Assembly: GCF_015732155.1 (NCBI RefSeq) | Contig: NZ_WIQK01000001.1 | Span: forward strand, 2,552,001 to 2,616,000 | From: Pectinatus sottacetonis | Lineage (GTDB): Bacteria > Bacillota > Negativicutes > Selenomonadales > Selenomonadaceae | Direction: 5' to 3' | Length of the DNA stretch: 64,000 nucleotides | In this document: in pieces, positions 1 through 64,000 of the stretch | Position numbering within the stretch: position 1 is the first letter of the stretch | Layout: every line of letters starts with the position of its first letter | Notes under the pieces: model-generated | Seen by the model: only the letters and a program-made list of their open reading frames with translations | What the model was told of the DNA's origin: nothing | Database searches by the model: none | Made by a program: the position numbers and the translations under genes

Positions 1-110
1 ATAATTTTCAATTTTTCTCATCCTTTTTTATTTTAATTAGGTAAATTAAGAAATTATTATTGCTATTTTATCGTTTATTGTAGATTAATGCAAGACTACA
101 TCAGCATTAT

Positions 111-139
111 TTGACCATATTTTACTAAAATGCTATACT
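111..139 (+). promoter_or_regulatory. Sigma-A promoter of rqcH
   Basis: TTGACC (111-116) and TATACT (134-139) are separated by 17 bases, and a TG dinucleotide at 131-132 gives an extended -10. The site lies about 70 bases upstream of the rqcH start. The rest of positions 1-209 is AT-rich with no gene that I can support. Confidence 0.7.
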
Positions 140-209
140 CAATCTACTATTATTCATCTATAGTTTACTGATATTATTTTATATTTTTTAAGAAATGAGG
201 CATAATTTT

Positions 210-1961
210 ATGGGAATTGATGGTTTTTCTCTTTATGCAGTTATATACGAACTTAATAATTTATTGAGCGGAGGACGTATCGATAAAATTAGTCAGCCAC
301 GCAGATCAGATGTATATATATCTGTGCGACTACCGGGTGTAACACATATTTTACATATTTCTATAGATCCACGTATTGCTTCTATGACTATTGTAAATAA
401 ATCACCGGAAAATCCACCTGAACCACCTGCTTTTTGTATGCTTTTACGAAAACAGCTTGAAGGTGGGCGGATTGCCAAAATTTATCAGGTGGGATTGGAT
501 CGAATTGCAGTTATAGAAGTGGACAGTTTAGGAACTGGCGGATTGTTAGTAACAAAGAAAATTTATGTGGAATTAATGGGAAAGTATAGTAACATTATAC
601 TTACTCAAAATAATATTATAATAGATTCATTACGTCGTGTGGGAACAAATAGTAGCCGTGTCCGTACTGTTTTACCGCAGCAGGAATATTTTACTCCGCC
701 GAAGCAAAATAGCATTAATGTCCTCACTGATATAAATCAGTTTATTACCCTGATAAAAGAAAATACTGCGGAAAAATTATATAAAGCTGTTTTAAATGCA
801 GGAGACGGTTTTGGTCCAGTGACAGTAAAAGAATTATTATTTTTGGCAGGACTTCCCCTTGATATCACAGTAGAAAAACTTGATGATAATGATTATTTAT
901 CATTATCCAAGGCTATAGAGGAAATTGTTAAGATTTATTATGACAAGGATTTTGTCCCGACACTAATAACAAATGACAATAATAAAATCATTGCCATGGC
1001 AGCATTCCCTTTAGATGGTTTTTCTCCATATATCAGCCAGAAATTTGTAACAATGAGTCAAATGCTGGAAAATGCGCATAAATTAGTTGATGATTATGTT
1101 TCCCCAATGAAAGAGCAATTAAAAAAAATAGCAGCCAATGAGCTTAATAAGCAAAGTGGTAAAGAAAAAAAACTGCTGAAGGAATGGCATCATTCGCAAA
1201 ATGCAGCTGATGAAAAAATAAAAGCGGACAATATTATGACTTATCAGTATGAGTTTAAAGATCATGCTGATAATGAAATTATTGTTCCTGACATATATGA
1301 TACAGACAGTGGGCTGATAAAGATACCAATGGATCGAAAATTGACCGTATTACAAAATATGCAAAAGTACTATCATAAATATGACAAATTACGACGGGCC
1401 CAAAAAATATTAGCTAAACAGCTTGACGAATGTAAAAAGAATATGGAATATCTTGCTACAATAGAAGCTGCGCTTGTTTCTTCAGATGGTATTGCAGAAT
1501 TGACTGACATAAAAAATGAATTGATTAAGGGCGGCTATATGAGAGCAGAAAAACGTAAAAAAATGTCAGTGCAGCCTTCCAAGCCCTTTGAATTTTTATT
1601 AAACAGCGGTATAACAATATTAATTGGCAAAAATAATTTTCAAAACGATAAACTAACTTTAAAAACAGCCCAACCGGATGATATGTGGTTTCACACCAAA
1701 GATATACCCGGTTCGCATGTTATCGTAAAAACCGAAGGTACCGTCCCGGATATTGCAACAATAAAAGAAGCAGCGCTGTTGGCAGCTTATTTTTCTAAGG
1801 GAAGAATCTCTTCTAAGGTGCCGGTAGATTATACATACTGCCGATTTGTAAAAAAACCGTCTGGAGCTAAACCGGGATTTGTTATTTTTACTAATAATAA
1901 AACAATATATGTAACACCTGACAAAGAGAAAATAAATTCTTTTTTGAGAAATAAAATTTAA
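210..1961 (+). CDS. rqcH: Rqc2/RqcH-type ribosome quality control protein (NFACT family)
   Basis: 583-residue NFACT-family protein. In Bacillus, RqcH binds obstructed 50S subunits carrying peptidyl-tRNA and directs C-terminal alanine tailing of stalled chains; older annotations call the family fibronectin-binding protein FbpA/YloA. The N-terminal NFACT-N domain opens with MGIDGFSLYAVIYEL and carries the D97-R98 pair known to be needed for tailing. A coiled-coil-rich middle (about 300-430) follows, and the C-terminal NFACT-R domain contains MWFHTKDIPGSHV. An in-frame ATG at 195 exists, but GAGG at 197-200 is well placed for the ATG at 210, and the family starts there. It is transcribed alone and converges on the ttcA-like gene. 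The family call is secure; the tailing role is inferred from homology. Confidence 0.93.
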   Translation: MGIDGFSLYAVIYELNNLLSGGRIDKISQPRRSDVYISVRLPGVTHILHISIDPRIASMTIVNKSPENPPEPPAFCMLLRKQLEGGRIAKIYQVGLDRIAVIEVDSLGTGGLLVTKKIYVELMGKYSNIILTQNNIIIDSLRRVGTNSSRVRTVLPQQEYFTPPKQNSINVLTDINQFITLIKENTAEKLYKAVLNAGDGFGPVTVKELLFLAGLPLDITVEKLDDNDYLSLSKAIEEIVKIYYDKDFVPTLITNDNNKIIAMAAFPLDGFSPYISQKFVTMSQMLENAHKLVDDYVSPMKEQLKKIAANELNKQSGKEKKLLKEWHHSQNAADEKIKADNIMTYQYEFKDHADNEIIVPDIYDTDSGLIKIPMDRKLTVLQNMQKYYHKYDKLRRAQKILAKQLDECKKNMEYLATIEAALVSSDGIAELTDIKNELIKGGYMRAEKRKKMSVQPSKPFEFLLNSGITILIGKNNFQNDKLTLKTAQPDDMWFHTKDIPGSHVIVKTEGTVPDIATIKEAALLAAYFSKGRISSKVPVDYTYCRFVKKPSGAKPGFVIFTNNKTIYVTPDKEKINSFLRNKI

Positions 1962-1994
1962 CGAAAATAAAAAACGAAAATAAATTGTATATTA

Positions 1995-2048
1995 CTTATA
2001 AAGCACATAAGGATTTTTCACATGCTTATTGCATCAGTGTGTTATAAG
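1995..2048. terminator. Inverted repeat between convergent genes, possible terminator
   Basis: The left arm (1995-2007, CTTATAA then CACA after a 2-base bulge) pairs with TGTGTTATAAG at 2038-2048. The right arm is followed by AAAAATTTT. The site lies between the convergent ends of rqcH and the ttcA-like gene, so it could serve either strand. The loop is long (about 30 bases), so the call is tentative. Confidence 0.35.
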
Positions 2049-2109
2049 AAAAATTTTCATTTCAAATATCATAGGTATTTAGAATGTCATATACTGTAAT
2101 ATGACCATT

Positions 2110-2883
2110 TCATTGGATAAAATTATCATATTTTTTCTTCATTTCTTTACGATTTAAAACAGCAGGCCACAAACTGCCAATGGCGTTTTCTCTGAGTGCA
2201 GCTGATAAATGTTCATAAAAAAAAGGATATTTTTTATTCATGTTGATGATAAGGTCCTTTGTGTTCTGGCGCATTGTTTTGCCGTCTATAGGACAGGGAG
2301 AAGCAAGGGGTGTTACGCCATGATACTTTACCGCATCACGGGTTTCTTTTTCACGAAAGTAAATCAAGGGACGAATTACTGTCAATTTGGTTTTATTAAG
2401 ATATGTGGAAGGAGTAAAAGTCTTTATTTGCCCTGAGTATAATAAATTCATAAAAAATGTTTCTACAGCATCATCATGGTGATGGGCATAGGCAACTTTA
2501 TTACATCCTTTTTCCAAAGCAATACGGTTTATTGCCCCGCGGCGAAAATAAGCACAGGTAAAACAAGGTTTTTTTCCGCTGTCTGTAATGGCTTTTTTTA
2601 TATTGACTTTATGAACAGAGTAATTTATTCCGAGTTTGCAGCAAAAATCATATAAAGTAGATGTGTTAAAATCATTTGTAAACAACGGATTAATAGTAAT
2701 TGCTCGTAATTGGAATTTTTTATTAAGACGTTCACGTAAAACAGCTAATGCATAAGTCAGAAATAAGCTGTCCTTACCACCGGATAAACCGATTAAAATA
2801 TTGTCATTGTTATTTATTAGATCAAATTCCACAATAGCACGCATAAGTTTGCTGAAGTATTGCTGGGGTATATTTATCTTCAT
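2110..2883 (-). CDS. TtcA-family tRNA 2-thiolation protein (PP-loop ATPase)
   Basis: 257-residue N-type ATP pyrophosphatase and the only minus-strand gene in the window. The PP-loop SGGKDS (34-39) binds ATP. A CxxC pair (C107, C110) and a third cysteine in ASPCPIDGKTMRQ (C197) match the cluster ligands of TtcA, which makes 2-thiocytidine at tRNA position 32 using an iron-sulfur cluster. Length and motifs fit the TtcA/TtuA superfamily rather than TilS, which is longer and lacks these cysteines. The ATG at 2883 is preceded on the minus strand by AAGGAGC with 10-base spacing. Which tRNA position is modified cannot be read from sequence, so I leave the symbol blank. Confidence 0.85.
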   Translation of the reverse strand: MKINIPQQYFSKLMRAIVEFDLINNNDNILIGLSGGKDSLFLTYALAVLRERLNKKFQLRAITINPLFTNDFNTSTLYDFCCKLGINYSVHKVNIKKAITDSGKKPCFTCAYFRRGAINRIALEKGCNKVAYAHHHDDAVETFFMNLLYSGQIKTFTPSTYLNKTKLTVIRPLIYFREKETRDAVKYHGVTPLASPCPIDGKTMRQNTKDLIINMNKKYPFFYEHLSAALRENAIGSLWPAVLNRKEMKKKYDNFIQ

Positions 2884-2912
2884 TTACCAAATTGCTCCTT
2901 TTCTTTTATCAG

Positions 2913-2941
2913 ATTATAGCATAAAAACTGTAAAACAAGTT
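2913..2941 (-). promoter_or_regulatory. Extended -10 promoter for the ttcA-like gene
   Basis: On the minus strand TATAAT (2918-2913) is preceded by TGC, an extended -10. The -35 region (AACTTG, 2941-2936) is weak. It lies about 30 bases upstream of the start codon and is divergent from the ppaC promoter. Confidence 0.4.
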
Positions 2942-2970
2942 AATTTAAAGAAAAATCTTGTATAAACCTT

Positions 2971-2998
2971 TTGTTATAGGGCTATTTTGTTGTATAAT
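2971..2998 (+). promoter_or_regulatory. Sigma-A promoter of the CBS pyrophosphatase gene
   Basis: TTGTTA (2971-2976) and TATAAT (2993-2998) with a 16-base spacer, 60 bases upstream of the ATG at 3059. Confidence 0.55.
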
Positions 2999-3058
2999 AA
3001 TATACAATAAATATATTATTATATCATTTTTATATAAAATTTGGGGGTCGTGTTTTTT

Positions 3059-4708
3059 ATGCGTAAAAAAAAGCCGATATATGTAATAGGGCATAGAAAT
3101 CCTGATACAGATTCTATTTGTTCGGCCATCAGCTATGCAAATTTGAAAAAATCGTTAGGAGAAAACGTTATACCTGCGCGAGCAGGCAAAGTTAATAAGG
3201 AAACGGAGTTTGCCTTAAGTTATTTTGCTATGCAGGCACCTGAACTTATTACAGATGTTTATCCTCGCGTAAGTGATATTATCCCCGAAGCACATGTTAC
3301 AGTAAATGAACATGATAATTTACGAAAATTAGGGAAATTAATTCATGACACGGGGGCGAAATCTGTACCAGTATTATCAGACAAAAACGAACTAACCGGT
3401 ATAATTACGGTCAGTGACCTAGCCAGACGTTATTTTGAAGATTTGGGAATGCAGAGTTTTTCTAATACCAAAATAACAATCAGCAATATTTTATCAGTTG
3501 TTGATGGGCAAATAATTGTTGATGGAAATAAAAACGAAGTAATTAAGGGAGAAGTACGTATTGCAGATGGCAGTCAGCATACAATAGATAAATTTATCAA
3601 AGCAAATGATATTGTTTTAGTAGGAGATAGAGAGTTTACCGCATTAAAGGCTTGTCTAGAACGTAACATAGCCTGTCTTATTATCACAGGGAGTAGCAAT
3701 ATTTCTGCGGATGTAATAGAGGAAGCCCGCCGGAAAAATATAATTTTATTATCTACACCATATGACACTTATATTTGCGCCAGGCTTATAAATCAATGTG
3801 TACCTGTTCGCCAAATTATGCAAAAGAATGTTACATGCTTTAAACCTACAGATATGCTTAGTGATATAAAAGGTGTTATGGAAAAGAAAAAATTTCGCAG
3901 TTATCCAATTATAGAAAATAAGCATGTTATAGGAATGGTAAGCAGTGACAAACTTATGGTTCCGGAAAAGACACAGCTTATTTTAGTAGATCATAATGAA
4001 CCGACACAAGCTATAGAGGGTATAGAAGAGGCACAAGTATTGGAAATAATTGATCATCACCGATTAGGTGGTATGCAAACGAGTGAGCCTATATTTACAA
4101 GGCAGGCACCAGTTGGCTGCACTAATACAATCATTTCCGATATGTATTTTCAATATAATGTGGCAATACCAAAAAAAATAGCAGGATTAATGCTCTCTGC
4201 CATAATTTCTGATACAGTATTATTCAAATCGCCTACATGTACACCGCATGACAGGGAAAATGCTGAAAAACTGGCTCAAATAGCTGATGTAAATATAGAA
4301 GAATATGGGATGGAACTTTTAAAAGCGGGTTCTGATATAGGAAACATGACGGCTATGGAAATAGTGAAAAATGACATGAAAGAATTTCAATTGGGAAATA
4401 GAAAAATAATTGTCAGCCAAACTTCAGTAATGGATAGTGGAGATATTTTAAAACGTAAAAATGAACTACTGGAAAATATGAATAAACTTTGTAAAAAAGA
4501 TAATTATGACATGAGTCTGGTCATGATCACAAATATTTTGGAAGAAGCTACAAATCTTTTATTCACAGGAAAACCAAATACAATTATAGGTGAAGCCTTT
4601 AATAAGGATTCTTCCCAGAATATGATTTATCTACCAGGGGTTATGTCGCGTAAAAAACAAATTATACCGCAGCTTACAGAAGCGGTTAAGAAACATATAA
4701 ATAATTAA
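3059..4708 (+). CDS. ppaC: CBS-domain family II inorganic pyrophosphatase
   Basis: 549-residue Mn/Co-dependent pyrophosphatase that hydrolyses PPi to phosphate in the cytoplasm. The N-terminal DHH domain begins with GHRNPDTDS (H12, D16, D18, metal ligands). A regulatory insert follows with a CBS motif (ISNIL... and VPVLSDKNELTGIITVSD), a DRTGG domain and a second CBS motif (RSYPIIENKHVIGMVS). The catalytic fold then resumes with DHNEPTQA and EIIDHH and ends in a DHHA2 domain. In this subfamily the CBS module binds adenine nucleotides: AMP/ADP inhibit, diadenosine polyphosphates activate. Upstream in-frame TTG (3041) and GTG (3050) are ruled out because GGGGGT at 3043-3048 is spaced for the ATG at 3059. 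Length matches the Clostridium CBS-PPase. Monocistronic. Confidence 0.95.
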   Translation: MRKKKPIYVIGHRNPDTDSICSAISYANLKKSLGENVIPARAGKVNKETEFALSYFAMQAPELITDVYPRVSDIIPEAHVTVNEHDNLRKLGKLIHDTGAKSVPVLSDKNELTGIITVSDLARRYFEDLGMQSFSNTKITISNILSVVDGQIIVDGNKNEVIKGEVRIADGSQHTIDKFIKANDIVLVGDREFTALKACLERNIACLIITGSSNISADVIEEARRKNIILLSTPYDTYICARLINQCVPVRQIMQKNVTCFKPTDMLSDIKGVMEKKKFRSYPIIENKHVIGMVSSDKLMVPEKTQLILVDHNEPTQAIEGIEEAQVLEIIDHHRLGGMQTSEPIFTRQAPVGCTNTIISDMYFQYNVAIPKKIAGLMLSAIISDTVLFKSPTCTPHDRENAEKLAQIADVNIEEYGMELLKAGSDIGNMTAMEIVKNDMKEFQLGNRKIIVSQTSVMDSGDILKRKNELLENMNKLCKKDNYDMSLVMITNILEEATNLLFTGKPNTIIGEAFNKDSSQNMIYLPGVMSRKKQIIPQLTEAVKKHINN

Positions 4709-4712
4709 TACT

Positions 4713-4760
4713 AAACGCTGCTGTATTAGCTATTGATAATGTGGCAGCGTTTATTTTTTT
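4713..4760 (+). terminator. Rho-independent terminator after ppaC
   Basis: AAACGCTGC (4713-4721) pairs perfectly with GCAGCGTTT (4744-4752), followed by ATTTTTTT. A clear intrinsic terminator. Confidence 0.88.
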
Positions 4761-4762
4761 AT

Positions 4763-4790
4763 TTGACAAATTATGTCCGCTCTTTAAATT
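4763..4790 (+). promoter_or_regulatory. Candidate pcrA promoter
   Basis: A perfect TTGACA (4763-4768) lies just after the ppaC terminator; TAAATT (4785-4790) with a 16-base spacer is a weak -10. The left arm of an inverted repeat (TCCGCTCTT 4776-4784, AAGAGCGGA 4817-4825) falls in the spacer, so the transcript start or a regulator could act here. Confidence 0.45.
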
Positions 4791-4892
4791 ACTGTTGAAT
4801 TTTGAGGCAATAAATGAAGAGCGGATAATTGTGTGTATAGTAAAAATTAGTAAATTTACTGCATTGATATAAGAGAATAAAGGGAGATTATT

Positions 4893-7124
4893 TTGGGTAT
4901 ATTTGATGGATTAAATCCAGTACAGAAAAAAGCTGTTGAACATGTTGACGGGCCATTGCTGATAATGGCTGGAGCGGGGTCGGGTAAGACAAAGGTTCTT
5001 ACATGCAAAATAGCATACTTTTTGGAAAAAGGCATATCTCCATATAATATTTTAGCAATAACCTTCACTAATAAAGCTGCTGCTGAAATGCGTGATCGTG
5101 CTGACAAAATGATCGGTGATAATGCCAGAAATGTTTGGCTCAGCACATTTCATTCTTTCTGTGCCCGTATGCTGAGAAGGGAAATAGAACATACTAATAT
5201 ATATAAAAAAAATTTTACTATCTATGATACAGCAGATTCACAGACCTTGATAAAAAATTGTCTGAAAGAATTGAATCTCGATGAAAAACAATACAGTCCC
5301 TATAATATTCAGGCAGCAATATCCAATGCGAAAAATATGATGCTTGCGCCAAAGGATTTTACTGTGCAGGCAGGAGACTTTTTTGAACAAAAAACCGCCG
5401 AAATATATACTATGTATCAAAAACATTTAGTAGAAAATAATGCTCTTGACTTTGATGATTTGCTAAGAATCTCTGTTGAATTACTAGAAAACAGTAGGGA
5501 AGTACGGGAAAAATATCAGGAAAGGTTCCATTATGTTTTAGTTGATGAATATCAGGATACCAATGGGGCACAATATAGATTGACAAAAATTTTATCGGCA
5601 AAATATCGCAATATATGTGTGGTAGGGGATGCCGACCAATCTATATATGGGTGGCGTGGTGCTGATATAAGAAATATAATGGATTTTGAAAAAGATTATC
5701 CTGAAGCCAAGGTAATAAAACTGGAACAGAATTATCGATCAACGAAAAATATTTTGGAAGCGGCCAATGCTGTTATACAAAATAACCTGAATCGCAAGCC
5801 TAAAAACTTGTGGACTGAAAATCCTCAGGGAGATAAGATTTCTTTGTATGAAGCGTTTAATGAACGGGATGAGGCTCGTTATATCGCGGATAATGTGCTA
5901 AAGCAAAATACACTGTTCAATATTTCTTATAATGATATTGCAGTATTATATCGAACAAATGCACAGTCACGTTCATTGGAAGAAGGGCTTATGCGCGCGG
6001 GAATTCCATATACTATGGTAGGCGGGCTGAAGTTCTATGATCGAAAAGAAATAAAAGATATAATGGCTTATTTAAAAGTCATATTTAATCCTGAAGATAC
6101 AGTAAGCCTTATGAGAATTATAAATGTTCCCAAGAGAGGTTTAGGAAATACTACTTTAAATAAAATAATTGAATTTGCCCAAGCAAATAATATGGGAATT
6201 TTTGATGCTATTTCCAGTAATGACATAGTACCGGGATTGACTACTAAAGCTAGAAATGCTCTAGCGGCATTTTCACAATTTATTTTTAAAATGATTGCAT
6301 CTGTGACGGAATTGCCGGTCAATGAGTTTATCCAGCAGGTAATGGATGAATCAGGTTACATGATTGAACTTCAGGCTGAACAAAAAATCGAAAATGAAAC
6401 GCGGATCGAAAATTTAAAAGAGTTATTAAGTGTAGCCAAAGATTTTGAAAAGGAAAACGCTGAAACACCTACATTGGAAAATTTTCTGAATTCTGTTTCG
6501 CTTGTTGCAGATATTGATAATGCTGATTTTGATGAGGACAAGGTTACTCTCATGACATTTCATTCAGCAAAGGGATTGGAATTTCCAATAGTATTTATGG
6601 CCGGAATGGAAGAAGGTTTATTTCCCCATTCACGGACACTGATGGATGAAGAAGAAATAGAAGAAGAACGACGTACCTGTTATGTTGGAATAACAAGGGC
6701 ACAGCGGAAACTTTATTTGACTAATGCTAAAAGCAGAACCATATACGGAAGAACCGTAATGTATCCTCCATCCAGATTTTTACAGGAAATCCCTGCGCAA
6801 TATGTTGAAAAAAAGCAATCCCAGATTATGGCTAACGTTGGTGGTTTTGTTAATGTAAAAAAAGAACAAATAAAGAATAACAAAAATTATCTTCGGACAC
6901 CACCCGCTGCTAAAACTAATTTAAAAGGGAAAACAGGTCCGGTTGTAAGGCCTGATATGAATTTAAAATGGAAAGCTGGCGATAAAGCACAACACAGTAA
7001 ATGGGGAATAGGAACGATAGTTGCTGTAAGCGGCAGCGGAGAAGAAACTCAGCTTACAATAGCTTTTCCTGATTTAGGAATAAAAAAATTAATGCAGAAA
7101 TATGCTCCAATAAAAAAAGTATAA
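4893..7124 (+). CDS. pcrA: ATP-dependent DNA helicase PcrA (UvrD/Rep family)
   Basis: 743-residue superfamily 1A 3'-5' DNA helicase used in repair and in clearing replication-transcription conflicts. Walker A is AGAGSGKT (26-33), the Walker B region reads VDEYQDTN, the GDADQSIYGWRGAD and QNYRSTKNI motifs follow, and TFHSAKGLEF lies in domain 2A. The C-terminus WKAGDKAQHSKWGIGTIVAV is the Tudor-like RNA polymerase-binding tail typical of PcrA, which separates it from AddA and RecB. The start is TTG at 4893 with AGGGAG at 4881-4886 and 6-base spacing. pcrA followed by ligA is a common Firmicutes pair; here they are separated by 89 bases holding a palindrome. Full length, no anomalies. Confidence 0.96.
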   Translation: MGIFDGLNPVQKKAVEHVDGPLLIMAGAGSGKTKVLTCKIAYFLEKGISPYNILAITFTNKAAAEMRDRADKMIGDNARNVWLSTFHSFCARMLRREIEHTNIYKKNFTIYDTADSQTLIKNCLKELNLDEKQYSPYNIQAAISNAKNMMLAPKDFTVQAGDFFEQKTAEIYTMYQKHLVENNALDFDDLLRISVELLENSREVREKYQERFHYVLVDEYQDTNGAQYRLTKILSAKYRNICVVGDADQSIYGWRGADIRNIMDFEKDYPEAKVIKLEQNYRSTKNILEAANAVIQNNLNRKPKNLWTENPQGDKISLYEAFNERDEARYIADNVLKQNTLFNISYNDIAVLYRTNAQSRSLEEGLMRAGIPYTMVGGLKFYDRKEIKDIMAYLKVIFNPEDTVSLMRIINVPKRGLGNTTLNKIIEFAQANNMGIFDAISSNDIVPGLTTKARNALAAFSQFIFKMIASVTELPVNEFIQQVMDESGYMIELQAEQKIENETRIENLKELLSVAKDFEKENAETPTLENFLNSVSLVADIDNADFDEDKVTLMTFHSAKGLEFPIVFMAGMEEGLFPHSRTLMDEEEIEEERRTCYVGITRAQRKLYLTNAKSRTIYGRTVMYPPSRFLQEIPAQYVEKKQSQIMANVGGFVNVKKEQIKNNKNYLRTPPAAKTNLKGKTGPVVRPDMNLKWKAGDKAQHSKWGIGTIVAVSGSGEETQLTIAFPDLGIKKLMQKYAPIKKV

Positions 7125-7173
7125 TATATGGTTGATCTTTATTAAAATTTAGTTTGAAGGCCCTTTTGGAATG

Positions 7174-9214
<2,041 letters not shown>

Positions 9215-9286
9215 ATAATACTGATAACAATATATGAGTATAGTTTATTAGATTAAATGATATTTAAAGAATATTAATGTGTTATA

Positions 9287-9295
9287 TGATATAAT
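9287..9295 (+). promoter_or_regulatory. Possible extended -10 promoter before gatC
   Basis: TGATATAAT (9287-9295) fits an extended -10, but no good -35 lies upstream. It is 38 bases before the chosen gatC start. Confidence 0.35.
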
Positions 9296-9332
9296 TAATG
9301 ATGTTTGTAATAATAATGGGATGGTGACAATA

Positions 9333-9620
9333 GTGAAAGTTACTGAAAAAGATGTTGAAAATGTAGCTGTGTTATCAAGGCTCAGTGTTTCTGCTGATAA
9401 AATGGATAAATACATTAACGATCTCAATAATTTTCTTGAATATGTAGATGTGATTCAGAAAGCTGATACTGAAAATGTAAAACCCACAGCACATGTATTA
9501 CCGCTCCAGAATGTATTTCGCGATGATATAGTAAAGCCATCATTGGATAGGGAAGCGGCTTTATCTAATGCTCCTGAAAAGGAAGACGGATATTTTAAGG
9601 TACCAAGAATTATTGAATAA
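9333..9620 (+). CDS. gatC: Asp/Glu-tRNA amidotransferase subunit GatC
   Basis: 95-residue small subunit of the GatCAB amidotransferase, which converts misacylated Glu-tRNA(Gln) and Asp-tRNA(Asn) to the amides. GatC wraps around GatA and GatB and stabilises the complex. It has the family pattern VENVAVLSRLSVS near the N-terminus and FREDIVKPS-like and YFKVPRIIE segments at the C-terminus (here FRDDIVKPS). I chose GTG at 9333, preceded by GGTGA at 9323-9327, because it gives the standard length. An ATG at 9321 or an earlier start would add 4 to 18 residues without a better binding site. It heads the gatC-gatA-gatB operon. Confidence 0.9.
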   Translation: MKVTEKDVENVAVLSRLSVSADKMDKYINDLNNFLEYVDVIQKADTENVKPTAHVLPLQNVFRDDIVKPSLDREAALSNAPEKEDGYFKVPRIIE

Positions 9621-9677
9621 TATGTCTGCTCGACTTTTTTATAGTTTATAATTAAGCATGATTTGAGGGGGATTTAA

Positions 9678-11138
9678 GTGGATTTATATAAACAACCAGC
9701 ACATGTTTTACATGATATGCTTGAAAATAAGGAAATAACAGCAGTTGAGATGACGAAGAATTTTATTGCCCGTATAAATAGTTTTGACAATAAAATAGGG
9801 GCATATATAACAAAGATGTCAGATACTGCACTTAAAACAGCTGAAACAGTTGATGCTGATATAGCTAATGGCAAGAAAATAAATTTTTTGACAGGACTGC
9901 CTGGAGCAGTTAAGGATAATATATGTACGTTAGGTACAAAAACAACTTGTGCATCTGAAATGCTTAAAAATTTCGTACCGCCTTATAATGCATCTGTTAT
10001 GGAAAAATTAAACAAAGAAAAAGCCATAATATTAGGAAAGACAAACATGGATGAGTTTGCTATGGGTGGATCAACGGAAAATTCTGCCTTTTTTACTACG
10101 CATAATCCTTGGAATACTGAGTATGTACCTGGTGGATCAAGTGGCGGTTCAGCAGCAGCTGTGGCCAGTGGACTAGCTGCATGGGCCTTGGGCTCTGATA
10201 CAGGCGGTTCTATAAGGCAGCCAGCATCTTTTTGTGGAATAGTAGGTATGAAACCAACTTATGGAAGAGTATCCCGTTATGGGTTGATAGCATATGCTTC
10301 TTCGCTTGATCAAATTGGGCCGCTTACGCGTGATGTAACAGACTGTGCTAATATTTTGAATATAATTTCAGGCTATGATGAAAAAGATTCTACCTCTATA
10401 AAAAAAGACATTCCTGATTATACAAAATCATTAGTACAAAATGTAAAAGGACTCAAAATTGGTATTCCAAAAGAATTTTTCATAGAAGGCATGAATAAAG
10501 AAGTTTATACAGCTGTAAAAAAAGCCGTTTCAGATTTAGAAGCGATGGGGGCAGAAGTAAGAAATATATCCCTGCCGCATACGAAATATGCCATTGCAGC
10601 ATATTATCTTATTGCTCCAGCAGAAGCAACTACCAATTTATCACGTTATGATGGAGTTAGCTATGGAGCTCGTGTGCCAGGTGAGGATATTGTAGCAATG
10701 ATGACCAATACACGTACTGCTAAGTTTGGCGATGAAGTAAAGCGACGTATAATGATTGGTAATTATGCCCTTAGTGCAGGATACTATGATGCGTACTATT
10801 TGAAGGCGTTAAAGATACGTACACTGGTTAAGGAGGATTATGATAAAGCTTTTGAAAAAGTGGATATTATTGTTGCACCTAATGCACCAACACCTGCTTA
10901 TAAAATAGGATCTATAATAAATGATCCTCTGCAAATGTATTTACAAGACATATGTACTGTTCCTCTTAATCTGGCAGGACTTCCGGGGATTTCCTTGCCT
11001 TGTGGTTTTAGCAGGGATGGACTTCCTATAGGAATGCAGATTATTGGAAAACCACTTGACGAGGAAACTATAATAAAGACAGCTTATACTTATGAACAAA
11101 GCAATGATTTTCATAAGAAATTTTCGGGGGTGGAATAA
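9678..11138 (+). CDS. gatA: Asp/Glu-tRNA amidotransferase subunit GatA
   Basis: 486-residue amidase-signature subunit that releases ammonia from glutamine for the transamidation done by GatB. The Ser-cisSer-Lys triad is intact: K79 (AVKDN), S154 in [15 protein letters not shown] and S178 in [14 protein letters not shown], with the same spacings as the characterised Staphylococcus enzyme. The GTG start at 9678 follows GAGGGGG (9665-9671). Its stop codon shares one base with the gatB start, indicating translational coupling. Its presence implies that the cell uses the indirect route to Gln-tRNA and/or Asn-tRNA. Confidence 0.96.
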
Positions 11139-12580
11139 TGACAAATTATGAAGCAGTAATTGGCTTAGAAATACATAGTGAGCTAAAAACCAATACTAAA
11201 ATTTTCTGTGGTTGTGCTACGACCTTTGGAGCCCCGCAAAACACGCACGTATGTCCTGTATGTCTGGGACTACCAGGAGTATTACCTGTTATAAACAAAC
11301 GAGTAGTAGAATTTGCAATAAAAGCAGGAATTGCCCTTAATTGTAAAATAAATAATTACAGCAAATTTGACAGAAAAAATTATTATTATCCTGATTTACC
11401 TAAAAATTTCCAGACTTCTCAATATGATTTGCCAATTGCAGAATATGGTTATATCGACATTGAAACAAAAGGAAAAACAAAACGAATTCGCATAACAAGG
11501 ATTCATATGGAAGAAGATGCCGGTAAGTTAGTTCATTCAGGAAACACCATAAAAGATTCGGCAAGTTCTAATGTTGATTATAATCGTACGGGTGTGCCAT
11601 TAATTGAAATTGTTTCCGAACCAGACATGAGAACTCCCGAAGAGGCTCGTGCCTATATGGAAAAAGTAAAATCTGTATTAGAATATATAGATGTATCTAA
11701 TTGTAAAATGGAAGAGGGCAATCTTCGTGCTGATGTCAATGTTTCCTTACGTCCTGTAGGAACAGAAAAATTAGGGACAAAAGCAGAAATGAAAAATTTA
11801 AATTCCTTTAAAATGGTGGAAAATGCTCTTGACTACGAAATTGAACGACAAAAAGAAATTCTTGAAGATGGTGGGTGTATCGTTCAGGAAACAAGGACAT
11901 GGGATGATGGTAAGGGTATTACTTTATCGATGCGAACCAAGGAGCAGGCCCAGGATTATCGTTATATGCCAGAACCAGATTTAGTTCCTATAATTACAAC
12001 AGATGAAGAAATTGCAGCTTATAAAAAGAATTTACCAGAATTGCCCGATGCCCGCCGTACTAGACTAATAAACGATTTTGGTTTATCAGCTTATGATGCT
12101 AGTATTATTACGACTTCACGGGCAATGGCTGAATATTTTGATGAAGTTACTAATAAAGGTGCTGATGCAAAATTAGCTGCAAACTGGATAATGGGTGATT
12201 TGGCGAAGGAGCTTAATGCTGAAAATAAGAATATAAGTGAATCACCTGTGTCAGCAAAAAATCTTGCTGACATGATAATACTTATTCAAAAAGGAACAAT
12301 TTCTTCTAAGATTGCCAAAAAAGTTTTTGGTGAAATGTGGCAGACAAAAAAAACACCTGAAACTATTGTAAAAGAAAAAGGATTAGTTCAAATAACTGAT
12401 ACAGTTGCCATTGAAAAAATTGTAGATGAAGTTTTATCACAAAATCCTAAACCGGTTGATGATTATAAAAAGGGAAATAAAAAATCTATTGGGTTTTTAG
12501 TAGGCCAGGTTATGAAAAAAAGTAAAGGAAAAGCAAATCCTGTTGTTGTCAATAAATTATTAAAAGAGAAATTAGATTAA
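11138..12580 (+). CDS. gatB: Asp/Glu-tRNA amidotransferase subunit GatB
   Basis: 480-residue GatB, the kinase and tRNA-binding subunit that phosphorylates the misacylated residue and accepts ammonia from GatA. It opens with [14 protein letters not shown] four-cysteine zinc site is formed by CGC near residue 26 and CPVC near residue 42. The core motif [21 protein letters not shown] follows, and a C-terminal YqeY-like tail domain binds tRNA. Start and stop overlap gatA by one base, with GGGGGTGG just upstream. Length is normal. No clear terminator follows; the AT-rich repeat-filled gap begins directly after the stop. Confidence 0.96.
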
Positions 12581-12588
12581 TTATGCAA

Positions 12589-12809
12589 ATATATAGTTTA
12601 TATAAATTTTTAATAAAAAGCTATATATTAATGAAAGAAACCAGCAAAATCATTTATTTTGCCTGATAATCAAACTGTTCTCAGTTTTTCATGCTTACGG
12701 AAAAAATGTGACGGTCGCTTGATTATCAGACAGCAGTTCTTTATTTTCTCTGGAATTTATCCTATGAAAATAAGTTTTGCTTATAATAGATTTTAGCTGG
12801 TTTTTGCTG
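12589..12809 (+). ncRNA. Intergenic region of nested inverted repeats, candidate structured RNA
   Basis: The 346-base gap between gatB and dprA has no supportable gene but several perfect inverted repeats. ATATATAG (12589-12596) pairs with CTATATAT (12621-12628). GCAAAAT (12644-12650) pairs with ATTTTGC (12656-12662) around a 5-base loop. CTGATAATCAA (12663-12673) pairs with TTGATTATCAG (12719-12729), enclosing a TTTTTC/GAAAAA hairpin (12685-12705). AAACCAGC plus AAAAT (12638-12650) can alternatively pair with ATTTT-A-GCTGGTTT (12790-12803), which is followed by a T run. The outer pairing would close a roughly 165-base fold and excludes the small hairpin. No known RNA family was recognised. 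An untranslated leader or gatCAB 3' end is also possible. Confidence 0.35.
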
Positions 12810-12849
12810 TAAATTAATAGACTTTTCCTGCACAATAAATAAATTGTCA

Positions 12850-12878
12850 TTGACGGGGCGGAAAAACTTAATTATAAT
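12850..12878 (+). promoter_or_regulatory. Sigma-A promoter of the dprA-topA-trmFO operon
   Basis: TTGACG (12850-12855) and TATAAT (12873-12878) with a 17-base spacer, about 48 bases upstream of the dprA start. It is close to consensus and lies after the repeat-rich segment, so that segment is not part of this transcript. Confidence 0.75.
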
Positions 12879-12926
12879 CATAAGAAGTTTATTTAATTTT
12901 CAAAGTTCATTTTACAGGTGAAATAT

Positions 12927-14024
12927 ATGGAAAAATTTTTTTTGGCTGCATTGCAAATGGTGTCAGGTTTAGGCAGTGCTAATATAAAACATCTGCTTGA
13001 TTATTTTGGCAGTGCTGAAAATACATGGAAAGCTTCTGAAAATGAAATATTAGAAAGTAAATGTTTATCAGTAAATTTATGTAAGAATTTATTAAGACAC
13101 CGTAAATTTTTTGACTTACATAAAAATATTGCTGAATGGGACAAAAAAAGTATAAAATTAATTTCTATTTTTGAACCACTTTATCCCAAACTGCTAAAAA
13201 ATATTTATAATCCACCAACTGTTTTATTTATTCGTGGAAATCTATGCGCAAATAAAAAATATATTGCTATTGTAGGTGCAAGAAAATTTTCTGTTTATGG
13301 CAAAAGTATTGCAGAAAAAATAGCAGCCGATTTAGCTGAAAGAAATTTTATTATTGTGAGCGGAGCTGCACATGGAATTGATACCTGTGCACATCGCGGG
13401 GCATTATTAAAGGGAATGACCGTTGCTGTACTTGGCTGTGGCATAGATGTTGCTTATCCTCGCGAAAACAGAAAATTACTTGATGAAATAGCCGAGCGGG
13501 GAGCAGTCGTTTCTGAATATGCACCTCAAACACAACCATTGGCCGCTTTTTTCCCCGCTCGTAATAGGATTATAAGTGGATTAGCACTTGGTACCGTTGT
13601 CATAGAGGCAGCTAAACGCAGTGGTTCGTTGATTACAGCTGAAATGGCTTTAAGTGAGGGACGGGATGTTTTTGCTGTTCCTGGAAGTATTTATTCTGAT
13701 CAAAGTGTAGGTTGTAACCATCTTATACAGCAAGGAGCAAAGTTAGTAACCTGTGCCAAAGATATATATGAAGAATATGAAATTAATTTTATTGAAAAGT
13801 CAGGTTGCAGTAATCAAAAAACCACTATAAAAATGTCATCTGAGGAAAAGAAAATATATGATATATTATCCTTTGACCAACCTGTTGGTATAGATGAAAT
13901 GATCTGCAGACTACGATCCGATGTTTCCAATATAAGTTTTTTGTTATTACAAATGAAATTACGTGGAATAATAGAAGAAACAGCAGTGGGAACATATGTG
14001 CGATCTGTTAAGGAGAGGATTTAG
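12927..14024 (+). CDS. dprA: DNA-processing protein DprA
   Basis: 365-residue DprA/Smf family protein, which loads RecA onto incoming single-stranded DNA during natural transformation. An N-terminal helical region precedes the Rossmann-like core with VGARKFSVYGKSIAEKIA and the signature SGAAHGIDTCAHRGAL, then PARNRIISGLALGTVVIEA. A C-terminal winged helix (about 305-365) follows. AGGTGA at 12916-12921 fits the ATG at 12927; an in-frame GTG at 12918 lies within that binding site. The stop overlaps the topA start by one base. dprA followed by topA is the standard Firmicutes order. DprA is widespread and does not alone prove competence. Confidence 0.95.
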   Translation: MEKFFLAALQMVSGLGSANIKHLLDYFGSAENTWKASENEILESKCLSVNLCKNLLRHRKFFDLHKNIAEWDKKSIKLISIFEPLYPKLLKNIYNPPTVLFIRGNLCANKKYIAIVGARKFSVYGKSIAEKIAADLAERNFIIVSGAAHGIDTCAHRGALLKGMTVAVLGCGIDVAYPRENRKLLDEIAERGAVVSEYAPQTQPLAAFFPARNRIISGLALGTVVIEAAKRSGSLITAEMALSEGRDVFAVPGSIYSDQSVGCNHLIQQGAKLVTCAKDIYEEYEINFIEKSGCSNQKTTIKMSSEEKKIYDILSFDQPVGIDEMICRLRSDVSNISFLLLQMKLRGIIEETAVGTYVRSVKERI

Positions 14025-16252
14025 TGGAACCAAAAGTAGAAGACATATCTAAGAAAAAAATAAAAGTCAAACGCAAGAAAAAAACTACAAGAACAATAAA
14101 GAAAACATTAGTTATAGTTGAATCACCAGCTAAAGCTAAAACTATAGAAAAATATCTAGGTAAACGCAAGTATGAAGTACTTGCTTCAATGGGGCACTTG
14201 AGAGACTTACCTAAAAGTCAGTTCGGCATTGATGTAGAAAATAACTTTACACCCAAATATATAAATATCCGCGGCAAAGGAGACTTAATCAAAGCTTTAA
14301 AAAAGGAAGCTAAAAAGGCTGATAAAATTTATCTGGCATCTGATCCTGATCGCGAAGGAGAAGCTATAGCATGGCATTTAGCTTATTTATTGGACGTTGA
14401 TGATCACGAAAAATGTCGTATAGTATTTAATGAAATAACAAAACCAGCTATAAATGAAGCGGTTAAAGTTCCAAGGAAAATAAATCTTAATCTGGTTGAT
14501 GCACAACAAGCACGGCGAATGCTTGATAGAATTGTCGGTTATAAACTAAGTCCTTTACTTTGGCGAAAAGTAAAAAAAGGACTTAGTGCCGGGCGGGTAC
14601 AGTCTGTTGCTGTAAAAATAATATGTGACCGTGAAAGAGAAATAAAAGCATTTATACCAGAAGAATACTGGACTATAGATCTAAAATTCAAGAAAACTGA
14701 TACAACAGTTGATAAACAAGAATCTTTTACTGCTGCCCTTAGTCTAATCGATGATAAAAAAGCAACTATAAAAGTGGAAAAAGATGCTGTAAAAATTGAA
14801 AAAGAATTAGAAAAAGAAACTTTTATAATTGATGAAGTAAAGAAAAGTGAAAGACGACGTAAAGCACCGGCACCATTTACGACCAGCTCTTTGCAACAGG
14901 ATGCTGCCAGAAAATTAGGTTTTACATCAAGACGTACAATGATGATAGCACAGCAACTCTATGAAGGAATAAATATTGGGAAAAAAGGCCCGGTAGGTTT
15001 AATAACATACATGCGTACAGACTCAACACGTGTATCTGAACTAGCACAAAACGATGCTAGAAAATATATACTGGATAATTTCGATAAAAAGTATATCCCG
15101 GAAAAGCCGCCAATATACACTGCCAAAAAAGATGCTCAGGATGCTCATGAAGCGGTTCGTCCTACTGATGTATTCCTTTTACCAGCAATTGTTGAAGATT
15201 TTCTTTCAAAAGAGCAGCTGAAATTATATCGTCTTATATGGCAACGCTTTTTGGCTAGTCAAATGGTTCCAGCCGTTTATAATACAATGAGTATAGTGAT
15301 AAAAGGCGGTAAATATAAGGCCCGGGCAGTTGGCTCTGTATTGAAATTTTCTGGATTCACTGCCATCTACGAAGATAATGATAAAAAAAAGGATAAGGAT
15401 ATTATTTTGCCTGAAGTATCCATAGGTGATAATGTTGTTTTAAAAAAGATACTGCCTGAACAGCACTTTACGGAACCACCACCACGCTATAATGATGCTT
15501 CAATAGTAAAAACACTTGAAGAAAAAGGTATAGGCCGTCCTAGTACATATGCGCCGATAATAGAAACTATCTTAGCACGTGGTTATGTTGTAAGACGCGA
15601 AAAGAAATTTGAACCTACGGAATTAGGCTTTATTGTACTTGATATGTTGGAACAATATTTTAAGAACATTGTAGATGCTAAATTTACTGCTGATTTAGAA
15701 AATAGTCTTGATAAAATAGCCGAAGGATTAATGGATAAAAACAACTTGCTTGCTGAATTTTATACACCTTTTGAAAAAACATTAGAAAAAGCGGAAACAG
15801 AAATAGGGCATATTGAAATACCAGAAGAAGTGTCAGATGTTAGATGTGAAAAATGTGGCCGTTTAATGGTTGTTAAGCAAGGTCGTTTTAGCAAATTTCT
15901 TGCTTGTCCGGGTTTTCCGGAATGTCGCAATACTAAGCCTATTCTAAAGGATACTGGCGCAAAATGTCCAAAATGTGGTGGCAGAATAGTAGAACGGAAA
16001 ACCAAGCGCGGCAGGACTTTTTACGGCTGCGAAAATTATCCAAACTGTGATTTTGTAAGCTGGGATATGCCTGTAGCCGATAAAGTATGCGAAAAATGTG
16101 GGGCTAATTTATTCCAGCATCGCTATAAAAATGGTAAAGTTATTTTTTATTGTGGCAACGAAAACTGTGAAACAAGGAAAGACCATCCTATAAATGAAGA
16201 ATTAAATAAAGTAAAAGTAAAAACAGCAAATAAAAAAGATAAAACTAAGTAA
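14024..16252 (+). CDS. topA: DNA topoisomerase I
   Basis: 742-residue type IA topoisomerase that relaxes negative supercoils. A Lys/Arg-rich extension of about 27 residues precedes the Toprim domain (LVIVESPAKAKTIEKYLG, SDPDREGEAIAWH). The catalytic tyrosine lies in GLITYMRTDSTRVS (Y329). The C-terminus carries three four-cysteine zinc ribbons (from about 605: CEKCGRLMV..., CPKCGGRIV..., CEKCGANLF...), the number usual in Firmicutes TopA. The start is GTG at 14024, overlapping the dprA stop, with AGGAGAGG upstream. The basic N-terminal extension is unusual and may help DNA binding, but this is inference. Confidence 0.96.
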   Translation: MEPKVEDISKKKIKVKRKKKTTRTIKKTLVIVESPAKAKTIEKYLGKRKYEVLASMGHLRDLPKSQFGIDVENNFTPKYINIRGKGDLIKALKKEAKKADKIYLASDPDREGEAIAWHLAYLLDVDDHEKCRIVFNEITKPAINEAVKVPRKINLNLVDAQQARRMLDRIVGYKLSPLLWRKVKKGLSAGRVQSVAVKIICDREREIKAFIPEEYWTIDLKFKKTDTTVDKQESFTAALSLIDDKKATIKVEKDAVKIEKELEKETFIIDEVKKSERRRKAPAPFTTSSLQQDAARKLGFTSRRTMMIAQQLYEGINIGKKGPVGLITYMRTDSTRVSELAQNDARKYILDNFDKKYIPEKPPIYTAKKDAQDAHEAVRPTDVFLLPAIVEDFLSKEQLKLYRLIWQRFLASQMVPAVYNTMSIVIKGGKYKARAVGSVLKFSGFTAIYEDNDKKKDKDIILPEVSIGDNVVLKKILPEQHFTEPPPRYNDASIVKTLEEKGIGRPSTYAPIIETILARGYVVRREKKFEPTELGFIVLDMLEQYFKNIVDAKFTADLENSLDKIAEGLMDKNNLLAEFYTPFEKTLEKAETEIGHIEIPEEVSDVRCEKCGRLMVVKQGRFSKFLACPGFPECRNTKPILKDTGAKCPKCGGRIVERKTKRGRTFYGCENYPNCDFVSWDMPVADKVCEKCGANLFQHRYKNGKVIFYCGNENCETRKDHPINEELNKVKVKTANKKDKTK

Positions 16253-16283
16253 TTGAGCAAAAATATACAGGGAGCTTTTGTTT

Positions 16284-17603
16284 ATGCAGCAAAAAAGAAT
16301 TATTATTATTGGGGCCGGCCTTGCAGGAAGTGAGGCAGCATGGCAGATTGCCCGCAGGGGACTGAAAGTAAGTTTGTATGAAATGCGTCCTCAGAAAATG
16401 ACGTCGGCACATAAAACTTCTGAATTTGCAGAATTAGTATGCAGTAATTCTTTACGTGCAGCAGATTTGGGGAATGCCGTAGGGGTATTAAAAGAAGAAA
16501 TGCGCATAATGGATTCATTGATAATGGAAGCAGCCGATAATAATGTAATTCCTGCCGGAGGGGCATTAGCTGTCGATCGCTACGGATTCTCTAAATATGT
16601 GACTAAGAAAATAAAAAATGACTCTAACATAGAAATAATAAATGAAGAATGCGTAAAAATTCCTTATGATGAAGATACTGTTGTAATCATAGCTTCAGGA
16701 CCGCTTACGGCTGGAGCCATGTCAGAACAAATAGCTGAACTCACAGGCGAAGATTATTTATATTTCTATGATGCAGCAGCACCACTTGTAACTAGCGAAT
16801 CCATCAATATGGATAAGGCTTATCGGGCTTCAAGATATAATAAGGGTACAGCAGATTATATAAATTGTCCGATGAACCAGTCACAATATGAAAATTTTTG
16901 GCACGAATTGCTGGCAGCAGAAAAAACTCCAGTCAAAGAATTTGAAAAAGAAATTTTTTTTGAAGGATGTATGCCTGTTGAAGTTATGGCAGCGCGGGGT
17001 AAGAATACATTGTTGTTTGGTCCATTAAAACCTGTTGGCTTGAATTATCCCGGAGAAAATGTTCATCCCTACGCAGTCGTTCAGCTGCGACAGGATAATG
17101 CAGCTGATAGTTTATATAATATCGTAGGATTTCAAACACACCTTAAATGGCCGGAGCAAAAAAGAGTTTTTTCTCTTATCCCCGGGTTGGAAAATGCAGA
17201 ATTTGTCAGATACGGTGTAATGCATCGCAATACGTTTATTGATTCACCTGAATTTTTAAAAATGACACTGCAAACTAAAAAAAAGAGCAATGTATTATTT
17301 GCTGGACAAATAACAGGTGTTGAAGGTTATGTGGAATCAGCTTCATCTGGCTTGGTAGCTGGAATAAATGTTTTTCGCTTGGCTTCTGGTTTGGAACCGA
17401 TTGAATTTCCACTTGAGACTGCGCATGGTTCGCTGTGTAAGTATATTACGACTCCTCCAGCAAAAAAATTTCAACCTATGAATGTGAACTTTGGTATAAT
17501 GCCTGCTTTGTCGGAAAAGATACGTGATAAAAAAATAAAAAAGCAAATGCTAGCTGATAGAGCTTTAGAAAAAATAAAAAAATTCAAACAATGTATTGAA
17601 TGA
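16284..17603 (+). CDS. trmFO: TrmFO, folate/FAD-dependent tRNA (uracil-54-C5)-methyltransferase
   Basis: 439-residue flavoprotein that makes ribothymidine at tRNA position 54 using methylenetetrahydrofolate rather than SAM. The N-terminal FAD motif [17 protein letters not shown] and [25 protein letters not shown] are characteristic, as is the late [22 protein letters not shown] segment. AGGGAGC at 16269-16275 serves the ATG at 16284; an in-frame TTG at 16278 is too close. It is third in the dprA-topA-trmFO unit. In Bacillus (as gid) it is followed by xerC/codV; here that gene is missing. Confidence 0.96.
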
Positions 17604-17625
17604 TTTTATTTTCATGGTATATAAT
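17596..17625 (+). promoter_or_regulatory. Candidate promoter for hslVU at the end of trmFO
   Basis: TTGAAT (17596-17601, overlapping the trmFO end) and TATAAT (17620-17625) with an 18-base spacer. If used, it gives hslV a leader of about 265 bases. Confidence 0.42.
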
Positions 17626-17732
17626 AAATATACTGCGCTTTAGGAATGAAGATTAATTTAAGTAATAAATTTAATATTCAGGTGTTGATTTTTCTATTTA
17701 TAAAGCTGCAAAATGAATTGTGATGGATAGAA

Positions 17733-17828
17733 CATAAAGCTTTATGATATACGAGTTTGCTTGCCTTATGCTTACAACACTAGTTATGTAAAATAGGAAA
17801 ATTTACCGCTTTTTGGATATAGGCAAGC
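17733..17828 (+). other. Palindrome and inverted repeat in the gap before hslV
   Basis: The 294-base trmFO-hslV gap has no gene. It contains a perfect 14-base palindrome CATAAAGCTTTATG (17733-17746) and an inverted repeat GCTTGCCT (17759-17766) / AGGCAAGC (17821-17828) around a 54-base loop. This may be a regulatory leader or operator. I see no remnant of xerC. Confidence 0.4.
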
Positions 17829-17897
17829 GTAAATAATAGAATTATGTTACTTAAGGATAGTTAGTTATGCTTATGATTTAGTTTGGGAGTGAAATTG

Positions 17898-18431
17898 ATG
17901 TTTAGAGCAACAACAATTGTAGCAGTAAAGAAAAATGGAACTACTGCTATTGCCGGTGATGGACAAGTCACTTTTGGTCAAAATACAATAATGAAGGGCA
18001 ATGCGCGAAAAGTACGGCGTATTTATCATGATAAGGTACTAGCAGGATTTGCCGGTTCTGTGGCAGATGCATTTACCCTATTTGAAAAATTTGAAGCTAA
18101 ATTGGAAGAATTCAATGGGAGTTTGACCCGTGCTTCTGTTGAATTAGCAAAAGAATGGCGTACGGATAGAGTCCTGCGTAAATTAGAAGCATTGCTTTTA
18201 GTGGCAGATAAAGAAACTTTACTGCTTTTGTCTGGTAATGGAGAAGTGATAGAACCTGATGGAGATGTAGCGGCTATCGGGTCAGGTGGATTTTATGCAT
18301 TGGCTGCAGCAAAAGCAATGGTGAATCATACTGAACTTCCGGCAGCTCAAATTGCCAAAGAAGCGCTATCCATAGCAGCAGATATTTGTGTATATACCAA
18401 TCACAATATTTTAGTTGAAGAATTGAAATAG
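17898..18431 (+). CDS. hslV: HslV, protease subunit of HslUV
   Basis: 177-residue proteasome-like peptidase of the HslUV (ClpQY) complex; dodecamers degrade proteins unfolded by HslU. The catalytic threonine corresponds to T5 of [10 protein letters not shown], followed by the conserved GDGQVTFG. The ATG at 17898 is served by GGGAG at 17885-17889; the longer frame from 17883 would begin inside that binding site. Four residues precede the nucleophile, so removal of a short propeptide is expected before activity, as in some other Firmicutes and Thermotoga HslV. Coupled to hslU, whose binding site overlaps the hslV stop. Confidence 0.95.
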
Positions 18432-18443
18432 GAGGTTTTCATT

Positions 18444-19826
18444 TTGAACGAACAAACGCCTCGTCAAGTTGTTGAGGAACTCGATAAATATATAGTGGGA
18501 CAGGATAAGGCAAAACGTGCAGTAGCAGTTGCTCTACGCAATAGATGGCGGGCTCGGCATTTATCCGGCAGTATGAAAGAAGAAATTATCCCTAAAAACA
18601 TTTTGATGATAGGAGCTACTGGTGTAGGTAAAACTGAAATTGCCCGCAGACTTGCAAAACTGGTCAAAGCCCCTTTTATCAAAGTAGAAGCGACAAAATT
18701 TACAGAAGTTGGTTATGTTGGCAGAGATGTTGAATCAATGGTACGTGATTTAGTAGAAATTTCTGTTCGTATGATAAAACAGGAAAAAATGGCGAAAGTG
18801 GCCGAAAAAGCTAAAGAAATGGCTGAAGAACGTATTTTAGATATGTTGGTTCCTGAACGAAAAGGCAAATCACTAACTCCTATAGGTAATCTATTTGATA
18901 ACGATAATAAAGAACAGCAGGCCACTGAAGAAAAACCAAAGTACGAAGCTGGGAGGGAATTTTGCCGTAAACGTTTAAAGACAGGTGCCTTGGAAAAAGA
19001 AATACTGGAAATAGATGTTGAGGACAACAGTTCACCTATGGTGGGAATGTTTGCGGGTGCCGGAATGGAAGATATGACCAATAACATACAGGATATGCTG
19101 GGTAGCATTCTTCCTAAAAAACATAAAAAACGCAAAGTATCAATAGCTGCTGCCCGTAAGATATTTCAACAAGAAGAAGCACAAAAACTCATAGATATGG
19201 ATGAAGTAGCTAAAGAGGGCATTGAAAGTGCTGAAACAAATGGTATTATTTTTCTTGATGAAATTGACAAGATTGCTGTTAAAGGTGGTGCCGCCGGTGG
19301 ACCAGATGTATCACGGGAAGGAGTACAGAGGGATATCCTGCCAATAGTGGAAGGTTCTACAGTTGTGACGAAATATGGACCAGTAAAAACTGAACATGTC
19401 CTATTTATTGCTGCTGGAGCATTTCATATGGCTAAACCTTCTGATTTAATTCCTGAATTACAGGGACGTTTTCCAATACGGGTAGAATTAACTTCGCTGA
19501 CACATGAAGATTTCAGGAGAATACTTACAGAACCAGAAAATGCCTTAATAAAACAATATGCCGCATTGCTTAAGACGGAGGGGATTACAATAAAATTTAC
19601 TGATGCTGCTATTGATCATCTGGCACAGATAGCTTGTGATGTGAACGCACAAACAGAAAATATCGGAGCACGCCGTCTTTATACTATAATGGAAAAAATG
19701 TTGGAAGATTTATCTTTTGAAGCTCCTGAAATGGAAAATAAAAATATAACTATCGATCCACCATATATTGATGATAAGTTAGGAGAAATAGTATCTAATA
19801 GAGATTTGAGTCGGTTTATTCTTTAA
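18444..19826 (+). CDS. hslU: HslU, ATPase subunit of HslUV
   Basis: 460-residue AAA+ unfoldase that feeds substrates to HslV. Walker A is GATGVGKT (57-64), Walker B is [11 protein letters not shown], and between them lies the inserted I domain (about 110-245), with a charged stretch near 140-160. The sensor and arginine-finger region [17 protein letters not shown] and the C-terminal sequence ending in RFIL, which docks into HslV, are present. The TTG start at 18444 is preceded by AGGAGG with 7-base spacing. The gene order hslV-hslU-codY is conserved in Firmicutes. No terminator is evident before codY, which has its own -10. Confidence 0.96.
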
Positions 19827-19844
19827 TTATAAATTAATAGTAGT

Positions 19845-19861
19845 AATTTTGTTGAAAAATA
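19845..19861 (+). promoter_or_regulatory. Weak CodY-box-like inverted repeat upstream of codY
   Basis: AATTTT (19845-19850) and GAAAAAT (19854-19860) resemble the CodY box AATTTTCWGAAAATT but with an altered centre and several mismatches. It would suit autoregulation; very tentative. Confidence 0.2.
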
Positions 19862-19908
19862 TATCAATTTATAAAATTTTAAAAAAACTGTATTTTTATT
19901 ATTAGGTA

Positions 19909-19917
19909 TGATATAAT
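19909..19917 (+). promoter_or_regulatory. Extended -10 promoter of codY
   Basis: TGATATAAT (19909-19917) gives an extended -10; the -35 region (TGTATT, 19889-19894) is poor. It lies 38 bases upstream of the codY ATG. Confidence 0.5.
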
Positions 19918-19954
19918 AATACGGTAATAGAATTACGAAGAAAGGAACTGAATA

Positions 19955-20731
19955 ATGACGACTCTATTAGAAAAAACTAGGAAAATCAATCGCTTATTAC
20001 AAAAATCAGATAATGTAGAATATGATGGTATATCATGTGTGTTAAGTAATGTACTTGATGCAAATGTTTATATAGTTTCTACGACAGGAAAAATACTTGG
20101 ATATGCATTTATCGATGATTTTGAATGTGACATCATGCTGGACAAAGTGGTAAGTCAAGGACAATTTCCCAAACATTATGTCAATTGGCTATTAAAAGCT
20201 GATGAAACTTCTGCTAACATAAGATCGAAAACTGGCATGTGTGCATTTACAGAAAACACGAAATGTTTGTTCAGCGGGAAAAATACTACTGTAGTTCCAA
20301 TATACGGAATAGGTGAACGCAAGGGAACATTAATTATTGCTAAATTTGATGAAGAATTTATTGATGATGATTTACTATTGGCAGAATATGGTGCCACAGT
20401 AGTTGGAATGGAAATTCTACGTGATCATACTGAAAAAATGGAAGAAGATATGCGTAAGCAGGCCACTGTAAAAATTGCTTTGTCTACACTATCATTTTCT
20501 GAACAGGAAGCTGCTGTCAATATATTAGGCGAATTAAACGGGATGGAAGGATTGCTGGTTGCTTCAAAAATTGCTGACCGAGTTGGTATTACTCGTTCTG
20601 TTATTGTTAATGCATTACGTAAATTTGAATCAGCAGGATTAATCGAATCTAAATCCTTGGGAATGAAGGGCACATACATACGTGTTCTCAATGAGCATTT
20701 ATTGGATGAAGTCCAAAAACTAAGAAGATAA
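19955..20731 (+). CDS. codY: Global transcriptional regulator CodY
   Basis: 258-residue pleiotropic repressor that senses branched-chain amino acids and, in many species, GTP, and controls metabolism, motility and competence. The N-terminal GAF domain (about 1-155) binds isoleucine/valine. The C-terminal winged helix-turn-helix ASKIADRVGITRSVIVNALR (about 203-222), followed by GLIESKSLGMKGTYIRVLN, is nearly identical to the well-studied Firmicutes proteins. The ATG at 19955 follows GAAAGGAAC. The position between hslU and flgB is the same as in Bacillus subtilis. A terminator follows, so codY and the flagellar genes are probably separate units. Confidence 0.97.
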   Translation: MTTLLEKTRKINRLLQKSDNVEYDGISCVLSNVLDANVYIVSTTGKILGYAFIDDFECDIMLDKVVSQGQFPKHYVNWLLKADETSANIRSKTGMCAFTENTKCLFSGKNTTVVPIYGIGERKGTLIIAKFDEEFIDDDLLLAEYGATVVGMEILRDHTEKMEEDMRKQATVKIALSTLSFSEQEAAVNILGELNGMEGLLVASKIADRVGITRSVIVNALRKFESAGLIESKSLGMKGTYIRVLNEHLLDEVQKLRR

Positions 20732-20779
20732 TTATAATAAAAATATGAATATCAGTAAAAAGAATATATATTATATTAG

Positions 20780-20830
20780 AATGAGTCTGAAGATCCAGTT
20801 AAATCTTACTGGGTTTTTAGACTCATTTTG
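20780..20830 (+). terminator. Terminator after codY
   Basis: AATGAGTCT (20780-20788) pairs with AGACTCATT (20819-20827), enclosing a CCAGT/ACTGG inner stem, then a short T run. A convincing bipartite hairpin with a modest U tract. Confidence 0.65.
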
Positions 20831-20833
20831 GAT

Positions 20834-20869
20834 AATAGCAATATTTTATTTAATAAAAACATTGCTATT
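20834..20869. repeat. Near-continuous inverted repeat downstream of the codY terminator
   Basis: AATAGCAAT (20834-20842) and ATTGCTATT (20861-20869) are perfect complements, and the interior also pairs (TTTTATT with AATAAAA around one T). It makes one long AT-rich hairpin. No T tract follows, so it is probably not a terminator. Confidence 0.5.
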
Positions 20870-20926
20870 CACCTAACAATTATGGTATTTTATTTTTATA
20901 TAGTAATATTTGGGATTAATATATTA

Positions 20927-20953
20927 TTGTTTCAGTTACGATGCGAATATAAT
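20927..20953 (+). promoter_or_regulatory. Possible promoter of the flagellar operon
   Basis: TTGTTT (20927-20932) and TATAAT (20948-20953), but the spacer is only 15 bases. If used, it gives flgB an untranslated leader of about 340 bases that includes the paired elements described next. Other AT-rich -10-like sequences lie nearby. Confidence 0.3.
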
Positions 20954-21132
20954 TGCAATATTAAATTAATACAATAAAAAAAAATAAAAGGATATTTTTT
21001 TTATATAGCGAAACTATTATATACAGTGTAAAATTACCTAGTGTACTATAGCATTTTTCCTTTAATGATGAGAATATATGGTACAGTTAATACATTGTAT
21101 AGAGAATTTGTAAGGTCTATATTCAGCAAGAA

Positions 21133-21275
21133 GGATATGCCACATATGTCACTATCCCAGAATTCCTCGTGCTTAAATATCGAGGAGTATGTTAATACCG
21201 ACAAAGTCGGAGGGGAATTTAGAAGGTTTAAGAAGGTTAAATCTTTCGGATTCCTCTTCTTTATTTAAATTTTAT
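21133..21275 (+). promoter_or_regulatory. Structured leader of the flagellar operon with mutually exclusive helices
   Basis: Elements in order: GGATA (21133-21137) / TATCC (21153-21157); AATTCCTC (21161-21168); CCTCG (21165-21169) / CGAGG (21181-21185); a short hairpin CCGAC-AAA-GTCGG (21198-21210); GGGGAATT (21212-21219); the repeated AGAAGGTTTA / AGAAGGTTAA (21221-21240); GATTCCTC (21249-21256) followed by a pyrimidine/T-rich tract. GGGGAATT can pair either with the upstream AATTCCTC or with the downstream GATTCCTC, which resembles an antiterminator/terminator switch 45 bases before flgB. It matches none of the c-di-GMP riboswitch consensus sequences I know. The function is inference. Confidence 0.45.
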
Positions 21276-21301
21276 AAGGAATATCAAAGGAGAATAACAG
21301 T

Positions 21302-21727
21302 ATGTTAGGAAGTATTGTAAATGTCCCGGCAATTAATATATTGGAAATGGCAATGCATGCTTCAAATTTGCGGCAGCAGGTCATAAGCAATAACATTGCT
21401 AATGTTAATACTCCAAATTTTAAAAGGAAGGAATTAGTTTTCGAAAGTGTTTTGGCAAAAGCTTTATATCCAGAAGAAAATGAATCCAACCTGCAATTAG
21501 TTCGTACAAATAAGAAACATTTTTTTCTTAATGGCAATAACGATAAAATTTCCCTGCAGCCAATAATAAGAGATGACAATTCTACTGATATGCGTACAGA
21601 CGGCAACAATGTTGATCCCGACGTTGAAATGGCAGCACTGGCAAAAAATACACTCTATTATAATGCCTTAGCCAGAGAAATGAATATTAATTTTGTCAAC
21701 TTAAAAACTGTTATAAAAGATGAATAG
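21302..21727 (+). CDS. flgB: Flagellar proximal rod protein FlgB
   Basis: 141-residue rod protein and first gene of the flagellar operon. The N-terminal helix carries LRQQVISNNIANVNTPNFKRKELVFE, the hallmark of axial rod proteins. The C-terminal helical segment (MAALAKNTLYYNALAREMN) completes the coiled-coil interface. It is exported by the flagellar type III system without a cleaved signal. AAAGGAG lies upstream of the ATG at 21302; flgC follows after 18 bases. Confidence 0.96.
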   Translation: MLGSIVNVPAINILEMAMHASNLRQQVISNNIANVNTPNFKRKELVFESVLAKALYPEENESNLQLVRTNKKHFFLNGNNDKISLQPIIRDDNSTDMRTDGNNVDPDVEMAALAKNTLYYNALAREMNINFVNLKTVIKDE

Positions 21728-21745
21728 TCAATTAGGAGGATAAAA

Positions 21746-22189
21746 ATGGCATTATTTAGTTCTATTGATACATCAGCATCAGGTATGACGGCAGAAAGAC
21801 TACGCATGGATGTTATTAGCAATAATATTGCTAATGTTAATACGACTAGGACAGCGGCAGGTACTGCTTATCGTCGCAAATATGTTGTTTTTGAACCGCG
21901 TACTGATTCTAGCGCACCATCATTCTTTAATGTTTTCTCCAGTGAAATGGAAAAACCGGGAAATGGTGTACGAGCAGTCAAAATACAGGAAGATAGCAGT
22001 CCATTTAAATTAAAATATGATCCATCTAACCCTGATGCTAATAAACAGGGTTATGTTGAAATGCCGAATGTAAATATTGTGACAGAAATGACTGATATGA
22101 TTACAGCATCACGAGCTTATGAAGCTAATGTTACAGCAATAAATTCGGCTAAAAGTATGGCAATGAAAACCTTGGATATTGGTAAATAG
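21746..22189 (+). CDS. flgC: Flagellar proximal rod protein FlgC
   Basis: 147-residue rod protein that assembles with FlgB and FliE above the MS ring. It has the axial motif DVISNNIANVNTTRTAAGTAYRR near the N-terminus and the family C-terminal segment MITASRAYEANVTAINSAK. The binding site GGAGGA lies before the ATG. The usual length is kept, and the stop lies directly against the fliE binding site. Confidence 0.96.
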   Translation: MALFSSIDTSASGMTAERLRMDVISNNIANVNTTRTAAGTAYRRKYVVFEPRTDSSAPSFFNVFSSEMEKPGNGVRAVKIQEDSSPFKLKYDPSNPDANKQGYVEMPNVNIVTEMTDMITASRAYEANVTAINSAKSMAMKTLDIGK

Positions 22190-22200
22190 TGAGGGATAAT

Positions 22201-22509
22201 ATGGAAATAGAACAATTACAAATGACACCGGTGAAAATGGCCGGGCAGCCTTTTACTGATAAAGTTGATGATAATACATTAAAACCTGAAAAAACTTTTG
22301 GCAGCTTTTTGGTAGATGCATTGAGAAAAACAAATGATTTGCAAAAAAATGCTGCTAAAATGGATATAGCCTTAGCCGCAGGAAAAGTAGATGATATTTC
22401 TAAAGTAGTTGTTGCATCAGAAAAAGCTCAAATTGCTTTAAATTTGACAATGAGTATACGAAATAAAGCAATTGATGCTTACAAAGAAATAATGCGTATG
22501 CAGGTGTGA
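22201..22509 (+). CDS. fliE: Flagellar hook-basal body protein FliE
   Basis: 102-residue adaptor that joins the MS ring to the rod and is the first substrate of flagellar export. The conserved C-terminal half (KTFGSFLVDALRKTNDLQK... and AQIALNLTMSIRNKAIDAYKEIMRMQV) matches the family. An in-frame GTG at 22189 overlaps the flgC stop, but GAGGGAT beginning at 22190 is positioned for the ATG at 22201. A 66-base spacer precedes fliF. Confidence 0.95.
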   Translation: MEIEQLQMTPVKMAGQPFTDKVDDNTLKPEKTFGSFLVDALRKTNDLQKNAAKMDIALAAGKVDDISKVVVASEKAQIALNLTMSIRNKAIDAYKEIMRMQV

Positions 22510-22575
22510 TGACTAAATACTGTTAACACCGGCGTCTTAAAAAAAATAGAATCAATAGGCGAAGGGATTGAGATA

Positions 22576-24171
22576 ATGGCAGGCTGGAAGGAACGGTATC
22601 TGCAGTTTTGGCAAAAACTTAGTAAAAGGCAAAAATATATCATAGCTGGTGTGGGTGCGCTGCTTATTTTTGCCTTAATAGGGGCAAGTTTTTTTTATGG
22701 CAGTGAACCAGAAATGCAACCACTGTTTACTAATATGGAAACGAAAGATGCAGGAGAGGTAGCAGCAAAGCTAAAAGAAGAAAAAGTTCAATATAAAATA
22801 GAAGAAAATAAATCGGGGACTACAATATTGGTTCCAGCAAAAGATGTTCACAAACTGCGTCTAGATATGGCAGTACAGGGACTGCCACGTGGTACAAAGG
22901 GATTTGAAATATTTGATAACAGTAAATTAGGCGTAACCGATTTTCAAAATAAAGTCAATTATCTCCAGGCACTGCAGGGAGAATTAACAAGAACTATTGA
23001 ACAAATTGATGCGGTTCAAAGCGCCCGAGTACATATAGTCCTCCCAGAGGACAGTTTATATAAGAAAAATGAAAAACCAGCTACAGCTTCGATTTTATTA
23101 CGGTTAAAGCCTGGTAAAGAATTAAATAAAAAAGAAATCAAAGGTATTGTGAATCTGACAGCGCATAGTGTTCAAGGACTGCAAGCCGAAAATGTTACTA
23201 TTATAGATAGCCATGGAAGAATCTTAAATGATCCTAATGATAATGGTACTGATGATAAAAATACATTAGGAAATATAACACTTACACAGATAAAAATGAC
23301 TCAGCGAGTACGCCAGCAAATGCAGACTGAAGTTCAGACTTTGCTGGATAATGCTTTAGGTGAGGGAAATGCATTCGTAAGAGTTAATGTTGCGCTTGAT
23401 TTTGATCAAAAACAAACAGATAAGCAGACTTTTTCACCTGTTGTTGATGATGCTGGTATATTACGTAGTTCACAGGAAACGTCAGAATCATATAAGGGAA
23501 CATCTACAACACCTGGTGGCCCTGCTGGTATGACTTCAAATACACCAGGCTACGTTGCTAATAATAATACTAATGCCCAATATTCAAAACAGGAAGCAAC
23601 AAAAAATTATGAAATAAATGAACAAAATCAAAAAGTTATATCAGCACCAGGTACTATTAAACGATTGAATATCGCTGTTCTTGTAAGTGATAAAATGACC
23701 AGACAACAGCAGCAATCTATTGCAAGAGCTGTTGCCTCAGCAGCAGGGATTGATCCTGATCGTGGGGATACTATTTCTGTAGAACCAGTTCCATTCAGTA
23801 CAGCAGCTGCTGATAAGAGAGCACAGGAGGAACAAGCTTCTCGTGATGCTGCAGCAAGAATGTTCTATTTAGAAATTGCGGCTATAGTACTGCCATTAAT
23901 GCTTTTAGCAATTGCCTATTATATTTATAAAAAGAGAAAGCGGATTGAAGCGCAGGCGGCGCAGGAAGAAATGGAACATCAGGCTGAAATGGAACAAGAA
24001 AGGCTTGCTATGGGAAATGCAGAAAATGCTTCTTCAACATCGGAGGCCGAAGAAGAACTTTCAGAAGAAGAACAAACTCAATTGAATGAACGGCAGACAG
24101 TTGAAAAAATGATTGATCAGGAACCTGAACAAGTAGCTGAGTTGATAAAAACATGGCTTGCCGAAGAGTAA
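22576..24171 (+). CDS. fliF: Flagellar MS-ring protein FliF
   Basis: 531-residue membrane ring protein that houses the export gate. The first membrane segment spans about 21-43 and the second about 430-452. Between them lie the periplasmic ring-building motifs (YscJ-like domain with AVQGLPRGTKGFEIFD and VQSARVHIVLPEDSLY) and a Gly/Asn/Thr-rich loop near 300-340. The acidic cytoplasmic tail ends in VEKMIDQEPEQVAELIKTWLAEE, the FliG-binding helix. Length matches the family. It is followed by fliG after 21 bases. Confidence 0.96.
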   Translation: MAGWKERYLQFWQKLSKRQKYIIAGVGALLIFALIGASFFYGSEPEMQPLFTNMETKDAGEVAAKLKEEKVQYKIEENKSGTTILVPAKDVHKLRLDMAVQGLPRGTKGFEIFDNSKLGVTDFQNKVNYLQALQGELTRTIEQIDAVQSARVHIVLPEDSLYKKNEKPATASILLRLKPGKELNKKEIKGIVNLTAHSVQGLQAENVTIIDSHGRILNDPNDNGTDDKNTLGNITLTQIKMTQRVRQQMQTEVQTLLDNALGEGNAFVRVNVALDFDQKQTDKQTFSPVVDDAGILRSSQETSESYKGTSTTPGGPAGMTSNTPGYVANNNTNAQYSKQEATKNYEINEQNQKVISAPGTIKRLNIAVLVSDKMTRQQQQSIARAVASAAGIDPDRGDTISVEPVPFSTAAADKRAQEEQASRDAAARMFYLEIAAIVLPLMLLAIAYYIYKKRKRIEAQAAQEEMEHQAEMEQERLAMGNAENASSTSEAEEELSEEEQTQLNERQTVEKMIDQEPEQVAELIKTWLAEE

Positions 24172-24192
24172 AAAAATAGTGGGTGGGATAAA

Positions 24193-25209
24193 ATGTATGA
24201 ACCAAGTGCAGCTGAATTAAAGGGACAACAAAAAGCAGCTATTTTGTTAATTGCATTAGGTCCTGAGTATTCAGCAAAATTATTTAAGCATCTTGATGAT
24301 GAGGATATTGAGAAATTAACATTAGAGATAGCTAGTCAACAACAAGTGACACAAGAACAGAAAAACAGCGTTATAAGTGAATTTTATCAACTACTTATGG
24401 CAAAATCCTATATATCACATGGTGGTTTGGATTATGCGCAGAAAGTTTTAGAAAAGGCACTTGGTTCAGATAAAGCGGCAACCATCATCAACCGTCTGAC
24501 AGCCAGTTTGCAAGTGCGCCCATTTGATTTTTTACGTAAAACTGATCCATCACAACTTGTGAATTTTATCCAAAATGAACATCCTCAGACTATTGCAATG
24601 ATTTTAGCGTATCTGAATCCAGAACAGGCTGCTACAGTTTTATCTTCGTTACCGGCAGAAAATCAGGCCGATGTTGCACGCAGGATTGCCTTAATGGACA
24701 GGACTTCGCCAGACGTTCTGCGAGAAGTAGAAAGAGTCTTAGAAAAGAAATTATCATCTATGTCTTCACAGGACTTTACAGATGCTGGCGGCATACAAGT
24801 TGTTGTGGAAATGCTTAATCGTGTAGATCGTACTACAGAACGTACAATTCTAGACAATCTGGAAATAGAAAATCCAGATCTGACGGAAGAAATAAAACGG
24901 CTAATGTTTGTATTTGAAGATATTGTTATGCTTGATGACAGGGCTGTTCAACTGGTTTTGCGTGAAGTTGATTCTAAAGAATTATCACTGGCAATGAAAG
25001 GAACTTCTGAAGAAGTTGCAGCTAAGATATACAAAAACATGTCAAAACGTGCAGCGGCGGCATTAAAAGAAGAACTTGAATATATGGGACCTGTTAGAAT
25101 CCACGATGTAGAGGAAGCACAGCAGAAAGTTGTAAATATAATTAGAAAACTAGAAGAAAAAGGTGACATAATTGTATCACGCGGGAAAGGTGATGAAATG
25201 ATTGTATAA
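24193..25209 (+). CDS. fliG: Flagellar motor switch protein FliG
   Basis: 338-residue rotor protein that contacts FliF, FliM and the stators. Three armadillo-like domains are visible: the N-domain (KAAILLIALGPEYSAKLFKHL), the middle domain with NEHPQTIAMILAYL (the EHPQR-like motif), and the C-terminal domain with the charged torque helix region DDRAVQLVLREVDSKELSLAMKG. The ATG at 24193 follows GGGTGGG. Its end overlaps the fliH start by 8 bases. Confidence 0.97.
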   Translation: MYEPSAAELKGQQKAAILLIALGPEYSAKLFKHLDDEDIEKLTLEIASQQQVTQEQKNSVISEFYQLLMAKSYISHGGLDYAQKVLEKALGSDKAATIINRLTASLQVRPFDFLRKTDPSQLVNFIQNEHPQTIAMILAYLNPEQAATVLSSLPAENQADVARRIALMDRTSPDVLREVERVLEKKLSSMSSQDFTDAGGIQVVVEMLNRVDRTTERTILDNLEIENPDLTEEIKRLMFVFEDIVMLDDRAVQLVLREVDSKELSLAMKGTSEEVAAKIYKNMSKRAAAALKEELEYMGPVRIHDVEEAQQKVVNIIRKLEEKGDIIVSRGKGDEMIV

Positions 25210-26077
25210 GGTTATTAAATCAGCTATTTTGGAAAATAACCCACGTGTAATAAAGGCTCCTGATTCTCTTTTTACTATTAAAAATGCGCAAAAGTATGAT
25301 AAGACCGAGAAAAATAAAAACAGTCTTGAAACAGCGCAAAAGAAAAAAGAATCACTCGAAAATGATATAAAATTATTAAATAATCAATTAAGTAATAAAA
25401 ATAATGAACTGAATGATTTAAAGACAAAAGCTGATAATATTATCCATGAAGCTAAACAAAAAAAATCTTCATTACTGAAAGATGCAGAGATTACAGCAGC
25501 AGGTTTGATAGAAGACGCTAAGAAAAATGTGGAAGAAATAACAGCTAAGGCAAGAGAAGATGGCAATAAACAAGGACATGATGAAGGATATACTGCAGGT
25601 CTTGAAGAATGCAAAAAAGAACATGCTGCAATAATAAAAACAGCTAATGAAAAAGCTGAACAGACTTTATTAACTGCGCAGAAACAGGTAAAAAGTTATT
25701 TTGAAAGTGTAGAAAATGAAATAGTCAATTTAGTAATTGAAGTGAGTAAAAAAATTATTCCTCAGCAATTTGCCGATAATCCGCAACTAATCCTTCCAGT
25801 AGTACAAACTGCATTAAAAAAAGTTAAAAATCAAACAGATATTGAAGTAAGGACTTCTAATAATACTTATGAATTAGTCCTAGCAGCAAAAACTGAACTT
25901 CAGAGCATGCTTAGCGGCAATGTCCGGCTCAACATAAAAGCTGATGACAGCCTTTCAGATGGTGACTGCTGGATAGAAACACCAGAAGGAAGTATAGATG
26001 CCAGACTTTCATCTCAGTTAAATGAAATGAAAAAATCTTTAAAGGAAGTTGTCGGTAAATATGAACCTGATGCTTGA
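25202..26077 (+). CDS. fliH: Flagellar export regulator FliH
   Basis: 291-residue coiled-coil protein that binds FliI and holds the export ATPase at the C ring. A Lys/Glu-rich coiled coil covers about 30-150 and contains the motif [20 protein letters not shown]. The C-terminal globular domain (about 165-285) resembles the V-ATPase E subunit. The TTG start at 25202 lies inside the fliG end, with AAAGGTGA at 25187-25194 as its binding site. The gene overlaps fliI by 17 bases, so FliH and FliI are likely made in coupled amounts. Confidence 0.92.
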
Positions 26078-27380
26078 TAAATTTAAAGAAATAATAAAAG
26101 ATTGTGATCCGATTAGGATGTCAGGGAAAGTAGTCCAGGTCATCGGCTTGGTAATAGAGTCTAAAGGTCCTAATGTCAGTATTGGTGAGCTATGCTATGT
26201 TTGTTCTAAGACAGGTACCAAGCCAATTCCTGCTGAGGCAGTTGGTTTTCGCAATGGTAATATTCTTCTTATGCCAATTGGTGAAATGCAGGGAATAGGT
26301 CCGGGATGTGATGTTATTGCAGCTCAGAAAACACTTAAAGCAAAAGTCGGCAACGAACTTTTGGGAAGGATTTTAGATGGATTAGGGAATCCCATTGATG
26401 ATAAAGGTGCTTTGCCACTTGATATGGAAGAATATCCCCTGCATGCCTCACCGCCATCACCTTTATCAAGGCCACGGATACATGATTCGTTATATGTTGG
26501 GATAAGAGCTATTGACGGATTGCTTACTATTGGTTCAGGACAAAGAATAGGTATCATGGCAGGAAGTGGTGTAGGAAAATCTACTTTGCTTAGTATGATT
26601 GCTAGAAATACCGAGGCAGATATCAATGTTATCGCACTGATTGGTGAACGTGGCCGAGAAGTAAGAGAATTTATTGAACGTGATTTAGGTAAAGAAGGAT
26701 TAAAACGATCTATTGTTGTGGTTGCTACATCTGATCAACCAGCACTAGTGAGAATAAAAGGGGCTATGACTGCTACAGCCATAGCTGAATATTTTCGTGA
26801 TCAGGGTAAAAGAGTTGTTCTCATGATGGATTCAGTTACACGTTTTGCAATGGCACAACGCGAGGTTGGTCTTACAATTGGAGAACCTCCTGCTACCAGA
26901 GGCTATACACCTTCAGTATTTGCACTTTTGCCACGGCTTTTAGAACGGGCTGGAACAAGCAGCAAAGGAAGTATAACCGGTATATATACAGTACTTGTTG
27001 ATGGCGATGATATGAATGAACCAATAGCGGACGCAGTACGAAGTATATTAGATGGACATATTGTTTTATCAAGAAAGATTGCTTCGCAAAATCATTTTCC
27101 AGCTATAGATATTTTAGCCAGTGTAAGTCGTGTTATGATAGATGTTGTTACAAAAGAACATTTAAAAGCAGGACAAATGTTGCGATCATATTTGGCAACA
27201 TACAATGAAGCCGCTGATCTAATCAGAATTGGCGCATATGTCAATGGTTCTGATAAAAATATTGATGCCGCCATAGAGAAGATTGATGCTATAAATAAAT
27301 TCCTTTGTCAAGAAGTTTTTGAGGTAACAAGTTATACTGATACAGAAAAAGAACTTATAAAAATTGCCGGGAGCAGTTAA
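26061..27380 (+). CDS. fliI: Flagellum-specific export ATPase FliI
   Basis: 439-residue ATPase homologous to the F1 beta subunit; it energises and orders substrate loading at the export gate. Walker A is AGSGVGKS (167-174), followed by [16 protein letters not shown] and the Walker B region [22 protein letters not shown]. The ORF extends upstream to TTG 26049, but that lies against AAAGGAAG (26041-26048); ATG 26061 is the better choice, with ATG 26070 also possible. Length equals the family norm. Overlaps fliH. Confidence 0.96.
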
Positions 27381-27444
27381 TATTTTTATTAGAGTAATTG
27401 GTAAGGATTATATTTTCATGTTTCTGTATAACAGGAGATAATAT

Positions 27445-27906
27445 ATGAAAAAATTTGTATTTCAATTAGAAACTTTTTTAAAAATATCAAAAATTGAACG
27501 GGAAAAAGCTGAAATAGCCATGGCTATGGCTGTTAAAAATTTTCAAAAACAAAACGAGATACATTTGTCATTACAAAAAGAATTAGCTAATAGTTTAATG
27601 GAATATGAGCAGATTTTGCTTAAAAATAAAGTAAATGTAAATTTGTTGCAGATATATGGTGATTTTTTTTCCTGGAAACGCTATCAAATTGATTTACAGA
27701 AAACTGCTATAAAAAAAGCAGAAAAACAACAAAAGGAATGTCTTGTTAATTTATTAAAACATGAAAAACAGGTAAAAAGTTTGGAACAGATTCGCCAGAA
27801 ACGGTTTGATGAATATAAATATGAAATGCTTGCAGAAGAACAAAAACAGATTGATGAAATTGGTCTACAGATACATATGCGTAAAATTATAATGGAGGAA
27901 TCATAA
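27445..27906 (+). CDS. fliJ: Flagellar export chaperone FliJ
   Basis: 153-residue, highly charged, almost wholly helical protein with heptad-like spacing and many K, E and Q residues. Position after fliI and size identify it as FliJ, the stalk-like protein in the FliI ring that also shuttles chaperones. Sequence conservation in this family is weak, so synteny carries the call. ACAGGAG precedes the ATG; the stop overlaps the next start by one base. Confidence 0.85.
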   Translation: MKKFVFQLETFLKISKIEREKAEIAMAMAVKNFQKQNEIHLSLQKELANSLMEYEQILLKNKVNVNLLQIYGDFFSWKRYQIDLQKTAIKKAEKQQKECLVNLLKHEKQVKSLEQIRQKRFDEYKYEMLAEEQKQIDEIGLQIHMRKIIMEES

Positions 27907-28526
27907 TGCAAATGCATAATATGGCGTCTGTTACAAAAGTTGACAGTGTTTCTTCTGATGTAAATAGAGTCAGACAGCGCATTAAGGAAATAGAAAATAA
28001 ATTTAATATAAATTTTACTTCTGTAAATGCAAATTTTTCCAATATATACAAACAAAAGATAAACAATAGCAATAATATAAAAAATGAACAGCTTTTTAGT
28101 AATACTACTACTGGTAAGGGGGACAATACAAGTAATACAATCAAATCTGATAAGGCTGATATAAACAACTATATTGCAAAAGCTGCCCAAAAATATAATG
28201 TTGACCCCAAATTATTATCGGCCATAGCTAAGACTGAATCAAATTATAATGCCAATGCCAAATCTTCAGCCGGAGCCATTGGAATTATGCAGCTAATGCC
28301 TAATACAGCAGCTGATCTTGGCGTAGCAAATCCCTATGATGCCGAACAAAATATTGATGGCGGAGCAAAATATTTACGACAGCTTTTAAATGATTTCAAT
28401 GGCAATGTAAGCGATGCAGTTGCCGCTTATAATGCTGGTCCACAGGCAGTAAAGCGATATAAAGGAACACCACCTTACAATGAAACTAAAAATTATGTAA
28501 AACATGTATTAGATCTTTATCAATAA
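27906..28526 (+). CDS. Lytic transglycosylase (SLT domain) without signal peptide
   Basis: 206-residue protein. Residues 1-85 are hydrophilic and Asn/Lys-rich. Residues 88-206 form an SLT family 1 lytic transglycosylase domain with catalytic E111 (AIAKTESNYN), SSAGAIGIMQLMPNTA and AVAAYNAGPQAVKRY. It cleaves peptidoglycan glycan strands. No N-terminal hydrophobic signal is visible, and the gene is coupled to fliJ by a one-base overlap with GGAGG upstream. This suggests export by the flagellar machinery to open the wall for the rod, a role of FlgJ in enterobacteria. That role is inference; Bacillus subtilis has no equivalent at this locus. Confidence 0.9.
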   Translation: MQMHNMASVTKVDSVSSDVNRVRQRIKEIENKFNINFTSVNANFSNIYKQKINNSNNIKNEQLFSNTTTGKGDNTSNTIKSDKADINNYIAKAAQKYNVDPKLLSAIAKTESNYNANAKSSAGAIGIMQLMPNTAADLGVANPYDAEQNIDGGAKYLRQLLNDFNGNVSDAVAAYNAGPQAVKRYKGTPPYNETKNYVKHVLDLYQ

Positions 28527-28570
28527 GTATCTATTTTAATACAGTTATTTTCGATAAGGCGGGTGAATAA

Positions 28571-29233
28571 ATGGCAAAGTCTTCTATGAATATAAATTCT
28601 GAACAAGTAAATAGTAAAACCAAGGGACAAAAAGTAAAAAGTACTATAAAAAAAATTATAATTATAATCTTAATCTTAATTTTATTGGCTGGAGGTTTTT
28701 TTCTTGGTATATATCTGCGTGTTCTGGATCCAAATAAGATGAATAGTTCAATGCACCTATATAATTGGCCAATAATAGGAAATTATTTTGAAAAACCAAC
28801 AGAAAAAAATAATCCGCCAGGGACAAAAGAACAAAAAGTCAATGTTTCTTCTGGTTCTGATGCAACTAATAACAATCTGGCCACAGGATCAGATGTCAAA
28901 AATCCAAACGATAGTTCAAAACCAATGGTTTTAACAAAAAAACAATTGGAAAAACAAAAAAAAGCTTATGATGAACAAGTTAAAAGAAGAGTGGGTAAAG
29001 TTGCCCGCATATATGCACAAATGGATCCCCCTAAAGCAGCGGTTATACTGACAAAACTAGATGATAATGTAGTTGCTTCTATTTTACAAAAGATGGATCC
29101 AGGACAATCTGCTAAAATTCTGGAAAATTTTGTTCCAGCCAGAAGTGCGCAAATAACACAGACCATGTATGATGGGATTACACCGCCGACAATGCCTCAA
29201 TTAAATGGTGCTGCTAATGCAGCGAATCAATGA
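28571..29233 (+). CDS. MotE/YlxF-like flagellar protein with MgtE-N-like domain
   Basis: 220-residue protein with one membrane anchor (about 29-50), a low-complexity Asn/Ser/Gly-rich spacer, a short charged coiled coil near 115-140 and a C-terminal MgtE-N/FliG-like helical module (DPPKAAVILTKLDDNVVASILQKMDPGQSAKILE). The architecture and the position before fliK match YlxF of Bacillus subtilis and MotE, a periplasmic chaperone of the stator protein MotC. The molecular role in Firmicutes is unclear. It is followed by fliK with a very strong ribosome binding site. Confidence 0.8.
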   Translation: MAKSSMNINSEQVNSKTKGQKVKSTIKKIIIIILILILLAGGFFLGIYLRVLDPNKMNSSMHLYNWPIIGNYFEKPTEKNNPPGTKEQKVNVSSGSDATNNNLATGSDVKNPNDSSKPMVLTKKQLEKQKKAYDEQVKRRVGKVARIYAQMDPPKAAVILTKLDDNVVASILQKMDPGQSAKILENFVPARSAQITQTMYDGITPPTMPQLNGAANAANQ

Positions 29234-29262
29234 TCTTTCTAATATTGAAAGGAGGTGATAAA

Positions 29263-30888
29263 ATGACAACACAAATAACTGAATTGTTAGAGGCAAGGCA
29301 AACTGTTGCTAAGACTATTGATAAAAAAATTGCCACTGATAAAGTTACCGAAAAAAAACAGTTTGATGATATACTTGGTGATGCTAAGGATGATGACAAT
29401 GATACTGGGAAAGTAGCTGTTAGTAATAATATTCCTAATAATAAATCTACTGGGAAATTGCCACTTGATAATAATACTGCCAATGACAAAGATAAACAAA
29501 ATTTAGTAAAAAAAGTCGTAAAAAAGTCTACTAATAAAAATAATAGTGCTCAGGATAAAGGAAAAGATATCTCTAAACAAAATGACAATAAAACAATTTC
29601 TACGCAGAATTTAACAAATGTCATTGATATAAATGTACTGGCAGCAATGTTGGCACAAGACAAAACTGAAAAAATATCCAGCAATTTATTAGGGCAGGAT
29701 ACAGCAGTGTGGAAAACTCTATCGTCAGCGGGATTTATCACTGACAGTAGTTTTTCTGTTAATAACGAAACTACCGATACATTAACTAATAAAACTAAAA
29801 ATATAGCGTTAGCCACTTCTCTGTGGAAAAATAAAAAAACAAATATATCAACTTCTAACTCTACAGAAAATAAAGGTAGTAATATATCAACTACGGGAAA
29901 TAACATTGAAAATTTAAAAACAGTTAACCAACAAAAAATTATTAAGCAGTTATTAAATTTTTCTGCAACAGCTGACAACAAAGGTAATACAGAACAAACT
30001 ACTGCTATAACGTCAGCAGGAAAGACTAACTCACCGCAAGTGCAGCTTGCATCATTATTGCAGGCAATTACCAGTGATACTTCAAGTGAAAATACCAACT
30101 TAAAGCAAAAAAGTCTAAAAGATAATTCTGCAAAAAATAATGCAACTCTCAAGAATGCATTGGTTGACGTTATTGATCTTACTACTAGGGGGCAAGATAA
30201 AAATAATGGTAATATAACAGGACTTTCTGCCGAAAAAAATGCGCAAACTATACTATTAGGAAAACCTTTTAATAATTTGAATTTGCCAGATCATCAAGAT
30301 GATAAGAATGTCACACAACAAAATAATAATGATAATTCTACTAATAATTTAAATCTTTTTTCTACTCAATTAAGCAAAAATACTAACACCAATATTACAA
30401 ATAATACACAGGTAAATACTCCGCTACAAACTGCACAGGATTCTTACGATATAGCAGGTCAGATAATAAAAAATGCCCATCTTCTAAAAGCTAATGAAAA
30501 TTCGCAGATGGTCATAAACTTGCAGCCTGAGCATTTAGGTGAATTATCTGTAAAAGTCAGTGTACAAGCTGATGGTGTAGTAAATGCTTCTTTCCACAGT
30601 GATAATGCACAGGTAAGAAATTTACTTCAATCATCAATTGTCCAACTGCGCCAGGACTTACAGCAGCAAGGTATTAAGGTAGACAATATCAATGTATACA
30701 GCGGTTTAAATGATTTATTGTCAAATGGTCAGAATAATTCTGGAAATTTTAATAAAGAAAAGAAAAAATCATCATATCGTATTCATCAATTGATAGAAGC
30801 TGCTGGACAAATGGAAGATTTGCGGATAGTTCCAGTTGCTTTGCAAAGTTCACAGTATACCAGTAATGGTATAGATTATAAAATATAA
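29263..30888 (+). CDS. fliK: Flagellar hook-length control protein FliK
   Basis: 541-residue secreted ruler that sets hook length and switches FlhB specificity. Residues 1-400 are low-complexity and rich in Asn, Thr, Lys and Ser, as expected of an unfolded ruler. The conserved C-terminal Flg_hook domain (about 405-485) includes MVINLQPEHLGELSVKVSV and LLQSSIVQLRQDLQQQGI. A longer frame reaches back to 29230, but GGAGGTGAT at 29251-29259 directs initiation at ATG 29263. A long antisense open frame over this gene is a by-product of composition. Confidence 0.93.
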   Translation: MTTQITELLEARQTVAKTIDKKIATDKVTEKKQFDDILGDAKDDDNDTGKVAVSNNIPNNKSTGKLPLDNNTANDKDKQNLVKKVVKKSTNKNNSAQDKGKDISKQNDNKTISTQNLTNVIDINVLAAMLAQDKTEKISSNLLGQDTAVWKTLSSAGFITDSSFSVNNETTDTLTNKTKNIALATSLWKNKKTNISTSNSTENKGSNISTTGNNIENLKTVNQQKIIKQLLNFSATADNKGNTEQTTAITSAGKTNSPQVQLASLLQAITSDTSSENTNLKQKSLKDNSAKNNATLKNALVDVIDLTTRGQDKNNGNITGLSAEKNAQTILLGKPFNNLNLPDHQDDKNVTQQNNNDNSTNNLNLFSTQLSKNTNTNITNNTQVNTPLQTAQDSYDIAGQIIKNAHLLKANENSQMVINLQPEHLGELSVKVSVQADGVVNASFHSDNAQVRNLLQSSIVQLRQDLQQQGIKVDNINVYSGLNDLLSNGQNNSGNFNKEKKKSSYRIHQLIEAAGQMEDLRIVPVALQSSQYTSNGIDYKI

Positions 30889-30900
30889 AGGAGAAAAATC

Positions 30901-31392
30901 ATGTCAATTAATCCCGTATCATCAGGAACATCTAATACAGTTTCAAGTGCAGTTAGTTCAGCTAGCTTGGCAAATGAAGATACATTTATGCAACTTTTAG
31001 TGGCACAAATGAAAAACCAGGATCCATTAAATCCTTTAGATGGGACACAGTATATATCACAATTATCACAATTAACTGCAACAGAACAGACATCAAAAAT
31101 GGCCACAGCTATGGACACAATGTCGAGTATTGTTGATAACCTTAATACATCAGTATTAGTGGGACAGCTTAGCTCAATGATCGGCAAAAAAGTCACATGG
31201 ATGACTACTAAGACACTAACCGATTCTAATGGTGAAACATCAACACAAAAAGTACAAAATTCAGGAACAGCTCAGGGTGTTACCATAAGTGATGGTGTTC
31301 CTTCCCTTGTAGTGAAAAATGGCAGTGTGGTAACAACTGTTAAAGTCAGTGATTTGACATTAATAGGAAATACAGGTTTAGAAAAAGAATAA
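30901..31392 (+). CDS. flgD: Flagellar hook assembly protein FlgD
   Basis: 163-residue hook cap (scaffold) protein that permits FlgE polymerisation. The N-terminal conserved block DTFMQLLVAQMKNQDPLNPLDGTQYISQLSQLTATEQ is diagnostic. The protein is shorter than the enterobacterial form because it lacks most of the Ig-like C-terminal region, as in Bacillus FlgD. It begins 12 bases after fliK, with AAAGGAG upstream. Confidence 0.95.
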   Translation: MSINPVSSGTSNTVSSAVSSASLANEDTFMQLLVAQMKNQDPLNPLDGTQYISQLSQLTATEQTSKMATAMDTMSSIVDNLNTSVLVGQLSSMIGKKVTWMTTKTLTDSNGETSTQKVQNSGTAQGVTISDGVPSLVVKNGSVVTTVKVSDLTLIGNTGLEKE

Positions 31393-31424
31393 TTTAAAAA
31401 ATTACGGCGGGAGGCATAATACAA

Positions 31425-31808
31425 ATGAAGATTAATTCAAATGTATATTTACAGCCGCTTATGCCGCTGGGTAATCAAAACACTGATACCAGTTTAGCAA
31501 CAAAAAATATTACAGCAAAATCAAGTTTTGCCTCTATATTAAAAGAAACAGCAAAACCAGTTACTTTTTCCCAACATGCTTTAGCCCGAATAAAAGATCG
31601 TAATATAAAACTTACTGACGATCTTATAGAAAAGCTTAATAATACGGTTGCTAAAATGGCGCAAAAGGGAGCGCGTGAGGGACTGGTGTATTTACAGGGA
31701 ACAGCATTTGTTGTAAGTATAACAAATAGAACTGTGATTACTGCTATGGACGGCGTAAGTGCAAAAGATAACATTTTTACAAATATTGATAGTGCAGCTA
31801 TTTTATAA
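31425..31808 (+). CDS. TIGR02530-type conserved flagellar operon protein
   Basis: 127-residue protein of a small family found only in flagellar operons between flgD and flgE. The conserved region from about 45 to 120 reads SQHALARIKDRNIKL, then KGAREGLVYLQGTAFVVSI and NRTVITAMDG. No catalytic motif or membrane segment is visible. The precise function is unknown to me; position suggests a role in hook assembly. GGGAGG precedes the ATG. Confidence 0.82.
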   Translation: MKINSNVYLQPLMPLGNQNTDTSLATKNITAKSSFASILKETAKPVTFSQHALARIKDRNIKLTDDLIEKLNNTVAKMAQKGAREGLVYLQGTAFVVSITNRTVITAMDGVSAKDNIFTNIDSAAIL

Positions 31809-31816
31809 AACTGGAC

Positions 31817-31854
31817 CTTCGGGAAGTTTTGGCTGGTGATCGACAGAGCCAGCC
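31817..31854 (+). other. Tandem hairpins between the TIGR02530 gene and flgE
   Basis: CTTC-GG-GAAG (31817-31826) and GGCTGG (31831-31836) / CCAGCC (31849-31854) form two adjacent hairpins in a locally GC-richer patch 34 bases before the flgE start. No T tract follows, so mRNA processing or stability is more likely than termination. Confidence 0.5.
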
Positions 31855-31887
31855 GACTGCACTAATAAAGAAGGAGTTTGATACATT

Positions 31888-33879
31888 ATGATGAGAGCAT
31901 TATATACGGCCGTTTCTGGTCTTACTAATCATCAGACTAGAATGGATGTAATTGGTAATAATATCGCCAATGTAAATACTACCGGTTTTAAATCAAGTCG
32001 TGTAACATTTGCTGATACCTTAAGCCAGACCTTGATGGGAGCTTCCTCTGCCAATGGTAATGTAGGCGGAACTGATGCTCAGCAGGTAGGACTTGGCATG
32101 AAGGTATCTTCAATTGATACAGATTTTACACATGGAAGTGCTTCTTCCACTGGAAATAACACCGATTTGGCTATTAATACTGATGCAGGGTTATTTATTG
32201 TGAAAAATGGAAATGATACCTATTATACACGCAATGGTAACTTTGCTCTTGATGATGAAGGTAATTTAGTAATGAATGGCAGTGGCCTTCATGTGCAAGG
32301 CTGGAATGGTGTTAATGGTAGCGTTAATCCAAATGGAGCGACAGAAAACCTAAAAATTGATAAAGATTCTACTATGCAACCAAAAGCTACTTCTAATGTC
32401 AATTATACAGGAAATTTATCAGCTGATGATGAAGAAGCAGAAATTTCTGGAATAAAAGTAATATATACTGATGGAACATCAGAAAATGTTACAGGAGCTT
32501 ATGCACCTGCAAGTACCACAAAAGCAGTTTTAAAAGGAAAGTCTGGTAAAAGTTATTCCATATTAAATGCAAATGGAGGCAGTATTGACAATGATGGTAA
32601 TTACATTGGTACTGTTATAAATAATAAAAACTTACAATCAATAACTGCAACTGGCTCACCAATTGAGGTGTATTTTAATACAAGTGCCACTGGAATTAAG
32701 GGAGGGACAGTTACTTTAAATTCTAGTGGTCCTTATCAAGAAACATCAGGAACATATGAAGTAAATGGAAAAACTCGTGTTGATTTCGGAACAATTACAA
32801 AAGTAGATCCTATAAGCTCAACGGATTTTAAAATTACTACTGATAAAGGGGTTTTTACTGTTAGCAATGCACCTGCTGGAGCATATAAAGTAGGCGATAG
32901 TTTTTCCGTACAGGCTACAGTAATTTCCGGTGATACTAATGGAAATCCCGCTATATTAAATTTTGAAGATGGCAGTAATATAGATTTAGCAGATGTTCCT
33001 TCAGCAGCAGCGGGAAAATATAATTTAGATGCTTCAACTACTATTACTGCTCAAAAAAGTGATGGTTTAGATGGAACAATAAATTTAGTTAACACTTATA
33101 ATGGTAAAGAGGTAAAAAGTTTATCATTAACAATGAAAGATGGTACTACACAAACCGGGTTTCCAGATGAAACTTATTCAGAAGGTCAATCATCATATCC
33201 AGTACAGACAACAACCGCAACAATATACGATAGTTTAGGAGCTGCACACAAAATACCAGTTTATATACAAAAAACTGATGCTGATAAATGGACACTAAAA
33301 GTTCCAAGTGGTTTATATGATGGGGCGCAAGTCGGAGCTGTTTCACAAGATATTGAATTTGATGGAACAAATGGTAAATTATCATCAGGTGGTTCATTCA
33401 ATATAAATTTATCCATTCCTTATCCTAACGGAGCGATGATGAATCAAATTACAGGAGTAAATTTAGATCTTACTCAATATAGTGGAGAAAATACTGCAAC
33501 AAGTAGCTCCGATGGATATGCAGCAGGGTTTTATAAAGATATGTCTATTGGATCCGATGGTATTATTACTTTAACATATACCAATGGAGAAAAGCAGGAA
33601 GGTGGGCAAATTGCTATTGCCAATTTCAATAATCCAGCGGGATTATCTAAAGAAGGCGGTAGTTTATATGCCTCTTCCAATAATTCAGGCGCGGCTAAAG
33701 TAGGAACATTTGCTGCCAATGGTGTTACTGTTACACCAGCTGCCTTAGAAATGTCCAATGTCAATACTGCTCAGCAGTTTAGTGATATGATCGTTACACA
33801 GCGTGGTTTCCAGGCAAATTCAAAAATAATTACTGTTTCTGATGAAATGTTAGAAACATTAGTTAATATGAAACGCTGA
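31888..33879 (+). CDS. flgE: Flagellar hook protein FlgE (long form)
   Basis: 663-residue hook subunit. The N-terminus MMRALYTAVSGLTNHQTRMDVIGNNIANVNTTGFKSSRV and the C-terminus SNVNTAQQFSDMIVTQRGFQANSKIITVSDEMLETLVNMKR are the axial D0 regions. A large Gly/Thr/Ser/Asn-rich central part (about 140-560) corresponds to expanded surface domains; Bacillus FlgE is less than half this length and enterobacterial FlgE about 400. Lysine and aspartate are common but cysteine is absent. AAGGAG (31871-31876) serves the paired ATGs at 31888 and 31891. Hairpins flank the gene on both sides. Confidence 0.95.
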   Translation: MMRALYTAVSGLTNHQTRMDVIGNNIANVNTTGFKSSRVTFADTLSQTLMGASSANGNVGGTDAQQVGLGMKVSSIDTDFTHGSASSTGNNTDLAINTDAGLFIVKNGNDTYYTRNGNFALDDEGNLVMNGSGLHVQGWNGVNGSVNPNGATENLKIDKDSTMQPKATSNVNYTGNLSADDEEAEISGIKVIYTDGTSENVTGAYAPASTTKAVLKGKSGKSYSILNANGGSIDNDGNYIGTVINNKNLQSITATGSPIEVYFNTSATGIKGGTVTLNSSGPYQETSGTYEVNGKTRVDFGTITKVDPISSTDFKITTDKGVFTVSNAPAGAYKVGDSFSVQATVISGDTNGNPAILNFEDGSNIDLADVPSAAAGKYNLDASTTITAQKSDGLDGTINLVNTYNGKEVKSLSLTMKDGTTQTGFPDETYSEGQSSYPVQTTTATIYDSLGAAHKIPVYIQKTDADKWTLKVPSGLYDGAQVGAVSQDIEFDGTNGKLSSGGSFNINLSIPYPNGAMMNQITGVNLDLTQYSGENTATSSSDGYAAGFYKDMSIGSDGIITLTYTNGEKQEGGQIAIANFNNPAGLSKEGGSLYASSNNSGAAKVGTFAANGVTVTPAALEMSNVNTAQQFSDMIVTQRGFQANSKIITVSDEMLETLVNMKR

Positions 33880-33898
33880 TATTAGATAATCAAATATA

Positions 33899-33936
33899 GG
33901 CGGGGAGAGTTTGTTCTCCCCTTGCCTTTTGTTCTT
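33899..33936 (+). terminator. Intra-operon hairpin after flgE, possible partial terminator
   Basis: GGGGAGA (33902-33908) pairs with TCTCCCC (33915-33921) around GTTTGT; GGC/GCC (33899-33901, 33924-33926) extends it past a TT bulge. TTTTGTTCTT follows. It could reduce read-through after the abundant hook protein or protect the flgE 3' end. Confidence 0.6.
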
Positions 33937-33993
33937 ATATGTTTTAATATATTTTAATGGAATACAAATCTATCCTTATAATGGAGTATTGAT

Positions 33994-34194
33994 ATGATAA
34001 AACTTACAAAATTTAATTCGGATTCAAATAAAAAAGGGGAATTTATCCTCAATGCGGAAATAATAGAAACTATAGAACAAACCCCAGATACAGTGATTAC
34101 CTTATTAAATGGTAAAAAATTAATTGTAGATGAAAGAATGGATGAAGTGGTACGTCGTGTTATGACATATCGTCGGGCATTACACAAATATTGA
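33994..34194 (+). CDS. swrD: FlbD/SwrD family flagellar protein
   Basis: 66-residue protein with the FlbD family pattern: MIKLTKFN at the start, FILNAEIIETIEQTPDTVITLLNGKKLIVDE in the middle and VVRRVMTYRR at the end. In Bacillus subtilis SwrD (YlzI) occupies the same place between flgE and fliL and raises flagellar power through stator proteins. Weak upstream binding site (AATGGAG, 33979-33985) before the ATG at 33994. Hairpins lie on both sides of this gene. Confidence 0.85.
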   Translation: MIKLTKFNSDSNKKGEFILNAEIIETIEQTPDTVITLLNGKKLIVDERMDEVVRRVMTYRRALHKY

Positions 34195-34208
34195 ATTATG
34201 AAAATAAT

Positions 34209-34230
34209 ACGGTATTTCGATACTGTCTTT
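34209..34230 (+). terminator. UUCG-loop hairpin between swrD and fliL, terminator-like
   Basis: ACGGTAT (34209-34215) and ATACTGT (34220-34226), with one G-U pair, close a TTCG loop and are followed by CTTTTAT. The T run is short, so partial termination or an mRNA end-stabilising role is plausible. Confidence 0.4.
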
Positions 34231-34267
34231 TATATAGAGAGCTGCATTCAAGGAAGGTGTGGATAAA

Positions 34268-34771
34268 ATGGCGGAAGAGGAAGTCGCAAATGTCGATGGA
34301 AAAGGTACTAAAAAGAAAAAGCCTGTAGTTTTAATTTTAGTTATGGTTCTTATTGGATTAGCTTTGGCAGGCGGCATTTCATATTTTGTTACTACCAAAA
34401 TAGTAAGTAAGTCTCATGTTAGTGCGCCGATAAAAAGAGAACCTGGAATTTTTGTAAAAGTAGGCGATCCCAAGGACAATAGTATGGTGGTCAATGTGGG
34501 TGGTGTAAAATCAGGGCGTTATCTAAAAATAGGTATTGTTCTGGAGATGAATCCTGCTGATGAAATTAATTTTAAGGATGGCAAAATGACGGAACCGGCA
34601 AAAGCAAAGGTGCTTGATGCAATATTGAGAACTTTGCGTGGTCAGCAGCTGGATCAATTTGATGCTGCAAATGAAGGCAAACTAAAAGAGGCAATGAAAA
34701 AGGAAATAAACGCTTCTATTGGTGAAAGCTCTGTGTACAATGTATATATAACAAGTTTCGTTTTACAATAA
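34268..34771 (+). CDS. fliL: Flagellar basal body-associated protein FliL
   Basis: 167-residue single-pass membrane protein that surrounds stator units and supports torque. A Lys-rich cytoplasmic tail precedes the membrane segment at about 17-39 (PVVLILVMVLIGLALAGGIS), then an extracytoplasmic domain ending in the family pattern YITSFVLQ. AGGAAGG (34251-34257) fits ATG 34268; GTG 34259 is too close. It lies directly upstream of fliM. Confidence 0.93.
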   Translation: MAEEEVANVDGKGTKKKKPVVLILVMVLIGLALAGGISYFVTTKIVSKSHVSAPIKREPGIFVKVGDPKDNSMVVNVGGVKSGRYLKIGIVLEMNPADEINFKDGKMTEPAKAKVLDAILRTLRGQQLDQFDAANEGKLKEAMKKEINASIGESSVYNVYITSFVLQ

Positions 34772-34839
34772 ATTGCATTTATTGCTAATTAGTTTTTAGT
34801 ATAATAAATATAAGAATATTAGTGAAAGGAGAATGGAGA

Positions 34840-35853
34840 TTGCCAGAAGATGTCTTATCGCAGGCAGAGATTGATAAATTGTTATCAGCTATTTCAACAG
34901 GTGTTGTTTCAGCCGATGAAGTTAAAGCTGATGAGCAGAAAAAGATTAAAATATATGACTTCAAGCGACCGGATAAATTTTCCAAAGATCAAATTCGGAC
35001 AATGTTTATGTTACACGAGAATTTTGCTCGTATTCTGAATACGTATCTTTCTACACATTTACGTGTATTGGTAAAAATAGAAGTTGCTTCTGTCGATCAG
35101 CTCACTTATGAAGAATTTATACGTTCCTTGCCGAATCCAAGTGTCATCAGCATATTATCTCTATCTTCACTAAAGGGTAATATCATCTTTGAAATGGATA
35201 CAAATATAGTTTTTGCCATCATTGATCGTCTTTTTGGTGGTACAGGCGATGAAAGTAAATTAAAAACCAGGACATTGACAGATATAGAAGAAACTGTTGT
35301 AAAAAGAATGATGGGCAAAATAATGGACAGTTTAAAAGAAGCATGGCATGATGTGGAAGATTTTGACATTAATCTTGAAAGCATGGAATCTAATCCACAA
35401 TTTACACAAATTGTTCCTTCAGGTGATATGGTAGTTATTATTACCCTTCAAATAAAAATAGGCAGTGTTGAGGGAATGATTAATATTTGTATTCCTTATA
35501 TTGTCATAGAGCCTATTGTACCTAAATTGACTACTACCTTTTGGGTTTCATCTTCGACTGGACGGCAGGAACATCCTGAAGAAATAAAAGCATTAAAAAA
35601 GAGATTACGCAAGGCAAAAATTCCTGTTAGTATTGAATTGGGAAGAGTGAGTATAACAGTAAATGATTTTCTGTCTCTGAGTATGGGAGATGTTTTACGC
35701 CTTGATAGTAAAGTGAATGATGACCTCATGGTAATAGTTGGAGCAAAACCTAAGTTTTATTGTCGTCCTGGCACTATAGGAAAAAGGTCAGCAGTACAAA
35801 TAACAAAAGTAATAGAACAAGAAGAGGAAGAGGAGGAAAAAAAGGATGGCTGA
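34840..35853 (+). CDS. fliM: Flagellar motor switch protein FliM
   Basis: 337-residue C-ring protein. The N-terminal LSQAEIDKLLSAI is the CheY-P binding motif. The middle CheC-like domain includes IFEMDTNIVFAIIDRLFGG; the C-terminal SpoA domain (about 245-320) contacts FliY. AAAGGAG at 34825-34831 selects the TTG at 34840; the longer frame would start upstream of that site. A Glu-rich tail overlaps the fliY start by 8 bases, implying coupled synthesis. Confidence 0.95.
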   Translation: MPEDVLSQAEIDKLLSAISTGVVSADEVKADEQKKIKIYDFKRPDKFSKDQIRTMFMLHENFARILNTYLSTHLRVLVKIEVASVDQLTYEEFIRSLPNPSVISILSLSSLKGNIIFEMDTNIVFAIIDRLFGGTGDESKLKTRTLTDIEETVVKRMMGKIMDSLKEAWHDVEDFDINLESMESNPQFTQIVPSGDMVVIITLQIKIGSVEGMINICIPYIVIEPIVPKLTTTFWVSSSTGRQEHPEEIKALKKRLRKAKIPVSIELGRVSITVNDFLSLSMGDVLRLDSKVNDDLMVIVGAKPKFYCRPGTIGKRSAVQITKVIEQEEEEEEKKDG

Positions 35854-37090
35854 TGGAACGCTTTCGCAAGAGGAAATAGATGCCTTGACAAAGGGCATTA
35901 CTCCGGATGCGCCGCAAGCAAGTACTCCAACAACAGAAGAAAAGGATTTACCAGCAGCAAATGAAGGCAATTCACTTCAAAATACTGCATCTCTTACCGA
36001 TATTGAAAAAGATACTTTAGGTGAAATTGGTAATATTTCAATGGGAAGTGCTGCAACCACTTTATCACTGCTCTTAGGCCATAAAGTGTCAATTACTACA
36101 CCTAATGTCAGCTTGGAAACAATGGCTGATATAAAGGCGCATTATCCTATGCCTTATCTTATAGTAGGCGTTAGCTATACGACGGGGATAGATGGCAATA
36201 ATATTTTAGCTATCCAGGCATCAGATGCCGCAGTCATAGCTGATTTAATGATGGGAGGAGATGGAACAAATGTTGATGATGAATTAGATGAAATTCGTAA
36301 GAGTGCTGTCAGCGAAGCAATGAATCAAATGATGGGTTCAGTATCCACATCATTATCACAGATATTTAATAAAAAAATAGACATTTCTCCCCCCCAGATT
36401 CATGTAGTTGATATGGCTGTTGCTGATAAAGTAACTGATTTTTGGGGCCAAACAGATCCGGTTATAAAAATTTCTTTTAAAATGGAAGTTGAAGGAATTA
36501 TTGATAGTGAAATAATGCAGATACTTCCCGTTAAAGTTTCAAGAGAATTAGTGGAAAATTTGACAAAATCTACTCATCAAATGGCAGAGGATTCAGCTAT
36601 GCATGAAGAGGCAAAAGTAAGTGAACCAGCAGCTTCTTCGACACCATTGGCACCAAGTGTGTCTCAGCCTGCCGCTCCACAGCAACAGATTCCAGCAACA
36701 CCACTGCAAGGACAATCGCAGATAGCTTCGCAAGTACATACACCAACTCCGAGTTCAAAAGCTATTGTTTCAAATGTTCCGGTGCAGCCAGCACAATTTA
36801 CTCCATTAGTAACAGGTCCTGTTTCGGTAAATAATGCAAACATAGGATTAATTTTAGATGTTCCTTTGCAAATAACCGTGGAGCTTGGTTCTACTAAAAA
36901 GAGTATAAAGGATATTTTGGAATTATCTAGTGGTTCTGTTATTGAATTAGATAAATTAGCAGGCGAACCTGTTGATATATTAGTTAATGGTAAATTATTA
37001 GCAAAAGGTGAAGTTGTTGTTATAGATGAAAATTTTGGAGTACGTATAACTGATATAGCAAGTCCTGCAGAAAGAGCTAAAAATTTATAA
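35846..37090 (+). CDS. fliY: Motor switch phosphatase FliY (FliN fusion)
   Basis: 414-residue Firmicutes switch protein. The N-terminal LSQEEIDALTKGI mirrors the CheY-P binding motif of FliM. The CheC-type phosphatase core has both active-site helices (TLGEIGNISMGSAATTLS and SAVSEAMNQMMGSVSTSLS, Glu/Asn pairs). A Pro/Ala/Gln/Ser-rich linker covers about 255-325. The C-terminal FliN/SpoA domain begins near VPLQITVELGSTKKSIKDIL. It removes phosphate from CheY-P at the motor. Translationally coupled to fliM. Confidence 0.95.
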   Translation: MADGTLSQEEIDALTKGITPDAPQASTPTTEEKDLPAANEGNSLQNTASLTDIEKDTLGEIGNISMGSAATTLSLLLGHKVSITTPNVSLETMADIKAHYPMPYLIVGVSYTTGIDGNNILAIQASDAAVIADLMMGGDGTNVDDELDEIRKSAVSEAMNQMMGSVSTSLSQIFNKKIDISPPQIHVVDMAVADKVTDFWGQTDPVIKISFKMEVEGIIDSEIMQILPVKVSRELVENLTKSTHQMAEDSAMHEEAKVSEPAASSTPLAPSVSQPAAPQQQIPATPLQGQSQIASQVHTPTPSSKAIVSNVPVQPAQFTPLVTGPVSVNNANIGLILDVPLQITVELGSTKKSIKDILELSSGSVIELDKLAGEPVDILVNGKLLAKGEVVVIDENFGVRITDIASPAERAKNL

Positions 37091-37160
37091 TTTTTTTTGA
37101 AATAAAATAATATTTATAAGCATATTTTTATAACAATTATATTGTGAAGGAGAATATAAC

Positions 37161-37523
37161 ATGGCAACAAAAGTTTTGGTAGTCGATGACGCAGCATTTA
37201 TGCGTATGATGGTAAAAGATATTTTATCAAAAAATGGTTATGAGATTGTAGGGGAAGCTGAAAATGGTGCTGTAGCATTATCAAAATATCAGGAATTAAA
37301 ACCAGATCTAGTAACTATGGATATAACTATGCCGGAAATGGATGGAATAACAGCAGTAAAAGAAATAAAAAAAATAGATTCCAATGCTAAAATTATTATG
37401 TGTAGTGCAATGGGACAGCAAGCAATGGTTATCGAAGCTATTCAGGCAGGAGCTAAAGATTTTATCGTTAAACCTTTCCAGCCAGAAAGAGTACTAGAAG
37501 CGGTTCGTAAAGTTGTAGGCTGA
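37161..37523 (+). CDS. cheY: Chemotaxis response regulator CheY
   Basis: 120-residue single receiver domain. The acidic pocket is D9/D10 (VVDDAAFM), the phosphorylation site is D54 (VTMDITMPEMDG), and the later Ser (MCSAMG) and Lys (FIVKPF) are present. It is phosphorylated by CheA and binds FliM/FliY. A 70-base AT-rich gap precedes it. Its stop overlaps the next ATG by one base. Confidence 0.96.
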   Translation: MATKVLVVDDAAFMRMMVKDILSKNGYEIVGEAENGAVALSKYQELKPDLVTMDITMPEMDGITAVKEIKKIDSNAKIIMCSAMGQQAMVIEAIQAGAKDFIVKPFQPERVLEAVRKVVG

Positions 37524-38074
37524 TGAAAAAATATAAATCTATTGCTTTATCTGCGGCTATTTTTCTATTTTGTTGGTTTGTACCTGTATATACGGTATTG
37601 GCCGCCGGTGATTCTTCATCAGGCGGCTATTTATCTCAATATCAAAATACTAATCCACACCCTACCAGTGTTTCGTGGATATCAACATTAGGCTATTTGC
37701 TAAGTTTAATAGCAATTTTTGCCTTTGTTGTTGGATTGGCCTATTATGTATCACACTATTTAGGCGGTCATTTTGCTAAATCTACGACTCAAAGTGATAA
37801 TATTTCTTTACTCTCACATTTTTCACTGGGGCCAAATCGCTCTATTTGCATAGTGGATATTGCCGGTCATATTCTGATATTAGGAGTTACAGATCATAAT
37901 ATTTCCTTATTAAAAGAAATAACTGATGACGAGGAAATTACTAAATTACGCTTAGCAACCGAAAATAAAATACATCAAAAAGATATATTGGGTGTATTTG
38001 GACAGCAATTTAATTCTTTAGAAAAAATTTCTAAAAGAATTCCTGGGCTGTTTAAGAATAAATACCATAAATAG
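37523..38074 (+). CDS. fliO: Flagellar biosynthetic protein FliO/FliZ
   Basis: 183-residue membrane protein with an N-terminal signal-like segment (about 6-28, ending near VLAAG), a second membrane helix at about 52-78 and a cytoplasmic FliO domain (SLLSHFSLGPNRSICIVDIAGHILILGVTDHNISLL). FliO assists assembly of the FliP ring. It is named FliZ in Bacillus, where it is at the same position. Coupled to cheY. Confidence 0.88.
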   Translation: MKKYKSIALSAAIFLFCWFVPVYTVLAAGDSSSGGYLSQYQNTNPHPTSVSWISTLGYLLSLIAIFAFVVGLAYYVSHYLGGHFAKSTTQSDNISLLSHFSLGPNRSICIVDIAGHILILGVTDHNISLLKEITDDEEITKLRLATENKIHQKDILGVFGQQFNSLEKISKRIPGLFKNKYHK

Positions 38075-38091
38075 AGAAAGGTTTTCATGTT

Positions 38092-38841
38092 TTGAAAGAA
38101 TACCTTAAAATATTAATAATATTAATGATTATAGCTGTTCCAACGCAGGTGTTTGCAGCTCCTGTACCTTCACCTAGTATTAATATTGGAATAGGAACAT
38201 CTAATAATCCACATGATATGGCTATTACTTTACAAATAATGGCTTTGTTGACAATTTTATCAATTGCTCCGGCAATTTTAGTAATGACCACAGCTTTTAT
38301 TCGTATTGTCGTAGTTTTGTCTTTTCTACGTAATGCTCTTTCTATACAAAATGTTCCACCAACACAGGTTATTATTGGCTTAGCATTATTTCTAACTTTT
38401 TATATTATGTCACCTTACTGGTCACAAGCCAATCAAAATGGTATTCAGCCTTATTTGGCAGGGAATATTTCGCAAACTGAAGCATTGCAAAAAGTAGCTG
38501 AACCTATCCGTACTTTTATGTTTAAACAGACTCGTGAATCAGATATAGCATTATTTGTTAATCTATCACAAGCTAAACGTCCGGAAACTCAAGCTGATGT
38601 ATCAACTTTTACATTGATACCAGCATTTATTATCAGTGAATTGAAAACAGCATTCCAGATAGGGTTTATGATATATATTCCCTTTATCGTAATAGATATG
38701 ATAGTAGCTAGTACATTGATGTCTATGGGAATGATGATGCTACCACCTACGATGATATCCTTGCCGTTTAAAATACTTTTGTTCGTAATGGTTGATGGAT
38801 GGCATCTTTTAATAAATTCACTTATTGTTAGTTTTAAATAG
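38092..38841 (+). CDS. fliP: Flagellar export gate protein FliP
   Basis: 249-residue integral membrane protein that forms the core pore of the export gate. A cleavable signal peptide (about 1-20, ending VFA) precedes four membrane helices; the family blocks FIRIVVVLSFLRNALSIQNVPPTQV and FMIYIPFIVIDMIVASTLMSMGMMMLPP are intact. The TTG start at 38092 is served by AGAAAGG. A start-stop ATG-TTT-TGA at 38087 overlaps it out of frame. Confidence 0.95.
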   Translation: MKEYLKILIILMIIAVPTQVFAAPVPSPSINIGIGTSNNPHDMAITLQIMALLTILSIAPAILVMTTAFIRIVVVLSFLRNALSIQNVPPTQVIIGLALFLTFYIMSPYWSQANQNGIQPYLAGNISQTEALQKVAEPIRTFMFKQTRESDIALFVNLSQAKRPETQADVSTFTLIPAFIISELKTAFQIGFMIYIPFIVIDMIVASTLMSMGMMMLPPTMISLPFKILLFVMVDGWHLLINSLIVSFK

Positions 38842-38851
38842 GAGCTTGCAT

Positions 38852-39121
38852 ATGTCTGGAGATACAGTAATAAATTTAGGTCAAAATGCTTTATTAATGG
38901 TACTGCTGATTTCAGCACCAATGCTTGGACTAGGCTTACTTGTCGGATTGCTTGTAAGTATATTCCAAGCTACAACATCTATTCAGGAACAAACTTTAGC
39001 TTTTATTCCTAAAATAGTAGCTGTATTTGTTGCTATTCTTATTTTTGGGCCTTGGATGCTTACAATGATGGTCGATTACATGGCTCGTATTTTTATCGAT
39101 CTGCCACATTATATTGGCTAG
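38852..39121 (+). CDS. fliQ: Flagellar export gate protein FliQ
   Basis: 89-residue protein with two membrane helices (about 13-38 and 48-74), typical of FliQ. The conserved ATTSIQEQTLAFIPKIVAVF lies between them. AGGAG at 38840-38844 directs the ATG at 38852; the longer in-frame extension from 38825 overlaps fliP and lacks support. Confidence 0.95.
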   Translation: MSGDTVINLGQNALLMVLLISAPMLGLGLLVGLLVSIFQATTSIQEQTLAFIPKIVAVFVAILIFGPWMLTMMVDYMARIFIDLPHYIG

Positions 39122-39194
39122 CAGTAAAATGTTAATATCTTAGGAAAGGAAAAGCCGAACAATAGTAATTACATTGTTTTAAAGGCAGATTTGT

Positions 39195-39980
39195 TTGTTG
39201 GACTTATTTGATATGTTACAAAATCATATAGGTGTGTTTCTCTTAGTATTGGCAAGAACAAGTGGCATTTTTTTAATTTCCCCTTTTTTTGGCAGTACTA
39301 ATATACCTATGCAAATAAAAGCTGGGGCAGTTTTTTTTATAACAATAGTTTTATTCCCAGTTATTGATTTACAGGGAACAGCTATGCTGCCCAATAGTCT
39401 GTTGGCGTATTCCATGCTGATAATCACTGAACTTATAATAGGCTGGCTTATTGGTTTTGTAGGATTTGTCTTATTTTCAGCAATTAACCTTAGTGGACAG
39501 CTAATAGACATGCAAATCGGTTTTGCCATGGTGAATGTTTTAGATCCTACTATAGGGCAAACTGTTCCTCTTGTTGGCAGTTTTTTATACAATTTATGCA
39601 TATTGATTTTTTTATCAACTAATGGACATTATATTATTCTTTCTGCTTTAGTAGAAAGTTTCTCTCTTATCCCTCCTATGACGGCACACTTTGATGGTAA
39701 AATTGTTATGTTTGTTATAAACATGGTAGGAAATATTTTTTCTACCGGAATAAAGTTGGCTTTGCCAGTCTTATTTGCTGTTTTACTTACCAATGTAGGA
39801 TTAGGTGTCCTGGCAAGGACAATGCCACAGATGAATATATTTGTAGTAGGAATTCCGGCTCAGATAATTGTTGGTATATTTGTTATCGGCATAATGTTGC
39901 CTTTTTATGTTATTTTTTTGGATGTGATTTTTAATGAATTATATGGCAGTATTACGACCATGCTGCAGGCAATTTATTAG
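39195..39980 (+). CDS. fliR: Flagellar export gate protein FliR
   Basis: 261-residue protein with about six membrane helices. It caps the FliP ring with FliQ. Conserved segments include LVLARTSGIFLISPFFGSTNIP and GFAMVNVLDPTIGQTVPLVGSFLYN. The start is uncertain: TTG 39195, with AAAGG at 39181-39185, is used here. Its last 47 bases overlap the flhB frame; FliR-FlhB fusions are known in some clostridia. Confidence 0.93.
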   Translation: MLDLFDMLQNHIGVFLLVLARTSGIFLISPFFGSTNIPMQIKAGAVFFITIVLFPVIDLQGTAMLPNSLLAYSMLIITELIIGWLIGFVGFVLFSAINLSGQLIDMQIGFAMVNVLDPTIGQTVPLVGSFLYNLCILIFLSTNGHYIILSALVESFSLIPPMTAHFDGKIVMFVINMVGNIFSTGIKLALPVLFAVLLTNVGLGVLARTMPQMNIFVVGIPAQIIVGIFVIGIMLPFYVIFLDVIFNELYGSITTMLQAIY

Positions 39981-41073
39981 CTGCTGCAATGTAAATCAAC
40001 CCAAGTTTGATTTACAATTATTTGCGGGGGAAAAAACTGAAGATCCTACAACAAAGCGTTTATCTGATGCTCATAAAAAAGGACAGGTTGCTAAAAGTCA
40101 GGATTTGTCAGCATCAATTGTCATATTAATTGGTTTTTTTACTTTATGGGGCTATGGCCAATATATGTATGAAGAAATAACTCAGTTTATGGCCTTCATT
40201 TTTATGAATATGCCACTTGTAATAGACACTGAGTATATTATTCATTTGTTCTTTGAAACTATGGGAGTATTGGCTAAAACGGTATTGCCCGTCATGCTTG
40301 CTATTTTACTTGCAGGACTAGCATTAAATTATTATCAAGTTGGATTTATTTTTACTGTGGAACCATTATCGTTTGACCTAAATCGCTTAAATCCGATAAC
40401 AGGAATGGGACGTATCTTTTCTAAGCGTTCGCTTATGGAGCTTTTTAAGTCTATTGCCAAAATTTTGATTGTAGGATATTTTGTTTATTTATATATTATA
40501 GATGAAGTTATTCAAATGCCCAAACTTATCTTTATGGATCTTCAAATGGCACTCATAACAATTGTAAATATTATTTTTAAATTGGCATTTGAAATATGTG
40601 CTGTTTTATTGATACTAGGCATAATTGATTTTATGTATCAGAAGTGGCAGCATAAACAGGAATTAAAAATGAGTAAACAAGATATAAAAGATGAATTTAA
40701 ACAAAGTGAAGGAGATCCGCAGGTTAAAGGAAAAATCAAACAAAAACAAAAACAAATGTCTATACAGAGAATGATGCATGAAGTTCCTAAGGCGGATGTT
40801 ATAATAACAAATCCTACACACTTCGCGATTGCCTTAAAATATGAGCAGGGAATGACAGCACCGCTTATAATAGCAAAAGGACAAGATCTTGTTGCTCAGA
40901 AAATTAAAGCTATTGCCCGTGAGGCACATATAGTTATCGTTGAAAATAAACCATTAGCACGTGCATTATATTTATCTACAGAAATAGGGGATGTTGTTCC
41001 TCAGGAACTTTATAAAGCCGTTGCTGAAGTTTTAGCATATGTATACCGTTTGAAAAAGAAAAAATTAGCTTAA
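39934..41073 (+). CDS. flhB: Flagellar export switch protein FlhB
   Basis: 379-residue export gate protein. A short N-terminus with FDLQLFAGEKTEDPTTKRL precedes four membrane helices and a cytoplasmic domain with the self-cleaving NPTH site (IITNPTHFAIALKYE) that switches export from rod/hook to filament substrates. The only canonical starts are ATGs inside fliR (39934 or 39943), giving a cysteine-rich lead of about 20 residues; a non-canonical ATT start nearer the family N-terminus, or frameshift fusion with FliR, cannot be excluded. Confidence 0.93.
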   Translation: MNYMAVLRPCCRQFISCCNVNQPKFDLQLFAGEKTEDPTTKRLSDAHKKGQVAKSQDLSASIVILIGFFTLWGYGQYMYEEITQFMAFIFMNMPLVIDTEYIIHLFFETMGVLAKTVLPVMLAILLAGLALNYYQVGFIFTVEPLSFDLNRLNPITGMGRIFSKRSLMELFKSIAKILIVGYFVYLYIIDEVIQMPKLIFMDLQMALITIVNIIFKLAFEICAVLLILGIIDFMYQKWQHKQELKMSKQDIKDEFKQSEGDPQVKGKIKQKQKQMSIQRMMHEVPKADVIITNPTHFAIALKYEQGMTAPLIIAKGQDLVAQKIKAIAREAHIVIVENKPLARALYLSTEIGDVVPQELYKAVAEVLAYVYRLKKKKLA

Positions 41074-41106
41074 TATTTTAATAAGACTTTTAAGGAGTAG
41101 TATATT

Positions 41107-43176
41107 ATGTCCATACCTTCTTCTGCAGCAGCAGGAAATTTTATACATAAATATAGTGACATCGTCGTTGCTTTAGCCATTGTTACAATTGTCATTATGA
41201 TGATAATTCCATTACCTACTTTTTTGCTGGATTTATTGTTATGTTTAAATATAACATTAGCTCTAACTATTGTTATGATAACTATTTATAATGTTGAACC
41301 ATTGGATTTTTCTGTTTTTCCATCGCTGCTGTTAATTACAACATTGTTTCGTTTAGCATTAAATGTATCTTCAACAAGATTGATTTTACTAGACGGATAT
41401 GCCGGAGAGATAATAACTTCCTTTGGTAACTTTGTTGTTGGAGGTAATCCAGTAGTTGGGTTTATTGTTTTCGTAATTTTGATAATTATACAATTTGTCG
41501 TAATTACAAAGGGGGCAGAACGTGTTGCAGAAGTTTCTGCCCGTTTTACATTAGATGCTATGCCTGGAAAGCAGATGGCTATTGATGCAGATTTAAATCA
41601 AGGTGCAATTACTGATGCTGAAGCAAAGGCAAGACGCGAAAAAATACAGCGTGAAGCAGATTTTTATGGTGCTATGGATGGGGCCAGTAAGTTTGTCAAG
41701 GGTGATGCTATAGCGGCTATCATAATAATTATTATTAATATTTTTGGTGGTTTTATAATTGGTATGGCCCAAAGGCATCTGACTATTGCCCAATCACTAC
41801 AGCAATATACATTGTTGACCGTAGGAGAAGGATTAGTAAATCAGATACCAGCCCTGCTTATATCAACCGCTACTGGTATCATAGTAACAAGAGCTGCCTC
41901 TAATGCAAATTTAGGACGTGATTTAACTAGTCAAATATTTAGAAATCCCCGGATATTTTTCATTGTATCATCAGTTTTGTTATTTTTGGCTATAATTCCG
42001 GGTCTACCAGGAGTACCTTTTTGTATCTTAGCTTTAATTGCATTAACAATAGGTTATTTCCTGTATAAGTCGCAAAAAACAAGTTTAGCTACAAGTCAAG
42101 TTAAGCAGAAAGAAAAGGATAAAGAGGCCATTAAAAAGCCTGAAAATGTGGTATCACTTCTCCAAGTAGATCCAATGGAATTGGAAATCGGTTATAGTTT
42201 GATCCCCCTTGTTGATACAGGACAGGGTGGTGATTTACTAGAACGAATCGTAATGATTCGACGTCAATGTGCTTTAGAACTTGGTTTGGTTGTACCTACT
42301 ATAAGAATACGTGATAATATCCAGATAAAGCCTAATGCATATATAATAAAATTAAAAGGAATTGAAATAGCTAAGGGCGAATTATTACTTGACCACTATT
42401 TAGCAATGAATTCAGGAACTGTAGTAGAAGAAATAGAAGGTATTGAAACAACAGAACCAGCATTTGGATTACCTGCTATTTGGATTACAGAGGCGCAAAG
42501 AGAACAAGCAGAGCTTAATGGTTATACTGTAGTAGATGCAGTGTCGGTTTTGGCTACTCATTTGACAGAAGAAATCAAAGCACATGCTGATGAAATACTC
42601 GGACGACAAGAAACGCAGAATCTTATTGATAATATTAAAAAGACAAGTCCATCTGTGGTAGAGGAACTTATTCCCGATCTCCTTACTGTGGGAGAAATAC
42701 AAAAAGTCCTGGCTAATTTACTTCATGAACGTGTATCCATACGTGATATGGGAACAATTTTAGAAGTGTTATCGGATTATGCGCGAGTAACGAAGGATAC
42801 GGATATATTGACAGAATACGTACGACACGCTTTAGCTAGGCAGATTACTAATCAATACGTACAGAATAACACACTGCCTTGTGTTTCTCTTGATCCTGAT
42901 GTTGAGAATAAGATTGCTTCTTCTATTCAGCGAACAGATCGAGGTGCATTTATTAATCTTGATCCTAATATAACAAAAAACATAATAGTTTCCTTGAATA
43001 ATGTTTTACAAAAATTAACTGATATGGGATATCAGCCGATTGTTTTAACGGGACCGGCTGTACGTCCATATTTTAGACAATTAGTTGAACGTTCAATTTC
43101 GGGAATTATAGTATTATCTCAGGCAGAAATAGAGCCAAGTGTAGAGATTCAAATTCTTGGGGTGGTGAAATTATAA
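41107..43176 (+). CDS. flhA: Flagellar export gate protein FlhA
   Basis: 689-residue export gate protein that uses the proton motive force and docks chaperone-substrate complexes. About eight N-terminal membrane helices (20-310) include the FHIPEP-family block KGAERVAEVSARFTLDAMPGKQMAIDADL, then a cytoplasmic linker near 325-350 and a four-subdomain soluble region. AAGGAG precedes the ATG. flhF begins on the base after the stop. Confidence 0.97.
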   Translation: MSIPSSAAAGNFIHKYSDIVVALAIVTIVIMMIIPLPTFLLDLLLCLNITLALTIVMITIYNVEPLDFSVFPSLLLITTLFRLALNVSSTRLILLDGYAGEIITSFGNFVVGGNPVVGFIVFVILIIIQFVVITKGAERVAEVSARFTLDAMPGKQMAIDADLNQGAITDAEAKARREKIQREADFYGAMDGASKFVKGDAIAAIIIIIINIFGGFIIGMAQRHLTIAQSLQQYTLLTVGEGLVNQIPALLISTATGIIVTRAASNANLGRDLTSQIFRNPRIFFIVSSVLLFLAIIPGLPGVPFCILALIALTIGYFLYKSQKTSLATSQVKQKEKDKEAIKKPENVVSLLQVDPMELEIGYSLIPLVDTGQGGDLLERIVMIRRQCALELGLVVPTIRIRDNIQIKPNAYIIKLKGIEIAKGELLLDHYLAMNSGTVVEEIEGIETTEPAFGLPAIWITEAQREQAELNGYTVVDAVSVLATHLTEEIKAHADEILGRQETQNLIDNIKKTSPSVVEELIPDLLTVGEIQKVLANLLHERVSIRDMGTILEVLSDYARVTKDTDILTEYVRHALARQITNQYVQNNTLPCVSLDPDVENKIASSIQRTDRGAFINLDPNITKNIIVSLNNVLQKLTDMGYQPIVLTGPAVRPYFRQLVERSISGIIVLSQAEIEPSVEIQILGVVKL

Positions 43177-44505
43177 TTGCAGATTAAAGTATTCAAAGAA
43201 CATACCGCAAAAAAGGCAATGGACAAAGTTCGCAGGGAATTGGGTCCAGATGCTGTGATTTTACATACAAAAAAATATACTACTGGAGGAATTTTTGGCT
43301 ATGGTGGAAAAAAAATGGTTGAAATAACTGCTGCTGTTGAAGATATACCCAAACAAGAGATTTTGCCGAAAGTGATTCTTCCGGCAAAAAAGACAAATAT
43401 TTCTCACCCTGCCAATAATAAAGACAGTTTAACAGTATCACCTGAACCAGCAAAAATGGTATTGCCAAAGCAAGTGTTGCAAAACTATAAAAGTAATGGA
43501 GAAATGTCTTCGCTTAAGGATATGCCGGTTCCCATTCTCCAAACAAAAACTAAAGCAGCAAAAACTTCTAAAATAATAAAAGCTTCTAATAATATAACTG
43601 ATTTAGAAAAAAGTAATTCTGTTGAAAAAAAACAAGAAAAAAAAATACAACAGCTTCAGCAAGAACTAGCACAAATGAAAACTATGCTAAATAAAGTTTT
43701 GCAAGGACAAAACTCAACAGGAGCTTCAAAAGAAATATTATTAAGTGATGCTTTAAATGAACAGGAAATAAAAAAAACTTTAATAAATGAAATTTTAAAC
43801 ATAGATAATAATGGTGACGAAAACAAGAACCTTTTCAAAAATTCGCTACAGTCTAAAAATATTTTGTTAAAATATTTAAGGGGTTATATGAGTGATTCTG
43901 CTGGAATAGAAATGGAAAAAGGTCATGCTAAGGTCGTTGCTTTAATTGGTGCTACAGGTGTTGGCAAAACCACTACATTGGCTAAAATTGCCTCACGATT
44001 TGTGTTGGAACAGGGATTAAGAGCTGCATTAATTACTGCTGATACTTATAGAATATCTGCTGTTGATCAATTAAAGACATATTCTGATATAATTGGATTA
44101 CCACTAGAAATAGTTTATTCGCCTATTGAGTTGAAAAATATGATAGATAAACATAATGATAAACAACTTATATTGATAGATACAGCTGGAAGAAGTCAAC
44201 ATAATGATTATCAGCTTACAGAATTGCATGATTTTCTTGCAGTTAATGAAAATATAGAAAAACACTTAGTTTTAAGTGCTACTACTAAATATAAAGACAT
44301 TGTAGATATAATCAGAAAATTTTCCTTATGCGCTCCTGATAAAATCATTTTTACTAAAACAGATGAAACACGCAGTGTGGGTATGATTGTCAATTTGCTG
44401 GAAGAGTACCCGATCACTCTGTCATATTTTACTAATGGGCAAAGTGTACCGGATGATATTTTTCCGGCGAAACCAGAAAATTTAGCTGATCTTTTATTGA
44501 GGTAA
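43177..44505 (+). CDS. flhF: SRP-type GTPase FlhF
   Basis: 442-residue signal-recognition-particle GTPase that fixes flagellar position and number. The N-terminal B domain (MQIKVFKEHTAKKAMDKVRRELGPDAVILHTKK) leads to a Lys-rich coiled linker. The NG domain follows, with P-loop [23 protein letters not shown] and FTKTDETRSVG. The TTG start at 43177 directly abuts the flhA stop, with GGGGTGG upstream. It pairs with FlhG encoded next. Confidence 0.95.
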   Translation: MQIKVFKEHTAKKAMDKVRRELGPDAVILHTKKYTTGGIFGYGGKKMVEITAAVEDIPKQEILPKVILPAKKTNISHPANNKDSLTVSPEPAKMVLPKQVLQNYKSNGEMSSLKDMPVPILQTKTKAAKTSKIIKASNNITDLEKSNSVEKKQEKKIQQLQQELAQMKTMLNKVLQGQNSTGASKEILLSDALNEQEIKKTLINEILNIDNNGDENKNLFKNSLQSKNILLKYLRGYMSDSAGIEMEKGHAKVVALIGATGVGKTTTLAKIASRFVLEQGLRAALITADTYRISAVDQLKTYSDIIGLPLEIVYSPIELKNMIDKHNDKQLILIDTAGRSQHNDYQLTELHDFLAVNENIEKHLVLSATTKYKDIVDIIRKFSLCAPDKIIFTKTDETRSVGMIVNLLEEYPITLSYFTNGQSVPDDIFPAKPENLADLLLR

Positions 44506-44509
44506 ATAT

Positions 44510-45394
44510 ATGATTGACCAAGCATCTAAATTAAGGAAAATGATTGAACATAAAAAAATATATGGAAGTAGCCATATACATGATAAATCTAGTTATTCTC
44601 CCAGAATAATAGCTGTAACTAGTGGCAAGGGAGGCGTAGGCAAGACTAATTTTACAGTGAATTTGGCTATAGCACTTTCCCGGCTAGGGAAAAAAGTACT
44701 TATAATTGATGCGGATCTGGGATTGGCAAACGTAGAAGTTATTATGGGATGTTTATCACCATACACCATGATGGATTTACTTAATGGAAATATATCACTA
44801 GAAGAAATTATTTTGAAGGGTCCGGCAGGAATCCAGTATATTTCAGGTGGATCTGGGTTGGAACAATTATCTGATTTATCGATTGAAGATAGATCCCTAT
44901 TGATACATAGATTATATGCTTGTGAAGAAGTTGCTGATATAATTTTGGTAGATACAGGTGCGGGTGTGGGACGAAATGTTCTTGATTTTTTAATTGCAGC
45001 TAATGAAATTATTTTGCTTACTACACCAGAACCCACAGCTCTTACGGATGCATATGCGGTAATAAAAGCATATATGGCTCGGTCAACGGTACCAAATATA
45101 AAGCTTGTTATAAATAAGATTTATGATAAAGATGAGGGGGATGAGGTGAGTTTAAAATTACGCATGACAGCAGAAAAATTTCTAAAAGTAACTATAAAAA
45201 ATTTAGGTATGGTATATGATGACCATAATATGGTTAATGCTATAAAGAAACAAATTCCCCTTTTACTATCGTATCCTGATACCATTGCATCAAAGTGCAT
45301 ATCACAAATAGCAAACTCAATATTGCACGGAGGCAACATAAAAATTAAACGAAATTGGCATGATTTTTTACACCGTTTAATTTTTTCCAAATGA
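44510..45394 (+). CDS. flhG: MinD-like ATPase FlhG (YlxH)
   Basis: 294-residue ParA/MinD-type ATPase that controls flagellar number. The N-terminal MIDQASKLRKM matches the DQAxxLR helix known to stimulate FlhF GTPase. The deviant Walker A is GKGGVGKTN, then LIIDADLGLANVEVIMG and ILVDTGAG. A C-terminal segment with basic and hydrophobic residues (KIKRNWHDFLHRLIF) may bind the membrane. Four bases separate it from flhF. Confidence 0.95.
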   Translation: MIDQASKLRKMIEHKKIYGSSHIHDKSSYSPRIIAVTSGKGGVGKTNFTVNLAIALSRLGKKVLIIDADLGLANVEVIMGCLSPYTMMDLLNGNISLEEIILKGPAGIQYISGGSGLEQLSDLSIEDRSLLIHRLYACEEVADIILVDTGAGVGRNVLDFLIAANEIILLTTPEPTALTDAYAVIKAYMARSTVPNIKLVINKIYDKDEGDEVSLKLRMTAEKFLKVTIKNLGMVYDDHNMVNAIKKQIPLLLSYPDTIASKCISQIANSILHGGNIKIKRNWHDFLHRLIFSK

Positions 45395-45411
45395 TTTGTG
45401 GAGGGATTATT

Positions 45412-46101
45412 ATGAGATGCCTTGATATTTTTAAAACAAAAAAGATCTTAAAAGTCGGACAAAGAGTAGAAATAACTGAAATTGGCAAAGAAAAAATTGA
45501 CATAGAAGAGACATATACCAGTAGAGTAGAAGATATAAAAGACAATGAAGTATCTTTAGCTCTTCCTGTGGACTATCGTTTATGCCCTGTAATTCCTCTT
45601 AAAAATGAACTTATAGCAGGACGTATTATTGAAGATGAGTGTGTGTATAATTTTACTGCACACTACAATAAAATAAGCAATATTCCTATTCCAGTATGGA
45701 TAGTTAATATATCTGACACAGTAATTAAGTCACAAAATAGAGAATTTGTCAGAGTTAAAACCCATCTTTCGTTGAAATTGATTATTACCAATAGCGATGG
45801 CAGTATGGGAGAGCCTTTTAAGGCAATGAGTGTAGATATAAGTGGTAATGGTATATCATTTTTGACTGATAAGAAAATAAAATTGGCAGCAAAATTAGTT
45901 TTGGATACAGAACCTATTCCTTTAGTTGGACGAATTTCTACTTTTGTAGAGGTAAAACGATGTTCTTTGACGAAGGATAAGTTACACTATTTATTAGGCT
46001 GTAAATTTATAAATCTACCAAAGCAAATTCAAAATAAATTAGTTAAACATTTATTTGCAAAACAAAGAGAAACTATTAATAAAGGTATTAAACTAAAATA
46101 A
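45412..46101 (+). CDS. PilZ domain protein, YcgR/YpfA-like c-di-GMP motility brake
   Basis: 229-residue protein with an N-terminal YcgR-type beta domain (about 1-100) and a C-terminal PilZ domain. The c-di-GMP binding residues are intact: RxxxR in NREFVRVK and DxSxxG in DISGNGISF. In Bacillus the homologue (YpfA/MotI) slows flagella by binding MotA when c-di-GMP is high. Location between flhG and cheB supports a motility role. GGAGGG directs the ATG at 45412; the frame from 45391 lacks support. Confidence 0.88.
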   Translation: MRCLDIFKTKKILKVGQRVEITEIGKEKIDIEETYTSRVEDIKDNEVSLALPVDYRLCPVIPLKNELIAGRIIEDECVYNFTAHYNKISNIPIPVWIVNISDTVIKSQNREFVRVKTHLSLKLIITNSDGSMGEPFKAMSVDISGNGISFLTDKKIKLAAKLVLDTEPIPLVGRISTFVEVKRCSLTKDKLHYLLGCKFINLPKQIQNKLVKHLFAKQRETINKGIKLK

Positions 46102-46114
46102 GGAGGGGATAGTA

Positions 46115-47158
46115 TTGATTCGTGTTTTAATTGCAGATGATTCTAGCTTTATGCGAAAAATTTTGTCAGATTTATTTAAGGCAAATTCAGATTTTGAAGT
46201 AGTAGGTACAGCCATAAATGGCAAAGATACTATAGAAAAAGTTTTAAAATTAAAGCCGGACATTCTTACCCTTGATATTAATATGCCGGTTTTAGATGGA
46301 TTGAAGGCATTGAAAATAATAATGGAAGAATGTCCCTTACCAGTAGTTATGATAAGCAGCCTTACTAAGGCGGGAGCTGATGAAACTATAAAGGCCTTGG
46401 AACTAGGTGCAGTTGATTTTATTAACAAAACAGGTGGCAGTATATCACGCGTGGATACTATAAGTAATGAAATAATAGAAAAATGTTATGCAGCTACTCG
46501 AGCAAATTTACGCTCAGCTATGCGTCAAGCAAATTTATCTAATCTAGGATCAAAAAGGAAAAAGTTATTATTCCCTTCTTTAAGTTCCAATAAACTAATT
46601 GCTATCGGTACATCAACAGGAGGACCGAAAGCCCTACAATATGTAATCACAAAATTACCAGCTGATCTGCCCTGTGGAGTGGTTGTTGTCCAGCATATGC
46701 CGCCTGGTTTCACAAAATCACTAGCAGACAGGTTAAATCAAATGTCACAAGTTACTGTGAAAGAAGCAGAAAATGGTGAGAGTATAAAACCAGCACATGT
46801 CTATATAGCCCCTGGTAATTATCATATGCTTGTAAATAAAGATACTCGCGGCAATATAATTACTTTAAATCAAAATCCTCCTATAGGAAATCATAGACCT
46901 TCAGTAAATGCTTTATTTGATTCAGTTGTTCCTTTCGGCAAGAATCTTGTATCAGTAATACTTACTGGAATGGGAAATGATGGTACTGTAGGAATGCAGC
47001 ATATAAAAAAAGTTCATGGTTACATAATTGCTGAAAACGAAGCTACTTCAGTAGTATATGGAATGCCTAAATCAGTTGTAGATCTTGGTATAGCTGATGA
47101 AGTATTGCCTATAGATGAAATAGCCAATGCAATAGTTAATGCTATAAAAAGAATTTAA
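46115..47158 (+). CDS. cheB: Chemotaxis methylesterase/deamidase CheB
   Basis: 347-residue protein. The receiver domain has the DD pair at 8-9 and phospho-acceptor D54. The C-terminal methylesterase has S167 (IGTSTGGPKAL), H194 (VVQHMPPGF) and the Asp in GMGNDG. It removes methyl groups from chemoreceptors and deamidates glutamines to reset sensitivity. The TTG start at 46115 follows AGGAGGGG. The partner methyltransferase cheR is not in the window. Confidence 0.96.
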   Translation: MIRVLIADDSSFMRKILSDLFKANSDFEVVGTAINGKDTIEKVLKLKPDILTLDINMPVLDGLKALKIIMEECPLPVVMISSLTKAGADETIKALELGAVDFINKTGGSISRVDTISNEIIEKCYAATRANLRSAMRQANLSNLGSKRKKLLFPSLSSNKLIAIGTSTGGPKALQYVITKLPADLPCGVVVVQHMPPGFTKSLADRLNQMSQVTVKEAENGESIKPAHVYIAPGNYHMLVNKDTRGNIITLNQNPPIGNHRPSVNALFDSVVPFGKNLVSVILTGMGNDGTVGMQHIKKVHGYIIAENEATSVVYGMPKSVVDLGIADEVLPIDEIANAIVNAIKRI

Positions 47159-47181
47159 ATATAGTTTTGGGGGAATAAAAA

Positions 47182-49233
47182 ATGGATACTAATCAATACA
47201 TGGAGATGTTTTTAGAAGAATCACGCGATCATTTACAGTCACTTAATGAACATCTTCTGGATCTTGAAAAAGACCCCACAGATTCTGATGCCATAAATGA
47301 AATATTCAGAAGTGCTCATACTTTAAAAGGTATGTCAGCAACTATGGGGTACACTACAATTGCAGAACTTACGCATGATATGGAAAATGTCTTAGATCTA
47401 ATTCGTAATGATAAGCTAACTGCTGATGAAGATATTGTCGATGTATTATTTAAATGTATTGATGCCTTGCAGCAGATGGTTGATAATGTAAGTAACGGTG
47501 ATCCTGAAGATGCTGTCGATGTAAAAGCCTTAGTAGATAAATTGAATGCTATTGCGTCAGGTAATGCCAATGCTGCAAAACCTGCAGCACCTGTACCTTC
47601 TCAAAATAAAGCAGCTGCTGCAGTACCCAAGGAAAATGTTCCCAAAACAGATATTGATTTAACAGATATTGATATGGATCTTATTGAAAATGCCAAAAAA
47701 TCCGGACTGCGTGCTTTGCATGTTAAAATTGAATTGGCAGATACATGCGTATTAAAGGCAGTCCGTGCCTATATGGTAATGTCTGCATTGGATGAAATTG
47801 GTGAAGTAATAAAATCTATACCTGCTGCCGAAGATTTGGAACAAGAAAAATTTGATTATACTTTTGATTTGGTATTATTAACCGGTGAAGAAGAAACAAA
47901 AGTTGAATCTGTAATAGAAAGAATATCAGAAATAAAAAATGTAACTGTTACTTTAATACAGATAAATAATTCTGCTAAAAAAGAAACTTCCAAGAATGCT
48001 CCTGCACCTATTGCCGCTTCTAAGCCAAAGGCTCCAGTTAAAAAGAAACAGGCAATTCAACATCATGATAATTTAAAAAGTGGTCAGTCCGTACGTGTTG
48101 GTATTGAAAAACTAGATTCCTTAATGAATTTAGTGGGAGAACTGGTAATTAATAAGACCCGTTTGGAACAAATAGGTAATACACACCGTATTGCTGAATT
48201 AGTAGAAACTGTTGAACAAATGGATCGTGTAACTGGAGATTTGCAGTCTATAGTAATGAAAGTAAGGATGGTACCAGTTGGACAAGTATTCAATAGATTT
48301 CCTCGTGTTGTCCGTGATTTGGCTAAAGAGCTTAACAAAGAAGTAAATCTCACCATAGAAGGTGAAGATACTGAATTAGACAGAACAGTTATTGATGAAA
48401 TAGGTGATCCTTTAGTTCACTTAATACGTAATTCAATGGACCATGGAATAGAACATCCTGATGATCGTGAAGCAAAAGGCAAATCACGTGTCGGTCAAGT
48501 TGGACTTATAGCAAGACATGAAGGAAATAACGTAATCATTATGGTAACTGATGATGGAGCTGGAATAGATGCTTCTGTTATCCGCAATAAGGCTGTGGAA
48601 AAAAATATTATCACACAGGAAGATGCTGATAATATGACTGATGCTGAAGCAGTTCGCTTGATATTCCTGCCAGGTTTTTCTACCTCTGAAGTTATAACTG
48701 ATGTATCTGGACGTGGTGTAGGCATGGATGTAGTCAGAACTACCATTGAAGCTTTAGGTGGGGTCATTGACGTTGAAACCAAGAAAAATGAAGGAAGCAT
48801 ATTTAAGATAAAATTACCATTGACACTTGCTATAATCCAGGCATTATTGGTAAATGTTCAAGAAGAAATTTATGCTATTCCGCTGGCAGCCATTGACAGT
48901 ACAATTAATATTACTCCTGAAGATATTAAAACCATTCAAAATAAAGAAACCATTGTCATTCGGGGAGAAATAATTCCTATTGTGCGGCTTGATAAAGCAC
49001 TTAATGTAAAACATATTGACGAAAATAAAGAAACCGAAGAAATATATGTAGTTGTGGTACACATAGGCGATAAAAAATGTGGTATTATGGTAGATAAACT
49101 CATAGGTCAACAGGAAATAGTCATTAAAACTTTAGGAAAATTATTATCAGGAATAAAAGTTATATCTGGCGCAACTGTTTTAGGCAATGGACAAATTGCC
49201 CTTATATTAGATGTAGCTATTTTGATGCAGTAA
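47182..49233 (+). CDS. cheA: Chemotaxis histidine kinase CheA
   Basis: 683-residue kinase of the receptor array. P1 Hpt domain with H46 (EIFRSAHTLKGMSATMGY), an Ala/Pro-rich linker (about 130-155), P2 CheY/CheB-binding domain (about 165-255), second linker, P3 dimerisation (about 295-345), P4 ATPase (HLIRNSMDHGIEHPDDR, VTDDGAGID, SGRGVGMDVVR) and the P5 CheW-like regulatory domain to the end. Everything needed for autophosphorylation is present. cheW follows after 19 bases. Confidence 0.97.
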   Translation: MDTNQYMEMFLEESRDHLQSLNEHLLDLEKDPTDSDAINEIFRSAHTLKGMSATMGYTTIAELTHDMENVLDLIRNDKLTADEDIVDVLFKCIDALQQMVDNVSNGDPEDAVDVKALVDKLNAIASGNANAAKPAAPVPSQNKAAAAVPKENVPKTDIDLTDIDMDLIENAKKSGLRALHVKIELADTCVLKAVRAYMVMSALDEIGEVIKSIPAAEDLEQEKFDYTFDLVLLTGEEETKVESVIERISEIKNVTVTLIQINNSAKKETSKNAPAPIAASKPKAPVKKKQAIQHHDNLKSGQSVRVGIEKLDSLMNLVGELVINKTRLEQIGNTHRIAELVETVEQMDRVTGDLQSIVMKVRMVPVGQVFNRFPRVVRDLAKELNKEVNLTIEGEDTELDRTVIDEIGDPLVHLIRNSMDHGIEHPDDREAKGKSRVGQVGLIARHEGNNVIIMVTDDGAGIDASVIRNKAVEKNIITQEDADNMTDAEAVRLIFLPGFSTSEVITDVSGRGVGMDVVRTTIEALGGVIDVETKKNEGSIFKIKLPLTLAIIQALLVNVQEEIYAIPLAAIDSTINITPEDIKTIQNKETIVIRGEIIPIVRLDKALNVKHIDENKETEEIYVVVVHIGDKKCGIMVDKLIGQQEIVIKTLGKLLSGIKVISGATVLGNGQIALILDVAILMQ

Positions 49234-49252
49234 TTTTAGGAGGGATGTTATT

Positions 49253-49729
49253 ATGGATCAGCAGGAAGTTTCATCAAGTGAAGTACAGATAGTTGCCTTT
49301 AAATTAAAACGGGAAGAATATGGAATAAGTATTTTAAATGTAGAAGAAATAAAGCGTCTTACAGATATAACTCGCGTTCCGTTTACACCAGAATTTATAA
49401 AAGGAGTTATGAATTTAAGAGGTAGTGTCCTGCCTGTAATTGATTTAAAAAAACGCATTGGTCTGCCAGATGCTGAATATTCCGATGCAACCAGAATTAT
49501 TGTTGTAAAGCTAGAAGATATTACTGTCGGAATGATCGTTGATGCAGTTACAGAAGTTTTGGCTATAGATAGTGCTAATATAACAAATTCCAAACAAATA
49601 ACTTCTACAGAAAGTGAAGCACATTCTGAATCTAATAAATTTATAACTGGTATTGGCAATTTAAATAACAGACTGGTTATTTTGTTAAATCTACCGGAAA
49701 TTTTAGGTCTTAACAGTGAAAATAAATGA
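49253..49729 (+). CDS. cheW: Chemotaxis adaptor CheW
   Basis: 158-residue adaptor of two SH3-like subdomains that links receptors to CheA. Typical blocks are VAFKLKREEYGISILNVEEIKR, FIKGVMNLRGSVLPVIDLKKR and VDAVTEVL. AGGAGGG lies before the ATG. A near-complete antisense frame exists but is a composition artefact. Confidence 0.96.
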   Translation: MDQQEVSSSEVQIVAFKLKREEYGISILNVEEIKRLTDITRVPFTPEFIKGVMNLRGSVLPVIDLKKRIGLPDAEYSDATRIIVVKLEDITVGMIVDAVTEVLAIDSANITNSKQITSTESEAHSESNKFITGIGNLNNRLVILLNLPEILGLNSENK

Positions 49730-49738
49730 GGTGAGAAC

Positions 49739-50356
49739 GTGTCGGACAATATGTTGAATTTATCAGCTATGCAATTGGATGCTATAAGGGAAATTGGTAA
49801 TGTCGGCGCGGGGAATTCTGCTACTGCATTATCTCAGCTTATAAATAAAAAAATTGATATGGATGTTCCTAGCGTTTCTGTAGTTCCTTTAGCTGATGTT
49901 CCAGAATTAGTTGGTGGTCCTGACACTATGGTAGCAGGTATATTTTTACGTGTATATGGCAAAGCGCCGGGCAGTGTTTTATTTTTAATGCCTAAAGAAA
50001 GTGCCTTTTATTTGGTAGAACATTTATTAGGCGAGCCCAAAAATAGTGATGGCGAATTAGACGAAATGGATCAGTCAGCATTGATGGAAATTGGCAATAT
50101 ACTTGCAGGTGCTTATTTGAATGCATTGTCATACTATACAAAATTAACATTATTACCATCCATTCCTGCTATGGCTGTTGATATGGCTGGTGCTATTCTA
50201 AATGTTGTAATAGTTCAATTAGGTCAAATGGGGGATCACGCATTAGTAATTGAAACACAGTTTTTATCCGAAGATGACGGAATAAATGGACATTTTTTCC
50301 TAATTCCTGATTCTGGTTCGCTCCAAACAATTTTAAATGCGGTAGGAGTGAAATAA
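49739..50356 (+). CDS. cheC: CheY-P phosphatase CheC
   Basis: 205-residue phosphatase with both active helices: AIREIGNVGAGNSATALS and ALMEIGNILAGAYLNALS (Glu-Asn pairs). It works with CheD, whose binding increases its activity and feeds back on receptor deamidation. The GTG start at 49739 lies just after GAGGTGAG at the cheW end. cheD begins two bases after the stop. Confidence 0.95.
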   Translation: MSDNMLNLSAMQLDAIREIGNVGAGNSATALSQLINKKIDMDVPSVSVVPLADVPELVGGPDTMVAGIFLRVYGKAPGSVLFLMPKESAFYLVEHLLGEPKNSDGELDEMDQSALMEIGNILAGAYLNALSYYTKLTLLPSIPAMAVDMAGAILNVVIVQLGQMGDHALVIETQFLSEDDGINGHFFLIPDSGSLQTILNAVGVK

Positions 50357-50357
50357 C

Positions 50358-50843
50358 ATGGCTGAATTATTAAAAGTTGGAATAGCCGATTATAAAACAG
50401 GCAAAGCCCCCAGCAAAATTATCAGTTATGGTTTAGGATCGTGCATAGGGATAACATTATATGATAAAATAGCAAAAATTGGTGGATTAGTTCATATTAT
50501 GCTGCCTGACAGTACACAGGCCCGTGCTACAGAAAATCCAGCAAAATTTGCTAACACGGGTATCCCTCTTTTACTAAAGGAGGTTTTGGCATTAGGTGCT
50601 ATAAAATCACGCCTAGTTGCAAAATTAGCTGGTGGATCCCAGATGTTTAAATTTGCCGGTGCTTCTGATATTATGTCCATTGGTTTAAGAAATGCCGAAC
50701 TGGCGAAAAAAACTTTAACCGAATGTAATATAAAAATAGTTGGGGAAGATTTAGGTGGAACATACGGACGCACTGTAGAAATAGATTTGGAAACAGGTCT
50801 TTATAAAATAAAGACTATAAATAAGGGTGAAAAAATTATTTGA
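50358..50843 (+). CDS. cheD: Chemoreceptor glutamine deamidase CheD
   Basis: 161-residue deamidase. The catalytic cysteine lies in SYGLGSCIGITLYD and the histidine in GGLVHIMLPDS; KLAGGSQMF and GEDLGGTYGRTVEID are family blocks. It converts receptor glutamines to glutamate and regulates CheC. GTAGGAGTGAAAT upstream of the ATG serves as binding site. Confidence 0.95.
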   Translation: MAELLKVGIADYKTGKAPSKIISYGLGSCIGITLYDKIAKIGGLVHIMLPDSTQARATENPAKFANTGIPLLLKEVLALGAIKSRLVAKLAGGSQMFKFAGASDIMSIGLRNAELAKKTLTECNIKIVGEDLGGTYGRTVEIDLETGLYKIKTINKGEKII

Positions 50844-50855
50844 CAGGTGAGTAAA

Positions 50856-51212
50856 ATGGCAGATATGATGGATATCAGAGCAATGATCATCCGGGGACTG
50901 AAAAATGGCTGGCTCCAGGTGCTTATTATATCCATAATATTAGGTTGTATATCGGTATTGGCTGTTGTAACTGCCGGTATAACAAAAAATATATCAATGT
51001 TTGTGATTTTTAAAAGAATGATTTTTATGTTCATTATTACATTGAGCTGGAGCTTTCTTTTATTATTATTATTTTTTGCAATTATTCTTCCATATATGGC
51101 AAAACATTATAGCAACAAAACAGTTTCAAATGATATGCCTGACGAAGTAAATTCTGCAAAAAAAGCTGAACAAAATATCAAGAGTGATGCTGGATTGGCA
51201 AAAACGACTTAA
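50856..51212 (+). CDS. Unrecognised two-helix membrane protein in the che region
   Basis: 118-residue protein that I do not recognise. Two strongly hydrophobic segments (about 18-43, GWLQVLIISIILGCISVLAV..., and 52-80, MFIITLSWSFLLLLLFFAIIL) are followed by a charged Lys/Asn/Asp tail. AGGTGAG directs ATG 50856 rather than the GTG at 50847. It lies between cheD and sigD, so it is probably expressed with the motility genes. Bacillus subtilis has no gene at this spot. It could be a motor accessory or a small membrane regulator; no function is assigned. Confidence 0.72.
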   Translation: MADMMDIRAMIIRGLKNGWLQVLIISIILGCISVLAVVTAGITKNISMFVIFKRMIFMFIITLSWSFLLLLLFFAIILPYMAKHYSNKTVSNDMPDEVNSAKKAEQNIKSDAGLAKTT

Positions 51213-51303
51213 CTGTACGATGTACTGAATATAGTGTATGAAGCTAGATAATATATAACTATGAATATTATACATTTGCTAGTATATTAAGGAGGCACGA
51301 AAT

Positions 51304-52062
51304 TTGCAAACAGACAAACCTCTTTCTGCCGCCGATGTTGCTAATTTATGGAAGAATTATAAAAATAATGATAATATAAAAGCAAGGAACAGCTTGATTG
51401 AGAATTATTTACCATTGGTGAACATTGTAGTAGGACATATCGCATATAATTTACCCGCGCATATAGAGCGCGATGATTTAATAAGTAGTGGTTTTTTTGG
51501 TTTAATGGATGCAATTGCGCGATTTGATATTAGTTTGGGAATAAAATTTGAAACTTATGCTAAAAGTCGTGTAAGAGGAGCTGTTCTTGATTACCTGCGC
51601 TCTAAAGACTGGTTGTCAGTATCATTACGTAAAAAAATCAAACTTTATGAAACAATATATACAAAATTGGAAGTAAAGCTACAACGAATGCCGCAAAAAG
51701 CAGAATTGGCTGATGCCATGTCAATGAATCTTGATGACTTGCATCGTTTAGAGGTTAATATTAATGCAGCTACTCTGACACCGTTAGAGGATTATATAAG
51801 CGGTGAATATGTTCTAAATCAAGATAATAATATTGAAAAGAAAATAAACCGTGATTTTATAAAACAAAAATTAGCAGAAGCTATTGATAAACTGCCAAAG
51901 AAAGAAAAATTGGTTATAGCTTTATATTATTCTGAAGAATTGACTTTAAAAGAAATAGGATTTACATTGAAATTATCAGAAGCCCGCATAAGTCAGCTAC
52001 ATAAAAAAGCCGTTCTTAGACTTAGAGGATATTTAGCACGTTCTAAAGCAGATTTATTTTAA
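51304..52062 (+). CDS. sigD: RNA polymerase sigma-28 factor (SigD/FliA/WhiG family)
   Basis: 252-residue motility sigma factor that transcribes late genes such as flagellin. Region 2 contains RDDLISSGFFGLMDAIARFD and YAKSRVRGAVLDYLRSKDW; region 4 contains LTLKEIGFTLKLSEARISQLHKKAVLRLRGYL, a helix-turn-helix for the -35 element. The TTG start at 51304 follows AAGGAGGC. A 91-base gap before it could hold an internal promoter. No anti-sigma FlgM gene is in the window. Confidence 0.95.
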   Translation: MQTDKPLSAADVANLWKNYKNNDNIKARNSLIENYLPLVNIVVGHIAYNLPAHIERDDLISSGFFGLMDAIARFDISLGIKFETYAKSRVRGAVLDYLRSKDWLSVSLRKKIKLYETIYTKLEVKLQRMPQKAELADAMSMNLDDLHRLEVNINAATLTPLEDYISGEYVLNQDNNIEKKINRDFIKQKLAEAIDKLPKKEKLVIALYYSEELTLKEIGFTLKLSEARISQLHKKAVLRLRGYLARSKADLF

Positions 52063-52117
52063 TTTATCTCTAAGTGGAAACAGGTAATAAGAAAAATTGT
52101 AAAACTGTTAAGATTAT

Positions 52118-52172
52118 AATGGTAGCTAACTTATATTTTAATATAAGTTATTTTAAACCAAAAGTCACCATT
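52118..52172 (+). other. Nested hairpin after sigD
   Basis: AACTTATAT (52128-52136) and ATATAAGTT (52141-52149) form a 9-base stem around TTTA, enclosed by AATGGT (52118-52123) / ACCATT (52167-52172). A weak AT-rich terminator or processing site is possible. The rest of the 340-base gap 52063-52402 is AT-rich and I see no gene or RNA in it. Confidence 0.4.
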
Positions 52173-52402
52173 TTAAATGCCATAATATTAAGTGGTAAGA
52201 ATGTATCACTACAGCCATGTTTATTTTTGGGAAATATATAATACATTGCTTAAAAGCTTATTTTCAATTAATTGGGGATGTCATAATTCTTAGTTAAAAA
52301 TAAAGAAAATTTCATCAGCATATAGCATATATGGATGTAAGCATAGAATGAATTAGTCACTGAATATTCATACCAGACGTTCTAACTTTAGGAGGATTTA
52401 AT

Positions 52403-54022
52403 ATGCCTGATACCACAATAGGAAGTAAAAGCGAGGGATATTTACTTGAATTCTTAGATACAGGAGTTTTTTTGACAATCTTTCCGCCTGAGAATGAAAT
52501 TCCTTTGTTTACGGATATCACATTATTATGTGCAATCCTAAAAAAACATAATATAAAAGATTACAACATAAAATATTTATTAAAAATTTTACAAAAACAT
52601 GATGGTACCCGTACACAAATAACTGGTATAGAAGCATCTTCTGAAGAAGTAATTGAAAAAAAAGAATTAATTCCAGTTATTGAAATAAGTAAGGATAGAA
52701 TGAAAGCTGCTATATATTTTGAAGGCGGCGATGATGCATTTCATTTTGATAAAAACTATATATTGCAGCAGCTTAGTGATAAAAAAATTACTTATGGAAT
52801 AAATGAAAAAGCCATTGAGGAATTTATAAAATATCCTACCCAGAGAATTGTAATAGCGAGAGGAAAACATGCTGTTAACGGTAAAAATGCTTATATAAAA
52901 AATCATGTAGATTTTTCCCGGAAGGGGCGCCCTAGTGAAAGTAATTATGGTAAAGTAGATTATAAGGATCTTAATTTATTTTTTCTGGTTTCAAAGGGCG
53001 ATGTGCTATCTGAACGCATTCCTCAGACAAAAGGAGAAAAAGGCATGAATGTTATGGGACAAGAAATTGCCTGCCGACCAGGAAAGCCAATTCCTCTTGT
53101 TAAAGGGAAAAATACGGAATTGTTAAACGAAAATATTTTAATAGCTGCTATTGATGGACAAGCAGTAGATGAAGGAAATCGAATTTCAGTAGATCCTAAA
53201 TTAGATATTAATAGTGATGTTGATTTATCGACAGGTAATATAGATTTTAATGGTAGTGTATTTATACGAGGCAACATTCAGGATGGGTTCTCTGTAAAAG
53301 CTGAAGGTGATATTGAAATAGGCGGAACTGTCAGTGGCGGCACTGTGGAGGGACGTAATATTCATGTCAATGGTGGAATATTGGGAATGCGTCGAGGAAA
53401 GGTTTTGGCCAGGGAAGATATCCATACTACATTTGTTGAAAATGCTGATATAACTGCAGAAAGAAATGTATATATTTCTGATGTTTCATTGCATTCTCTT
53501 ATAAATGCGGGAAAACAAATTATTATAACAGAAAAACGTGGTCAGATTGTTGGTGGATATGCTATTGCCGGAATGTCAATTGATGTCAAGGTTTTGGGTA
53601 ATATAGTAAATGTTGCTACAAAAGTAGAAGTGGGAATTAATCCTATTATTAATAATAAATATAAAGCGTTAGCAAGTAATATTGAAAAAGCAAAAAAGCA
53701 ATTAAAAAGTATTAAAAATGCTTTAATAATCTTTAATGAAAAAGCCGACAAATTAACTACCATGCAGAAAATGAAATTTAGTGAACTCAAACGCACACAG
53801 TTCCCCTTAGCCGGAGAAATAGAGAGAAAGGAAAAAGAACTTTCTATAATATCAAAACAGCTGCAAAATATGAAACATGCCTACATACGAGTTAATGATG
53901 TAGCCTATCCAGGTGTAAAATTAGTGGTATCTTCTTGTCTTTACACTGTTCAGACGGAAACTAAACATTGCACATTTTTAGCAGATGAAAGCTGTGGAAC
54001 AGTAAAGATTAGTCCATATTAA
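52403..54022 (+). CDS. fapA: FapA family protein (DUF342, flagellar assembly protein A)
   Basis: 539-residue DUF342 protein. An N-terminal region (about 1-200) is followed by a right-handed beta-helix-like repeat region with NIDFNGSVFIRGNIQDGFSVKAEGDIEIGG, VEGRNIHVNGGILG and ADITAERNVYISDVSLHS, then a coiled coil (about 420-485) and a small C-terminal beta domain. FapA homologues influence polar flagellar assembly in Vibrio-type bacteria; the Firmicutes role is not established. It has its own strong AGGAGG site and a 340-base upstream gap, so independent transcription is possible. Confidence 0.85.
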   Translation: MPDTTIGSKSEGYLLEFLDTGVFLTIFPPENEIPLFTDITLLCAILKKHNIKDYNIKYLLKILQKHDGTRTQITGIEASSEEVIEKKELIPVIEISKDRMKAAIYFEGGDDAFHFDKNYILQQLSDKKITYGINEKAIEEFIKYPTQRIVIARGKHAVNGKNAYIKNHVDFSRKGRPSESNYGKVDYKDLNLFFLVSKGDVLSERIPQTKGEKGMNVMGQEIACRPGKPIPLVKGKNTELLNENILIAAIDGQAVDEGNRISVDPKLDINSDVDLSTGNIDFNGSVFIRGNIQDGFSVKAEGDIEIGGTVSGGTVEGRNIHVNGGILGMRRGKVLAREDIHTTFVENADITAERNVYISDVSLHSLINAGKQIIITEKRGQIVGGYAIAGMSIDVKVLGNIVNVATKVEVGINPIINNKYKALASNIEKAKKQLKSIKNALIIFNEKADKLTTMQKMKFSELKRTQFPLAGEIERKEKELSIISKQLQNMKHAYIRVNDVAYPGVKLVVSSCLYTVQTETKHCTFLADESCGTVKISPY

Positions 54023-54040
54023 GTTTATGGAGGGGAAAAA

Positions 54041-54370
54041 ATGTCAGTAAATCCTATAGGTAATTTACAGGCGATGCTGCCTAATAGTTCTGAAGTTGGT
54101 AAAATGCAAAATAAAATGACTCAGCAGGTCAACGCTGCACAAAACTTTGGTAATGAGAAACTACAGCAAGAATCAGAACAAAAGCAATTACAGGTTCAGG
54201 CAAAAGATGAAGTTGAAGATAATAAAATTCGCAATGATGGACAAAAAGATGCCCAAAGTAGAAATGAATTATTTAATAAAAAAAAACCAAAACATCAAAC
54301 AGCTGACGATGATACTGAAGACAAATTATCAGATGCTATTCGTGGACATAATATTGATATAAAATTATAA
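54041..54370 (+). CDS. Small hydrophilic Gln/Lys-rich protein, function unknown
   Basis: 109-residue protein that I do not recognise. It is strongly hydrophilic: a Gln/Asn-rich middle (about 25-55) likely to form a coiled coil, then a Lys/Asp-rich region, with no cysteine and no membrane segment. GGAGGGG is well spaced from the ATG at 54041, and the gene is packed between fapA and the swrB-like gene (18 bases either side), which supports it being real. It may be an exported or scaffold component, but this is a guess. Confidence 0.7.
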   Translation: MSVNPIGNLQAMLPNSSEVGKMQNKMTQQVNAAQNFGNEKLQQESEQKQLQVQAKDEVEDNKIRNDGQKDAQSRNELFNKKKPKHQTADDDTEDKLSDAIRGHNIDIKL

Positions 54371-54387
54371 TGTTTTAGAGGTGTATA

Positions 54388-54972
54388 ATGTTTACGGAAA
54401 TACTAGGTGTAATAATTATTATTGGCATTATATTTATTTTAATATTACGACATAATACATTAAATGAAAGTGCTAATGATAAGAAAATAAACTCAGGTGC
54501 TGTTCATCTGCAAAAAGATTTAGAAAAAACTGGCAATGAAATTTTAGCAAAAATGGATCAAAAAATGGATGAAATGGAATTGTCCATGAATAAACTTGAT
54601 AAGAAAATTGTCGAATTAAAAAATTATAATGCTTTATTGGCTGAATATGAAAATAAAAATGTATTACAAAAAATGTCCCGCGAGAAAAAAAGTACTGCTG
54701 CAACGACTTTTAATTCTGCTTTGACAACAGCAACTAAAAATACTTATGGAGGATCTATTGATATTGTAGCTGGTAATGATAATGAACAGTCAACGGATAA
54801 AAAAGAAAATGCTGTAAAGGAAAATGTTTTACAGGATGATTTATCAGAAACAGCGAAAAAAGTTTTTGCCCTTTTAAATCAACATATTGAACCAGGAGAA
54901 ATAAGTCGCAGGCTCTCTATTGGACGTGGTGCGGTAGATATGATCATACAAATGTACAAAAAAAATAAATAG
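54388..54972 (+). CDS. SwrB-like membrane protein with C-terminal helix-turn-helix (DUF6115-like)
   Basis: 194-residue protein with an N-terminal membrane anchor (about 5-22), a charged coiled coil (about 40-90), a low-complexity spacer and a C-terminal helix-turn-helix-like module (VFALLNQHIEPGEISRRLSIGRGAVDMIIQMYKKNK). Architecture and place at the end of the fla/che operon after sigD resemble SwrB of Bacillus subtilis, which activates the export gate. The family link is my recognition from pattern and position, not a search. A strong terminator follows. Confidence 0.68.
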   Translation: MFTEILGVIIIIGIIFILILRHNTLNESANDKKINSGAVHLQKDLEKTGNEILAKMDQKMDEMELSMNKLDKKIVELKNYNALLAEYENKNVLQKMSREKKSTAATTFNSALTTATKNTYGGSIDIVAGNDNEQSTDKKENAVKENVLQDDLSETAKKVFALLNQHIEPGEISRRLSIGRGAVDMIIQMYKKNK

Positions 54973-54982
54973 TTATGCGCAG

Positions 54983-55018
54983 GACTAATATTTATAGCAA
55001 TAAGTATTAGTCTTTTTA
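54983..55018 (+). terminator. Terminator of the flagellar operon
   Basis: GACTAATA (54983-54990) pairs with TATTAGTC (55005-55012) around a 14-base loop, followed by TTTTT. Marks the end of the motility cluster. Confidence 0.85.
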
Positions 55019-55025
55019 TATCGGA

Positions 55026-55042
55026 AATTTTCAGAGAAAATT
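55026..55042 (+). promoter_or_regulatory. CodY-box-like palindrome upstream of rluB
   Basis: AATTTTC (55026-55032) and GAAAATT (55036-55042) are exactly the two arms of the CodY box, but the centre is three bases (AGA) instead of one. It is just upstream of the rluB start (55082). It may be a CodY or other operator, or chance in an AT-rich sequence. Confidence 0.3.
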
Positions 55043-55081
55043 AATTTTTGTATTGCTTAAGATAATAAATGGAGGTATACT

Positions 55082-55807
55082 TTGGAACGTCTACAAAAAT
55101 ATATAGCGGCCTGTGGTATCGCTTCACGACGCTCTGCAGAAAAACTTATAAGCCAGGGCAGAGTGCGTGTAAATGGGAAAATAATCAATCAGCAGGGTAT
55201 AACAATAGATCCAAATAATGATACCATTGAATTTGATGGAAAAATAATAAGAGAAACGGGGAAAAAAGTATATATTATGCTCAATAAACCTAAAGGATAT
55301 ATTTCTACTGTAAAAGATGAACATAATAGAAAAACCATCATGGAACTGGTAAAAAATATCACACAAAGAATATTTCCTATAGGCCGGCTGGATTATAATA
55401 CAGAAGGACTGTTGCTGCTGACGAATGATGGGGAATTAATGCAAAAACTGCTTCATCCCAAGTTTAAAGTTAAAAAAACTTATACTGCCAATATAGAAGG
55501 TAAATTGAGCAGTATTGATTTAGGCGAGTTGCGACATGGTATCAAACTAGAAGATGGAATGACCTCTCCCGCAGAAGTAAAAATTATAAATTATAATGAA
55601 CAAATTGACCGAAGTAAAATTCATATCAGCATACATGAAGGAAGAAATCGCCAAATACGACGCATGTTTGAGACAGTTAATCATCCTGTAATATCCTTGA
55701 AACGTATTGAATTTGCCGGATTAAGTTTATATGGATTAAAAAGAGGACAATATCGTTTATTATCGCAGGAGGAATTAGAACAACTGATAAAAGTAATCAG
55801 TTTTTAA
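55082..55807 (+). CDS. rluB: rRNA pseudouridine synthase, RluB/RsuA family
   Basis: 241-residue enzyme that isomerises a uridine in rRNA. An S4 RNA-binding domain (MERLQKYIAACGIASRRSAEKLISQGRVRVNG) precedes the catalytic domain with D104 in GRLDYNTEGLLLLTNDG and the later GRNRQIRRMFE block. Length and pattern favour RluB (23S) over RsuA, but the target cannot be proved. The TTG start at 55082 follows GGAGG. The next gene begins two bases after the stop. Confidence 0.92.
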   Translation: MERLQKYIAACGIASRRSAEKLISQGRVRVNGKIINQQGITIDPNNDTIEFDGKIIRETGKKVYIMLNKPKGYISTVKDEHNRKTIMELVKNITQRIFPIGRLDYNTEGLLLLTNDGELMQKLLHPKFKVKKTYTANIEGKLSSIDLGELRHGIKLEDGMTSPAEVKIINYNEQIDRSKIHISIHEGRNRQIRRMFETVNHPVISLKRIEFAGLSLYGLKRGQYRLLSQEELEQLIKVISF

Positions 55808-55809
55808 TT

Positions 55810-57042
55810 ATGAAAAAAATATTAGTAATAGGTGCTGGTGCTGCAGGAATAATGGCCGCTATAGAAGCTGCTAAAACAGCTGAGGTTACCTTGGTTGAGC
55901 AAAAGGATAAGATCGGGCGTAAATTAATGATTACTGGTAAGGGACGCTGTAATATAACTAATACAGCAGACTTAACAACTTTTATAAAAAATATTCCTGG
56001 TAATGGTAAATTTCTGTACAGTGCTTTTAAAAATTTTTTTAATGATGATGTTGTTAAATTTTTTACAACTATTGGGGTTAAAACTAAAGTAGAACGCGGT
56101 GGTAGAGTATTTCCTAAAAGTGATAGTGCGTTTGATGTTGTCAATGGCTTAAAAAATAAGCTTTACGACTCTAACATCTCTCTGCTTTTAAATACACGTG
56201 TTGCCAGACTAATTTTGAAGGACAATTGTGTCACTGGCATTGAAACATGGGCAGGAAAAATTATATTAGCAGATGCTGTTATATTATGTGCTGGTGGAGC
56301 AAGTTATCCCTTGACTGGTTCAGATGGATCTGGCATAAAATTAGCGCAAGAAGTTGGACACACCATTACACCACTGACACCGGCATTAGTGCCTTTAGAA
56401 AGCGATGCACCATGGATAAAAGGAATTCAAGGACTTTCCCTAAGAAATGTAAAGTTGAGTGTTTTTACTAACAATAAAAAAAGTGATGAATTATTTGGTG
56501 AAATGATGTTTACCCATTTTGGCGTAACAGGTCCTATAATATTATCCGCCAGCAGAGCTATCGCGCTCAATATGAATAAAGGGAAAAAAGTTTACTTATC
56601 AGTAAATTTAAAACCAGCACTCAATTCACATCAGGTTGATTTACGAATACAGCGTGATTTTGAAAAATATAAGCATAAACAAGTAAAAAATGCTATGACT
56701 GATCTACTACCACATAAATTAATTCCCATTATACTAGATTTATCATATATTGATGCAGAAAAATCAGTCAGCGAAGTAACGAAAAAAGAACGGCGGCAAC
56801 TTGCGGTAATACTTCAGAATCTTTCATTTGACATTACTAAGACACGTCCATTAGCGGAAGCTATTGTAACTTGCGGCGGCATAAGGGTTAAAGAAATAAA
56901 TCCCCAAACAATGCAATCAAAACTAGTTAAAAATCTGTATTTTGCCGGAGAAGTCCTGGATATAGACGGCTATACAGGCGGATTTAATCTACAAGCGGCT
57001 TTTTCTATGGGATATACTGCTGGACAAATGGCTGTACGCTGA
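55810..57042 (+). CDS. HI0933/YhiN-family FAD-dependent oxidoreductase
   Basis: 410-residue flavoprotein. The dinucleotide-binding motif VIGAGAAGIMAAIEAA is followed by the family signature GRKLMITGKGRCNITNTAD; later ones include GGASYPLTGSDGSGIKLA and the C-terminal YFAGEVLDIDGYTGGFNLQAAFSMG. The family is widespread with unknown physiological substrates. It is cotranscribed with rluB (2-base spacing), as often seen in clostridia. No anomaly is visible. Confidence 0.9.
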   Translation: MKKILVIGAGAAGIMAAIEAAKTAEVTLVEQKDKIGRKLMITGKGRCNITNTADLTTFIKNIPGNGKFLYSAFKNFFNDDVVKFFTTIGVKTKVERGGRVFPKSDSAFDVVNGLKNKLYDSNISLLLNTRVARLILKDNCVTGIETWAGKIILADAVILCAGGASYPLTGSDGSGIKLAQEVGHTITPLTPALVPLESDAPWIKGIQGLSLRNVKLSVFTNNKKSDELFGEMMFTHFGVTGPIILSASRAIALNMNKGKKVYLSVNLKPALNSHQVDLRIQRDFEKYKHKQVKNAMTDLLPHKLIPIILDLSYIDAEKSVSEVTKKERRQLAVILQNLSFDITKTRPLAEAIVTCGGIRVKEINPQTMQSKLVKNLYFAGEVLDIDGYTGGFNLQAAFSMGYTAGQMAVR

Positions 57043-57084
57043 CTTTTTCTACTATCATAATCAATCATACATATGGGTTTATAC

Positions 57085-57114
57085 TTGTAAGTAATTGTTT
57101 TCTTATAGTATAAT
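57085..57114 (+). promoter_or_regulatory. Promoter of the aroA-cmk-plsC-ispH-rpsA unit
   Basis: TTGTAA (57085-57090) and TATAAT (57109-57114) with an 18-base spacer, 61 bases upstream of aroA. Confidence 0.55.
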
Positions 57115-57175
57115 GAATAAGTAATAGAGAAAATTTATTCATAGCAAAATAATTTTAATTGAAGGGTAAGTGTAC

Positions 57176-58477
57176 ATGACAACTAAATCTATTCAAGCAG
57201 CAGTTACAGGTTTACACGGAGAAATAACTGTTCCTGGAGATAAATCTATATCACACCGCAGCATAATGTTTGCCGGATTATGTACTTCACCTGTCCATAT
57301 TACTAATTTTCTACATGCCCAGGATTGTATGTCAACGGTTACCTGCATGAAAGCGCTTGGTGTTGATATCGTGGAAACAACAAACGGAGATATGAGTGTT
57401 TGTGGTAAAGGACTGCACGGTCTGCGAGAAGCAACATCGGTGATTGATGCAGGTAATTCGGGAACTACTCTGAGGCTAATGATGGGAATATTATCGGGGC
57501 AAAAATTTTTGACTACATTTACTGGTGATTCTTCGTTGAGTAAAAGACCTATGGATCGCGTAATAAAACCTTTGGCAAAAATGGGGGCCCATATTGTCGG
57601 CAGAAGGGGAAATACCTTACTCCCCATAACTGTAATACCACAGACAAATAAATTGATTGGTCTGGAATATGAAATGCCCATGGCCAGTGCCCAAGTAAAA
57701 TCGGCAATTTTACTGGCCGGCCTTTACGCCAAAGGTACAACTACTATAACAGAACCATATCCTTCCCGTAATCATACTGAAAAAATGTTATCAGCTTTTG
57801 GTGCAGATATAAATTCAAGCGGCAATAACATAAAAATTAATCCAATTCAAGAACTTACTGCCCCCCAGCATATTGAGGTTCCTGGTGATATAAGTTCTGC
57901 TGCATATTGGTTTGTCGCTGGATCAATTATAAAAAATAGTGATATCCTTATAAAAAATGTTGGCATTAATGAAACACGAACTGGCATTATCGATGTACTT
58001 AAAAAAATGGGAGCAAATATAGAAATTTTAAATTTACGCCGAACAGGAGGAGAACCTTTTGCTGATGTGCGGGTAAAATCTGCTAAGCTGCACGGAATAG
58101 ACATTAAAGCAACTATAATTCCTCGCCTTATTGATGAAATTCCTGTGATTGTAGTAGCTGCAATATTAGCAGATGGTATCACTACAATAAGTGGTGCCCA
58201 GGAGCTACGTGTAAAAGAAAGTGATCGTATAAAGACAGTTTATAATGAATTCAGTAAGCTATCAACAAATATTACAGAAAAAAAGGACGGCTTTATAATA
58301 AAGGGCAATGGCTCCTTAAAATATGCTGAATGCAATTCTCATAATGACCATCGCATTGCGATGTCACTTGCAATAGCAGGAGCTGCTGGCAGCGGCATAA
58401 ATATAGATAAAGCAGAATGTGTAGATATATCTTATCCTGAATTTTATAAAACACTTCATAATCTAACTAATAAGTAA
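57176..58477 (+). CDS. aroA: EPSP synthase AroA
   Basis: 433-residue 3-phosphoshikimate 1-carboxyvinyltransferase, the sixth shikimate step (PEP plus shikimate-3-phosphate). Motifs: PGDKSISHRSIMFAGL, DAGNSGTTLRLMMGIL, SSLSKRPMDRVIKPL, the late RVKESDRIKT and NDHRIAMSLA. GAAGGG (57161-57166) directs ATG 57176 rather than GTG 57170. Other shikimate genes are not nearby. aroA followed by cmk is common. Confidence 0.96.
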   Translation: MTTKSIQAAVTGLHGEITVPGDKSISHRSIMFAGLCTSPVHITNFLHAQDCMSTVTCMKALGVDIVETTNGDMSVCGKGLHGLREATSVIDAGNSGTTLRLMMGILSGQKFLTTFTGDSSLSKRPMDRVIKPLAKMGAHIVGRRGNTLLPITVIPQTNKLIGLEYEMPMASAQVKSAILLAGLYAKGTTTITEPYPSRNHTEKMLSAFGADINSSGNNIKINPIQELTAPQHIEVPGDISSAAYWFVAGSIIKNSDILIKNVGINETRTGIIDVLKKMGANIEILNLRRTGGEPFADVRVKSAKLHGIDIKATIIPRLIDEIPVIVVAAILADGITTISGAQELRVKESDRIKTVYNEFSKLSTNITEKKDGFIIKGNGSLKYAECNSHNDHRIAMSLAIAGAAGSGINIDKAECVDISYPEFYKTLHNLTNK

Positions 58478-58503
58478 AATTTATGATTATAAAGGGGAAA
58501 AAG

Positions 58504-59163
58504 ATGAAAAAAATAATTGCCATTGATGGTCCAGCTGGAGCTGGCAAAAGTACTGTTGCGCAAATGACTGCTGATTACCTGGGATATACATATATAGATA
58601 CCGGCTCTATGTATAGAGCTGTTGCCTGGAAAGTTTTGCAGCATGTTCCAATAGATAAGCTGACTGATAATGATATAATAAATACAGTAAAAAAAATAAA
58701 TGTCCGATTATCTTACAAAAATAATAAGACAGAAGTATATGTAAATGGACAGGAAATTTCTAGTGAGCTTAAAACTCCCGCAGTTAATAAAATAGTATCA
58801 CAAGTGGCAAAATTAAGATCAGTACGAGAAAAAATGGTATATCTGCAACGCTTAATGGCTAGAAATGGAGCTGTTGTAATGGATGGTCGTGATATTGCCA
58901 GCAATGTACTACCAAATGCTGATTTAAAAATATTTTTAACGGCCTCTGTTCAAGAAAGAGCCAACAGACGCTTTCAGGAAATGCAGAAAAAAGGCTATAA
59001 TTTAAGTCTGGAAGAATTAAAAAAGGATATTGTAAAGCGTGACAAAATGGACAGTGAAAGAACTATTGCACCATTAATCAAAACAAGTGATGCTGTTTTG
59101 ATAGATACTACTGGCATGACAATTGACGCCGTTGTTGCCAAAATATTAGAATTATCCTTATAG
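58504..59163 (+). CDS. cmk: Cytidylate kinase
   Basis: 219-residue kinase that phosphorylates CMP and dCMP. P-loop IAIDGPAGAGKSTVA; TGSMYRAVAWK; VMDGRDIASNVLPNADLKIFLTAS; lid region with RRFQEMQKKGYNL. AAAGGGG (58491-58497) fits ATG 58504, excluding the frame extension from 58483. It sits between aroA and plsC in the conserved clostridial order. Confidence 0.96.
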   Translation: MKKIIAIDGPAGAGKSTVAQMTADYLGYTYIDTGSMYRAVAWKVLQHVPIDKLTDNDIINTVKKINVRLSYKNNKTEVYVNGQEISSELKTPAVNKIVSQVAKLRSVREKMVYLQRLMARNGAVVMDGRDIASNVLPNADLKIFLTASVQERANRRFQEMQKKGYNLSLEELKKDIVKRDKMDSERTIAPLIKTSDAVLIDTTGMTIDAVVAKILELSL

Positions 59164-59175
59164 GAGATGCAAACA

Positions 59176-59775
59176 ATGGAATTAGGCTATAGATTTTTAC
59201 ATGCTTTTTTTTATCTCTTATATACCGTATTATTTTCAGCTAAAGCTTATAATGTAAAAAATGTTCCAGAAAAAGGAGGCGTGATAATTGCTGCTAACCA
59301 CCTTAGTAACTGGGATCCGATGCTTATAAGCTGTTTTCTAAACAGATGTGTTGGCTATATGGCAAAAGAGGAATTATTTAAAATACCAATTCTTGGTACT
59401 ATGCTAAAGGTATTACATTCGTTTCCCATCCACAGAGGAACTTTTGATAGACGGGCCATCAGAGTTGCTATCAATAAACTGCATACAGGTGAGTGTATGG
59501 GAGTTTTCCCTGAAGGACATAGAAGCAAAGATGGGAAACTTCAGCGTGCTGCTTCAGGTGTTGCACTGATTGCTGCAAAATCAGGCGTACCTGTAATACC
59601 AACAGCCGTTATAAATACTAATAGAATATTTAAAAGTTTTTGTCCTGCGCTAAAAGTAATATATGGCGAACCGCTTTATTACAAGGAAAATTCGATTGAC
59701 AAGGCAGCGCTGCAAAGATTTACTAACAAAATCATGCAGCGAATTCAAGATTTGCTAAATTCTTACAAGACATAG
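59176..59775 (+). CDS. plsC: 1-acyl-sn-glycerol-3-phosphate acyltransferase PlsC
   Basis: 199-residue membrane-associated enzyme that converts lysophosphatidate to phosphatidate. The catalytic HX4D is in AANHLSNWDP; the glycerol-phosphate-binding FPEGHRS and a final VPVIPTAV motif are present. A hydrophobic N-terminus (about 5-25) anchors it. AGGAG (59162-59166) gives the right spacing to ATG 59176, not ATG 59167. Confidence 0.94.
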   Translation: MELGYRFLHAFFYLLYTVLFSAKAYNVKNVPEKGGVIIAANHLSNWDPMLISCFLNRCVGYMAKEELFKIPILGTMLKVLHSFPIHRGTFDRRAIRVAINKLHTGECMGVFPEGHRSKDGKLQRAASGVALIAAKSGVPVIPTAVINTNRIFKSFCPALKVIYGEPLYYKENSIDKAALQRFTNKIMQRIQDLLNSYKT

Positions 59776-59825
59776 GGGAATTTTTATGTTATACTATGGA
59801 AGATAATAATATTAATGGTGGAAAT

Positions 59826-60674
59826 ATGGATATAATATTAGCAGATTATCTAGGATTCTGTTACGGGGTAAAAAGAGCAATAAAACTTGCCCGTGAACAG
59901 GCTGGAAAGGATAAACAGGTTGTTACGCTGGGTCCTATTATACATAACCCTCAAATGGTAAAACAATTGGCTGACGAGGGTATTGGATTAGTCAATAGTC
60001 TTGATGAAATAGACAAGGGCACTGTTATTATAAGATCTCATGGTGTAGGACCATCTGTTTATAAAAGAGCTTCGGAAAAAGGACTCAGGATAATTGACGC
60101 TACATGTCCTCATGTAAAGAAAGCGCAAATGTCCGCAAAAACCCTAGCAGAAGAAGGGTATTTTGTTGTCATAATAGGAGAGAAGGCTCATCCTGAGGTT
60201 AAAAGTATAGTTGAATGGTCAGGCAGAAGTGCCGTAGTAATAGAAGATGTCCATGAAGCCGAAAAGCTTCACTTTGTAAGAAAACTAGGCATAGTTGCTC
60301 AGACCACTTTTTCCCGCGGAAAATTTAAACAGCTCGTGGATATATTAATTGATAAATCTAATGACATAAAAGTGCTGCGTACTATATGCACTGCTACCGA
60401 ACAACGCCAGGCAGCAGCCGAAGAACTGGCTATGAAAGTAGATATGATGCTTGTTATCGGTGGCAAAAATAGTGCCAATACAACACGTCTGGCTAGTTTA
60501 TGTGCTAAAAAATGTCCTACTTACCATATTGAAACAGCTGACGAACTAAAGGATAACTGGTTTCACCATATAGAAAAAATTGGTGTGACAGCAGGAGCTT
60601 CTACGCCTGACTGGCTCATCAGGGAGGTATATAGAAAGTGCAAGAACAAGAACAAGACATGCAAAGTCTATTAG
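59826..60674 (+). CDS. ispH: 4-hydroxy-3-methylbut-2-enyl diphosphate reductase IspH
   Basis: 282-residue iron-sulfur enzyme, the last step of the MEP isoprenoid pathway. The cluster cysteines are C12 (GFCYGVKRA), C94 (DATCPHVKK) and C188 (RTICTATEQRQ); substrate residues H40, H72, H122 and E124 are present. The ATG at 59826 fits the family; a frame extension to ATG 59796 is possible because the local binding site (GGTGGA) is very close. The last 37 bases overlap rpsA in another frame; in many Clostridia and Negativicutes the two are one fused gene. Confidence 0.95.
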   Translation: MDIILADYLGFCYGVKRAIKLAREQAGKDKQVVTLGPIIHNPQMVKQLADEGIGLVNSLDEIDKGTVIIRSHGVGPSVYKRASEKGLRIIDATCPHVKKAQMSAKTLAEEGYFVVIIGEKAHPEVKSIVEWSGRSAVVIEDVHEAEKLHFVRKLGIVAQTTFSRGKFKQLVDILIDKSNDIKVLRTICTATEQRQAAAEELAMKVDMMLVIGGKNSANTTRLASLCAKKCPTYHIETADELKDNWFHHIEKIGVTAGASTPDWLIREVYRKCKNKNKTCKVY

Positions 60675-61795
60675 ACCAAGGAGTAATGAAAGACTTTGTC
60701 GAAAATGAAATAATAAAGGGAACCGTTATAATGGTCGATCGTGACTCAGCTTATGTTGATGTTGGATATAAACAGGAAATCCCAATCCCTAATAAGGAAT
60801 TGGCTTTTCCAACACCGGAAAATGCATCTGATGTTGTAAGTGTAGGGGATACGATTGATGTTTATATTGTTTATATCGGTGGAGAAAACGGCATGGTTTT
60901 ATCCAAACGCCGTGCTGATGAAATGGTCGCATGGGATGATGCTAAAAAAGTCTATGATGAAAAAGCATCTGTTCCTATCAAGATCACAAAACTGATAAAA
61001 GGCGGTTTGCTCGTTTCTTTTTCAGGCCTTAGAGGTTTCTTGCCAGCATCGCAGATTGAATTACATTTTATCCGTGACCTTTCTAGTTATGTTGGCAAGG
61101 AATTACAAGCCCGCATAATTGAAATAGATAGTAAAAAACAGCGGCTAATCTTTTCCCATCGTGTTCTTCTAGAAGAAGAACGTGCTGCAAAACAGTCTGA
61201 ACTTCTTGAATCATTAAAAGTTGGTGAAATCCGAAAGGGAAAAGTAAAACGTGTTGTTGACTACGGTGCTTTCATAGATTTAGGCGGTATGGATGGTTTA
61301 GTTCATATATCTGATTTGTCATGGGATCATGTAAAACATCCTTCTGATGTCATCACTGCCGGAGATGAAGTAGATGTTCTTGTAAAGAATTTTGATCCTG
61401 AAACCAAGCGCATTTCTTTGAGCATAAAGGATACTACTACTGATCCATGGTATGATAAAATTGACAAATATTCTGTGGGTAGCTATGTAGTCGGTAAAAT
61501 TGTCAAATTGACTGATTTTGGTGCTTTTATGCAATTAGAAGAAGGGCTTGACGGCTTAATTCGCACTCGTGAGCTTTCAGAAAAACATGTTAAAAAAGCT
61601 GATGAAGTAGTAAAAGTCGGCGATGAAATAAAAGTAAAAATTATTCATATTGATAAAGAACATAAAAAAATTGCTCTTAGTATTGCTAGAGTTAAACAGG
61701 ATGCCGATAAAGCCCAGTTTGATGAATATCAAAAAGAACAGTCAAAACAGGAACAACCTAATACTGTTGCTGATAATGTTCAGGAAAAAGAATAA
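60638..61795 (+). CDS. rpsA: Ribosomal protein S1 homologue (four S1 domains)
   Basis: 385-residue protein with four S1 RNA-binding domains at about 24-97, 108-174, 192-261 and 277-347; domains 3 and 4 are canonical (GAFIDLGGMDGLVHISDLSW, GAFMQLEEGLDGLIRTRELS). It helps mRNA binding at the 30S subunit; four-domain versions are typical of Firmicutes, compared with six in E. coli. The GTG at 60638 is served by AGGGAGG (60621-60627). The N-terminus is a repeat-encoded QEQEQD stretch overlapping ispH. A strong terminator follows. Confidence 0.93.
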   Translation: MQEQEQDMQSLLDQGVMKDFVENEIIKGTVIMVDRDSAYVDVGYKQEIPIPNKELAFPTPENASDVVSVGDTIDVYIVYIGGENGMVLSKRRADEMVAWDDAKKVYDEKASVPIKITKLIKGGLLVSFSGLRGFLPASQIELHFIRDLSSYVGKELQARIIEIDSKKQRLIFSHRVLLEEERAAKQSELLESLKVGEIRKGKVKRVVDYGAFIDLGGMDGLVHISDLSWDHVKHPSDVITAGDEVDVLVKNFDPETKRISLSIKDTTTDPWYDKIDKYSVGSYVVGKIVKLTDFGAFMQLEEGLDGLIRTRELSEKHVKKADEVVKVGDEIKVKIIHIDKEHKKIALSIARVKQDADKAQFDEYQKEQSKQEQPNTVADNVQEKE

Positions 61796-61858
61796 ATTTT
61801 ACGATATTTCCTGTTTTTTTAGTTTTATAGATTATTATAGGATATCTAAGTATTTTAT

Positions 61859-61908
61859 ACTAAAAGGAGTGATGCCGTGTGACATTACTCCTTTTAGTCG
61901 TTTTTTAA
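61859..61908 (+). terminator. Strong terminator after rpsA
   Basis: ACTAAAAGGAGT (61859-61870) pairs with ACTCCTTTTAGT (61887-61898); the stem extends inward through GATG/CATT, and TTTTTT follows. Confidence 0.92.
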
Positions 61909-61939
61909 TTAGATGGCTGGTTTTTAAGGGAGTTTGTTA

Positions 61940-63322
61940 ATGTCTTACAGTGGTAAAATAATAAAGGTAAATAAAAACAGTTTAGGGGAAGAGCTTGGTA
62001 TCAAATCAGGAGATTTGTTATTAGCAGTAAATGGTCAGAAATTAATTGATATAATTGACTTAAGCTTTGCTCTTGCTGATGAGGAAATTGAACTTTTAAT
62101 AGAACATACTGATGGTAATCAGGAAATTATAGCTTTTGATAAGGACTATGATGAAGAATTAGGTGTCGAATTCGAATCAGCAGTGTTCAATGGAATACGA
62201 CGCTGCGGCAATAAATGCTGTTTTTGCTTTGTTGATCAAGTTGCTCCTAATATGCGGTCGAGTCTATCTGTTAAAGATGATGATTACCGAATGTCTTTTT
62301 TATATGGTAATTTTGTCACTATGACTAATATGGGAATAAAAGATTTTGAACGAATTCAAAAATTACATTTGTCGCCATTATATTTATCTATCCATACCAC
62401 TAATCCAAAACTTCGTATTTCTATGATGAAGAGCAAACGTGCTGGAGAAATACTTAATCAGCTAGATAAATTAGACGCAATGGATATAAAATATCATACG
62501 CAAGTAGTTTTATGTCCAGGAATAAATGATGGGTCAGAATTAGATAGAACTATTACTGATATTGATAAACATTCTGATAATGCCCTTAGTATAGCAATTG
62601 TTCCTGTAGGATTGACTAAATACAGGGATGGTTGCTATCCATTGCAGACATTTACAAAAGATACTGCTTTAACAGTGATAAAACAGGTAGAAAAATGGCA
62701 GAATTATTTCCGGGAAAAGAAAGGCTGTACTTTTGTTTATTTGAGTGATGAATTTTATCTTACTGCTGATTATCCGTTGCCTCAAAGCATTAATTATGAT
62801 GGTTTTCCCCAATTGGATAATGGTATAGGTTTAAGCAGAAATTTTATAGATGAATGGGAAAAGGCCACCCAAAATTATTCTCCTGTAAAAAAATATTATA
62901 AGGACCAATTACATCTGACTATAGTCTGCGGTAAATCAGCTGAAAAAGTATTATCACCATTGCTCAACAGTTTCAAAATAGATAATTTATATATTAATAC
63001 CTTAGCAATAATAAATAATTTTTTTGGTCCTGCTGTTACAGTAACTGGATTACTTACCGGGCAGGATATTTTAACTGCTTTGCAGAAACAGGAAAATTCT
63101 TGTGATGGGGTAATTTTACCTTCATCAGCTTTGCGCACAGGAGAAAATATTTTTTTAGATGATTATTCATTGGAAGAACTACAAAAAAAGTATCCCCACG
63201 AAATAAAAGTGGCTGCAGATGCCAAAACATTATATGAATTATTGACAAAATGGCATAATACTAAAAGCATCGTTAAAAAAGATATTTATACATGGCAGAG
63301 TAATGCTGCTTATACAAAATAA
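61940..63322 (+). CDS. DUF512 family protein with PDZ-like and radical-SAM-like parts
   Basis: 460-residue protein. Residues 1-70 are PDZ-like (GKIIKVNKNSLGEELGIKSGDLLLAVNG). Then comes CX3CX2C (C89, C93, C96 in RRCGNKCCFCFVDQ), the spacing of radical SAM cluster binding, followed by LYGNFVTMTNMG and SIHTTNPKLR. The DUF512 domain covers the rest. AAGGGAG directs ATG 61940. The family sits beside der, often with plsY and gpsA, across Clostridia. A link to ribosome or envelope biogenesis is suggested only by this context; the reaction is unknown. Confidence 0.88.
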   Translation: MSYSGKIIKVNKNSLGEELGIKSGDLLLAVNGQKLIDIIDLSFALADEEIELLIEHTDGNQEIIAFDKDYDEELGVEFESAVFNGIRRCGNKCCFCFVDQVAPNMRSSLSVKDDDYRMSFLYGNFVTMTNMGIKDFERIQKLHLSPLYLSIHTTNPKLRISMMKSKRAGEILNQLDKLDAMDIKYHTQVVLCPGINDGSELDRTITDIDKHSDNALSIAIVPVGLTKYRDGCYPLQTFTKDTALTVIKQVEKWQNYFREKKGCTFVYLSDEFYLTADYPLPQSINYDGFPQLDNGIGLSRNFIDEWEKATQNYSPVKKYYKDQLHLTIVCGKSAEKVLSPLLNSFKIDNLYINTLAIINNFFGPAVTVTGLLTGQDILTALQKQENSCDGVILPSSALRTGENIFLDDYSLEELQKKYPHEIKVAADAKTLYELLTKWHNTKSIVKKDIYTWQSNAAYTK

Positions 63323-63340
63323 AAGGTAGGTGCATAGAAC

Positions 63341-64000
63341 TTGAGTAAACCCATAGTTGCAATAGTTGGCCGACCTAATGTCGGTAAATCAACCTTGTTT
63401 AATCAAATAGGGAAAAAGCGTGTTTCTATAGTTGAAGATTTTCCAGGGGTTACACGTGACAGAATCTATATGGATGCAGAATGGCTTGATAAAAAGTTCA
63501 CCATAATTGATACTGGTGGTATAGAACTTGAAGGACAAGACACGATATTATCTTCTATTAGGATACAAGCCCAATTAGCTATAGAGGAAGCTGATGTTAT
63601 AGTTTTTTTGACTGATGGACGTGCTGGTATGACTAATACTGACGAAGAAATAGCACGAATTTTACGCAATACACGGAAACCTGTAATTCTTGCAGTAAAT
63701 AAAATTGATACTCCTAAACAAGCTCTTGATATTTACGAATTTTATAATTTAGGATTAGGTGAACCTACGGCAATTGGTGCATCTAATGCTTTGAATATTG
63801 GCGATCTACTGGACCGTATAGCTGAAGCTTTTGGTAAAATTGAAATTATAGAAGAAGACCCGGATGAAATACACATAGCAGTAATAGGAAGACCTAATGT
63901 AGGGAAATCATCACTAGTCAATGCTATGTTAGGAGAAGACCGAGTTATCGTAAGCAATATTCCAGGAACTACACGTGATGCTATAGATACACATTTTGTC
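63341..64000 (+). CDS. der: GTPase Der (EngA), cut by the window end
   Basis: The first 220 codons of the tandem-domain GTPase needed for 50S maturation. The first G domain has P-loop [26 protein letters not shown] and NKID. The second begins with [19 protein letters not shown] near 187-205 and continues to the window end, so its remaining part and the KH-like C-terminus are outside. The TTG start at 63341 follows GGTAGGTG. It lies 18 bases after the DUF512 gene, indicating cotranscription. Confidence 0.96.

Follow-up and report, generated by a model that had tools for sequence, protein, structure and literature searches.

The flagellar genes of a Pectinatus genome (Negativicutes; 2.69 Mb) are preceded by a 20-pair hairpin with a T-rich tail, which lies directly ahead of flgB, downstream of a sigma-H-type promoter motif, and is conserved in three species of the genus. 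On balance, we favour reading it as a terminator-type attenuator before flgB, with partial read-through, behind a sigma-H-type promoter. The promoter, ~285 bp before flgB, would drive the flagellar genes, and RNA polymerase would then reach a hairpin of the intrinsic-terminator type whose T-rich tail lies ~40 nt upstream of the flgB start codon. Part of the transcripts would stop at this tail, and the rest would read through into flgB and the later genes. The hairpin might thus be a genus-level attenuator that either sets the output of the operon or lets an unnamed factor set it. It is a real hairpin behind a well-supported promoter motif, and ordinary in kind.

The leader between codY and flgB

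All coordinates refer to the window, i.e., the whole 64-kb stretch of DNA that was analyzed. The gene upstream of the leader is codY (identified by Pfam); downstream, on the same strand, flgB is followed by more flagellar and chemotaxis genes. The ten proteins scanned include CodY, FlgB, a FlgE-type hook protein, FliM, FlhB, a PilZ/YcgR protein, a CheA-type kinase and a sigma-70 family factor (51304-52062). FlgB relatives are present in 100 of 120 genomes, and the window FlgB is nearest to those of P. brassicae, P. haikarae, P. cerevisiiphilus and P. frisingensis; the window is accordingly treated as a fifth species of the genus. The features of the locus are as follows:

20782-20825, + strand: terminator-like hairpin, 95 nt past the codY stop (-25.9 kcal/mol, tail score 3.26)
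20986-21015, + strand: sigma-H-type promoter motif (AAAAGGATAT ... AGCGAAACT), matrix score 17.5, kept upstream of flgB in Negativicutes
21016-21208, + strand: species-specific 5' part of the leader, with small hairpins at 21133-21157, 21162-21188 and 21198-21210 and no evidence of function
21161-21168, + strand: AATTCCTC, the proposed upstream switch arm, of which 21162-21168 pair locally with 21182-21188
21211-21257, + strand: conserved terminator-like hairpin of 20 pairs, whose single A.C mismatch is shared by three species
21258-21267, + strand: T-rich tail (TTCTTTATTT), kept in three species
21286-21292, + strand: AAAGGAG, likely Shine-Dalgarno sequence of flgB, read from the sequence
21302-21727, + strand: flgB, first of the flagellar run (Pfam Flg_bb_rod, 35.2 bits)

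Terminator-like sites were ranked in a mismatch-tolerant scan of the + strand of 13001-64000 (51 kb). The hairpin past codY has the lowest folding energy of the sites found, and this terminator-like element would separate codY from the predicted flagellar transcript. The hairpin ahead of flgB comes second by energy (-22.7 kcal/mol, tail score 3.72), and in the same scan it shows the stable stem and directly 3' T-rich tract that mark an intrinsic terminator. A stricter consensus scan of 20700-21400 returned no site, missing the codY site too. The region 21209-21260 folds far better than its shuffles (z -4.31; 0/200 as good), as does the longer segment 21133-21275 delimited by the initial annotation (z -3.35; 1/200). 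The stem holds 3-5 G-U pairs and the tail is broken by C and A, so that termination may be weak. The claim of an attenuator-like leader before a long flagellar run is thus borne out in that a terminator-like hairpin, a T-rich tail and an upstream promoter motif are all present, and the hairpin offers one precise place to seek premature termination. Farther downstream, another terminator-like hairpin (33898-33927, -17.4 kcal/mol), whose tail lies 49 nt past the FlgE-type gene, may split the flagellar gene run.

Conservation of the hairpin within Pectinatus

Terminator-like sites were found in three of 45 leaders scanned, namely those of the window, P. haikarae and P. cerevisiiphilus, with one further leader (L037) having a weak site of -8.3 kcal/mol. 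The hairpins of P. haikarae (z -2.58; 2/200 shuffles as good) and P. cerevisiiphilus (z -3.33; 0/200) also fold better than most or all of their shuffles; taken as a whole, the P. cerevisiiphilus leader folds no better than shuffles (z -0.6; 52/200). The T-rich tail, 8-9 of whose nine positions are identical between species pairs, lies at a comparable distance before the start codon: 42 nt in the window, 42 in P. cerevisiiphilus and 34 in P. haikarae, the start of the last being taken as a GTG one codon before an ATG. P. brassicae, which is outside the 45, has only a weak hairpin (-7.0 kcal/mol), and the mismatch-tolerant scan found no such hairpin in the P. frisingensis leader; hence, the hairpin is dispensable.

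A five-species tree built from ~1.9 kb of flagellar sequence joins the window to P. brassicae (support 0.968) and places P. frisingensis together with P. haikarae and P. cerevisiiphilus (support 0.960), so the hairpin is shared across the deepest split of this tree. A single origin with later loss would be the simplest history. Identity of the window to P. haikarae and P. cerevisiiphilus is 81-83% in the hairpin as against 73-74% in flagellar DNA, and the remaining leader is, by eye, mostly unalignable. Each of the three sequences retains all 20 pairs, 12 of them invariant and eight varying on one side only through wobble pairing; a compensatory change on both sides was seen in none of the 20 pairs. 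Covariation among homologous leaders, whose absence the initial annotation had named as refuting its reading, is therefore found by half: the pairs are preserved, but no pair has changed on both sides.

When random stem substitution was simulated, the share of runs retaining all pairs was 0.4-8% when either relative was compared with the window and 2-17% between P. haikarae and P. cerevisiiphilus. The range is set by the assumed transition rate, the window figures being 6-8% if all substitutions are transitions, and as only transitions are observed, the upper ends may be the more appropriate. Judged from these three sequences, pair retention favours an RNA structure, short of proving it. We consider it unlikely that the hairpin is an old, functionless inverted sequence in an AT-rich spacer: it is indeed weak or was not found in two of the five species, and no pair has changed on both sides, yet its identity exceeds that of flagellar DNA across the deepest split, in a leader that otherwise hardly aligns by eye, and every stem change keeps the pairing.

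A lesser but appreciable probability attaches to the possibility that the hairpin acts on translation or decay, either as an mRNA stabilizer or as a protein-binding element such as a CsrA site or a ribonuclease barrier. The hairpin ends ~30 nt before the Shine-Dalgarno sequence, a position compatible with such a role, and CsrA is encoded in all five Pectinatus genomes. GGA, the core of CsrA sites, is found in the apical loop region both in P. haikarae (AAAAGGATCTT) and in P. cerevisiiphilus (GGAGGATG); the loop in the window, however, is GAAGG and lacks it, and P. frisingensis has CsrA, yet no hairpin was found there. Moreover, the T-rich tail is conserved together with the stem, whereas a plain stabilizer would not need it.

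When a covariance model of the hairpin (R1) was searched against 60 genomes, with stricter filters that can lose weak matches, the three flgB leaders scored 79-87 bits and all other matches below 34 bits; at that sensitivity the hairpin is thus no repeated element or regulon motif. Similarly, a pattern search for further copies in the five Pectinatus genomes gave 427 matches as against 430 in the reversed control. Of the weak R1 matches outside the genus, three consist of a hairpin and a T run 3' to it, i.e., are of the terminator type. The best out-of-genus matches (G012, G130 and G135) were rejected as flgB leaders, as flgB lies on another contig and the loci have no rod-protein signature, and the next-best DNA matches (L011, L012 and L013) were rejected as flgB loci for want of that signature.

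The 5' part of the leader and the proposed switch

The initial annotation went further and read the leader as a two-way switch with a sensing domain, in which GGGGAATT (21212-21219) pairs either with GATTCCTC (21249-21256) downstream or with AATTCCTC (21161-21168) upstream as an antiterminator. Its sequence facts are correct: the three segments are present at these coordinates and are complementary, the pairs GGATA/TATCC, CCTCG/CGAGG and CCGAC/GTCGG are located as described, the direct repeat lies at 21221 and 21231, and the downstream pairing is strong, being part of the 20-pair hairpin with the T-rich tail 3' to it. It is the mutually exclusive switching that finds no support. In constrained folding without ligand, the alternative fold has an energy of -30.1 as against -40.6 kcal/mol, i.e., 10.5 kcal/mol worse, and the alternative pairing has a pair probability of ~1e-7. 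When prefixes were folded to mimic the growing RNA, the upstream arm was engaged in a local hairpin (21162-21168 with 21182-21188) in 33/33 prefixes. Once GGGGAATT is present and the 3' arm is still incomplete, its GGGG does pair upstream in 15/33 prefixes, though with 21155-21158; in these folding models, this would be a transient alternative that the initial annotation did not name.

The three-way arrangement itself, defined as one 8-mer with partners both upstream and downstream (G-U allowed, at least three G/C), is not rare: it is seen twice in 21133-21275, where 38/300 shuffles have at least one and 12/300 have as many, and four times in 21022-21301 (122/300 and 8/300, respectively). The sensing domain fares no better. 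With the hairpin removed, 21133-21208, 21022-21208 and 21068-21208 give fold z-scores of -1.38, -1.29 and -0.04, so the 5' part folds like shuffles, and in 199 other genomes (three candidates scored per genome), both matches that fall at flgB loci cover the hairpin part only; the 5' part had no match at the flgB locus of these genomes. By eye, no CCTC-type partner was seen upstream of the hairpin in P. haikarae or P. cerevisiiphilus.

No Rfam family out of 4227 matched the 64-kb window at its gathering score. This includes c-di-GMP-I and -II, which are also not among the eight matches with E<=10 in 20900-21500, in agreement with the initial annotation, which had seen no c-di-GMP consensus. The sole riboswitch among those eight weak matches is preQ1-II, at 16.9 bits where 47 are needed (E 6). 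Neither two folds of similar stability nor a conserved aptamer domain, as would define a riboswitch, was found in the leader. Accordingly, we judge the antiterminator-and-sensor switch improbable, and the case for an RNA switch is weaker than the initial annotation made it. As the hairpin persists in two relatives whose leaders are short and in which no arm was seen, an upstream antiterminator arm appears unneeded; a self-contained antiterminator is also unlikely, as probably just ~30-45 nt precede the hairpin in these relatives and, by eye, hold no complementary arm.

A 75-codon frame (21041-21268) runs across the hairpin and could in principle encode a leader peptide whose translation opens it; a stop-free run of this length arises in 36/2000 shuffled spacers. 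Such a translation-coupled attenuator is very improbable. The frame scores -0.159 per codon, lower than 123/123 coding pieces and not above shuffled sequence (mean -0.061, sd 0.104), and its product has no Pfam match up to E 5. Further, loop length differs by 1-2 nt among the aligned hairpins, and therefore no leader-peptide frame is conserved.

Attenuators with intrinsic terminators in 5' leaders are a general, known class, with which the Pectinatus leader shares the stem, the T-rich tail and the place between promoter and first gene; it differs from them in that no conserved antiterminator arm has been seen and no sensor identified. Judged by the available text on it, the closest case among the literature matches listed is the C. 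difficile flgB leader, which carries a c-di-GMP riboswitch plus an invertible flagellar switch and is Rho-sensitive (PMC7446863). The two are alike in being leaders ahead of flgB with control of the flagellar operon by termination, as we propose for Pectinatus. In contrast to the C. difficile leader as that text presents it, the Pectinatus leader has no c-di-GMP aptamer match and no convincing invertible repeats, its hairpin is of the intrinsic-terminator type and its promoter motif of the sigma-H type. An invertible switch around the Pectinatus leader was considered and rejected: of the inverted-repeat pairs listed (25 of 28), none was judged convincing.

A sigma-H-type promoter upstream of flgB

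SigH is best known from sporulation, and Pectinatus is not known to form spores; the promoter motif would tie motility in this genus to SigH. The control of flagellar genes in Negativicutes (e.g., Selenomonas, Pectinatus and Sporomusa) has, to our knowledge, been little studied, and neither this leader nor transcription of flgB by SigH in Negativicutes is described among the literature matches listed (for Pectinatus flagella, flgB leaders, SigH with flagellar genes and Selenomonas flagellar operons). A SigH gene scoring over the family cut-off is present in all five Pectinatus genomes. P. brassicae has, in addition, a second SigH-like gene (G001:C15:55227-55811, 303 bits), also over the cut-off.

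The motif at 20986-21015 has AGGA and GAA boxes at the SigH spacing and the second-best matrix score of the window on both strands. It places the transcript start probably at ~21020-21024, which would give a leader of ~280 nt. The motif was first spotted by eye, then captured in a hand-made pattern, and finally scored against published promoters. The hand-made pattern occurs in 47/64 flgB upstream stretches and 6.6% of shuffles. The matrix was built from 29 of the 40 SigH promoters that Table 3 of PMC7438776 gives for C. difficile; as the 11 omitted were nine scoring <=3.41 and two others (5.08 and 3.58) without an AGG or GAA core, it is biased towards that core. With it, 45/64 flgB upstream stretches score >=15, as against 7/704 shuffled or reversed stretches and 1/64 coding stretches; at >=16 the counts are 42/64, 0/704 and 0/64.

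The 64 stretches, taken as Negativicutes by kinship or title, derive from 73 flgB loci (L028-L057 and L062-L104) after removal of eight duplicates and the short L084. They include L029, with just 210 nt upstream, and L054, which ends at a contig edge, had the wrong stretch scored and was entered as a miss. In a mostly non-Negativicutes set (24 entered, one too short, L128-L131 left out, and one a Negativicutes MAG), 12/23 stretches score >=15, some of them far upstream. In the 45 loci the promoter box lies 15-127 nt from the start codon, the exception being the window with 286; the shortest leaders are doubtful, since the start-codon rule may choose starts that are too far upstream.

The promoters of C. 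difficile (PMC7438776) and Sporomusa sphaeroides (PMC12456013), as far as presented in the available texts, share with the window motif the AGGA and GAA(T) boxes and the 17-nt spacer. In the latter species, 322 SigH-type start sites with a spacer of 17-18 nt are described (PMC12456013), with which the spacer read in the window agrees. The same study finds COG N (motility) enriched; unlike what we propose for Pectinatus, its main text, in the available version, contains neither 'flagell' nor 'flgB', and flgB is likewise not in the available C. difficile SigH table (PMC7438776).

A more far-reaching proposal, which we regard as rather doubtful, is that a terminator confined to the genus, which a protein or small RNA rather than a riboswitch arm opens, gates a sigma-H-driven flagellar operon, so that motility requires both sigma-H activity and a second signal, with sigma-H control of flgB being ancestral in Negativicutes.

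The top sigma-H-type site of the window (42354-42384, score 21.1) lies inside the gene at 41107-43176 and precedes an SRP54-type GTPase gene at 43177. Next to the sigma-H motif of several Selenomonas loci there is, by eye, a TGATAAAAT-like sequence. In P. brassicae the best sigma-H score in the joined flanks is 7.6, and hence no sigma-H promoter is shown at its flgB. The P. brassicae contigs break between codY and flgB (the end of L162 and L058:1-97); the break ends resemble an insertion element (GGGGCTGTG ... CACAGCCCC), whose left end has five matches in the genome, and a CACGAATTA sequence lies 3' of the right insertion-like end.
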